From an uncultured Mucilaginibacter sp. (lineage in GTDB: Bacteria; Bacteroidota; Bacteroidia; Sphingobacteriales; Sphingobacteriaceae): a stretch of 39,691 bases of DNA. The stretch is taken from assembly GCF_937859865.1 (NCBI RefSeq), contig NZ_CALMAT010000103.1:1-39691 (forward strand). The letters are read 5' to 3'. This document shows, in pieces, positions 1 to 39,691 of this stretch. The position numbers and the translations under genes are program-made. How positions within the stretch are numbered: position 1 is the stretch's first letter; each line of letters opens with the position of its first letter. The notes under the pieces were generated by a model. That model ran no database searches. It saw nothing but the letters and a program-made list of their open reading frames with translations, and had not been told where the DNA came from.

Positions 1-2662
1 GCTTGTTTAAAAAGCGCGAAACCCGGTGCACCAAAGTTATCTTGATGCCTATTTCCCGAAGCGAGGCTGCCATTTCAAGCCCCAGCAAACCACCGCCTGC
101 AATCACAACGTGGCCATTTTTAGGGATATGTTGTTTGAAATTATCGGCATCCAAACGGCTGCGCATGGTAAAAATACCGGGCAAAGCAGGTATGTTTTTT
201 GGAACAGCGGCGCGGCTGCCGGTAGCCATCACCAGCACATCATAATTGGTTTTGATGCCGCGCGAATCAAGCACAAACTTCGCCTCGCGGTCAATCTTCT
301 CCACGCTTACGCCGCGCAGCAAACGGATGTTGTATCCCGGTTCTTCCTCGTCCGTCATCTTCACCAATTGTTGCCAGGTTTGTTCGCCGCTGATGTAATC
401 GGGCAGCATCACGCGGTTGTAAAAAGGGTTGTTTTCTTTGCTGAAGATGATAACCTCGTCGTCTTGGTTTAGTTCCCGGTAGGATTTTATAAAACCAAAA
501 GCACCGGCACCAGCACCAATAATGATGATCCGCTGAACGGGTTTTACATATTTTTCAACATGAACGGCACAAAACTTAAAATCAGGTTCTTTGGAAATGG
601 GGTCAACCAGATCGTTCGTTAAATTATTGGCGCGGTTTAAATCATTGTTTAAGATTTTGCCCCAGTGCATCGGCAGAAAAACAACGCCGGGTTTGATGGA
701 AGAACTAAGTTTTGCTTTGACGCGCACTTCCCCGCGGCGCGATTTAATCGTTGCCAAATCATCATTTTTGATTCCCAATATTGCCGCATCTTCCGGGTTA
801 ATCTCTAAATAAGATTCGGAAATGTGTTTGTTCAGCTTGCTTACTTTTCCGGTTTTGCTCATTGTGTGCCATTGGTCGCGGATTCGGCCGGTCGTTAACA
901 CAAGCGGGAAATCAGCATCCGGTTTTTCGCTGATGAAACCATCAGATACTGTTTTTATCACTGCTTTTTTGGTGGGCGTGTAAAACTGGTTATCGGTAAA
1001 CAGGCGTTCTGTTCCTTGCGGCAAACCTTTTTTGCGGTAAGGCCATTGTACTGTTTTTTGCGCTTTTAAAATATTGTAATCCAATGCGCTGATATCAATA
1101 CTGGTTTTGGCTGTAAGCTGTGCATGTTCTTTAAAAACTTCGGCTGCCGATGCAAAACCAAAACCCGGAAAACCCATTTTCTGTGCAAAACGACAAGTAA
1201 TTTCCATATCCGGCAAAGCTTCGCCCGGCGGTTCCAAAACTTTTGCCAGGTAACTGATGCGCCTTTCGGAATTGGTCATCGTGCCTTCTTTTTCCGTCCA
1301 AGATGCAGCCGGCAAAACAACATCGGCAAATTTCAGGGTTTCAGGTTTATTGCTGATTTCCTGAACGACCACAAACTTGGCTTTTTTCAATGCTTCTTCT
1401 GCCAGCCGAACGTTGGGCAAACTGGTTAACGGATTGGTGCAGATGATCCAAACCGCTTTCAATCTTCCATCGTTTAACGCTTCAAAAATTTCGGTTGCCG
1501 TAAATCCCGGGTTTGGCGAGATGATGGTTCCGCCCCAAAAATCCTGCACCTGCTGCCGGTGCTGCGGGTTGTTCAAATCGCGATGCGCGGGCAACATATT
1601 TGCCATCCCGCCAACTTCGCGGCCGCCCATCGCATTTGGCTGGCCGGTCAATGAAAACGGTCCGGAACCGGGTTTCCCGATTTTTCCGGTAATGAGGTTT
1701 AAGTTGATGAGGCTAAGGTTTTTGTTTACGCCGATGGAACTCTGGTTCAAACCCATCGTCCACATCGAAATAAAACCTTGCGCTTCGCCAATGTATTGCG
1801 CCGCCAAACGGAGCGATGCTTCTTTTATGCCACAAATTTCAGCGGCTTCACTGATCGTCCTGCTGAAAACACTTCTCGCATAATCCTCGTAACCTTGCGT
1901 GTGTTGGGCAACGAAACTCGAATCCACAAAACCGTTTTCAATCAGTAAACGGCCGATGGCATGGTTCAAAATAATATCCGTTCCGGGATTGATTTGCAGG
2001 TGAAGATCGGCCAGCGCGCAAGAATCGGTAACGCGCGGGTCAACTACAATCATCTTCACTTCCGGGTGCGCTGCTTTGTGCGCTTCCACCCGTCGCCACA
2101 AAATTGGATGGCACCAGGCCGGGTTGGCGCCGGTAACGTAGAAGCAATCGGCAAGCTCGATATCGTCATAACAAATCGGAACGCTGTCTTCGCCCAAAGC
2201 AATTTTGTAGGCTGCCACGGCACTGCTCATGCACAAACGCGAATTCGTATCAATGTTGTTGCTGCCGATAAAGCCTTTCATCAGCTTGTTAAGCACGTAA
2301 TATTCTTCCGTCAGGCACTGTCCGGAAGCGTAAAAAGCAACCGAATCCGGCCCGTACTTTTCGATAAAAGTTTTAAAAACGGCGGCGGTGCGCTCCATCG
2401 CTTCGTCCCAGCTTACGCGCTGCAAAGGCATACTTTTGTTGTAGCGCATTTGCGGGTACAGCAACCGGTCGCTTTTATCGTTCACGGTATAATGCAGGTT
2501 TAAACCCTTGCTGCAAAGCATCCCTTTGTTCACCGGATGGTTTTGATCGCCTTCTAAAGTGATCGTGCCATTCTTTTCCTTGCTCACCACCACGCCGCAA
2601 CCCACGCCGCAATAGCAGCAGGTAGAAGCGTACTGGTTTTTTTCTTTATCCTTTGCGGGCAT
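1..2662 (-). CDS. nasA: Assimilatory molybdopterin nitrate reductase fused to an FAD/NAD(P)H oxidoreductase module (partial, 3' end outside window)
   Basis: This enzyme should reduce nitrate to nitrite in the cytoplasm using a bis-MGD molybdenum centre. The N-terminus carries a [4Fe-4S] motif (C15-x2-C18-x3-C22, C50), followed by the NSRLCMSS motif with the probable Mo-ligand region and GQPNAMGGRE, typical of the NasA/NapA/FdhF superfamily. The molybdopterin-dinucleotide-binding C-terminal domain (TTGRIRDQWHTM, MHWGK) ends near residue 690. An NirB-type FAD domain starts at about residue 710 (IIIIGAGAGA) and a second Rossmann glycine motif (VVIAGGGLLG) lies near residue 855, so the reductase and its electron-input module are fused. 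At least 887 codons are present and the reading frame is open at base 1. The ATG at 2660-2662 gives the expected N-terminus just before the Fe-S motif. It is the last visible gene of the minus-strand nitrate cluster. The symbol follows Klebsiella usage; Bacillus calls the catalytic subunit NasC. Confidence 0.9.
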   Translation of the reverse strand, partial: MPAKDKEKNQYASTCCYCGVGCGVVVSKEKNGTITLEGDQNHPVNKGMLCSKGLNLHYTVNDKSDRLLYPQMRYNKSMPLQRVSWDEAMERTAAVFKTFIEKYGPDSVAFYASGQCLTEEYYVLNKLMKGFIGSNNIDTNSRLCMSSAVAAYKIALGEDSVPICYDDIELADCFYVTGANPAWCHPILWRRVEAHKAAHPEVKMIVVDPRVTDSCALADLHLQINPGTDIILNHAIGRLLIENGFVDSSFVAQHTQGYEDYARSVFSRTISEAAEICGIKEASLRLAAQYIGEAQGFISMWTMGLNQSSIGVNKNLSLINLNLITGKIGKPGSGPFSLTGQPNAMGGREVGGMANMLPAHRDLNNPQHRQQVQDFWGGTIISPNPGFTATEIFEALNDGRLKAVWIICTNPLTSLPNVRLAEEALKKAKFVVVQEISNKPETLKFADVVLPAASWTEKEGTMTNSERRISYLAKVLEPPGEALPDMEITCRFAQKMGFPGFGFASAAEVFKEHAQLTAKTSIDISALDYNILKAQKTVQWPYRKKGLPQGTERLFTDNQFYTPTKKAVIKTVSDGFISEKPDADFPLVLTTGRIRDQWHTMSKTGKVSKLNKHISESYLEINPEDAAILGIKNDDLATIKSRRGEVRVKAKLSSSIKPGVVFLPMHWGKILNNDLNRANNLTNDLVDPISKEPDFKFCAVHVEKYVKPVQRIIIIGAGAGAFGFIKSYRELNQDDEVIIFSKENNPFYNRVMLPDYISGEQTWQQLVKMTDEEEPGYNIRLLRGVSVEKIDREAKFVLDSRGIKTNYDVLVMATGSRAAVPKNIPALPGIFTMRSRLDADNFKQHIPKNGHVVIAGGGLLGLEMAASLREIGIKITLVHRVSRFLNK

Positions 2663-2701
2663 TCGATTTTGATTTAAAAGTCTTGATCGTTTTTTTGTAG
2701 A

Positions 2702-2827
2702 TTCATCCCCCTGGCCCCCTTCAAAGGGGGAAGCCTGACGCCTACCTTTCTAAACTTTAGAAATTCGGAGATTGTAAGATGTGCGCCCTGGCCCTTTTCC
2801 CCCTTTGAAGGGGGTTAGGGGGATGAA
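2702..2827. repeat. CCCCCTAACCCCCTTCAAAG-type inverted-repeat element, copy 1
   Basis: The ends are near-perfect inverted repeats: TTCATCCCCCTGGCCCCC on the left and GGGGGTTAGGGGGATGAA on the right, with an inner CTTCAAAGGGGGAAG palindrome. The middle about 60 bp is not repetitive. A reverse-oriented copy lies at 15037-15174. There is no ORF inside, so it is a non-autonomous MITE-like element. It lies between narK and the nitrate reductase. Confidence 0.85.
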
Positions 2828-2830
2828 CTT

Positions 2831-2892
2831 AATTTTTATCCGATAAAAGAAGCATCACTATTGCTTATGCTACTTTTACCGAACTAAAATCC
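2831..2892. repeat. Motif unit (reverse) plus degenerate forward unit at the narK 3' end
   Basis: 2831-2856 is a full reverse-oriented copy of the interspersed motif (TTTTTATCCG then ATAAAAGAAGCATC). 2867-2892 reads ATGCTACTTTTACCG followed by TAAAATCC, a one-base variant in the opposite orientation that overlaps the narK stop codon. The two face each other and could pair in RNA. Confidence 0.75.
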
Positions 2893-4172
2893 ATATCCGT
2901 TTCTTCGGAAGCTGCTGTTTTGTAGAAGCGCGTAACCAGCACGATCAGCGCAACAGCAATCACCGCAAAACCAATATAAGTAAAGGCCTGTACATAAGTG
3001 ATTGTTTCGGATTTGAACAAAAAGCCGAACAGCATGCCGCCCAGGTTTCCACCTGCGCCAACCACGCCGCTTACCATGCCTACATTTTTGGTGTTGATAA
3101 AAGGCACGATGCCGTAAGTTGCGCCGTTGGACATTTTAAGGAAAAGCGCAAACGTCAGCATCGTGATGATGGCGATTACCAAGCTTCCGGCCTGGGCAAA
3201 AAGCAGCAAACCCAATCCTTCCAGCAGCAACATACCGGCCAGCAGCAGGCCTTTTCCTTTCATGCCAAACTTAAAACCAACTTTATCCGAAGCAAAACCG
3301 CCCAATGCGCGGGTAAAAATATTCATCATCCCAAAAACGCCAGCCCAAAAACCGGCATTGCTTTGCGACAAGTGGAAGGTATCCACGAAGTGCAAGGAAG
3401 CCACGTTATCAAACGTAATTTCCATACCGAAACACATTGCGTAAGCCAGGGTCAAAGCCCAAATGCGCCAGTCGGCCAGTACGCTCCAGTCTGTTTTTGC
3501 CGATGCTGTTTTTACCCGGTTAATTTCATTGAAGTTTCCTTGCGGCGTATCTTTAGTATATTTCCAATACAAAAAAGCAAGGACGAGCATCATCGTTCCT
3601 GGAACGATCATGGCATAACGCCAGGCTTCAGCTTTGGTATAACCGAAACCCACGATGGCGGCAAAAATCAACGGCATCACCATATTGGTTACGCCTCCGC
3701 CCAAGTTTCCCCAGCCGCCGGTTACCGCGTTTGCCGTGCCTTTGATGTTGGGCGCAAACATCATGGAAGTGTGGTATTGGGTGATGACGAAAGAAGCGCC
3801 AATCATACCGATGGCCAAACGGAACAGTAAAAACGTAGTATAATCGTGCGCCAAACCAACCAGAAAAACCGGCAGCGAACCCACGAGCAGCAGGCGCACG
3901 GCCGTTTTTCGCGGGCCCCAGGTATCGCAAAGCCTGCCTACAATCAACCTAAAAAAAATAGTGGAAGCCACGGAAGCAATGATGGTGTTGCCCACTTGTG
4001 CCTTGGTCAAACCAAGTTCTACACGAATCGTCGGCATAAGCGGCGCCAGGCCAAACCAGCCGAAAAAGCAGACAAAAAACATGAGCCAGGTAATTTGGAA
4101 CGTCCGCATCTGGATTCCTTTTGCAGAAAATACATTGAGCTTGGTAAGCTGGTGCTGTGCGTTTGTAAACAT
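2865..4172 (-). CDS. narK: Nitrate/nitrite transporter, MFS (NarK/NNP family)
   Basis: A 435-residue polytopic inner-membrane protein of the major facilitator superfamily, expected to import nitrate or exchange nitrate and nitrite. The conserved N-terminal segment TWLMFFVCFFGWFGLAPLMP, the NNP nitrate-signature glycine region GGWGNLGGG in TM5 and a second GAGGNLGGMLFG signature in TM11 are all visible, and about 12 hydrophobic helices fit the length. It sits between the porin and the nitrate reductase on the same strand, consistent with substrate delivery to the reductase. The first ATG (4172) is used, giving a short polar N-terminal tail. A copy of the interspersed motif (sister form) lies inside the gene at 3502-3519, encoding VKTAS on the sense strand. 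Confidence 0.92.
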   Translation of the reverse strand: MFTNAQHQLTKLNVFSAKGIQMRTFQITWLMFFVCFFGWFGLAPLMPTIRVELGLTKAQVGNTIIASVASTIFFRLIVGRLCDTWGPRKTAVRLLLVGSLPVFLVGLAHDYTTFLLFRLAIGMIGASFVITQYHTSMMFAPNIKGTANAVTGGWGNLGGGVTNMVMPLIFAAIVGFGYTKAEAWRYAMIVPGTMMLVLAFLYWKYTKDTPQGNFNEINRVKTASAKTDWSVLADWRIWALTLAYAMCFGMEITFDNVASLHFVDTFHLSQSNAGFWAGVFGMMNIFTRALGGFASDKVGFKFGMKGKGLLLAGMLLLEGLGLLLFAQAGSLVIAIITMLTFALFLKMSNGATYGIVPFINTKNVGMVSGVVGAGGNLGGMLFGFLFKSETITYVQAFTYIGFAVIAVALIVLVTRFYKTAASEETDMDFSSVKVA

Positions 4173-4207
4173 GGTTTTTAATTTTTGAGGTTGATGGTTT
4201 TATGGAT

Positions 4208-4231
4208 AATGCTGTTTTTACTTGCTAAAAA
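4208..4231. repeat. Motif unit, sister (GT) form, overlapping the porin stop codon
   Basis: AATGCTGTTTTTACTTGC followed by TAAAAA. The stop codon of the minus-strand porin (4218-4220) lies inside the unit, so the repeat supplies the last codons and the stop. Confidence 0.6.
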
Positions 4232-5747
4232 AATCGGGGCGAATGTTGATCTGGAGGTAGCTCCAAACATTGTTTAAATGGGTTGATAGTGGCGTTAAGT
4301 TTTTGGCGTATTCCATGCTTTGGGCAGCAGCCATCACGCAAAAACCTGCTTCTACCGAAGTAAATTTGTTGAGGCTGTAATTGCCTACCAAATCGAACTC
4401 GCTGCCCAGATACTTTTTGATGGCATCGCCTGCAACACCTCTTTGGTTTTGTGCCAAAGCAAAATAGTGGTAATCCAAACCGGCGTTAAAGCGTTTGTTA
4501 ATGCTGAGGTATTTGATCTTGAAGTAAGCATCGCTTAAACCACCAGCCGGAGAACCGGAACCGGCATAGAAATAATCCATAAAACCCCAAAACTTGTGCG
4601 GCGTGCCATAAAGCGGGTCAAAACGGTGGTTGGTGGTCGAGGTTGAAAAAGCATCGTTGCCCGACAAATAATCCCAGCCGGGCGTAAACCTGAACAGCTT
4701 TTGCTGGTATGATAAAGCAATGGTAGAAGTGTAAGCGCTTAACGAAAGCCCGTCGCGGTCGTGGCCGCCCTGGTAATAAAACGCCGTGCTTATCCCAAAC
4801 GGACTTTTATCTCCGAACGGGGAAACCAGCATCAAACCGGTTGTGTAACGTGTGTTTAAACCGGTTTGGTTAAAACGCCGACCGTAAACGTAACCTACAT
4901 CGGTGCCTGCGGTATTTTTAACAGAATCAAGAATGTATTTTCCAAACTGGTCAACAAAAAACAACCCGGAGATTTTAGTTTGATGAAAAGTTTTGGCCGC
5001 ATATAAATACTCAAACGATTTGTAATCCTGCGAAGCGGCGTTAGAACTTGGCGGATTGCTAAAACCCGGGTTGCCGGTTTTAGAACTGATGCCGGCCGCA
5101 TTAAGCAGCGGGATAAAACCGGCAGGCGTATTTACCAGATTTCCTTTGCTGTCTTTAATCGTTGCCGGCACATTGACCGGCGTGTAATAGGTGCCGTTGT
5201 AATTTACCGCGTCCGTATTTTGGTTGTAAGCCGCGCCCAGATCAACCTGAAAACCTTTGTTCAGCATTTTCAAAACCGCGGCATCGTGCCTTCGGCCTTG
5301 CTGCTGCCAGTCGAAACCGCCCAGCAAACGCTCGTCATCGTAAACCAGTTCCTGGCGGCCAATCTTCAGGCCCAAATAATCAAAAAGGGGTTTTTTAAAG
5401 GAAGTATCTTTTTTGTTGGATAAAACCAATTCGGCCCAGGCTTCGTGCACAAACAGTTTATTGCCGTCGGCATTGCTGATGGATGAAGCATCCTGGCCCC
5501 AAACACGTACATCCTGGATGCTGGTTTGGAAGATGACACGGCTGGATTTATAATTGAAAACCAGCCTTGCGCGTTGCGAAACAAAGCCGGCCGGTTTGGA
5601 TGTTTTAGGTTCTAAAGTTCCGTAGCCATCGCGGTATTCGGCACGGGGCCGCAACTGCCCAGTCAAAGATATTTGTGCCGAAGCGTGCTGCCAACTCAAA
5701 ATTATTGGCATAAAAACAGTAAGCAACAAGAGTAGATTTTTATTCAT
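4218..5747 (-). CDS. Outer-membrane beta-barrel protein, alginate-export (AlgE-like) type
   Basis: A 509-residue protein with a clear signal peptide (MNKNLLLLLTVFMPIILS, cleaved near HASAQ). The mature start ISLTGQLRPRAEYRDGYG, the alternating aromatic/polar strands throughout and an aromatic C-terminus ending DFFSK are typical of the alginate_exp barrel family. The longer upstream reading from 5801 would put 18 charged residues before the signal peptide, so the ATG at 5745-5747 is chosen. The gene lies directly upstream of narK, 45 bp apart and co-directional, inside the nitrate locus. By context I infer it may let nitrate or nitrite, or another anion, cross the outer membrane. That role is not shown by the sequence. 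Its promoter region is shared with the divergent FNR-like regulator. The signal-peptide codons contain a motif-like stretch (ACTGTTTTTATGCC on the sense strand). Confidence 0.85.
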   Translation of the reverse strand: MNKNLLLLLTVFMPIILSWQHASAQISLTGQLRPRAEYRDGYGTLEPKTSKPAGFVSQRARLVFNYKSSRVIFQTSIQDVRVWGQDASSISNADGNKLFVHEAWAELVLSNKKDTSFKKPLFDYLGLKIGRQELVYDDERLLGGFDWQQQGRRHDAAVLKMLNKGFQVDLGAAYNQNTDAVNYNGTYYTPVNVPATIKDSKGNLVNTPAGFIPLLNAAGISSKTGNPGFSNPPSSNAASQDYKSFEYLYAAKTFHQTKISGLFFVDQFGKYILDSVKNTAGTDVGYVYGRRFNQTGLNTRYTTGLMLVSPFGDKSPFGISTAFYYQGGHDRDGLSLSAYTSTIALSYQQKLFRFTPGWDYLSGNDAFSTSTTNHRFDPLYGTPHKFWGFMDYFYAGSGSPAGGLSDAYFKIKYLSINKRFNAGLDYHYFALAQNQRGVAGDAIKKYLGSEFDLVGNYSLNKFTSVEAGFCVMAAAQSMEYAKNLTPLSTHLNNVWSYLQINIRPDFFSK

Positions 5748-5849
5748 CGTGTGGTTTGGTTTTAGGTTGGTTTTTTTAAAGATTATGATCGGCCTCCGCA
5801 AAAATTAATAGCTATTATTGTAGCCTTTTATCCTGTTTAAAGCTTTTGA

Positions 5850-6542
5850 ATGAAACCAAGTAAAATAGCCTGCGACCTGAAAAGCTGTTTTTTGTGCAAG
5901 CTTTGTTTGAAGGAATGGCTGCCTGCCGTGGCCAGTTCCAGGAAGAACTTTGCGGTGAAGCGCGGCGACATTATTTTTAACGAAGGCGACCCGGTTATGG
6001 GCGTGTACTTTGTTTATTCGGGTAATGTTAAGGTTCATAAAAAATGGGGCGATAAAGAGTTGATTATCCGTTTTGTTAAAAATGGCGCGATCCTGGGCCA
6101 CCGCGGTTTGGGCAGCGATTTGCAATATCCGGTTACGGCTACCGCGCTCGAACCTGGCCTGGTTTGTTTTTTTGAACTTGATTTTTTTACTGCTACCTTA
6201 AAAGTAAACCACGAACTGACGTACCAATTGCTCCAGTTCTTTGCCGATGAACTGCAGGTTTCCGAACGAAAAATGCGCAACCTGGCCCACATGTCTGTCA
6301 AAGGCCGCATTGGCCAGGCGTTGATCAACCTGGGCAAACAATTCGGTTTTACGGCTGCCGGTTTTATTGATATCGAACTGAGCCGGCAAGACTTGGCTTC
6401 GTACATTGGCACCACTTATGAAACACTTTTCAGGGTGATTAACGAGCTGGCGCAAAACGGGACGATCGAGGTTTCGGGCAAGCAATTCAAAATCCTCGAT
6501 CCCGAAAAACTGCTCCAGCTTACCCAAGATACATCTGCTTAA
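5850..6542 (+). CDS. Crp/Fnr-family regulator with N-terminal cysteine cluster
   Basis: A 230-residue transcription factor with a cNMP-binding-like beta-roll (about 33-130; KRGDIIFNEGDPVMGVYFV), a long dimerisation helix, and a winged HTH near 179-200 (LSRQDLASYIGTTYETLFRV). Cysteines at 8, 13, 16 and 19 (C-x4-C-x2-C-x2-C), with another at 106, resemble the Fe-S ligand layout of FNR (three N-terminal Cys plus one in the beta-roll). This suggests an oxygen- or NO-responsive Fe-S sensor; that is inference. The recognition helix reads ETLFR where E. coli FNR has ETISR, so the Glu and Arg are kept but not the Ser. It is divergent from the porin (102 bp apart) and its stop codon abuts the convergent nirD stop (TAATTA). 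Context points to control of the surrounding nitrate/nitrite genes. Confidence 0.9.
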   Translation: MKPSKIACDLKSCFLCKLCLKEWLPAVASSRKNFAVKRGDIIFNEGDPVMGVYFVYSGNVKVHKKWGDKELIIRFVKNGAILGHRGLGSDLQYPVTATALEPGLVCFFELDFFTATLKVNHELTYQLLQFFADELQVSERKMRNLAHMSVKGRIGQALINLGKQFGFTAAGFIDIELSRQDLASYIGTTYETLFRVINELAQNGTIEVSGKQFKILDPEKLLQLTQDTSA

Positions 6543-6899
6543 TTATTCCACGCCGATGTAAACCCGCCCGTCCTGCACTTTTACCGGGTACGTTTTGATG
6601 GCGCATTCCTCCGCGTTCAAACATTCGCCGGTAATTAAGGAAAATGTTTTTTTGTGGAACGGGCAAGCCACTTTCGGTTCCATTGCATCACCAGTGCTGC
6701 CGATCATGCCGCGCGAAAGCACCATTTGCTGTTTGTGCGGGCAAAGGTTTTGCGTGGCGTACCATTCTTTCCTTCGGCTGAAATTAAAAATGGCAATCTG
6801 CTCGTCCCGGTATTTTACACAAGCGCCGCCATTCTCCGGAACATCGTTTGTGGCACAGGCCAAAAACCAGTTTATAATTGTTGATACTTCAGTTTCCAT
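6543..6899 (-). CDS. nirD: Nitrite reductase (NADH) small subunit, Rieske-type
   Basis: A 118-residue Rieske [2Fe-2S] protein, the small partner of the NirB siroheme nitrite reductase that makes ammonium from nitrite in the cytoplasm. Cluster ligands are visible as C53-x-H55 and C79-x2-H82 (CPH, CPFH), followed by KKTFSL, and the length is normal for NirD. It lies downstream of nirB on the same strand but is separated from it by 147 bp packed with four motif units, an unusual gap for this pair. The start ATG at 6897-6899 is the only sensible one. Confidence 0.93.
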   Translation of the reverse strand: METEVSTIINWFLACATNDVPENGGACVKYRDEQIAIFNFSRRKEWYATQNLCPHKQQMVLSRGMIGSTGDAMEPKVACPFHKKTFSLITGECLNAEECAIKTYPVKVQDGRVYIGVE

Positions 6900-6903
6900 A
6901 ATT

Positions 6904-6963
6904 TATACTGTTTTTATCCATGTTTTTTTAGGTTGAAGTTTTTTAGGCGATAAAAGAAGCATT
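6904..6963. repeat. Inverted pair of motif units between nirB and nirD (pair 1)
   Basis: The forward sister-form unit (TACTGTTTTTATCC) at 6904-6919 faces a reverse main-form unit (TTTTAGGCG then ATAAAAGAAGCATT) at 6939-6963. Heads point outwards. Confidence 0.7.
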
Positions 6964-6986
6964 GTGCCATTTCTCAAATTTGGACT

Positions 6987-7045
6987 GATACTGTTTTTGC
7001 CGGATGTTTTTATGTTGATGATTTTTGTGCGATAAAAGAAGCATC
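6987..7045. repeat. Inverted pair of motif units between nirB and nirD (pair 2)
   Basis: GATACTGTTTTTGCCGG at 6987-7003 and the reverse unit TTTTTGTGCG then ATAAAAGAAGCATC at 7021-7045. The pair ends one base before the nirB stop codon (7047-7049). Confidence 0.75.
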
Positions 7046-7046
7046 G

Positions 7047-9554
7047 CTACCATTCTTTTGCCCGAACCTGATCGCGCAGCGGCTCAAATGCAACGGTCGG
7101 GTCTTTTTCTTCCGGTGCGTTTACAAAATGTGTAAACTTTTTGCGCAGTTGCGGGTCGTTCACCACTTCGCTCCACTCGCAATGGTAAGTGCTCATCAGG
7201 TGCTGGATTTCCTCTTCCAGTTGTTGCGCAATCCCCAAACTATCATTGATGATCACGTTTTTAAGATAGCTCATGCCGCCATCCATTTTATTGAGCCAGG
7301 TTGCTGTGCGCGTTAAAGGATCGGCCGTTTTGATGTAAAACATCAGGAACCGGTCTAAATATTTGATGCAGGTTTCGCTATCAATATCGCTGGCCAGCAA
7401 CTGCGCGTGTTGCGGTTTGGAGCCGCCGTTGCCGCACACATACAAGTTCCAGCCTTTTTCGGTCGCGATAATGCCGAAATCTTTGGCCTGTGCTTCGGCA
7501 CATTCCCTAACGCAGCCGCTCACGCCACTTTTTAATTTATGCGGAGAACGGATCCCTTTATAACGGTTTTCAATTTGGATGGCAAAAGAAACGCTGTCGT
7601 GCACACCAAAACGGCACCAGGTACTGCCCACGCAACTTTTCACTGTCCGCAAAGATTTGCCGTAAGCGTGGCCACTTTCCATGCCGGCATCCATCAGTTC
7701 TTCCCAAATATCCGGCAAATCGTTTAAGTGTGCGCCGAATAGATCAATGCGCTGGCCGCCAGTTATTTTGGTGTACAGATTGTATTTTTTGGCAACCTGG
7801 CCAATCACGATCAAAGCATCCGGAGAGATTTCGCCGCCGGCAATCCGCGGAACTACAGAATAAGTTCCGCCTTTTTGAATGTTGGCCAAAAAACGGTCGT
7901 TGCTGTCCTGGATCGTATCTTGTTTGATAATCAGATCGTTCCAGGCTCCCGACAAAATACTGGCGACAGCAGGTTTGCAAACTTCGCAGCCATCGCCGCG
8001 GCCTAAAAGATCGAGCGCATGGTCGTAAGTTTTGATTTTATGGAGTTTGATGAGGTCCAAAAGTTCCTGGCGGGAGTAATCAAAATGTTCGCAGATCACA
8101 TTTTTGATGTAAACGCCGTTTTCTTTCATCGTCCCAACCACCAAATCTTTGATCAACGGAACGCAGCCGCCGCAACCTGTGCCAGCCTTAGTGCATTTTT
8201 TAATGCCATCCACTGAGGTAACGCCTTCCAAATTTACGGCATCACAAATGGCACTTTTTAAAACGGCTTCGCAGGAACAAATCAAAGCCGTATCCGGAAG
8301 CGACATCACGCCCGCGCCTTCGCTTGCTTCTCCGCCGCGTGCACCCAGAATCAAATCTTCCGGGTTTGGCGGCAAAACCAATTTGTTGTTTACTGTTTGC
8401 AGCAGCATATTGTACGCGTCTGCATCGCCGATCAAAATGCCGCCCAGCAAATATTTCCCGTCGTTGCTGATGTTGATCCTTTTATAAACGCCTTTGTGCG
8501 TATCCTCAAAAACAATCGTCCGGCAATCCGGTTCGGTAATAAAATTATCGCCAAAGCTGGCTACGTCCACACCAATCAGTTTCAGTTTGGTGCTCATGTC
8601 AAACCCATAAAAAGCTTTTTCACCTGCCAAAATCTGGTTCAGGGCAACTTCCGCCATTTCGTAGCCCGGCGCAACCAAACCATAAATCATGTTGTCGTAC
8701 AGCGCGCACTCGCCGATGGCATACACAAACTCATTGCTGGTCTGCATTTTTTCGTTCACCATAATCCCGCCGCGTGTCCCGGTTTGCAGTCCGGCCAGTT
8801 TTGCCAGTTCGTCGCGCGGGCGGATGCCAGCCGAAATCACCAGCATATCAATTTTCAGCTCGGTTTCATCATTAAACTTTAAAGATTCAATTTTATGGCC
8901 GCCTGCTATTTCAGAAGTGTTTTTATTGAGGTGGACGTTCAGGCCCAATTCTTTTAATTTAGTTTGAAGCAGGTTGCTGCCTGCCGAATCAATTTGCCGC
9001 GGCATTAAGCGCGGTGCAAATTCTACCACATGCGTTTCCTGGATGCCCAAATCCAGCAAAGCTTTGGCGGCTTCCAAGCCCAACAGCCCGCCGCCCATTA
9101 CCGCGCCGTTTTTTGATTTGGCCGCATGTGCTTTCATCATTTCCAAATCTTCGATGGTGCGGTAAACAAACACGCCTTCTTTTTCTATGCCCGGGATATT
9201 CGGCACAAAAGCGCCGGAACCGGTGGCCAAAACCAAATAATCGTAGTTTAAGCTGATGCCGTTGCGCGAATGCACTTTCTTTTCGGCCAGGTTTATTTCC
9301 TGCACCGGATCGCTTAAATAAAGCGTGATGCTGTTTTCTTCGTACCAGTTTTCAGCAGAAAGCGAAAGGTCGTCCGCAGTTTTGCCGTTAAAGTATTCGC
9401 TTAAATGAACACGGTCGTAAGCACGGCGCGGTTCTTCCCCAAAAACAATTAAATTAAACGATTTGGTTTTTTTGACCAGCTTTTCACAAAATTTATAGCC
9501 AACCATACCGTTTCCGATAACAATAATTGTTTGCTGACCTGGCCCTGTTTTCAT
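7047..9554 (-). CDS. nirB: Nitrite reductase (NADH) large subunit
   Basis: An 835-residue cytoplasmic siroheme nitrite reductase that converts nitrite to ammonium. An N-terminal FAD/NAD(P)H domain (VIGNGMVGYKF near residue 12; GGGLLGLEAAKAL near 155) is followed by a BFD-type [2Fe-2S] domain (CSCEAV, then KCTKAGTGCGGC) and a second related Cys segment (GDGCEVCKPAV). After these come the NIR_SIR half-domain and the siroheme/[4Fe-4S] motifs CVGSTWC and CVRECA. The length and domain order are those of complete NirB. It is the first gene of the minus-strand cluster, with about 600 bp of mostly AT-rich DNA upstream that contains an FNR-like palindrome at 9641-9656. Confidence 0.95.
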   Translation of the reverse strand: MKTGPGQQTIIVIGNGMVGYKFCEKLVKKTKSFNLIVFGEEPRRAYDRVHLSEYFNGKTADDLSLSAENWYEENSITLYLSDPVQEINLAEKKVHSRNGISLNYDYLVLATGSGAFVPNIPGIEKEGVFVYRTIEDLEMMKAHAAKSKNGAVMGGGLLGLEAAKALLDLGIQETHVVEFAPRLMPRQIDSAGSNLLQTKLKELGLNVHLNKNTSEIAGGHKIESLKFNDETELKIDMLVISAGIRPRDELAKLAGLQTGTRGGIMVNEKMQTSNEFVYAIGECALYDNMIYGLVAPGYEMAEVALNQILAGEKAFYGFDMSTKLKLIGVDVASFGDNFITEPDCRTIVFEDTHKGVYKRINISNDGKYLLGGILIGDADAYNMLLQTVNNKLVLPPNPEDLILGARGGEASEGAGVMSLPDTALICSCEAVLKSAICDAVNLEGVTSVDGIKKCTKAGTGCGGCVPLIKDLVVGTMKENGVYIKNVICEHFDYSRQELLDLIKLHKIKTYDHALDLLGRGDGCEVCKPAVASILSGAWNDLIIKQDTIQDSNDRFLANIQKGGTYSVVPRIAGGEISPDALIVIGQVAKKYNLYTKITGGQRIDLFGAHLNDLPDIWEELMDAGMESGHAYGKSLRTVKSCVGSTWCRFGVHDSVSFAIQIENRYKGIRSPHKLKSGVSGCVRECAEAQAKDFGIIATEKGWNLYVCGNGGSKPQHAQLLASDIDSETCIKYLDRFLMFYIKTADPLTRTATWLNKMDGGMSYLKNVIINDSLGIAQQLEEEIQHLMSTYHCEWSEVVNDPQLRKKFTHFVNAPEEKDPTVAFEPLRDQVRAKEW

Positions 9555-9640
9555 AATTGTTGAATTTTAATAAAAATTTGAGAGAACCTGTTGTTTCTTT
9601 TTTTAAAAATTGCCTTGTGCGATATACAATGATAAGTATT

Positions 9641-9656
9641 TATGATAAAAATCATA
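9641..9656. promoter_or_regulatory. FNR/CRP-like palindrome upstream of nirB
   Basis: TATGATAAAAATCATA is a perfect inverted repeat (TATGAT, 4-base spacer, ATCATA), matching the architecture of the FNR box (TTGAT-N4-ATCAA) at all but the second position of each half. Its centre is about 94 bp upstream of the nirB start. The neighbouring FNR-like regulator is the natural candidate ligand (inference). Confidence 0.5.
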
Positions 9657-9891
9657 CTGAATTAATAATTTTTAGTATTATTTCAATTGAATGCATGATT
9701 TAAAATAAGTTTTTAATAATATTTCAATAAAAAGAAAGAAAAATTAAAGTTTTACGTAGATAAAACCTAAAAAAAGAACAATTGAAAGTTGGTTCTTGGG
9801 CAGAAATAGAATTTTATTTTAGATTTTTTGATTTAGAGCCAGTAAAACCTTCTTGTTTTAAATTTAAACAACCGGTTTTCAGTTTTTTGAC

Positions 9892-9921
9892 AATGCTTCT
9901 TTTACTGGTATAAAATTGGTG
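9892..9921 (+). repeat. Motif unit, main form, forward
   Basis: AATGCTTCTTTTACTGG followed by TATAAAATTGGTG. It is a complete single unit in the nirB/GH97 divergent region, with no partner nearby. Confidence 0.8.
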
Positions 9922-10150
9922 CCGCTATTCTGGCCTTCGCCGCCAGACAGTGCCCTTTTGAAACCCGTTGCCTGGCCGTGCAAAGAGATATTAAGGCCAT
10001 TGCATAACCGAACCATGGCCTTATCGCAGCTTTTTATTATTTTTGAAGGCAGATCAAAATAAACCTGCAAAACAAGTAGACAATAACGCAGGCATAATTA
10101 GTTTACACGGCCATTCGGACAAAATTTGATGATTAACCAAGAACCAAAAA

Positions 10151-12247
10151 ATGAAAAAAATCTTTACCCTTTTGCTTAGCCTTTTTACTTTTAACCATTT
10201 GATTGCCCAAAACAACAGTTTAAGCGCAAGCATGGACAAGGTAAAACTTGAATTTGTGCTGAACAACGGGAAACCGGAATACGCCGTTTTTTATGGCGGG
10301 AAACCCGTTATTAAACCTTCTGAAATGGGTTTTAAACTTGCCGACGATGCTTCTTTTACCGGCAATTTTTCAGTGTCCTCTTCCGAAACCAAAACCGTGG
10401 ACACGACCTGGAGCCCGGTTTGGGGCGAGGTAAACCGCATCCGCAACCATTACCAGCAGCTTACTGTTCACCTCACACAAAAAACCCCTGCCCGGGCAAT
10501 GGACATTATTTTCCGTGTGTTTGCCGACGGCGTAGGTTTCAGGTATGTTTTCCCGAAGCAGCACAATTTGCAGTATTTTGTCATTACCGATGAGACAACG
10601 CAATTTGCCCTCGCCGGCGACTATAAAACCTTTTGGATCCCGGGTGATTACGACACCAACGAATATCCTTATACCACGTCCAGAATCAGCGAAATAGACA
10701 ACCGGCAAATGGTTAAAAACTCAACCGAAATTGCCATTCGTATTGCGCCAGACGCCCATGCCGTACAAACACCGTTGATGATGAAAACGGCAGACGGGCT
10801 GTACATCAACATCCACGAGGCCGCTTTGGTGGATTTCCCTGCAATGCAACTGCATGTTGACAACAGTTCTTACAAGCTAACGGCCAGTTTGGTGCCGAAT
10901 GCAGTTGGAACGAAAGCTTTTGTCCATGCGCCGTTTAGTACGCCGTGGCGAACGATTGTGGTAAGCGATAAGGCCACTGATATTTTAGCTTCCAAATTGA
11001 TTTTGAATTTGAACGAGCCATCTAAAATCAAAAACACTTCCTGGATAAAGCCCATGAAATTTGTAGGCGTTTGGTGGGAAATGCAAACCGGCAAAGGTAC
11101 CTGGATCTATTCCAACTACCCGGATTCTTTATCGGCCGATGGCAAACTGATACCAAATGGAATGCACAGCGCCAACACGGCAAACGTAAAACATTACATA
11201 GATTTTGCTGCCAAAAACAGCATTCCGGGTGTTTTGGTAGAAGGCTGGAACATTGGCTGGGAAGACTGGTTTGGGTTTTGGAAGGAAAACGTGTTCAGCT
11301 TTGTAACGCCTTATCCTGATTTTAATATTGATGAGATCACCCGATACGCAGCAGCAAAAGGCGTAAAAATGATCATGCACAACGAAACTTCCGGCTCGGC
11401 AACCGATTATGAACGACAGTTGGACACTGCTTATAAATACATGAACAAGTATGGTTATACTGCGGTAAAAACAGGTTATGTTGGCAAGATCATCCCCCGG
11501 GGAGAGCACCACGACGGGCAATGGATGGTGAACCATTATTTGCGCGTTGCCCAAAAAGCTGCCGAACACCACGTCATGCTGGATGCGCACGAACCTGTGC
11601 GCCCAACCGGCCTACAAAGAACTTACCCGAACTGGATGGCCAGCGAAGCGGGCAGGGGAAACGAATACAATGCTTTTACGATAGGCAGCCCTCCTGAACA
11701 TGAAACCATTATGCCCTTCACCCGGTTGATGGGCGGGCCAATGGATTATACGCCGGGTATTTTCAAGCTCAAAAATTATTCAAGCGACCCAAACAGGCAA
11801 ATGCATACCACACTGGCAAAACAATTGGCTTTATACATCACAATGTACAGCCCGTTGCAAATGGCGGCAGATATACCAGAGAATTACGAAAAGCACCCGG
11901 ACGCATTTCAGTTTATCAAAGATGTGGCTACTGATTGGGACGACACAAAAATACTGGAGGCCGAGCCTGGTGACTACATCACCATTGCCCGAAAAGAAAA
12001 AAACAGCAACAACTGGTTTATTGGTGCCATTACGGACGAAAACAGCCGGAACAGTACCATTTTATTAAATTTTCTGGATAAAGGCAAAAAATACACGGCC
12101 ACGGTTTATGCCGATGGAGCCGATGCCGATTGGAAATCAAACCCCGAATCGTACCAGATCAAAAAGATGACGGTTACATCGGCAACAAAACTAAACCTGA
12201 AACTGGCAAAAGGCGGCGGCGCGGCAATCAGTATCAAACCGATGTAA
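10151..12247 (+). CDS. GH97 family alpha-glucosidase (inverting, SusB-like)
   Basis: A 698-residue exported glycoside hydrolase with signal peptide MKKIFTLLLSLFTFNHLIAQ. It has the N-terminal beta-sandwich, the (beta/alpha)8 barrel (FVGVWWEMQTGKGTW; VLVEGWNIGWEDWFG) and the C-terminal beta domain of GH97. Glu412 (HNETSG), Glu481 (AHEPVRPTG), Glu499 and Glu505 (SEAGRGNE) have exactly the spacing of the E439/E508/E526/E532 set I recall for Bacteroides SusB (BtGH97a), so an inverting alpha-glucosidase is expected rather than the retaining Asp-nucleophile subgroup. No SusC/SusD or other polysaccharide-utilisation genes are adjacent. Codons 66-71 (DASFTG, 10346-10362) are an exact copy of the motif core plus CCGG. 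Confidence 0.92.
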   Translation: MKKIFTLLLSLFTFNHLIAQNNSLSASMDKVKLEFVLNNGKPEYAVFYGGKPVIKPSEMGFKLADDASFTGNFSVSSSETKTVDTTWSPVWGEVNRIRNHYQQLTVHLTQKTPARAMDIIFRVFADGVGFRYVFPKQHNLQYFVITDETTQFALAGDYKTFWIPGDYDTNEYPYTTSRISEIDNRQMVKNSTEIAIRIAPDAHAVQTPLMMKTADGLYINIHEAALVDFPAMQLHVDNSSYKLTASLVPNAVGTKAFVHAPFSTPWRTIVVSDKATDILASKLILNLNEPSKIKNTSWIKPMKFVGVWWEMQTGKGTWIYSNYPDSLSADGKLIPNGMHSANTANVKHYIDFAAKNSIPGVLVEGWNIGWEDWFGFWKENVFSFVTPYPDFNIDEITRYAAAKGVKMIMHNETSGSATDYERQLDTAYKYMNKYGYTAVKTGYVGKIIPRGEHHDGQWMVNHYLRVAQKAAEHHVMLDAHEPVRPTGLQRTYPNWMASEAGRGNEYNAFTIGSPPEHETIMPFTRLMGGPMDYTPGIFKLKNYSSDPNRQMHTTLAKQLALYITMYSPLQMAADIPENYEKHPDAFQFIKDVATDWDDTKILEAEPGDYITIARKEKNSNNWFIGAITDENSRNSTILLNFLDKGKKYTATVYADGADADWKSNPESYQIKKMTVTSATKLNLKLAKGGGAAISIKPM

Positions 12248-12273
12248 CAAAACCGGTAACTGTAAAAAATACC

Positions 12274-12362
12274 AATGCTTCTTTTATCGCATAAAAATTG
12301 GTGTTTGATTTCAATAACCCGAAATTAAATGTTTTCCCAATTTTAGGCGGTAAAAGAAGCAT
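12274..12362. repeat. Inverted pair of motif units (type example)
   Basis: Forward unit AATGCTTCTTTTATCGC with ATAAAAATTGGTG (12274-12303), then a 34-base AT-rich spacer, then the reverse unit CCAATTTTAGGCGG with TAAAAGAAGCATT (12338-12362). The outermost bases are complementary (A and T). The whole pair lies between the GH97 and epimerase genes. Confidence 0.85.
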
Positions 12363-12411
12363 TCATTGGAACAACTTCACGATGAAGATGACCAAAACAA
12401 TTAATTTCGTA

Positions 12412-13509
12412 ATGAAATTCACCGCTTTCGAAATCTATAAATATGCCATTCCAATGGTGCCTTTTACCATTGCAACCGGCACCATGGATTTTGCACAAAA
12501 TATCTTTATCCGTGCGCACACCGATTCTGGTTTGATGGGTGTGGGTGAATGTTCCGCTTTCCCGATGATCGTTGGCGAAACGCAAAACACCTGCTACGAA
12601 CTCGCGAAAGATTTTGCCGCTTTGTGGAAAGGAAAAGATGTTTTGGATAGGGAAGCGCGGTTGGCCGAACTGGATTTGTTTATCGCCAGAAACTACACAA
12701 TAAAAAGTGCGTTCGACATGCTTTTGTATGATTTGGCGGCCAAGCAAGCCAACCAGCCTTTGTACCAATTTTTGGGCGGGGAAAAGCGAAAGATTGAAAC
12801 CGATATTACCATTGGCATCGCAACGCCGGAAGCAATGGCGCAAGCGGCCATCCAATTTAAGGCACAAGCCTACAATATCATCAAAGTAAAATTGGGCAAA
12901 AACCCGATTGAAGATGTGGAGCGCATCAAACAAATCCGAAATGCAATCGGTCCGGAGATTAAATTAAGATTAGATGCAAACCAAGGTTGGGCTTTTGATG
13001 ATGCTGTTTTTACCTTGCAAAATTTAGCGCCCTACAATATCCAATTTTGCGAGCAGCCGATGCGCACTTACAATGATGAACTGTTGCCCAAACTTTGCCA
13101 GCTTTCGCCGATTCCAATTATGGCCGATGAAAGTGTTTATACCCATTATGATGCCGAACGCATCATCCAAAACAAAGCTTGCAAATACATCAACATCAAA
13201 TTGGCCAAAAGCGGCGGCATCAACGAAGCCATTAAAATCAACCAAGTTGCCGAACAAAATGGCATCAATTGTATGCAAGGCGGCATGTTGGAAAGCCGTT
13301 TGGCCTTAACTGCAAATGTCCATTTTGCGATGGCATTTAAAAATATCTGTTTTTTTGACTTGGATACTTGTTTATTGGGCCACAAAATTGATCCGGTAAT
13401 TGGTGGTTGCCAATACAACGGTTCGCAATTAGAAATCCAAGATACGCCGGGAATTGGGGCCGATGTTGACCAGGCTTACTTGGATGGTTTGGAACGTGTA
13501 ATTGTTTAA
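12412..13509 (+). CDS. Dipeptide epimerase (L-Ala-D/L-Glu epimerase-like, enolase superfamily)
   Basis: A 365-residue mandelate-racemase/muconate-lactonising fold enzyme. Family motifs are present in order: the KVKLGK base motif, the DANQGW metal-ligand motif specific to dipeptide epimerases, CEQP, ADES, KLAKSGG carrying the second catalytic Lys, and GGMLES. Substrate is probably L-Ala-D-Glu or a related dipeptide from murein turnover, which fits the downstream D-Ala-D-Ala carboxypeptidase, but specificity cannot be read directly. The open frame extends upstream to 12298 through a repeat unit. I choose the ATG at 12412 because MKFTAFEIYKYAIP is the normal family N-terminus; 12382 is also in frame. 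A sister-form motif core lies at 13000-13014 (DAVFT). Confidence 0.88.
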   Translation: MKFTAFEIYKYAIPMVPFTIATGTMDFAQNIFIRAHTDSGLMGVGECSAFPMIVGETQNTCYELAKDFAALWKGKDVLDREARLAELDLFIARNYTIKSAFDMLLYDLAAKQANQPLYQFLGGEKRKIETDITIGIATPEAMAQAAIQFKAQAYNIIKVKLGKNPIEDVERIKQIRNAIGPEIKLRLDANQGWAFDDAVFTLQNLAPYNIQFCEQPMRTYNDELLPKLCQLSPIPIMADESVYTHYDAERIIQNKACKYINIKLAKSGGINEAIKINQVAEQNGINCMQGGMLESRLALTANVHFAMAFKNICFFDLDTCLLGHKIDPVIGGCQYNGSQLEIQDTPGIGADVDQAYLDGLERVIV

Positions 13510-13591
13510 AATTAAGGTTGAAATTTTTGTTGCTTTTGCAAACTTATGCTTTAATATTTTAATATAATATTGTCATTGTTAAAAGATTGTT

Positions 13592-14947
13592 ATGCCGAAA
13601 ATTTACTTTTTTGTTTGTAAATCTAAAATTAGAACTTTACTCCGATACTGTTTTTATGCCCTAATTTTCAGTATGCTTTCAAGTTGTTCCCATCAAATTA
13701 CCAAACATAAGATCAGCAGGATTTTAAAAAACTCAGCCATCAACAAAGATCATTTTACGGGTTTTGCTTTGTACGACCAGGACCAAAAGAAAATGATTTA
13801 TCAGGAAAATGCCGACAAGTATTTTACGCCTGCATCCAATACCAAACTTTTTACTTTTTATACTTCGTTGCAAATGCTGGGCGATTCGGTTCCCGGTTTG
13901 CGTTATTTGGTCAAAAATGATTCTTTAATTTTTTGGGGAACCGGCGATCCATCTTTCCTGCATTCGGTTTTAAAATCAACCAAAGCTTTTGATTTGTTGA
14001 AAAGTTCGACGCAAAAATTGTTCTATTCGGCATCCAATTATACGGGCAACTTTTACGGTGCGGGCTGGCCTTATGATGATTACAATGATTATTACCAGGT
14101 TGATATTACCGCGTTGCCGATAGAAGATAACGTGGCTTTTATTGATGCCGATGCACAAGGCAACTTGCAAATCAGGCCTTCGTATTTAAAAATGTATTTG
14201 CAGATGGATACTTCTTTTCACCCTAAAAATTATAGGGTAAAAAGAGCATTGGAAGAAAACAAGTTTGTATATCCTGCCGGTCTGGTTCCATCCAAGTTTC
14301 ATCAGGAAATTCCCTGGAAAACAAGTGCAAGTTTAACTTTGGAATTGTTGCAAGATACTTTGAAAAAACCAATCGGATTGATCAACTTGCAAATGCCGGC
14401 TTCGGCAAAAACCTTGTACAGCATTGCTGCCGATTCGGTTTACAAACAAATGCTTTTGCCAAGCGATAATTTTGTGGCCGAGCAATTGTTGCTGGTTTGC
14501 TCATCTACCTTGCCTGGCGGTAAGTTAAGTACAGAAAATGCAATCGCTTACAGCAAGAAAAACTTTTTAAATGATTTGCCGGATGAACCGCAATGGGCCG
14601 ACGGCTCCGGGCTTTCGCGCCAAAATTTGTTTACGCTCAAAACGATGATTGCATTGCTTCAGAAAATTTGGGACAAGGTTGGCAACGAACAAAAACTGCA
14701 TAGTTTGCTGCCAACCGGCGGCGTTTCGGGCACGCTAAAAAATGCTTACAAAACGGATAACGGCGTTCCGTTTGTTTGGGGGAAAACCGGAAGTTTGTCC
14801 AACAACCACAACCAAAGCGGTTATTTGATTACCAGAAAAGGCAAAAGGCTGCTGTTCTCTTACATGAACAACAATTTTACACGGCCGACTGCGCAAATCA
14901 GCGGAGAAATGGTGCGGGTGATAACGGAAATCCATAACCGGTTTTAG
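13592..14947 (+). CDS. dacB: D-alanyl-D-alanine carboxypeptidase/endopeptidase, S13 (PBP4-like) lipoprotein
   Basis: A 451-residue peptidoglycan hydrolase of the serine S13 family, acting in the periplasm on D-Ala-D-Ala termini or crosslinks. Active-site motifs are S82-N-T-K85, S291-D-N293 and K398-T-G400. A lipobox (MLSSC32) follows a hydrophobic stretch, so it is probably a lipoprotein. It starts 82 bp after the dipeptide epimerase and may work with it in murein-peptide metabolism. The signal-sequence codons at 13644-13669 read GATACTGTTTTTATGCC then CTAATTTT, a full sister-form repeat unit, and a second partial copy is at 14207-14232, so repeat-like DNA forms part of this coding sequence. 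Confidence 0.9.
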   Translation: MPKIYFFVCKSKIRTLLRYCFYALIFSMLSSCSHQITKHKISRILKNSAINKDHFTGFALYDQDQKKMIYQENADKYFTPASNTKLFTFYTSLQMLGDSVPGLRYLVKNDSLIFWGTGDPSFLHSVLKSTKAFDLLKSSTQKLFYSASNYTGNFYGAGWPYDDYNDYYQVDITALPIEDNVAFIDADAQGNLQIRPSYLKMYLQMDTSFHPKNYRVKRALEENKFVYPAGLVPSKFHQEIPWKTSASLTLELLQDTLKKPIGLINLQMPASAKTLYSIAADSVYKQMLLPSDNFVAEQLLLVCSSTLPGGKLSTENAIAYSKKNFLNDLPDEPQWADGSGLSRQNLFTLKTMIALLQKIWDKVGNEQKLHSLLPTGGVSGTLKNAYKTDNGVPFVWGKTGSLSNNHNQSGYLITRKGKRLLFSYMNNNFTRPTAQISGEMVRVITEIHNRF

Positions 14948-15005
14948 TCTAAATTCTTTTCGATAAAAAGGAAATAAGTACAGAAGTTTTTTAAATAAAT
15001 TTCCG

Positions 15006-15031
15006 GATGCTTCTTTTATCGGCATAAAAAT
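15006..15031 (+). repeat. Motif unit beside inverted-repeat element copy 2
   Basis: GATGCTTCTTTTATCGGC followed by ATAAAAAT. It lies 5 bases from element copy 2. The same unit in the same relative orientation flanks copy 1 (2831-2856). Confidence 0.85.
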
Positions 15032-15036
15032 ATAGG

Positions 15037-15174
15037 TCATCCCCCTAACCCCCTTCAAAGGGGGAAGAGGGCCAGGGCGCATACCTATTCATTTCCAACC
15101 TTTTCATCTCTAACTTATAAACGTTAGAAAGGTAGGCGACAGGCTTCCCCCTTTGAAGGGGGTTAGGGGGATGA
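15037..15174. repeat. CCCCCTAACCCCCTTCAAAG-type inverted-repeat element, copy 2 (reverse of copy 1)
   Basis: TCATCCCCCTAACCCCC at the left end and GGGGGTTAGGGGGATGA at the right. When reversed it matches 2702-2827 across GCCTACCTTTCTAA and GCGCCCTGGCCC, with a central length difference of about 12 bp. Confidence 0.88.
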
Positions 15175-15263
15175 GTTGGTTTCATTTGACTGATTTCTAT
15201 CGTTTCTGTTTATAAAAAAGTTTAAACAAGTTCACAATTAAAACTTATTCTGCCGATAATGCC

Positions 15264-15291
15264 AATGCTTCTTTTATGCACTAAATTTTAG
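15264..15291 (+). repeat. Motif unit, main form, forward
   Basis: AATGCTTCTTTTATGCAC followed by TAAATTTTAGG; single, upstream of the helicase. Confidence 0.7.
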
Positions 15292-15345
15292 GCTGACCAT
15301 CAACCATGACCAATGAACCATCAACCATAAACCCCACAATTAGTT

Positions 15346-15353
15346 TAACTTTG
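15346..15353 (+). promoter_or_regulatory. Possible -7 element of a Bacteroidota promoter
   Basis: TAACTTTG fits TAnnTTTG, 22 bp before the helicase ATG. No good -33 TTTG is visible at the usual spacing, so this is tentative. Confidence 0.3.
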
Positions 15354-15375
15354 GTTTTTTTCCAAAATCAAATTG

Positions 15376-16677
15376 ATGATCAAGCAAGCTCTTCAAAACC
15401 TCAAAATAAACGCGCTGAACGAAATGCAGCAGGCGGCCATCAGCGCAGCCAAAAAAAGTGATGTGATTTTGCTTTCGCCCACAGGTTCGGGTAAAACTTT
15501 AGGTTTTTTGTTGCCTCTGCTGGATGTGCTTGATGGGGAAATGGCGGCCGTACAAGCCTTAATCCTGGTCCCTTCGCGTGAACTGGCTTTGCAGATCGAA
15601 CAGGTTTTTCGCTCGATGGGCAGTGGTTTTAAAGTGAATTGCTGCTACGGCGGCCACGATGTGAAAACCGAAAGGAACAATCTCTCGCAGCCACCGGCGG
15701 TTTTGATTGGAACGCCGGGAAGGATTGCCCATCATCTGCGCCGCGAAAGTTTCGGCACGGCCAATATCCAAACTTTAATTTTGGACGAGTTTGATAAAGC
15801 GCTGGAATTTGGTTTTCAGGAAGATATGGCTTTCATCATCAAACAACTGCCAGCCGTAAAAAGGCGGATGCTGACTTCGGCCACCAAAATGAAAGAAATA
15901 CCAGCGTTTACCGGAATAATAAAACCGGTAGAACTGGATTTTTTGACCAATTCGGCCGCCATTCCTGATTTGAAACAAAAGGTTGTGATCACCGAAGCAG
16001 CCGACAAACTGGAAGCTTTGTTTGCCCTGGTTTGTACAATTGGCGACCGGGCAACTTTGGTTTTTTGCAACCATCGCGAAGCCGTTGACCGCATCAGCGA
16101 TTTATTGTGGGAAATGGGTTTGCCAAACGGCGTTTTTCATGGCGGCATGGAACAGGACGACCGCGAGCGCGCTTTGTTAAAGTTTAGAAACGGCAGTTAT
16201 AAAATTTTGATTACCACAGATTTAGCTTCGCGCGGGCTGGACATTCCGGAGATTGAATACGTGGTGCATTACCAGTTGCCGCACAACGAAGAAGCTTTTT
16301 TGCACCGCAACGGCCGTACCGCACGGATGTATGCCAAAGGGACTTCGTACCTGATTTTAACGCCTGAGGAAAAGCCGGTTTATTTAAAACAAATGCCGGA
16401 AATCGAAGAACTGCCTCAGAAACCGGTCATTCCGCAACCTTCGCCCTGGGTTACTTTGTACATTGCGGCCGGCAAAAAAGACAAGGTAAACAAAGTAGAT
16501 ATTGTAGGTTTGCTGCTGAAAAAAGGAGAATTGCAAAAAGAAGATTTAGGGCTGATTGAAGTTTTAGACCATGCCTCTTACGCAGCCATCAAACGCAACC
16601 AGGCAGAACGGGTTTTGCAAAAGATAAAAGGCGAAAAACTAAAGAACAAAAAGGTTAAAATCGAAATTTCAAGGTAA
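15376..16677 (+). CDS. DEAD-box family RNA helicase with DbpA-like C-terminal domain
   Basis: A 433-residue ATP-dependent RNA helicase. Motifs in order: Q-motif region (LNEMQQAAI), Walker A SPTGSGKT, Ia PSRELALQ, Ib TPGR, motif II as DEFD rather than DEAD, SAT, TTDLASRGLDIPE and HRNGRTAR. The last about 75 residues (WVTLYIAAGKKDKVNKVDI onward) look like the DbpA RNA-binding domain, which in E. coli targets 23S rRNA, so a role in ribosome assembly is plausible. The ATG at 15376 is chosen over the in-frame TTG at 15373. A DUF1456 gene follows after 15 bp and is probably co-transcribed. Confidence 0.9.
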   Translation: MIKQALQNLKINALNEMQQAAISAAKKSDVILLSPTGSGKTLGFLLPLLDVLDGEMAAVQALILVPSRELALQIEQVFRSMGSGFKVNCCYGGHDVKTERNNLSQPPAVLIGTPGRIAHHLRRESFGTANIQTLILDEFDKALEFGFQEDMAFIIKQLPAVKRRMLTSATKMKEIPAFTGIIKPVELDFLTNSAAIPDLKQKVVITEAADKLEALFALVCTIGDRATLVFCNHREAVDRISDLLWEMGLPNGVFHGGMEQDDRERALLKFRNGSYKILITTDLASRGLDIPEIEYVVHYQLPHNEEAFLHRNGRTARMYAKGTSYLILTPEEKPVYLKQMPEIEELPQKPVIPQPSPWVTLYIAAGKKDKVNKVDIVGLLLKKGELQKEDLGLIEVLDHASYAAIKRNQAERVLQKIKGEKLKNKKVKIEISR

Positions 16678-16692
16678 ACCAGATCAAGCAAA

Positions 16693-16914
16693 ATGAGCAA
16701 CAACGATATTATGAAAAAGCTGCGCGTGGCCATGCAGTTTACCGATGACGACATTATCAAAGTGCTGGAACTGGCTAATTTCAGGATCACCAAAACGGAA
16801 CTTGGCGCCATTTTCAGGAAAGAAGACCACCCCAACTTTAAACCTTGCGGCGACCAAATTTTGCGTAATTTTTTGAATGGCCTGATTATTTACAAACGCG
16901 GGCCAAAAGTTTAG
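16693..16914 (+). CDS. DUF1456 family protein, single-repeat form
   Basis: A 73-residue protein matching one DUF1456 repeat: NNDIMKKLRVAMQFTDDDII, then FRKEDHPNF and FLNGLIIYKRG. E. coli YehS and many homologues carry two such repeats in about 150 residues, so this is half-size. The stop codon is clean and no second repeat is evident in the 30 bp before the next motif pair. Function of the family is unknown. It probably shares a transcript with the helicase. Confidence 0.8.
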   Translation: MSNNDIMKKLRVAMQFTDDDIIKVLELANFRITKTELGAIFRKEDHPNFKPCGDQILRNFLNGLIIYKRGPKV

Positions 16915-16946
16915 CCACATTTATTTGGAGTTTTAAATTTTGGCCT

Positions 16947-17024
16947 GATGCTTCTTTTATCGGTATAAAATTGGTAACGCATTAAAAAAACATAGGCCAA
17001 CTTTTAGGTGATAAAAGAAGCATC
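16947..17024. repeat. Inverted pair of motif units between convergent genes
   Basis: Forward unit GATGCTTCTTTTATCGG with TATAAAATTGGT (16947-16975) and reverse unit CCAACTTTTAGGTG with ATAAAAGAAGCATC (16997-17024). The outer bases G and C are complementary. The pair sits where plus- and minus-strand transcription meet, so a bidirectional terminator role is possible. Confidence 0.85.
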
Positions 17025-17033
17025 GGCAAACCT

Positions 17034-19919
17034 TTATTGTTGGCTGTTGATCCATTCTTCGGCCGATTGCATATCGGTAAAAAATTGTATGATGCCATTT
17101 CCAACGGCCACATCCACACTTTTTTTGGCAGAAAGCCTGCTGAAAGCGCTGGGCGAATAAATCCAGGCAAAGTATTTTAAACCTGCTTTTTCCATCATCG
17201 GGAACCATTCTGTCCCTGCCCAATCCGCCGCATCAGACCAAGTTCCTAAAACGTTCGTATTGTCGTTCAGTACCTTGTGCACTTTGTTGTTTTTCAGCAT
17301 GTCCAGCATTAACATACAACCGTGTTTTACAGATTCCAGGTTTTGGAAACCCGTCCAGTCCACATCCAAACGCTGTTGGCCTTTGTTATAACTAATGGTA
17401 ATCGAATCGTCTTTATAAAAACTATTTTGTTCAACCACCAGTTTTAACCCTTTATTGGCAGTAAGCGGCAACCTGAAATAAAAGGTAGAGCCTTGCCCCA
17501 ATTCACTTTCGATCCAAAAACTGCCGTAGTGGCGTGTTAAAATTTCCGAAGAAATAAATAAGCCTAAACCTAAGCCATCATATTTCATAGCGGTATTATC
17601 AACCCGGTAATACCTTTCGAAAAGGTGTTGCAGGTCATGGCTGGCGATGCCAATTCCAAAATCCCGAACCGACACGATGATGTTGTCCAACTGGATTTCG
17701 CTGTTTACAAGCACGGTTTTTCCTTCGGGGGAATATTTAACGGCATTGGTCAAAAAGTTATTGATTACCTGCTCGATCCGGAAACGGTCGCCGGTGTAAA
17801 GCACATCTACCGTACTTTCTAAAATAATTTGGTGCAAAGGCGATGTATGCTGTACGCTTTCCACGCTTCCTGCCAGCATTTCGCCAAACTGGAATGGCTC
17901 GAAAGCGTAGTTCATTTTGCCCGCATTGATTTTGGTTACATCAAGAAAATCGCTGATCAGCCTTTCCAAACGAAGGATATGTTCGGCAGATTTTTGTGCG
18001 AAGCTTTGCATTTTCACCAAATCAGTCGTTCGCTTCATCATTTGGTTAAAAGCTTTGATACTGGTTAAAGGCGTTTTCAGTTCGTGGCTGGCGATAGAAA
18101 TGAACTCGTCTTTTTTCTGCTCGTTGTTTTTCTGAAAATCTATATTGGTATTGGTGCCGATCCAAAGCTTAACCTGGTTATTTTCAATTAGCGGAACTGC
18201 CCTGGTCAGAAACCACTGGTATCCGCCGTTCTGCATTAACAACCGAAACTCGGTTACATATTCATTGCCCGATTGCAGGGCAATTGTCCAGGCTTGTATG
18301 CAACCTGGCAAATCATCCGGATGGATAAAGTTTTTCCATCCTGGCCCAACCACATCTTCCTGGCTTTTGCCAAAATCGGTACAAACAACCTGGTTTACAT
18401 AATTTAAAGCACCGTTTGGGTTGGCTGTCCAAACCTGCTGCGGTATGGCATTGAGCAGAAACTGGAACCGTTTTTCGCTTTCTTCTACCAAACGTTTGCT
18501 GATCACAGATTCTGTTACTTCAAAAACAAAAACCAGCAGCCCGTCTACCCAGCCTTGCGTATCCTGCCTGGCCTGGTAAATAAAGTTGAAATAGCGGTCT
18601 TCTAAAAGCGTATTTTCTTGTCTGGCCAGCGGTATCAGCAGTTCGTTTCCTTCAAAAGTTTTACCGGTATGGTAAACGTTTTGGATAATGTCCCAAATAG
18701 GCTGGCCTTCGATTTCGGGTACAGCTTCTAAAAGTGGTTTCCCCAACAAATTGCGGCCCGGAAAAAGCTGCTGGTACAGTGGGTTGATCAGTTCGAAAAC
18801 AAAATTGGGCCCATCCAAAATGCAAATACCGGCCGGGGCCTGCATCAAAAACTGGTTTAGGCGTGATCGCTGGCTTTCCGATTCGGCCTGCGCCGTTAAA
18901 GCCTGATGGCTCCTTAAAGCAACCCGTTCTTCCAGTTCGGTGTTCAACTGCCGTAATGTTTCCTGGGCCTGGTGCAGCTCCTGGTTCGTGGTGATCAGCT
19001 CTTCTACCGATGCCTGTACTTCTTCGTTGGCCTCGGCCAGGTTGTTGTTGAGCAGGAGCAGTTGCTGTTCGTTTTTTTCGACCTCTTTCCTGGCCAAAAC
19101 CATTTCGGTAATGTCGTAGGCAAAGGTAAAAACGCCGGTTATGTTGCCTTGCCCGTCAAACCGCGCCTGGTGGATCAGGTTAAAATAATGGTCTTGCAAC
19201 GGCCCGCCTTCCTTTGGCGCCAGCGGGATGTACATTTCTTTTCCTTCAACGGTTTTGCCGGTTTTATATACATGCCGAAAAACCTGTTCTACCGGTTGCC
19301 CGGCAATTTCGGGCACAGCTTCTAAAAGTGGTTTGCCAACCAGTGTTCGCCCGGGGAAAAGTTGTTCTTGGTAATGGCTGTTCACAAACTCGTAAACAAA
19401 TTCGGGCCCGGAAACAACAGCAACCTGCGCCGGGATTTCCGTCATAAACTTTTCTAAACGCATACTTAACTGCCGGGCTTCCAAAAGCGCGTTTTTTTCG
19501 CGTTCTGCATTCAGCTTTAAATGCTGTTCGGCCAGGGTTTGCTGCGTAACGTTAATGGTTTGCTGGATGATGTATTGCAGTTCCCCGGCTTCGTTTACAA
19601 CCGGTGTATGCGTGGTTTTCCAGTAACTGGCACTGTTATTCTGTTCGATACACAAAACCGGAAGCTCTAAAGGTTGAAGCGTTTGAAGCATTTGCGCCAA
19701 AGCTTGGCTTAAACCCTGCGCTTTAAATTCATCAGTATTGAGTGGAAAATGATCAAAAACAGATTGGCCCAAAACAGCCATACTGTTTTTACCGGTAGTT
19801 TTTAAGTAATCATTGCTTGCACAAAGAATGGTTAGCCTTTCCGACAAGACAAGGTACAAACCGGGTAGGGTTTCAAAAACTTTCAGGGTTTCCGGCAAAA
19901 GCGCAGTACTGTTTTTCAT
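17034..19919 (-). CDS. Multi-PAS sensor histidine kinase with C-terminal SpoIIAA-like domain
   Basis: A 961-residue soluble kinase with no membrane helix. In order: an N-terminal PAS (LPGLYLVLSERLTILCASND), a second PAS (AQVAVVSGPEFVYEFVNSHY), a coiled coil with many Glu/Gln/Leu, a third PAS that is a near-duplicate of the second (GICILDGPNFVFELINPLY; both continue PGR-LxGKPLLEAVPE), and a fourth PAS/PAC (GGYQWFLTRAVPLIENN). HisKA follows with the phospho-acceptor His at about residue 612 (SIASHELKTPLTS), then HATPase_c (NNFLTNAVKYS, DFGIGI, GLGLGLFIS). The last about 130 residues contain DWTGFQNLESVKHG, WFPMMEKAGLKYFAWI and an FTDMQSAEEWI ending, which resemble the stand-alone SpoIIAA/STAS-like proteins of Bacteroidota. 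No response regulator is adjacent, so its partner is unknown. Confidence 0.88.
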   Translation of the reverse strand: MKNSTALLPETLKVFETLPGLYLVLSERLTILCASNDYLKTTGKNSMAVLGQSVFDHFPLNTDEFKAQGLSQALAQMLQTLQPLELPVLCIEQNNSASYWKTTHTPVVNEAGELQYIIQQTINVTQQTLAEQHLKLNAEREKNALLEARQLSMRLEKFMTEIPAQVAVVSGPEFVYEFVNSHYQEQLFPGRTLVGKPLLEAVPEIAGQPVEQVFRHVYKTGKTVEGKEMYIPLAPKEGGPLQDHYFNLIHQARFDGQGNITGVFTFAYDITEMVLARKEVEKNEQQLLLLNNNLAEANEEVQASVEELITTNQELHQAQETLRQLNTELEERVALRSHQALTAQAESESQRSRLNQFLMQAPAGICILDGPNFVFELINPLYQQLFPGRNLLGKPLLEAVPEIEGQPIWDIIQNVYHTGKTFEGNELLIPLARQENTLLEDRYFNFIYQARQDTQGWVDGLLVFVFEVTESVISKRLVEESEKRFQFLLNAIPQQVWTANPNGALNYVNQVVCTDFGKSQEDVVGPGWKNFIHPDDLPGCIQAWTIALQSGNEYVTEFRLLMQNGGYQWFLTRAVPLIENNQVKLWIGTNTNIDFQKNNEQKKDEFISIASHELKTPLTSIKAFNQMMKRTTDLVKMQSFAQKSAEHILRLERLISDFLDVTKINAGKMNYAFEPFQFGEMLAGSVESVQHTSPLHQIILESTVDVLYTGDRFRIEQVINNFLTNAVKYSPEGKTVLVNSEIQLDNIIVSVRDFGIGIASHDLQHLFERYYRVDNTAMKYDGLGLGLFISSEILTRHYGSFWIESELGQGSTFYFRLPLTANKGLKLVVEQNSFYKDDSITISYNKGQQRLDVDWTGFQNLESVKHGCMLMLDMLKNNKVHKVLNDNTNVLGTWSDAADWAGTEWFPMMEKAGLKYFAWIYSPSAFSRLSAKKSVDVAVGNGIIQFFTDMQSAEEWINSQQ

Positions 19920-20009
19920 TCAAAAAAATAGGTAGAACAATTTTAACAAATTACAGGCAGTTAAACCAAGCGATGCGGCGTTTTTCTGTTTTCTATGAAA
20001 ATGGCACAA

Positions 20010-20036
20010 CGTTTTTATACCGGTAAAAGAAGCATT
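20010..20036 (-). repeat. Motif unit, reverse
   Basis: CGTTTTTATACCGG followed by TAAAAGAAGCATT, in the divergent region between the kinase and the SDR gene. Confidence 0.8.
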
Positions 20037-20154
20037 GCCTAAAAATTTTATTTAAGGGTGAAATGTAATGCAAGCAAAGTTTGTTTATCGCAAGGATGAT
20101 TTTCTTTCAAACTTTTGGCTCGCGTTTGCTTTATAAACAATCATAACACACTTA

Positions 20155-20178
20155 AATTATAGTGCTAAAAGAAGCATC
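20155..20178 (-). repeat. Motif unit, reverse, just upstream of SDR
   Basis: AAATTATAGTGC followed by TAAAAGAAGCATC. An in-frame GTG inside it would extend the SDR by 15 residues (LKEAS...), which I reject as the start. Confidence 0.75.
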
Positions 20179-20206
20179 GGCTGTTTTTTTATTTAAGTTT
20201 GAAATA

Positions 20207-20974
20207 ATGCAAGTTGATTTTGCCCATAAAAATGTTTTGATTACCGGCGGCTCCCGAGGGATCGGCAAAGCTTGTGCGCAGCTATTTTCTGAGTTGAACG
20301 CAAATGTTATCATCACTTACAAATCCAATAAAACTTTAGCAGAAGAAGTAGTTGCCAGCCTCAACCCAAAACAAAACCATTGTTGTTTTCAATTGGATGT
20401 TGCTGATCCTGAAGCGGTAGAAAGTTTTTATCAGGATTTCCAAAATCAATACAAGCACTTGGATGTGTTGGTTAACAATGCCGGAATTTTTACAGAACAC
20501 AAAATTGAAACCATAAGTTACCAGGAATGGCAGCAAGCCTGGAAGCAAACGTTGGGCACCAACTTAACCGGCGTGGCCAACTTGTGCTATTTTGCTGCCC
20601 AACAAATGATCGCGCAAAAAGAAGGGAAAATTATCAATATTTCTTCGCGTGGCGCTTTTCGCGGCGAGCCTGACCATCCTGCTTACGGTGCCAGTAAAGC
20701 CGGCTTAAATGCCATGAGCCAATCGCTGGCCGTTGCTTTGGCACCGCATAATATTACCGTTGGCGTAATTGCGCCGGGATTTATTGAAACCGATATGGCT
20801 TCCGAAGTTTTGGCGGGAGAAGCAGGCGAACAAATCCGGAAACAAAGCCCATTAAACCGCGTGGGCAAACCCGAAGAAGTTGCCCATGTCGTAGCGATGT
20901 TTGCAAGCAGCGGTTTAGAATTTATGACGGGCGGGATTATTGACCTGAATGGTGCTTCGTATTTGAGAAGTTGA
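20207..20974 (+). CDS. SDR family NAD(P)-dependent oxidoreductase (FabG-like)
   Basis: A 255-residue classical short-chain dehydrogenase. It has the nucleotide-binding motif TGGSRGIGKA, NNAGIF, the catalytic Ser in NISSRG, and YGASK carrying the Tyr and Lys. The C-terminus GGIIDLNGASYLRS matches the FabG type. The start at 20207 (MQVDFAHKNVLITGGS) matches the family; the longer frame begins inside a repeat unit. The substrate is not deducible. It converges with the AraC gene, separated only by one motif unit. Confidence 0.88.
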   Translation: MQVDFAHKNVLITGGSRGIGKACAQLFSELNANVIITYKSNKTLAEEVVASLNPKQNHCCFQLDVADPEAVESFYQDFQNQYKHLDVLVNNAGIFTEHKIETISYQEWQQAWKQTLGTNLTGVANLCYFAAQQMIAQKEGKIINISSRGAFRGEPDHPAYGASKAGLNAMSQSLAVALAPHNITVGVIAPGFIETDMASEVLAGEAGEQIRKQSPLNRVGKPEEVAHVVAMFASSGLEFMTGGIIDLNGASYLRS

Positions 20975-20976
20975 AC

Positions 20977-21000
20977 GATACTTCTTTTACCGATGTTTTT
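20977..21000 (+). repeat. Motif unit abutting the SDR stop codon
   Basis: GATACTTCTTTTACCGATG then a T-run. It starts 2 bases after the SDR stop and fills most of the 38 bp convergent gap. Confidence 0.7.
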
Positions 21001-21012
21001 TTGGTGGATTTG

Positions 21013-21931
21013 TTAGTTGAAAGATTGCCGAAATTCCAAGGGAGAAAAGTTGGTTTTGGTCTTGAATAATTTGCTGAAAGACTGCGGATGCTCAAAACCC
21101 AATTCGTATGCAATTTCACTTACTGATAAACCGGTGGAGGATAATTTCTCTTTTGCCTTTTCTATCAGTTTATCGTGTATGTGGTGCTGTGCATTTCGTC
21201 CGGTTAGCGAACGCAGCATATCACTTAAATAACTTGGGGAAATATTTAAGTGTTCTGAAAGATATTGAACTGTCGGAATCCCCTGGCTTAAAGATTTATT
21301 GTTGTTAAAATAGTCGTCTAAAATTTCTTCCAGCTTTTGTAACAAATTATTGCTTACTGCTTTGCGGGTGATGAACTGGCGTTTGTAAAAGCGGTTGGCG
21401 TAATTGAGCAATAATTCGATTTGTGAAATTAACACCTCCTGGCTAAAATCGTCTATCCGGCTGTTCAGCTCCTCTTCCACAATATTAAAAATCGAAATGA
21501 TGGTCGCTTTTTCTTTATCCGACAGGTGCAACGCTTCATTGGCCGAATAAGAAAAGAAGCCGTACTGCTTGATTTTTTTTGCCAAAGGGTAAGACAATAA
21601 AAAATCGGGGTGGATGAGCAGCATATAGCCCGAACTTGCATCATTGTCAGGAGGGGTTTCAAACAGTTGGTTTGGTGCGGTAAAAACTAAACCGCCTTCA
21701 CCAAAATCATAATAATTTTGTCCGTATTTGGCTTTGCCGCAAAGATTTGTTTTATACGAAATTTTATAAAAATCCAGCATAAATGAACTGAACCGTTCAT
21801 CGCCGATGATTTTTTACATCTTTTATATTTATAAAACTAATCATCGGGTGCAAGGGCTTTGGCAAGCCGAACACGCAATGAAAGTCGGTTAAAGATTCAA
21901 ATTTTCGAGGTGAATGTTCTTCCTTTTTCAT
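21013..21931 (-). pseudogene. AraC-family regulator broken by a +1 frameshift (A6 run)
   Basis: From 21780 down to 21013 an open frame encodes 255 residues of an AraC regulator, with the C-terminal double HTH (SVSEIAYELGFEHPQSFSKL). Its paralogue at 30467-31387 is 306 residues. The missing N-terminus is present upstream in another frame: ATG at 21929-21931, then an ORF whose GLPKPLHPMISFIN segment matches the paralogue's GLPKPEHPLISVIN and that stops soon after. The frames join at a run of six T on the plus strand (21810-21815, A6 in the gene). Removing one base gives a single 305-residue reading frame that aligns to the paralogue without gaps at the junction (DVKIIGDERFSSFMLDFY). So this is a frameshifted gene, a phase-variable switch or a sequencing error. 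A shorter functional product from the 21780 ATG cannot be excluded. Confidence 0.85.
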
Positions 21932-21975
21932 TTTGCAATTTAGGGCCTGTTTAAATTTATACCAAAAAAACTGTT

Positions 21976-22066
21976 AATGCTTCTTTTATCCGGTAAAAAT
22001 TGGTGTTGCATTAATTTGAATAAATCTAATAAATAGCTTGCCATTTTTTAGGTGATAAAAGAAGCA
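21976..22066. repeat. Inverted pair of motif units
   Basis: Forward AATGCTTCTTTTATCCGG with TAAAAATTGGTG (21976-22004) and reverse CCATTTTTTAGGTG with ATAAAAGAAGCAT (22041-22066). It lies between the SDR/NmrA genes and the frameshifted AraC gene. Confidence 0.85.
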
Positions 22067-22123
22067 TAAAATAATATTGAATAAAATTTAACCGAGCTAT
22101 TAATTTAAACTTCTTTAAAATTT

Positions 22124-22861
22124 TTACCAAGGGATTTCTCCGGTTTCCGGGTTGCTTTCTTCACTAAAAAACTTTCCTGTAGGGCCATCAGCATCAATCA
22201 TGGCATATTTAACGATACGTGTGCCAGCTTCTTCAACAGTCCCGGTTCCGCGGTGGTTATTAAAATCGGTTTTAACAAAGCCAGGGTCAACCGCATTTAC
22301 TTTAACCGGTGTATCCTTCAGTTCATAAGCCAGAATAATGGTGTACATATTCAGTGCCGATTTGGAAGGTTGATACACGGCCCCTTTATGGTTATAGTAT
22401 TTATTAGTTGGATCGCTGGCCTGGGTAAGCGAACCTTGGCTCGAACTTACGTTTACAATACGTGGCTCCGGCGACTTTTTCAGCAAATCAATAAATGCCT
22501 GGGTTACTCTTATTACACCATAAAGATTGGTGTTGAAAACATTTTTAAATTGATCAATACTTGCAGCCAAGGCACTCTGCGGCATGCCGCCTGTGATGCC
22601 CGCATTATTAATAAGCGCATCTAATACGTCTGTTTTTTTACCTATTTCAGTTCGTGCTTCTTTTACCGATTCAGAATCGCTCACATCAATTTGTACCGCT
22701 TCCACTTCGTTCAAGCCTTCGGCCTTTAGTTTTTCTACCGCTTGCTGACCCTTTTTTAAATCACGGCTGCCGAGGTAAATATAATATCCCTTTTGCAATA
22801 GCTGCCGTGCGGTTTCAAAACCAATACTTTTATTGGCCCCTGTAATTAATACTTTTTTCAT
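22124..22861 (-). CDS. SDR family oxidoreductase (carbonyl-reductase-like)
   Basis: A 245-residue short-chain dehydrogenase with TGANKSIGFETA as the cofactor motif, NNAGITGG, the Ser motif NVSSSQGSL, and a Tyr/Lys pair in YQPSKSALN. The insert before the active-site Tyr (SDPTNKYYNHKGAV) is typical of plant and Bacteroidota carbonyl-reductase-like SDRs. It is 20 bp downstream of the NmrA-like gene on the same strand, so they probably form an operon. A motif-like stretch at 22653-22670 encodes VKEAR. Confidence 0.85.
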   Translation of the reverse strand: MKKVLITGANKSIGFETARQLLQKGYYIYLGSRDLKKGQQAVEKLKAEGLNEVEAVQIDVSDSESVKEARTEIGKKTDVLDALINNAGITGGMPQSALAASIDQFKNVFNTNLYGVIRVTQAFIDLLKKSPEPRIVNVSSSQGSLTQASDPTNKYYNHKGAVYQPSKSALNMYTIILAYELKDTPVKVNAVDPGFVKTDFNNHRGTGTVEEAGTRIVKYAMIDADGPTGKFFSEESNPETGEIPW

Positions 22862-22881
22862 TTTAATTATGTTTGATTTGT

Positions 22882-23784
22882 TTATTGATGATAAACCTGT
22901 GCAAAGTCTTTAGCAAAGTCTGCCAGTTTCACTTTACCCAACCTTGGTTTGTTGCGGTAATAATCTTCGTACAATAAGCCGCTTCTTTGGCTTGCCTGCA
23001 TTTCTACAAGCCCATTGGCCAATTGTGGGTTAATACCTGCACCTAACATTCCATTTAATAGTTGTTCGTCCGGGATTACAAGCCATTTTAAATCCGGGTT
23101 TCCGATTGCTTCCCCCAAAACTTTTGCTATTTCGTTTGGCGAAACTTCATCACTTGCTATGTAACGAATGGTTCTTCCCGCAAAAGGCAATTCCATTTCT
23201 TCGGCAATGGCAGATGCAATGTCCAATGGCGAAACCCAAGGTTCTTTGTCATCGCCGCCATGATTTGAAATAACTGCAGCTTGCGCCTTTATGGTTTGCA
23301 TAGACCTGAAGATATTGGTGAAAAAACCGACAGGGCGCATAAATTTAATGGAAACATCGTTTGGCAATTGGTTCAAAATATTTTCAACCTGATAATGAAC
23401 AGAAAGAGAACCGTACCCTTTCGCGCTATGTGCGCCAATGCTGCTTAAATGCACCACGCGTTTTACGCCCGACTGTTCAACAGCTTGTTTGTAATTGTTG
23501 CCAATTTGGCGCATACCTGCTTCAAAATCAACATCTTTGTCAAATAAACTCCCAATACCTTCCCACGTTTCCATCAAATAAACTATATCCGCACCTTTAA
23601 AAGTTGCCGATAAAAAATCTGGATCTTGCATGGTGCCAATAGCTACTTTTGCGCCTAATGCTTCAATGTCTTTTTGTCTTTCGGCTTTACTGCTGATGAC
23701 CGTAACCGCATGCCCTTTTTCTACCAACTCTTTTGTGAGTGGTTTTCCGATGTTCCCTATAGAACCTGTAATTATTATTTTCAT
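22882..23784 (-). CDS. NmrA-like / atypical SDR NAD(P)-binding protein (copy 1)
   Basis: A 300-residue Rossmann protein of the NmrA/NAD(P)H-azoreductase-like atypical SDR group. It has an ITGSIGNIGKPL dinucleotide motif, VVHLSSIGAHSAKG, and the C-terminal region with PFAGRTIRYIASDE. It could be a quinone or azo reductase, or a redox-sensing regulator without catalysis; sequence does not decide. The start at 23782-23784 (MKIIITGS) matches its paralogue at 31406-32299. An upstream in-frame ATG at 23817 would add 11 residues and is not supported. It leads a minus-strand unit with the SDR gene. Confidence 0.85.
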   Translation of the reverse strand: MKIIITGSIGNIGKPLTKELVEKGHAVTVISSKAERQKDIEALGAKVAIGTMQDPDFLSATFKGADIVYLMETWEGIGSLFDKDVDFEAGMRQIGNNYKQAVEQSGVKRVVHLSSIGAHSAKGYGSLSVHYQVENILNQLPNDVSIKFMRPVGFFTNIFRSMQTIKAQAAVISNHGGDDKEPWVSPLDIASAIAEEMELPFAGRTIRYIASDEVSPNEIAKVLGEAIGNPDLKWLVIPDEQLLNGMLGAGINPQLANGLVEMQASQRSGLLYEDYYRNKPRLGKVKLADFAKDFAQVYHQ

Positions 23785-23908
23785 TTTTTTGCTTTTTGTT
23801 GTTGCAAAAGTGGGCAACTGTTGAAAGGTAGCTATAACCTAATTGAGGAATTTTGTAGTCAAAATGAGAAAGTTGTTAAACAGCTATAGCCAAATTCATT
23901 GTTGAACC

Positions 23909-23932
23909 ATGCTTCTTTTACCCCTATTTTTT
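23909..23932 (+). repeat. Motif unit, forward
   Basis: CATGCTTCTTTTACCCC then TATTTTTTTG, in the divergent NmrA/acylase region. Confidence 0.65.
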
Positions 23933-23941
23933 TGATTAACA

Positions 23942-23949
23942 TAAATTTG
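23942..23949 (+). promoter_or_regulatory. Possible -7 element upstream of the acylase gene
   Basis: TAAATTTG fits TAnnTTTG, 35 bp before the acylase ATG. No convincing -33 partner is seen. Confidence 0.3.
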
Positions 23950-23967
23950 CGTACTTTTCTAAACTTC

Positions 23968-23990
23968 AATACTTCTTTTACCGATGAAAA
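23968..23990 (+). repeat. Motif unit containing the acylase start codon
   Basis: AATACTTCTTTTACCGATG then AAAA. The ATG at the inner end of the unit is the start codon (23984-23986) of the acylase. Confidence 0.65.
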
Positions 23991-26173
23991 ATCTGCTTGT
24001 CGCCCTTTTGCTGTTGCCTTTATTTTCAATTGCACAAAAATTCACACCAAAAGAAATTGCCAGGTTTCAGGCCGAAGCAAAAAGCGTAATTATCATTCGG
24101 GATAACTGGGGCGTTCCGCATATTTATGGTAAAACCGATGCGAACGTGGTTTTTGGATTGATGTACGCGCAATGCGAAGAAAATTTTAAAGGCATCGAAC
24201 GCAATTATTTGTATCAGTTGGGCAAACAGGCCGAAGTGAACGGCGAAAGCAGTTTATATACCGATGTGCAGTTGCAACTAATAGCCGACAGTGCCGATGC
24301 CATCAAAGATTATCAAAACAGCGAACCGAAATTTAAAAAGCTGCTGAACGCTTTTGCCGATGGCCTGAATTATTACCTGTATAAACATCCGGAGGTGAAG
24401 CCGGAAGTTTTTCACCGTTACCAGCCTTGGTATGCTTTGATGTTTACTGATGGCAGCGTGGCGGCAACCATTACGGGCGGCATCAACCTCAACGAAACGC
24501 AGCAGTTTTATGCCAACGGTCCGGAAAAATTAGGGTCAGTTAAAGGAATCAAACCAGAAACGATTGAAGATGAAATAAATAAAAGAGAAATTGGTTCCAA
24601 CGGTTTTGCCATTTCTCCTTCAAAATCGGCTTCTGGTCATGCTTTACTCTATATCAACCCGCATGTGCCTTTTTATTTCCGAAGTGAAGTACAGTTGGTT
24701 AGCGAGGAAGGCTTGAACGCTTATGGCGCGGTAACGTGGGGGCAATTTTTTATTTATCAGGGTTTTAATGCGCATTGCGGTTGGATGCATACGTCGAGTT
24801 ATGCAGATGTGGCAGATTTGTACGAAGAAAAGGTTAGTAAAAAAGGCAACGGGTGGTTTTACGAATACGAAGGGAAACAAAAGCCAGTCATCGAGCGGCA
24901 GTTGATTTTTAAAGTGAAGCAAGGCGATCAAACCGTTCAGGAAAAAATCACCGGCTATTACACGCAGCACGGCCCGGTTTTGGGCAGCCGGAACGGAAAA
25001 TGGCTCAGCTTAAAAGCCAACAACCGTTCTTATAACGCCTTGCTCGAATCGTGGCTCATTACCAAAGCCAATACTTTTTCCGATTATAAAAAAGCGATGG
25101 ACTTACTTTCCAACGCTACAAACAATACCATTTATGCCGATGACCAGGGCAACACGGCTTTTTGGTACGGAAATTTTATGCCTAAAAGAAGCATTAAATA
25201 TGATTGGACACAGCCGGTTGACGGAACCACAACGGCAACCCAATGGCAAGGCCTTCATCCTTTAAACGAGATTGTACAAGTGATCAATCCGGCAAGCGGT
25301 TGGATCCAAAACTGCAATTCTACGCCGTTTACTTCCTCCGGCAAAAGCAGTCCTGATAAAACAAAATACCCGGCTTACATGGCTCCCGACGGCGAAAATT
25401 TCCGCGGCATTACCGCCAGTAAATTACTCGGCAACAGCCAGAAACTAACTTTGGATGAACTGATCGCCTTGGGCTACAACCGTCATCTGGCTGCTTTTGA
25501 TGTGCTACTGCCTTCGCTTTTTCAAGCTTATCAAAAAGCACCGGATTCGTTAAAGCAAACTTTGGCCGAACCAATCCAAATCCTAAAAAGTTGGGACCGA
25601 AATTCCGCCATTCATTCCATCGCCACAACTTTGGCGGTAGAATGGGGAACGCGGATGATGACGGCACTGCCGAAAGCAAAATCCTCCGAAGAATCAACCT
25701 ATCAAACAGAACGTGTAAATGCAATGCTTAAAGTTATAGAACCTGTGCAGGAGTTGGTTTATTTATCCGAAGCTTTAAAAAGTTTGCAAAGCCGTTACGG
25801 TTCCTGGAAGATGGAATGGGGCGAAATCAACCGTTACCAGCGCCCGGATGATGCTGTTTTTAGCGATCAAAAACCGAGCATTCCAGTTGCGCAGGTTGCT
25901 TCCACGTTCGGACAATTGCCTTCTTTTGTTAGCCGGACGATGGACACCAAAAAGCGTTACGGTTATTCGGGCAACAGTTTTATTGCCGCGGTGGAGTTTG
26001 GGCCGAAGATCAAAGCAAAAAGTGTAATTACCGGCGGCCAATCCTTCGACCCAAACTCCAAACATTTTACCGATCAAGCAGAAATGTATTTAGAAGGCAA
26101 GTTTAAAGACGTGTTGTTTTACAAAGAAGATGTGCTGAAACATGCGGAGAAAACGTACCATCCCGGCGGGTAA
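23984..26173 (+). CDS. Penicillin acylase family protein (Ntn hydrolase, S45)
   Basis: A 729-residue exported precursor with signal peptide MKNLLVALLLLPLFSIAQ. Family S45 enzymes self-cleave into alpha and beta chains. The cleavage site is visible as EIG204-S205-NGFAISPSKS, where Ser205 would become the N-terminal nucleophile. Other family features are RDNWGVPHIYGKTDANVVFG near the N-terminus, AVTWGQFFIYQGFNAHCGWMHT, and the NNTIYADDQGN segment with the Asn/Asp typical of the beta chain. Substrates in the family include penicillins, cyclic lipopeptides and acyl-homoserine lactones; none can be assigned. Codons at 25180-25196 (PKRSI) and 25850-25864 (DAVFS) coincide with the interspersed motif. 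Confidence 0.9.
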   Translation: MKNLLVALLLLPLFSIAQKFTPKEIARFQAEAKSVIIIRDNWGVPHIYGKTDANVVFGLMYAQCEENFKGIERNYLYQLGKQAEVNGESSLYTDVQLQLIADSADAIKDYQNSEPKFKKLLNAFADGLNYYLYKHPEVKPEVFHRYQPWYALMFTDGSVAATITGGINLNETQQFYANGPEKLGSVKGIKPETIEDEINKREIGSNGFAISPSKSASGHALLYINPHVPFYFRSEVQLVSEEGLNAYGAVTWGQFFIYQGFNAHCGWMHTSSYADVADLYEEKVSKKGNGWFYEYEGKQKPVIERQLIFKVKQGDQTVQEKITGYYTQHGPVLGSRNGKWLSLKANNRSYNALLESWLITKANTFSDYKKAMDLLSNATNNTIYADDQGNTAFWYGNFMPKRSIKYDWTQPVDGTTTATQWQGLHPLNEIVQVINPASGWIQNCNSTPFTSSGKSSPDKTKYPAYMAPDGENFRGITASKLLGNSQKLTLDELIALGYNRHLAAFDVLLPSLFQAYQKAPDSLKQTLAEPIQILKSWDRNSAIHSIATTLAVEWGTRMMTALPKAKSSEESTYQTERVNAMLKVIEPVQELVYLSEALKSLQSRYGSWKMEWGEINRYQRPDDAVFSDQKPSIPVAQVASTFGQLPSFVSRTMDTKKRYGYSGNSFIAAVEFGPKIKAKSVITGGQSFDPNSKHFTDQAEMYLEGKFKDVLFYKEDVLKHAEKTYHPGG

Positions 26174-26177
26174 ACAC

Positions 26178-26204
26178 TAAATTTATGCCGGTAAAAGAAG
26201 CATC
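26178..26204 (-). repeat. Motif unit, reverse, between acylase and DUF72 genes
   Basis: TAAATTTATGCCGG then TAAAAGAAGCATCG. It contains an in-frame ATG that would give DUF72 a false MPVKEASG N-terminus. Confidence 0.8.
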
Positions 26205-26229
26205 GGGCTTCAACCTAAAACCAAAAGAA

Positions 26230-26991
26230 ATGGAAGAAACAGAAACAGGAAAATTGTATTCGGGTACGAGTGGTTTGGTTTTGCCGGTCCCTAATAAAGC
26301 TGCTTTTCCGCCGCAATTTCAGGATAAAAGCCGGTTAACTTTTTATGCTTCCATATTTAACAGCATCGAAATCAACAGTTCGTTTTACAAAATCCCGATG
26401 GCCAAAACGGTTGCAAACTGGGCGGAAAGCGTGCCGGAAGATTTCAAGTTTACCTTTAAACTTTGGCGGGAAATTACGCACAACAAAGGCTTGGATTTTA
26501 AACCGGAAGATGTTGTCCGTTTCATCCAAACCATTGCTTTGGCAGGAACAAAAAAAGGATGTTTGCTGGTGCAGTTTCCGCCAAGTTTGACCGCTACAAG
26601 TTTGCCGCAATTAGAAAAATTATTAAGTGTGATTAAAGAAGCCGACCCGCAGCAGGAATGGAAACCGGCTGTGGAGTTTCGCAACCGTTCGTGGTACAAC
26701 GAGGCGGTTTACCGTTTGTTGGATCAATACAAGGCCGGTTTGGTTTTGCAGGATATGCCCGCTTCGGCAACGCCGTTTTTAGAAAATGATTTGGACTTTG
26801 TTTACCTCCGTTTTCATGGGCCGGGCGGCAATTACAAAGACGGTTACGACGATGATTTTTTGAGCGAATATGCCCAATATATCAAAAGCTGGCAAGAAGA
26901 GGGCAAAAGCGTTTTCGTTTATTTTAATAACACGGCCGGCGATGCGGTTAAAAATCTGATCAGTTTAAACCAGTTGGTGCAGCAAACCTGA
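26230..26991 (+). CDS. DUF72 domain-containing protein (YecE-like)
   Basis: A 253-residue TIM-barrel-like DUF72 protein. Recognisable signatures are LYSGTSGL, FNSIEINSSFYKIP, WAESVPEDFKFTFKLWREITH, LLVQFPPSL, VEFRNRSWY, and YLRFHGPGG before the terminal VYFNNTAGDA. Biochemical function of the family is not established. The start at 26230 is taken as the first ATG outside the repeat unit; the reading from 26185 begins within the repeat. It is 56 bp downstream of the acylase on the same strand. Confidence 0.88.
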   Translation: MEETETGKLYSGTSGLVLPVPNKAAFPPQFQDKSRLTFYASIFNSIEINSSFYKIPMAKTVANWAESVPEDFKFTFKLWREITHNKGLDFKPEDVVRFIQTIALAGTKKGCLLVQFPPSLTATSLPQLEKLLSVIKEADPQQEWKPAVEFRNRSWYNEAVYRLLDQYKAGLVLQDMPASATPFLENDLDFVYLRFHGPGGNYKDGYDDDFLSEYAQYIKSWQEEGKSVFVYFNNTAGDAVKNLISLNQLVQQT

Positions 26992-27021
26992 CACCAATTT
27001 TTATCCGGTAAAAACAGCATT
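26992..27021 (-). repeat. Motif unit, sister form, reverse, at the DUF72 stop
   Basis: CACCAATTTTTATCCGG then TAAAAACAGCATTG. It begins at the base after the TGA and matches the complete consensus including the CACCAAT tail. Confidence 0.8.
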
Positions 27022-27076
27022 GCTTCACCCGTAATTTTTCTTCAAAATATATTTCTTAACCAAAAATTTTCCTGCC

Positions 27077-27100
27077 GATACTGTTTTTTTGCGGGGAAAT
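27077..27100 (+). repeat. Motif unit, sister form, forward
   Basis: CGATACTGTTTTTTTGCGG then GGAAAT. It reaches the stop of the convergent small lipoprotein gene. Confidence 0.6.
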
Positions 27101-27318
27101 TACTTTACGCCTTTCAACCGTTCCTGAGAAAAATATTCAACAAAAAAACCGCGCTTTAAATCCTGGGCATTGTAAAAAAGCCCTTTGCGGCTTTTGTTGT
27201 AATCCAAAATTAAAAACTTGGTATGGTGTACTTTAACCGTATCTCCCGGTTTAAAAGTGTATGTTTTTTGTGCTTTGCAAGCGGTAAAAAGTAAGAAAAG
27301 AAGTAGGTATTTTTTCAT
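27100..27318 (-). CDS. Small predicted lipoprotein
   Basis: A 72-residue protein with a short hydrophobic signal and lipobox (LLLFLLFTAC14), then a basic soluble part with TYTFKPGDTVKVHHTKF and repeated Tyr/Phe. It is unrelated to anything I can name. The Lys start, hydrophobic core and Cys are convincing for an exported lipoprotein. It is convergent with the DUF72 gene, separated by two sister-form motif units. Confidence 0.65.
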   Translation of the reverse strand: MKKYLLLFLLFTACKAQKTYTFKPGDTVKVHHTKFLILDYNKSRKGLFYNAQDLKRGFFVEYFSQERLKGVK

Positions 27319-27751
27319 GTTGACAAGGTTTTACAGGAAGTGTAAAACCATTACCGTACCCGAACTTTTGATGTGTTTAGAAGCAAGGTTTTTATCCGTT
27401 AAAAAACCTTGATGCCTGTTTCCGCAACTTGTGGATTTTTAGAAGTCGTTTTTCTTCCCCAAAACTCCCCACCGGTTGTTGCTGCTGGTTGTGTTTTGCT
27501 TTTTTCCGGAAGATCTTTTTCATTGGTTTAAAAAACTGCTTTTGCTTTTCCCGCAATAATTCATTCAATCTACAAAATCAATTTAATGTCGGAAGAAATT
27601 GAAAAGCTTGTTTTTTCTTTCTTGGAAAATCATCCTGAAAATTTCTTCACCAATTTTTGCCTGGTAAAAGAAGCATTGGCGGTTGGGTTTTTCTGCTGGC
27701 ATTTTTATTGGAAATGGCTTATTCAAACAATAAAAACATCCTGCTAAAACC
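27319..27751. other. Non-coding region with hairpin and motif unit
   Basis: About 430 bp with no supported gene. 27384-27411 is an inverted repeat (CAAGGTTTTT, 8-base loop, AAAAACCTTG) whose centre TTTTTATCCG resembles a decayed motif unit. A complete reverse motif unit is at 27649-27676. Confidence 0.5.
27649..27676 (-). repeat. Motif unit, main form, reverse
   Basis: CACCAATTTTTGCCTGG then TAAAAGAAGCATTG. Full consensus including the CACCAAT tail. Confidence 0.85.
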
Positions 27752-28117
27752 ATGTTTAATTTCGCCCCTTTGCGCAACCAAATCCTTCAATTGATCATCA
27801 ACAACCCAGTTCCTTACCGCAATACAGATGTCAGAAACCCATATCTTGTTTTGAGCATCAATTTGTTTTTTGCCAAGTACAAGTCGGTGGTTTTGAACGA
27901 ATTGTATTACAAAGGATTGATTGAACTGCATGGCGATGTCGGCATGTTTATCAAAGCAAAAAGCGCAAGTGCAACCCGGTATTTGCGGGTGGAGGCTTCG
28001 ATCACATCAAAAGGAATGGCTTATTATTATACCCATATTTTAAAATCATCACCTGCGGCAGAACAAGAACCAGGTCAGGAAGATTTTAAACGGCCAAAAT
28101 TGAACATCGTACGATAA
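27752..28117 (+). CDS. Hypothetical protein, possible winged-helix fold
   Basis: A 121-residue soluble protein that I do not recognise. The segment VVLNELYYKGLIELHGDVGMF followed by TRYLRVEASITSKGMAYYY has the pattern of a recognition helix plus a beta-wing, as in small DNA-binding winged-helix proteins. A charged, Pro-rich tail ends the protein. It is monocistronic: a clear intrinsic terminator follows at 28176-28209. Function unknown. Confidence 0.6.
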   Translation: MFNFAPLRNQILQLIINNPVPYRNTDVRNPYLVLSINLFFAKYKSVVLNELYYKGLIELHGDVGMFIKAKSASATRYLRVEASITSKGMAYYYTHILKSSPAAEQEPGQEDFKRPKLNIVR

Positions 28118-28175
28118 TATCAATTTAAAACATAGTTCAACTTAAACAAAAAGCCTTATTTGCAGTGTTTTTTTG

Positions 28176-28209
28176 AAAAGGGGCGCGGTTAATTTCGGCC
28201 CCTTTTTTT
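28176..28209 (+). terminator. Rho-independent terminator
   Basis: AAAAGGGGC, 13-base loop, then GCCCC followed by seven T. It lies 58 bp after the hypothetical gene. Confidence 0.85.
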
Positions 28210-28239
28210 GCATTTCTTCAAAAATACAGACAGAAAAAA

Positions 28240-28258
28240 GGTGCATAAAAGAAGCATC
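28240..28258 (-). repeat. Motif unit, short, reverse
   Basis: GGTGCATAAAAGAAGCATC. The CCAAT tail is missing. Confidence 0.6.
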
Positions 28259-28366
28259 CATTCTGATTATTTTGTACTTCCCGTTATCTTTCTAAAACAA
28301 GATGGATTGTAAAATCATTAATACATCATCTTCGTTTGCGCTAAACGTTATTGTTAATTGTAGCTT

Positions 28367-28374
28367 TAAATTTG
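28367..28374 (+). promoter_or_regulatory. Possible -7 element upstream of the ATP-grasp gene
   Basis: TAAATTTG fits TAnnTTTG, 22 bp before the ATG. The best upstream TTTG is 28 bp away, longer than usual, so tentative. Confidence 0.3.
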
Positions 28375-28396
28375 CTGCTCATCAATCAAAAACGCT

Positions 28397-29371
28397 ATGA
28401 ACCCATTTATCATATCCCACGAACACCCAGACTGGTTTAAACCTTTGCTGGCCGAGCTGAAAAAGCGCGGCATCCCTTTTCAAACCGTAAACCCGACACA
28501 GCATTTTTTTGCCATAGAGGAAGAAAAACCGGCCTTCGATTTGTTTTTTAACCGGATGAGTCCGTCGGCTTATTTGCGAAACGGCATCCAGGGCACATTT
28601 TATACACTCAATTATTTAAAGCATTTAGAAACGCATAGCGTTCGGGTCATCAATGGTTATCAGGCTTTTACCTACGAAACTTCCAAAGCTTTACAGTTGA
28701 TGCTGATGCAGCAATTGGGCATCAAATATCCGAAATCACATGTGGTAAACCATGTTTCGCAAATTGAAGCGGCTGCGGAAGGATTACGTTTCCCGATTGT
28801 GGTCAAGGCAAATATCGGCGGCAGCGGTGCGGGGATTGAAAAATTTAATTCGATAGAAGAAGTACGTGAAGCCATTAAAAATAACCAGGTAGATTTTGGC
28901 GTGGACCATACGGCTTTGGTTCAGGAATTTGTTCCGGCGCGCGGCGGTTACATCACACGGGTAGAAACTTTAGGCGGAAAGTTTTTGTATGCCATCCGCG
29001 TTTACGTTACCGGCGAAACGTTTAACCTTTGTCCGGCTGATGCTTGTCAAACCACAACCGGTCAAGAACTGGTACGCAACGCCTGCGCTTTGGATGCGCC
29101 AAAAAACGGTTTGAAAGTGGAAGCGTTTACGCCTTCGGATAACATCATTCAAAAGGTAGAATTGCTAATGCAGCGCAGTAAAATTGATGTGGGCGGAATT
29201 GAATACATGATTGATGACCGCGACGGCGAAGTGTTGTATTACGATGTGAACGCATTGTCCAACTTTGTTGCCGATGCCAAAAACGTAATCGGTTTTGACC
29301 CGCACGAAAGATTGGTTGATTTTTTAGAACAGCAGGTAGCCGAATTGCAACCCATAGAAAAAGCATATTAA
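28397..29371 (+). CDS. ATP-grasp family ligase (RimK-like)
   Basis: A 324-residue ATP-grasp enzyme, expected to activate a carboxylate as acyl-phosphate and join it to an amine or other nucleophile. The glycine-rich ATP loop VVKANIGGSGAGI, the adenine-contact stretch ALVQEF, and the metal-binding end (YYDVNALSN) are visible, in RimK/D-Ala ligase order. The substrate is unknown. Only 4 bp separate it from the following flavin-dependent monooxygenase gene, so the two are co-transcribed and probably act in one pathway. No precursor peptide or transporter is evident nearby. Confidence 0.82.
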   Translation: MNPFIISHEHPDWFKPLLAELKKRGIPFQTVNPTQHFFAIEEEKPAFDLFFNRMSPSAYLRNGIQGTFYTLNYLKHLETHSVRVINGYQAFTYETSKALQLMLMQQLGIKYPKSHVVNHVSQIEAAAEGLRFPIVVKANIGGSGAGIEKFNSIEEVREAIKNNQVDFGVDHTALVQEFVPARGGYITRVETLGGKFLYAIRVYVTGETFNLCPADACQTTTGQELVRNACALDAPKNGLKVEAFTPSDNIIQKVELLMQRSKIDVGGIEYMIDDRDGEVLYYDVNALSNFVADAKNVIGFDPHERLVDFLEQQVAELQPIEKAY

Positions 29372-29375
29372 TAAG

Positions 29376-30389
29376 ATGAGATACGGATATTGGATGCCTG
29401 TTTTTGGCGGCTGGCTGCGCAATGTGGCAGACGAGCAAATGCAGGCCAGTTGGGATTATGTAAAACGTTTGGCCATCCGCAGCGAAGAAATTGGTTTCGA
29501 TTTGGCTTTGATTGCCGAACTCAATTTAAATGATATTAAAGGTGAAGAAGCGCCGTCGTTGGATGCATGGTCAACCGCGGCGGCTTTGGCTGCCGTAACC
29601 AACAAGCAGGAACTGATGGTTGCCGTTCGGCCAACTTTTCATAACCCGGCGTTGCTGGCCAAAGCGGCTGCCAACATTGACCACATCAGCAACGGCCGCG
29701 TTTCTTTAAACCTGGTTTCTTCCTGGTGGAAAGACGAGGCGGAAAAGTACGGCGTGCATTTCGAGCAGCACGACGACCGTTATGCGCGTTCGGCCGAGTG
29801 GCTGGAAGTTTTGGACAACGTTTGGAAGAAAGACCATTACAGTTTCCAGGGAAAATATTACCAGGTAAAAGACAACGTGCTGCAGCCTAAACCGGTTACC
29901 CAGCCGCGGCCGCCAATTTATGCAGGCGGAGAATCAGAAGCGGCGAAAGATTTGATCGCTTCCACTTGTGATGGTTATGTGATGCACGGCGATTCGCCCG
30001 AACGTATTGCCGCCCGTATTGCCGATTTGAGCGAACGCCGCGAGAAAAAAAGTTTGCCGCCGATGCAGTTTGGCGTTGCCGCTTACAGCATAATCCGCGA
30101 TACCGAAGCAGGCGTAAAAAAGGAATTAGACCGCATCACCAACGTGCAGGAGGGAAGCGCCGGTTATAAAAACTACCAGCAATGGCTTTCGGGTACGCAA
30201 TTGGAGCAGCAAGTTTCTTTGCAGGATTACTCGGTTTCAAACCGTGGCTTACGGACCGGACTGACCGGGACACCGGCACAAGTGCAAGACCGGATTGGCG
30301 AATTTGAAAACGTTGGTGTCAACTTTTTTCTGTTGCAATGCAGCCCGCAATTGGAAGAAATGGAACGGTTTGCCGAAGCGGTGATTTGA
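29376..30389 (+). CDS. LLM-class flavin-dependent monooxygenase (SsuD/SfnG-like)
   Basis: A 337-residue luciferase-like TIM-barrel monooxygenase using reduced flavin. The segments RYGYWMPVFGGWLR, IGFDLALIAE, NIDHISNGRVSLNLVSSWW, HDDRYARSAEWLEVL and PPIYAGGESEAAKDLI follow the alkanesulfonate and dimethylsulfone monooxygenase group. A C-S-bond-cleaving role is possible, but no sulfonate transporter or flavin reductase is adjacent. Tight coupling to the ATP-grasp ligase is the notable context. Confidence 0.87.
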   Translation: MRYGYWMPVFGGWLRNVADEQMQASWDYVKRLAIRSEEIGFDLALIAELNLNDIKGEEAPSLDAWSTAAALAAVTNKQELMVAVRPTFHNPALLAKAAANIDHISNGRVSLNLVSSWWKDEAEKYGVHFEQHDDRYARSAEWLEVLDNVWKKDHYSFQGKYYQVKDNVLQPKPVTQPRPPIYAGGESEAAKDLIASTCDGYVMHGDSPERIAARIADLSERREKKSLPPMQFGVAAYSIIRDTEAGVKKELDRITNVQEGSAGYKNYQQWLSGTQLEQQVSLQDYSVSNRGLRTGLTGTPAQVQDRIGEFENVGVNFFLLQCSPQLEEMERFAEAVI

Positions 30390-30390
30390 T

Positions 30391-30461
30391 AATTTAAAGC
30401 AAGTAAAAACAGTATCAGTTTGCAGCGTTAAAAACCGATGCTGTTTTTACCGGTATAAATT
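30391..30461. repeat. Inward-facing pair of sister-form motif units
   Basis: Reverse unit AATTTAAAGCAAG with TAAAAACAGTATC (30391-30417) and forward unit GATGCTGTTTTTACCGG with TATAAATTT (30437-30461). The heads face each other, opposite to the 12274 and 16947 pairs. It fills the gap between convergent genes. Confidence 0.8.
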
Positions 30462-30466
30462 TAAGG

Positions 30467-31387
30467 TCAGTTAAAAGCATTTCTAAATTCCAAAGGCGAA
30501 AGGTTGGTTTTGCTTTTAAACAATTTGCTGAAAGACTGCGAATGCTCGAAACCTAATTCATAAGCAATTTCGCTGATGGATAACCCGGTGGTGGATAGTT
30601 TTTCTTTTGCTTTCTCGATCAGTTTTTCGTGGATGTGTTGCTGGGTGCTTTGCCCGGTCAGTACTTTCAGCATCGCGCTTAAATAATTGGGCGAAATGTT
30701 TAAGGCTTGGGCAACATCGGCAACAGCAGGCAAACCGTGTTTTGCAATGGCTTCGCTTTTAAAGTTTTCAGACAAGATTTCCTCCAAACGATTCAAAATA
30801 CCATGGTTCGTAATTTTCCGGGTCAGGAATTGGCGATGGTAAAAACGGTCGGCATAATTCAGCAATAATTCAAATTGAGCAATGATAATATCCTGGCTAA
30901 ATTTATCCATGTTGGCACAGTATTCCTGCTCCATGTTTTGCATCATGCCGATGATCGTAGTTTCCTCTTTTTCCGACAAAAACAAAGCCTCGTGCACCGA
31001 ATAACTAAAATATTCGTACTGCTTTATTTTTTTGGCAAGCGGCGTGTTCCACAAAAAATCGGGATGGACGAGCAGCATCCAACCCGTATGTTTGATGCTT
31101 GTACCTTTGCCAACTTCAATTCCTAAAACCTGTCCCGGCGAAATAAAAAACATGATGCCTTCATCAAAATCGTATTCCTGCTGCCCGTATTTCATCTTTG
31201 CATTGAAATCCTTTTTGAGCGAGATGGAATAAAAATCAAAGATGATACTGATGGATTCTTTGTAAGGCAAACGTTTGATTGATTCAAAATTGATCACACT
31301 AATTAAAGGGTGTTCCGGTTTCGGAAGGCCCATCAACTGGTGGTATTCGCTTATCGTTTTTATGCGGAAAGGTTGGTTGCTTGCCAT
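30467..31387 (-). CDS. AraC-family transcriptional regulator (intact paralogue)
   Basis: A 306-residue regulator with an N-terminal cupin-like ligand domain (about 1-180) and a C-terminal AraC double HTH (LSISEIAYELGFEHSQSFSKLF). It is a close paralogue of the frameshifted gene at 21013-21931, with identical stretches such as HEKLIEKAKEKL shared almost exactly with DKLIEKAKEKL. It lies 18 bp downstream of an NmrA-like gene on the same strand, mirroring the NmrA-SDR-AraC order of the first locus, so it probably regulates this small operon and is encoded in it. Confidence 0.92.
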   Translation of the reverse strand: MASNQPFRIKTISEYHQLMGLPKPEHPLISVINFESIKRLPYKESISIIFDFYSISLKKDFNAKMKYGQQEYDFDEGIMFFISPGQVLGIEVGKGTSIKHTGWMLLVHPDFLWNTPLAKKIKQYEYFSYSVHEALFLSEKEETTIIGMMQNMEQEYCANMDKFSQDIIIAQFELLLNYADRFYHRQFLTRKITNHGILNRLEEILSENFKSEAIAKHGLPAVADVAQALNISPNYLSAMLKVLTGQSTQQHIHEKLIEKAKEKLSTTGLSISEIAYELGFEHSQSFSKLFKSKTNLSPLEFRNAFN

Positions 31388-31405
31388 ATTACAAGATAGA
31401 TAATT

Positions 31406-32299
31406 TTATTCAAAAGCAGCAGCAGCTTCCTTTACAAAATCCTTGAGCTTTACTTTGCCCATTTCGGTTGGTTTATGGCGGTTATAATCTTCTGCTATTA
31501 AACCGCTGTGCAGGCCAGCGTACATTTCGGTTAAACCGGCAGCAATTTTTGGGCTTATCCCTACGCCAAGCAATCCTTTTTCTGCTTCTTCATCGGAAAT
31601 CAGCACCCATTTTAAATCAGGTTTTCCAATGGCCTCACCCAAAATCCGGGCAGTTTCGTTTCCGGTAAGTTCTTCACTGGCTACATAATGTATTTTTCTG
31701 CCGGTAAAAGAAGCATCAATTTCTTCGGCAACGGCAGCGGCAATATCAATTGGAGAAACCCAGGGAATTACATCTGCCGCGCCATAATTTGCCGCGATAA
31801 TCCTTGCCGATTTTATCATCGGTGCATAACTCAATAAATTGTAATAAAAAGAAGTAGGGCGCATGTGCGTTATCGAGATTTCCTCCGGCAGTCCGTTCAA
31901 AATTTGCTCTACCTGGTGTGCTCCCAATAAAATCCCATTCCCCTTATCTAAATGCGCACCAAAAGTGCTGAGGTTGACTACCCGTTTAACGCCTGATTGC
32001 CTAATGGCTTCTGCATAATTATTTCCTAATTTTTGGTAAAACGCCATCAAATCAAAGTTTGGGTCGAAGTAATTGTTCGGCGGAACCATGCAATAAACTG
32101 CATCGGCACCGCTAAATGTAGCTGTAAGAAAACCGGCATCTTCCAACGAACCAATGGCAGCAGTAGCCCCCAATGCTTCAATCTCTTTTTGTTTTTCGGC
32201 TTTGCTGCTGATGACGGTTACGGCATGTCCTTTTTGCACCAATTCTTCTGTTAGCGGCTTGCTGATGTTCCCTAAAGAACCTGTTACGATGATTTTCAT
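31406..32299 (-). CDS. NmrA-like / atypical SDR NAD(P)-binding protein (copy 2)
   Basis: A 297-residue paralogue of the protein at 22882-23784: VTGSLGNISKPL cofactor motif, VVNLSTFGAHLDKG, and the same C-terminal layout. Probably an NAD(P)H-dependent quinone/azo-reductase-like enzyme or a redox sensor. It shares a transcript with the AraC gene that follows. At 31701-31717 the coding strand reads GATGCTTCTTTTACCGG (DASFTG), an exact motif core. The aligned paralogue codons encode ELPFAG with no gap, so the motif arose by substitution here or was lost there. Confidence 0.88.
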   Translation of the reverse strand: MKIIVTGSLGNISKPLTEELVQKGHAVTVISSKAEKQKEIEALGATAAIGSLEDAGFLTATFSGADAVYCMVPPNNYFDPNFDLMAFYQKLGNNYAEAIRQSGVKRVVNLSTFGAHLDKGNGILLGAHQVEQILNGLPEEISITHMRPTSFYYNLLSYAPMIKSARIIAANYGAADVIPWVSPIDIAAAVAEEIDASFTGRKIHYVASEELTGNETARILGEAIGKPDLKWVLISDEEAEKGLLGVGISPKIAAGLTEMYAGLHSGLIAEDYNRHKPTEMGKVKLKDFVKEAAAAFE

Positions 32300-32349
32300 A
32301 AATGATTGTTTTTTGTTTACTGTACAAGTGTCGGTACTTCCTGATTGTT

Positions 32350-32391
32350 TGTTGTAGCCGTTTCTTTGATTGTTGTAGCCGTTTCTTTTGT
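32350..32391 (+). repeat. Two-copy tandem repeat, 21 bp unit
   Basis: GTTGTAGCCGTTTCTTTGATT followed by GTTGTAGCCGTTTCTTTTGTT. It is in the region upstream of the NmrA copy 2 start. Confidence 0.75.
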
Positions 32392-32441
32392 TGCAAATAA
32401 TTTACAACTTATTGCCTTTTATAAAGTTAACCATTACTGCC

Positions 32442-32471
32442 GATGCTTCTTTTATCACCATAAAATCAGTG
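32442..32471 (+). repeat. Motif unit, main form, forward
   Basis: GATGCTTCTTTTATCACC with ATAAAATCAGTG, in the divergent region between NmrA copy 2 and the small membrane protein. Confidence 0.8.
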
Positions 32472-32591
32472 TCAAGTAACGGGGTTTTTGGCCGGGTCAA
32501 ATTTTAAAGCCTCCATTAATTGATACTTTAGCTGCTAAGAAGATCATGGATACAAAAATCAATTTTAGGCATATTAATTAAACAAGCAATA

Positions 32592-33011
32592 ATGAAATCA
32601 ATTTCAATCGGCAAAATACTCATTACGCTGGTGGCCATTTGGGCAACGGCAGGGTCTTACATTTTCGACTGGAACAAAACGCACATTTACAATCCCCGCT
32701 GGCCGCCGCATGCCAAATTTCATAATGCACAAACCATGCTGCTCGGCACAATGATTGGCCTGTTGTCGCTTTATGTTCTTTGGCTTCAAAAAGGCGACAA
32801 AATAACCATGCTTAGGCTGTCAGTTATTTTAGCAAGCTTTTATTGGATAACACAGGCAGGCGCGATTTTATTTCCGGGCACGGCACTGATTGACCCCGAA
32901 TTTGCACATCCGGGACAACTGCCCGCACAATTGATTGTAGATGTGGTCATGCTGGTTATGCTTGGTGTTGGTTATATGTTGGAAATGAACCGTTTAAAGC
33001 AAGTTTTATAA
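32592..33011 (+). CDS. Small integral membrane protein (DUF6640-like)
   Basis: A 139-residue protein with four likely transmembrane helices (near 7-22, 48-66, 75-95, 112-130). The conserved-looking THIYNPRWPPHAKFHNAQ between helices 1 and 2 resembles small bacterial membrane families such as DUF6640. There is no catalytic motif and function is unknown. The start ATG 32592 gives a normal positive-inside N-terminus (MKSISIGK). Confidence 0.7.
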   Translation: MKSISIGKILITLVAIWATAGSYIFDWNKTHIYNPRWPPHAKFHNAQTMLLGTMIGLLSLYVLWLQKGDKITMLRLSVILASFYWITQAGAILFPGTALIDPEFAHPGQLPAQLIVDVVMLVMLGVGYMLEMNRLKQVL

Positions 33012-33221
33012 AAGTGTTTTTTGCTTCAAGCTGCTTTGTTGTCAAAGTAATAAACCGAATGAACCAACGCAAACCAAACCGCTTTAAAATGTAACGGACA
33101 GGACAAAATTGAACCCAAAAACGATTAATTGTACGTTTAGTGATTTTGCAAACCTATGGCGCAGTTTTTAGTTGTAGTTAAAACAATAGTTTTAAATGTT
33201 TTACTAATTAATTTTTGAATT

Positions 33222-33419
33222 ATGAGTACTAAAACAAACGTTGCCGACCAAGGAACAGACGGCACCAAAACCAAAAACAAAGGCGATAGCCAGCAAAGCA
33301 AGCAAAAAGGCGCGCCAAGCGTGAGCAAAAAAGAAAGCAAACACCGCAAAGATCATTCGGGCGGCGGCGGTGCAGATGCTGAGGATAATGTTGAGAAAAA
33401 GCAGCAGAACAGTATTTAA
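33222..33419 (+). CDS. Small Lys/Ser-rich disordered protein
   Basis: A 65-residue, highly polar protein rich in Lys, Ser, Gly and Gln, without hydrophobic core, signal or Cys (SKKESKHRKDHSGGGGADAE). It looks intrinsically disordered. Gene status is supported by codon use and by a strong intrinsic terminator directly after the stop. Similar small Lys-rich proteins occur in soil Bacteroidota; a stress or nucleic-acid-binding role is conceivable but unproven. Confidence 0.6.
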   Translation: MSTKTNVADQGTDGTKTKNKGDSQQSKQKGAPSVSKKESKHRKDHSGGGGADAEDNVEKKQQNSI

Positions 33420-33465
33420 ACAAAACAGGCAGTTGTCCAATTTCGGAAACTGCCTGTTTTGTTTT
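33418..33465 (+). terminator. Rho-independent terminator, possibly bidirectional
   Basis: AAACAAAACAGGCAGTT, a 13-base loop, then AAACTGCCTGTTTTGTTT. The stem of about 17 bp with flanking A- and T-tracts could stop transcription both ways between convergent genes. Confidence 0.85.
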
Positions 33466-33497
33466 AGGGGAGTTTTGATTTGAAAGAAGAACTGGCC

Positions 33498-33543
33498 ATG
33501 CTTCTTTTACCACATAAAAATTAGTGTGGTAAAAACAGTATTG
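33498..33543. repeat. Pair of motif units, main plus sister form
   Basis: Forward CATGCTTCTTTTACCAC with ATAAAAATTAGTG (33498-33525), overlapping a reverse sister unit TAGTGTGG with TAAAAACAGTATTG (33522-33543). The two share the tail. It abuts the stop of the AsmA-like gene. Confidence 0.75.
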
Positions 33544-33544
33544 G

Positions 33545-35308
33545 CTAATGGTTTTTCTTCTGCAATGCTTTGATCACGATGTTTTCGTTCGGTTTTTGTT
33601 TATGCTGATCGAAACCCATTATGGCAGATGACATGCCATCCATCGAACATTTATACAACAATCCGAAGAAAGATTCCCGCGGCCCGCGCGTAACATTGAT
33701 CGGCCCTTTTCTAAACTTGCCGTTCTTTTTCGGGTTGTCGTTCGGCATAAAAGTGTTGGTCAAAAAAGAAAGCAGGCCACGCTTTTTCAGGTCGTTGTTC
33801 TTGTCGTCGTGCTTTAATAAAGCCACTTTCATGTTGGTATAATATAAATCCAAATTGCCTTTTGCCCCGTGGTCGTTCGCATCAATGTGCATCAGCATTT
33901 TATTGATTTTTGCCGATTGAATGGCCATCATCGCCAGCGGTTTTGCCAATGGGTTTAGCGCTGTTCCGTCCATCGGCCCCATTTGCACCGTATTGCTAAA
34001 CGCGCCGTTTTTGCTAGCCAGGTTAAATTTATAGCTCACGTGCGTATCGCCGGCACCCATCATTTTGGCGTGCATAATTACAAACGCATAAGGGTTGTGT
34101 TTTTTTGCCGCCGTATTATTGGTAATGTTGAGGAACAGGCCTTCCGAATTTGTTAAAAACAAGGTTGCGTTTTCTTCGGATTTTTGCGCCGCGATCACAT
34201 ATTTGAAATAACCTTTGTGCATTTTCATGGTATCTATCGTGATATCAAAAGCCAATTGTTGTAGTTTTTGGTGCGGAAAAGGTTCCGGGCGAAGTGGCGG
34301 TGTCCGTTTTGGCGAGTTGTAATTGTTAAAAACCTCGCCCCAACTGCTGGCAATAGTTGCAGAACCAATGTGTATTTCCTGCCGCTGCAAAAAATGTTTG
34401 ATATCAATATTCCGCATCACCATATCATTATAAATCAAATGGATGCGGTCTTTATCAAATTTGGCCGCTTTATAAAAAGCAACTTTGTCCAATCGCGGAA
34501 CCAGCGATACTTCGTTTACCGACATCATTTTTTGTTCCGGAGAAAAATAGATGTTTTTGAAACTCAAACGGTACAAACTATCCGGCGTAGAAATGCGGCA
34601 AAGCTGCACTTTGGCAAACATCGTTTTTTTAGAAGTGTCTTTTGGATTGGTCAGTTTATCGCAGGTAAAACCATCCATCAAAATATTGAGGCGTTTTAAC
34701 GAAGTGATTTTCTCCTTGCTTTCGTTCTGATTTACAAAAGTGAAATTCAGGTTATTGATGTTCAATCTTTGGATCGAAGTGATCTTCAAAAGCCCTTTCA
34801 TCATTTTAACCAAAGCTGGCGGGTGCGCAGCTTTTTCGGCATTGACCGTATCGTTGTAAGAAAGCCGTTTGTTAACAATCCGAATTTGTGGGTGCTTCAT
34901 CGTGATGCCCGCAATGTTAAACCGCCTTCCTTGCGGTGTTTTGGCAAAACCAAATTGGTCTAAAATCAAACTATCGGCAACAATCCGCATCACATCGTTT
35001 GGTGCTTTTCGTACAGCCAATAACCGTAGGTAAACGGCCGAATCAGGCAGCAGCTTAAAGTTGGTGATCAGTCCTTTTCCGGCATCAATATTGACTTCAA
35101 ATCGGTCGTACTCAATATGGTAAAGGCTGTCGCTGGCTTCGGTTACCAACTTTTTCAATTGATCTGTGATTGCTTCTTTTGCCGCTGTATTTTTAGGGTT
35201 GGCCAGGTTTTTCTTTAAAAAATGCCAGCCCGCGTATCCGGCCAATAATAAAACAAGCAAAACACCGCCTACCCAGCCCCATACTTTTCCTTTAGAATGT
35301 TTCGCCAT
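33545..35308 (-). CDS. AsmA-like / DUF748-type membrane-anchored protein
   Basis: A 587-residue protein with one N-terminal membrane anchor (VWGWVGGVLLVLLLAGYAGW) and a long periplasmic part of repeating amphipathic beta strands, as in AsmA/TamB-like proteins (repeated patterns such as LNINNLNFTFVN, DITIDTMKMHKGYFKYVI). These families are linked to lipid transport or envelope integrity; assignment here is by fold pattern only. A motif-like stretch at 35171-35195 encodes AAKEA just after the anchor. Confidence 0.7.
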   Translation of the reverse strand: MAKHSKGKVWGWVGGVLLVLLLAGYAGWHFLKKNLANPKNTAAKEAITDQLKKLVTEASDSLYHIEYDRFEVNIDAGKGLITNFKLLPDSAVYLRLLAVRKAPNDVMRIVADSLILDQFGFAKTPQGRRFNIAGITMKHPQIRIVNKRLSYNDTVNAEKAAHPPALVKMMKGLLKITSIQRLNINNLNFTFVNQNESKEKITSLKRLNILMDGFTCDKLTNPKDTSKKTMFAKVQLCRISTPDSLYRLSFKNIYFSPEQKMMSVNEVSLVPRLDKVAFYKAAKFDKDRIHLIYNDMVMRNIDIKHFLQRQEIHIGSATIASSWGEVFNNYNSPKRTPPLRPEPFPHQKLQQLAFDITIDTMKMHKGYFKYVIAAQKSEENATLFLTNSEGLFLNITNNTAAKKHNPYAFVIMHAKMMGAGDTHVSYKFNLASKNGAFSNTVQMGPMDGTALNPLAKPLAMMAIQSAKINKMLMHIDANDHGAKGNLDLYYTNMKVALLKHDDKNNDLKKRGLLSFLTNTFMPNDNPKKNGKFRKGPINVTRGPRESFFGLLYKCSMDGMSSAIMGFDQHKQKPNENIVIKALQKKNH

Positions 35309-35352
35309 AATGCAAAAAAGCTAAACTGTCAGTTTTTATTGGATAAAAAACA

Positions 35353-35412
35353 GGTGCTAAAAGAAGCATCCGGCGTAATGCCCAATGCTTCTTTTAGCAC
35401 CATAAAATTGGT
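35353..35412. repeat. Perfect 17-bp inverted repeat formed by two motif units
   Basis: GGTGCTAAAAGAAGCAT (35353-35369), a 15-base spacer, then ATGCTTCTTTTAGCACC (35385-35401) and ATAAAATTGGTG. The variable central bases (GCACC) are identical in both arms, so the pair is either a recent duplication or held together by base pairing. The tail runs up to the stop codon (35414-35416) of the catalase gene. Confidence 0.88.
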
Positions 35413-35413
35413 G

Positions 35414-36298
35414 TTATGGCAATAAAGTATCTTTAATATTTTCAAGGATACTTTTATCGGCAACTGCGCCTTTTACTTGTTGTGTTTGTGCATGTCCTTG
35501 CAGATCCGGCGGCCCTAATTTAGGTTCTTGTCCCATCGGCGAAGCATAAACAAAACTGAACTCGCCTTTGCCGTCAATAGAAGGGCCGCTTGCCCAGCGT
35601 GCGTTGGGCGGCTGTGGTTTGTTAATATCGGTGGAGATAAAAGCATACTCGAACGCCCGTACTTCTTCCATCATCGGGAAGGAATTTGGAACCGGAAGGT
35701 TGTTTTTTACACCGCCTAAATCTTCGATCACGGCCAGCCACTGGTTTTGGTGCATTGTATCGCGGGCAATTAAAAAGGCAAGCATATCTTTCATGCCGGG
35801 GTCGTCCGTTAATTCCCACAACCGGGTTGCCAATACACGGCCGGTTGTTTCTGCCATCACATTGGCATACATATCAGCAACAATATTGCCGCTCCCAACC
35901 ACCCAGGAGCCGTTAAAAGGTACACCATTGCTATCCACAGCCATAGCAGATAAACCTGCAGACAAAATATGCCGCGGGTCCATGCCGCCCATAATGCTGC
36001 CCACAATTGGGTTAGAGCCTGCAATTTGGTCTTTCAAATCCTTGGTGGCGCCTTCCAAATTTAAAGCAACAGCCGTGCTCAACATTTCAATGTGCGAAAT
36101 TTCTTCGGTGCCGGTTTCTAATAACATGTCGCGGTATTTGGTTTCGCCGCGCGAGCCCCAAGCCTGGAAAAGATATTGCAAACATACCCGGATTTCGCCT
36201 TCGATACCGCCAATAGCCTGTTGTAATAATTTGGCATACGCCGGGTTTGGTTTTTCTACACGTACTTGGTACTGTAGTTTCTTGTCATGATAAAACAT
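35414..36298 (-). CDS. Manganese catalase family protein
   Basis: A 294-residue ferritin-like four-helix-bundle protein that should dismutate hydrogen peroxide with a di-manganese site. The N-terminus MFYHDKKLQYQVRVEKPNP and the helices with GGIEGEIRVCLQYLFQAWG, TGTEEISHIEMLSTAV, and ARDTMHQNQWLAVIEDL give the Glu and His metal ligands (E-E-x-x-H and the later His). The length and the Pro-rich tail fit the family. A hairpin lies 66 bp upstream (36364-36406). Confidence 0.88.
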   Translation of the reverse strand: MFYHDKKLQYQVRVEKPNPAYAKLLQQAIGGIEGEIRVCLQYLFQAWGSRGETKYRDMLLETGTEEISHIEMLSTAVALNLEGATKDLKDQIAGSNPIVGSIMGGMDPRHILSAGLSAMAVDSNGVPFNGSWVVGSGNIVADMYANVMAETTGRVLATRLWELTDDPGMKDMLAFLIARDTMHQNQWLAVIEDLGGVKNNLPVPNSFPMMEEVRAFEYAFISTDINKPQPPNARWASGPSIDGKGEFSFVYASPMGQEPKLGPPDLQGHAQTQQVKGAVADKSILENIKDTLLP

Positions 36299-36363
36299 AA
36301 TAAACGGGTTGGTTAAAATTTATAATAAAATTGATTGTGTTGTAAATCAGTTGGGCATGTACC

Positions 36364-36406
36364 GATGGTTTTGTAAATAATCCGAAAACGGATTTACCAT
36401 ACCATC
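36364..36406. other. Imperfect palindrome upstream of manganese catalase
   Basis: GATGGT, GTAAAT and ATCCG on the left mirror CGGAT, ATTTAC and ACCATC on the right around a 4-A loop. A hairpin of about 17 bp could form in RNA or serve as an operator. Confidence 0.55.
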
Positions 36407-36567
36407 ACAAAAAGAAGCTGCTGAGACGATGAAAATTGGGTTGTTATTTAAAACTTTCCCACAAAAAAAACCTGCAATTGCCCGGATGGTTTTAATTTTA
36501 AATTAAATATTATTGCTGCCGGCCTATTTGCCATCAGGTTTAAGGGAAGAAGAAGCCTGTAAATTTA

Positions 36568-36598
36568 AATGCTTCTTTTATCGGTTAAAAATTTGTGT
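36568..36598 (+). repeat. Motif unit, main form, forward
   Basis: AAATGCTTCTTTTATCGG with TTAAAAATTTGTG. Single unit in the catalase/protease divergent region. Confidence 0.8.
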
Positions 36599-36683
36599 AG
36601 GCATGACCGTGATGGTTTTACAGGTCTTTCATCCAGATAAAAATTCCGGGAGAACCTTTTTTTTGAAAAGCTGTTGTGCCAGC

Positions 36684-37361
36684 ATGCGTTTTAAAGCCGT
36701 TTCCGTCATTGCATTGCTACTGTTTTTAACCGGTATTTTTGTTTATGCCATCCATTATTTCTCTTCCAAACCTGCGCAATCAACAGGTGCCAAAACGCTC
36801 AACGTTTTTTATCAGCATAAAACCATTCCGAAAGTTGTTGAGCCGGAAATCATCAAAGCTTTGTCTTTTTATCCCGAACTGAAAGATACGCCGATTGATT
36901 TTGTATTCGACCCAAACACCAGCAAATCCATCATGCTGTCGCAACCGGTTTTGAAATCGTTTTTTCGAGGGCAAAATAACCGGACTTATATCATCAAAAT
37001 AAACCCGCGTTTTGTAATGGTGCACCGTTCGATGCCGATCCAAAATGTGCCGCAGGATATTTTGACAGGCTGGTTTGGGCACGAATTAGGCCATGTGATG
37101 GATTACAGCCGACGCAACAACTGGCAAATGCTGCTTTTTGGGGTCGAATATTTATGTTCTGACCGTTTTTTGATGCAGGCCGAGCGCAACGCCGATACTT
37201 ATGCCGTAAACCATGGTTTAGGTACTTACATCCTGGCGACTAAAAACTTTATCCTCAACAATGGCGATCTGCCTTTGGCCTACAAAGAAAGGATCAAACG
37301 GCTTTACCTTTCGCCGCAACAAATTATGGATTTAATTAAAAAGATTAAAAAGCCGATTTAA
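36684..37361 (+). CDS. Membrane-anchored zinc metalloprotease (HExxH)
   Basis: A 225-residue protein with an N-terminal signal anchor (VSVIALLLFLTGIFVYAI) and a zinc motif H133-E-L-G-H137 (GWFGHELGHVMDY). Glu167 in QAERNADTYAV is the probable third ligand, so it has the gluzincin layout. The frame is open 171 bp further upstream, but that stretch is read through a repeat unit, so the ATG at 36684 is chosen. Substrate unknown. It converges with the GH3 gene across a nested repeat. Confidence 0.75.
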   Translation: MRFKAVSVIALLLFLTGIFVYAIHYFSSKPAQSTGAKTLNVFYQHKTIPKVVEPEIIKALSFYPELKDTPIDFVFDPNTSKSIMLSQPVLKSFFRGQNNRTYIIKINPRFVMVHRSMPIQNVPQDILTGWFGHELGHVMDYSRRNNWQMLLFGVEYLCSDRFLMQAERNADTYAVNHGLGTYILATKNFILNNGDLPLAYKERIKRLYLSPQQIMDLIKKIKKPI

Positions 37362-37375
37362 AGGTTGAACGTTTT

Positions 37376-37484
37376 GCTTTGTCATGCCGCACTTATTTCG
37401 GCATCCCTCTAATCACTGATTTTATGCCGATAAAAGAAGCATCAATCCTGTGGGGATGCCGAAATAAATTCAGCATGACAAAGC
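37376..37484. repeat. GTCATGC/TTTCGGCATCCC inverted repeat with nested motif unit
   Basis: Left arm 37376-37407 contains GCTTTGTCATGC and TTATTTCGGCATCCC. The right arm 37452-37484 is its complement (GGGATGCCGAAATAA, GCATGACAAAGC) with a few mismatches. The loop holds a full reverse motif unit at 37418-37443 (ATTTTATGCCG, ATAAAAGAAGCATC). It lies between convergent genes. Confidence 0.88.
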
Positions 37485-37498
37485 TTGTCCCAAAAAAA

Positions 37499-39019
37499 TC
37501 AAATTTGGCTTTTAACAAAGCCTTCAAATTCCAAAAACTGTTCTTCTTTCATCACCCGCGGAATTTTAACCTGGCCACCCAGCTTTTTATTTTCTTCGCT
37601 CCATTTGTAAAAAACTTCCACCGGAACTGGTTCTACTTCCACACCTTTTAAAGCGCGCGTTCGGGCAACGTTGTAGTTTTTGTTGTTTTGGCGGAGGTTC
37701 TCGTCTAAGGCTTTTGCCACCGCATTTTTATCTAAATCTTTATCTGTGCTGATGTACCATTGCTGGACAAATTCTCCTCCGCGATGAATGGTTGAAGCGA
37801 TAAATTCGTGGATGCAAACGTTAAACTGCTTTTCCATTTCCTGAATGGCAGCGTTCATCTGGATCACCGAAAGCTGTTCGCCGGCCACATTTGAATAATG
37901 CTTTGTGCGCCCGCTGATCCTGATTTCGTGCCGGTTTAAATCGGTAAACATCACCGTATCGCCGATCATATAACGCCACGCCCCGGCAACGGTCGAAATC
38001 AGCAGCACATATTCTTTATCAGCTTCCACATCTGCCAAAGTTAAAATTTCGGCGTTTTCGGCAATGGTTCCGTCTTCGTTCAAGTTTTTTTCTTCAAAAG
38101 GCACAAACTCAAAATAAATGCCGTTGTCAACCACCAAAGCCATTGCCGCAGTGTCCGGCCGCTTTTGCATCGCCAAAAAACCTTCGGAAGCGAGGTAAGT
38201 ATCAATGTAAACCAATGGGTGCGCCAACAGCTTTTCAAAGCTTTTTTTATAAGGTTCAAAAGCAACGCCGCCGGTTGTGTACACAGCAAGGTTTGGCCAG
38301 ATGTCGTGGATGTTGTTGAGTTTATGATAACTGATCACTTCTTTCAGCATCAGTTCCATCCAGGCCGGAATGCCCGATAAACTGCCAATGTCCCAATCGG
38401 CAGCCTGCTTGGCAATCTCTTTGATACGTTCATCAAAGTCATCAATATTGGCAATATCTTTTCCCGGTTTATAATAACCGCGGAACCAAAACGGGATTTT
38501 GCTGGCGCTGATGCCGCTGATCTCGCCGGCCAAATGCCCGTTGATATCTTTTAAATCCATGCTGCTGCCCAGCATCAAAATTTGTTTTTCGAAGAAAGCT
38601 GGCGGCAAATCAAAATTGGCCAGTGCGGCAACCTGCTGCAAACCCGAACGGCGAATGGCAGCCAACATATCATCGGTAACCGGGATTTGCTTGCTGGCGC
38701 TGGTAGTGCCGCTGCTTAAAGCCAGATAAGGCGTGCTGCCCGGCCAGGTAATATCGTTTTTCCCTTCGATTACCAAATGCCACCATTCTTTGTACAGCTT
38801 GTCGTAATCAAAAACGGGAACGGTTTGGGCAAAAGCTTTTACAGCGTTTTCGCTGTTCAAAATCGCTTCAAAATCGTAATGGCGGCCAAAAGCGGTATCG
38901 GCAGCGGTTTCTAATAAATCTTCCAGCACTTGTTTTTGGGCTTCGATGGGGTCCGGGTCTTTTACAAACTTGTCGGTAAATTCTATTGCTGATTTAATGA
39001 GTTCACCTATAATGGCCAT
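37499..39019 (-). CDS. GH3 family acyl-acid-amido synthetase-like protein
   Basis: A 506-residue protein of the GH3 (auxin-responsive promoter) family of adenylating enzymes. The ATP/AMP motif SSGTTSASKQIP, the YASEGF-like motif (TYLASEGFLAMQ) and the hinge region with YRLGDTV-like YMIGDTVMFTD are present in family order. Plant GH3 enzymes couple jasmonate or auxin to amino acids; bacterial members have mostly unknown substrates. The start codon ATG (39017-39019) coincides with the end of a motif unit. Confidence 0.88.
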   Translation of the reverse strand: MAIIGELIKSAIEFTDKFVKDPDPIEAQKQVLEDLLETAADTAFGRHYDFEAILNSENAVKAFAQTVPVFDYDKLYKEWWHLVIEGKNDITWPGSTPYLALSSGTTSASKQIPVTDDMLAAIRRSGLQQVAALANFDLPPAFFEKQILMLGSSMDLKDINGHLAGEISGISASKIPFWFRGYYKPGKDIANIDDFDERIKEIAKQAADWDIGSLSGIPAWMELMLKEVISYHKLNNIHDIWPNLAVYTTGGVAFEPYKKSFEKLLAHPLVYIDTYLASEGFLAMQKRPDTAAMALVVDNGIYFEFVPFEEKNLNEDGTIAENAEILTLADVEADKEYVLLISTVAGAWRYMIGDTVMFTDLNRHEIRISGRTKHYSNVAGEQLSVIQMNAAIQEMEKQFNVCIHEFIASTIHRGGEFVQQWYISTDKDLDKNAVAKALDENLRQNNKNYNVARTRALKGVEVEPVPVEVFYKWSEENKKLGGQVKIPRVMKEEQFLEFEGFVKSQI

Positions 39020-39045
39020 GCTTCTTTTATCGGTTAAAAATGAGT
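39018..39045 (+). repeat. Motif unit overlapping the GH3 start codon
   Basis: CATGCTTCTTTTATCGG with TTAAAAATGAGTG. Read on the minus strand its head GAAGCATG supplies the ATG of the GH3 gene. Confidence 0.8.
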
Positions 39046-39145
39046 GTGTTTAATCAGCAGCAAAATTATTAAAAGGATTAAGAATGTGGAGGATAAGCCA
39101 ATAATAGTACTGCCAAATATTCGGCACCAAAGTTTTTTCAGTATA

Positions 39146-39169
39146 AATGCTTCTTTTATGCCATAAAAT
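39146..39169 (+). repeat. Motif unit, forward
   Basis: AATGCTTCTTTTATGCC with ATAAAAT. The GGTG tail is absent. Confidence 0.75.
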
Positions 39170-39310
39170 CATGAAGTTTTCGATACGTTTCAAGATCGAA
39201 AATCGCTCTGACAAGCCATCTTAATCCTGAAAATACCATTACTTTTACCACGTGCCATAAAAATAATTCAAATCATAGCACCTGTTTAAATTTTGTTCAA
39301 TATGTTTTCT

Positions 39311-39396
39311 ATGCTTCTTTTATCACCTAAAAATTGATAAACATTTGGTTTATTTAAATGGATGGGAACACCAATTTTTATAGGGTAAAAGAAGCA
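39311..39396. repeat. Inverted pair of motif units
   Basis: Forward ATGCTTCTTTTATCACC with TAAAAATTGAT (39311-39338) and reverse CACCAATTTTTATAGGG with TAAAAGAAGCATT (39369-39396). Confidence 0.85.
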
Positions 39397-39494
39397 TTAT
39401 TGTTTTGACTAAAGGGCGGTTTCGGCTTATCTTTTATCGGACACTATGGATATTTTATTTGTAAACTTGTTATCAAATTTATCACCTGCCTTTT

Positions 39495-39691
39495 ATGATG
39501 CCAAATAAAAATCAGCATTTCACTATTTGTTTTATATTCTTACTATGTCTATCCTGCTTAAACGTAACAGCACAGAAAAACTTGATCTCATCGCTTAATG
39601 AAGCTGTAATACCGCTACAAACTACAAAAGCCGATAGTAGTTTCGGCGACTTGCAGAAACTCGACAAGGTTTTGGCTGAAAAGAGAATTGT
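39495..39691 (+). CDS. Exported protein, probable erythromycin-esterase-like (partial, 5' end only)
   Basis: Only 65 codons are in the window. A signal peptide is visible (basic start MMPNKNQH, hydrophobic FTICFIFLLCLSCL, cleavage near NVTAQ). The following ISSLNEAVIPLQ and DLQKLDKVLAEKRIV resemble the region just before the LGEATHG motif of erythromycin-esterase family proteins in Bacteroidota. That motif would lie immediately beyond the right edge, so the family call is tentative. Confidence 0.5.
   Translation, partial: MMPNKNQHFTICFIFLLCLSCLNVTAQKNLISSLNEAVIPLQTTKADSSFGDLQKLDKVLAEKRI

Follow-up and report, generated by a model that had tools for sequence, protein, structure and literature searches.

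A one-base frame break in an AraC-family regulator gene and, in a neighboring repeat, a 14-mer that is a candidate DNA-uptake sequence of one genus

DNA-uptake sequences are described in one account as reported only from the Neisseriaceae and Pasteurellaceae (PMC12616744), and one treatment of their features argues that uptake signal sequences (USS) are not insertions. For Riemerella columbina, a preference for self-DNA was reported in an account that leaves open any uptake sequence (PMC7965970). Regulators of the AraC/XylS family (PF12833 and PF00165) share a C-terminal helix-turn-helix domain, and pseudogenes that arose recently through a single indel share one disabling change, no further decay, and an intact copy in a sister genome. 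The window (i.e., the whole stretch of 39,691 nucleotides analyzed here) corresponds to contig C103 of the genome assembly G000 (3.98 Mb in 177 contigs). It contains an AraC-family gene, referred to below as the window araC, in which the family domain is whole; the gene differs from the rest of the family in being split by one base, with 10 homologues of 302 to 309 aa. All three properties of recent single-indel pseudogenes are shared by the window araC, which differs from them in that its disabling change is known from the assembly alone.

A single open frame of approximately 300 aa was absent from the window araC, in which translation would stop after 44 codons (Table 1). On the 255-aa piece downstream of this stop, a domain search detected AraC-type helix-turn-helix matches above the cutoff (PF12833, 6e-20; PF00165, 2.3e-12). 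The upstream ORF is not fortuitous, because 34 of its first 40 residues are the same as those of L010, the copy of the gene in the sister species G002 (compared by eye). The original prediction, which described a T6 run at 21810-21815 and placed the N-terminal codons and the remainder of the gene in different frames, was borne out on both counts: the run is present in the sequence, and the frame that begins with the ATG at 21931 ends at the stop at 21799-21797, with the remainder (21780-21013) in a separate frame. Its proposed repair also worked. With one base of the run dropped, read-through translation yielded a protein of 305 aa; the paralogue at 30467-31387 has 306 aa and L010 has 304 aa.

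Table 1. Coordinates of the features discussed in the text (positions within the window)
Feature	Position	Strand	Remarks
Broken AraC-family regulator gene	21013..21931	-	One extra base
Upstream piece	21797..21931	-	ATG at 21931, 44 codons, then premature stop TGA (21799-21797)
Downstream piece	21013..21780	-	255-aa ORF, HTH_18 / HTH_AraC; ATG 16 nt beyond the premature stop
T6 run (A6 on the coding strand)	21810..21815		Place of the extra base in the original prediction
Stretch in which loss of any single base opens the araC frame	21799..21816		
Short-chain dehydrogenase gene	22124..22861	-	Upstream of araC; synteny shared with the sister species
NmrA-like NAD(P)H-binding gene	22882..23817	-	Syntenic in the sister species
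Dispersed repeat between the dehydrogenase gene and araC	21937..22125 (approximate edges)		29-bp gap instead in the sister G002
Exact 14-mer ATGCTTCTTTTAYC in the repeat	21977..21990	+	
Other copy of the 14-mer in the repeat, in opposed orientation	22054..22067	-	
Variant copy ACTTCTTTTACC	20980..20991	+	Between a plus-strand dehydrogenase gene and araC

The assignment of the extra base to the T6 run itself held only in part. When each position was tried, the drop of any one base within 21799-21816 gave an open araC frame. In the alignment with L010, the run was the best site (score of 1302 versus 1297 for the next, a lead of 5 units), and with L012 it was ahead by 1 unit (982 versus 981), whereas the alignments with L011 (1091 versus 1087) and L002 (990 versus 981) favored positions further 3' than the run. 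On these scores, the extra base most likely falls in the A6/T6 run. This placement and an otherwise intact frame are what phase variation, in which reversible slippage in the run would toggle the regulator, would lead one to expect, with the run being the best site against the nearest orthologue. However, the extra base may lie outside the run, A/T runs of six bases are common in G000 (686 in the coding sample described below), the sister L010 is without a six-base run at the corresponding place, and none of the 10 homologues is out of frame. A phase-variable tract would be unusually long for its genome or kept in relatives, and the A6 tract was neither. A longer run within the window araC (T8 at 21573-21580) is in frame. 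We consider phase variation, one of three readings offered by the original prediction, to be extremely improbable.

In the sister species G002, the gene is represented by L010 as a syntenic, intact copy with 77% DNA identity, preceded as in the window by the dehydrogenase and NmrA-like genes. Ten homologous loci (L002, L003, L005, L007, L010 to L014, and L021, a set that includes the paralogues of G000 itself and leaves out further araC-type loci) were each a single ORF, unbroken at the break site of the window. Of 569 confirmed matches in named genomes, the 80 best were analyzed; in all 80 loci, the frame was open for 40 codons or more ahead of the match to the 255-residue piece, and all 80 upstream stretches resembled the N terminus of L010 (lowest score, 78; shuffled upstream peptides, 43 or less). 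The corresponding values for the window's own frame upstream of that match were 11 open codons and a score of 16. The many other disabling changes in relatives that were named beforehand as evidence against the original prediction were thus not found, with the 10 loci and the best 80 of the 569 named-genome loci being open at this place.

The read-through gene showed a dN/dS ratio of 0.042 relative to L010, at a dS of 2.5, which is near saturation. With L011 as an outgroup, 14 residue changes were assigned to the window branch and 27 to the branch of the sister, and 18 were ambiguous. Because of this ratio and the smaller number of changes on the window branch, the window araC appears to be free of decay, and the break would be either very recent or not real. 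Constraint across the entire gene is also what would be seen if the gene worked as it is, either through a restart at the ATG located 16 nt after the stop or through ribosome or polymerase slippage, and the ATG at 21780 does open a 255-aa ORF with the entire helix-turn-helix domain. The first 40 residues are kept as well as the remainder, however, which restart alone would not explain, and slippage would require a +1 shift at a site that is not conserved in the sister. We recognized no known recoding signal at the break. Function of the gene in its present form is therefore judged to be very unlikely.

Frame breaks elsewhere in the assembly bear on whether the extra base is an error. A two-strand coding model was run on 384,336 bases of G000, consisting of the window and 20 further stretches, which were picked for holding copies of the neighboring repeat and are not a random draw. 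The model reported 48 same-strand frame switches, nearly all of which were judged by eye to mark the boundary between adjacent genes, the downstream gene having its start codon close to the stop of the gene before it; for 9 of these switches, translations were inspected (8 joined reads). In a control with planted insertions, carried out on 12 of the 21 stretches, 58 of 87 insertions were detected (51 of 56 at 150 nt or more from the segment end, 7 of 22 at 60 to 150 nt, and none of 9 at shorter distances). The window araC break falls in the zone that the model sees poorly, and the model missed it. Runs of at least six bases in the sampled coding segments numbered 1028 for A/T and 5 for G/C. 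In addition to the six-base A/T runs counted above, coding segments of at least 300 nt in this 384-kb sample held 342 longer A/T runs, of which 279 had seven bases, 57 had eight, 5 had nine, and 1 had at least ten. By a coding-model test that is weak near gene ends, the G000 assembly does not suffer widespread frame breaks at long A/T runs, and this argues against a platform with heavy homopolymer error.

A homopolymer-prone assembly was accordingly rejected as a general explanation, as few breaks were left in the 384,336 bases (L120 and L124), neither of them at a run of six or more. The break at L120:13659-14512 (contig C165) affects a second AraC-family gene, in which one base was gained at a T4 and another at a C3, with the frame sound elsewhere, and which is intact in both sister species (291 aa each). 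This double gain may reflect either another recent loss or poor local assembly. At L124:16-643 (contig C83), the N-terminal part of a gene identified by eye as a cysteine desulfurase enters an unrelated frame and is a possible gene remnant. A further frame switch, at L110:2742-3037, did not clearly correspond to neighboring genes. An apparent break in radA (L123) was withdrawn; the gene is in frame. Its apparent start codon (gene named by eye; L123:6236-6234, minus strand) is TTG and not ATG.

The two remaining readings from the original prediction, very recent loss and sequencing error, both stand, with loss being favored. An assembly or sequencing error, under which the gene would be intact, agrees with the strong constraint on the window araC and its freedom from other damage, with the intactness of every homologous locus (the 10 loci and the best 80 of the 569 named-genome loci), and with the presence in the same assembly of a second conserved gene with two one-base gains in a sound frame (L120). 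The absence of decay is equally compatible with an error and with a recent event. Arguing against an error, there was no flood of homopolymer breaks among the 1028 A/T and 5 G/C runs, in a test that is partial and blind near gene ends; the L120 and L124 breaks lie away from such runs; and the T8 run inside the window araC stays in frame. An error is thus a serious possibility to which we assign a lesser, though appreciable, likelihood.

We lean toward a very recent one-base gain that knocked out the AraC regulator in the G000 strain. What is directly observed is that the frame is broken, that the sister orthologue is intact, and that no other damage accompanies the break. Slippage in or near the A6 run would have added the base, and the gain would be real and recent, leaving the strain without a full-length AraC protein. 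A 255-aa product that begins at the ATG past the stop and is minus approximately 50 N-terminal residues could still be made. The lost gene would be the regulator of the cluster formed by the NmrA-like gene, the dehydrogenase gene, and araC, and the hairpin-forming repeat between the dehydrogenase gene and araC, which the sister lacks, may have lowered both the expression of araC and the cost of its loss. The frameshift itself matters little, as it adds one more regulator that was recently lost or wrongly assembled.

The dispersed repeat upstream of araC holds an inverted pair with 30-nt arms that are 83% complementary, and the region 21935-22125 folded below all 200 shuffles (z of -3.25). No Rfam match was obtained in the window at the gathering threshold, and the reading of the repeat as a known RNA family was dropped, as was that of plasmid or phage sequence, for which there was no match. 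Among the matches listed, 50 further alignments of the repeat were found in G000, some of which represent both strands of one copy and one of which is the self-match, and more alignments were found in G001 and G002. None was found in the other 38 genomes among the 10 candidates scored per genome. In the sister species, a motif related to the repeat lies just downstream of araC, at approximately 2440-2480 of L010.

The 14-mer found twice in this repeat, in its arms, is ATGCTTCTTTTAYC; it occurs in exact form 1479 times in G000, 1357 times in G001, and 711 times in G002, the three genomes of the genus that were searched. Forward and reverse copies were close to balanced (745 and 734, 690 and 667, and 373 and 338, respectively). 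Each of the other 57 genomes in the 60-genome search had 0 or 1 copy, and in a phylum-wide draw of 395 genomes, the other 394 contained no more than 3 copies each, a number that a control with the reversed pattern also reached; the two draws overlap. The window contains 23 exact copies (e.g., at 2842, 6949, 7031, 10347, 12275, 21977, 22054, 31703, and 39384), and the 10-mer GCTTCTTTTA occurs in it 33 times versus 0.68 expected. Chi is strand biased, and a Chi-like recombination signal was set aside because the 14-mer is without strand bias.

Further properties of the motif emerged from the stretches of G000 picked around repeat copies. In these 384 kb, the 12-mer core occurred 254 times (one per 1.5 kb), with 254 perfect versus 120 one-off copies, compared with 0 and 9 for the reversed control. 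Copies within 130 nt of each other were merged in the spacing test, which gave a coefficient of variation of 0.70 in these selected stretches, versus 0.87 for random placement (standard deviation, 0.06), with none of 500 random sets as low. Unpaired sites were divided 63:71 by strand, and heterogeneity per stretch gave a P value of 0.85 (16 stretches). Opposed pairs accounted for 158 of 346 half-sites, a share inflated by the choice of stretches. The 188 unpaired half-sites yielded the consensus ATGCTTCTTTTA(T/C)C followed by four loose bases, a weaker aAAAaTt tract, and a faint GT; 84 of them were located in the 14% of the sequence called noncoding and 104 in coding segments.

Comparisons with the sister species, which share the motif, were possible in coding sequence in 15 cases at only 8 sites. 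Seven were conserved, 5 showed substitutions without a nearby gap, and 3 had a gap nearby; 4 edge and 16 noncoding comparisons were counted apart. Additionally, a looser scan detected a variant coding copy at 22656 in the dehydrogenase gene; the sister sequence there shows substitutions alone. The 14-mers as mere remnants of the longer repeat were rejected as a sufficient explanation, because 104 of the 188 unpaired half-sites are coding and some differ from the sisters by substitutions only.

Judged by its genomic pattern, the 14-mer appears to bear most of the hallmarks of DNA-uptake sequences, with a putative function in uptake. We consider it somewhat probable that ATGCTTCTTTTAYC, together with its downstream AT tract, represents a third DNA-uptake-sequence system, which would have evolved independently in one genus. 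If this is true, the genus would be naturally transformable and would prefer self-DNA, and the broken regulator would be only the accident that led to the 14-mer. A nucleoid- or terminator-related role may be the alternative explanation. A ComEC-type gene was present in all six genomes checked; it is not specific to the genus with the 14-mer, because three of these genomes belong to other genera. An uptake dialect in other genera was not supported in 40 kb from each of ten genera, where the top 10-mers (the eight best ranked per genome) reached 7 occurrences versus 33 in the window. In searches on uptake sequences in Bacteroidetes and related topics, none of the titles and beginnings of abstracts listed reports the motif, and the 12-mer string was found in two publications, concerning, by title, Campylobacter jejuni transporters and lung cancer. 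A third, unrelated uptake sequence would, if true, provide an independent replicate for studying the causes and course of uptake-sequence evolution, and it could offer geneticists a route to transform this group.

The putative uptake sequence differs from USS and the DNA-uptake sequences (DUS) of Neisseria in that its sequence is unrelated and its host genus lies outside both families. It is known here from genomic pattern alone, and it is less dense, with one exact copy per 2.7 kb in G000 versus the approximately one core per kb given for the known systems. In the descriptions of the Pasteurellaceae USS and Neisseria DUS in PMC1626085 and PMC12616744, several traits correspond to those of the 14-mer, namely, very many copies within one clade, the lack of strand bias, regular spacing, opposed pairs, a preference for noncoding sequence, and an excess of perfect over one-off copies. 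Coding copies that differ from those of sisters by substitution only, seen for the 14-mer at a few sites, may likewise be shared with the systems described there. With the USS of Haemophilus and other Pasteurellaceae, as portrayed in the same two sources, the 14-mer additionally shares a downstream AT-rich tract.
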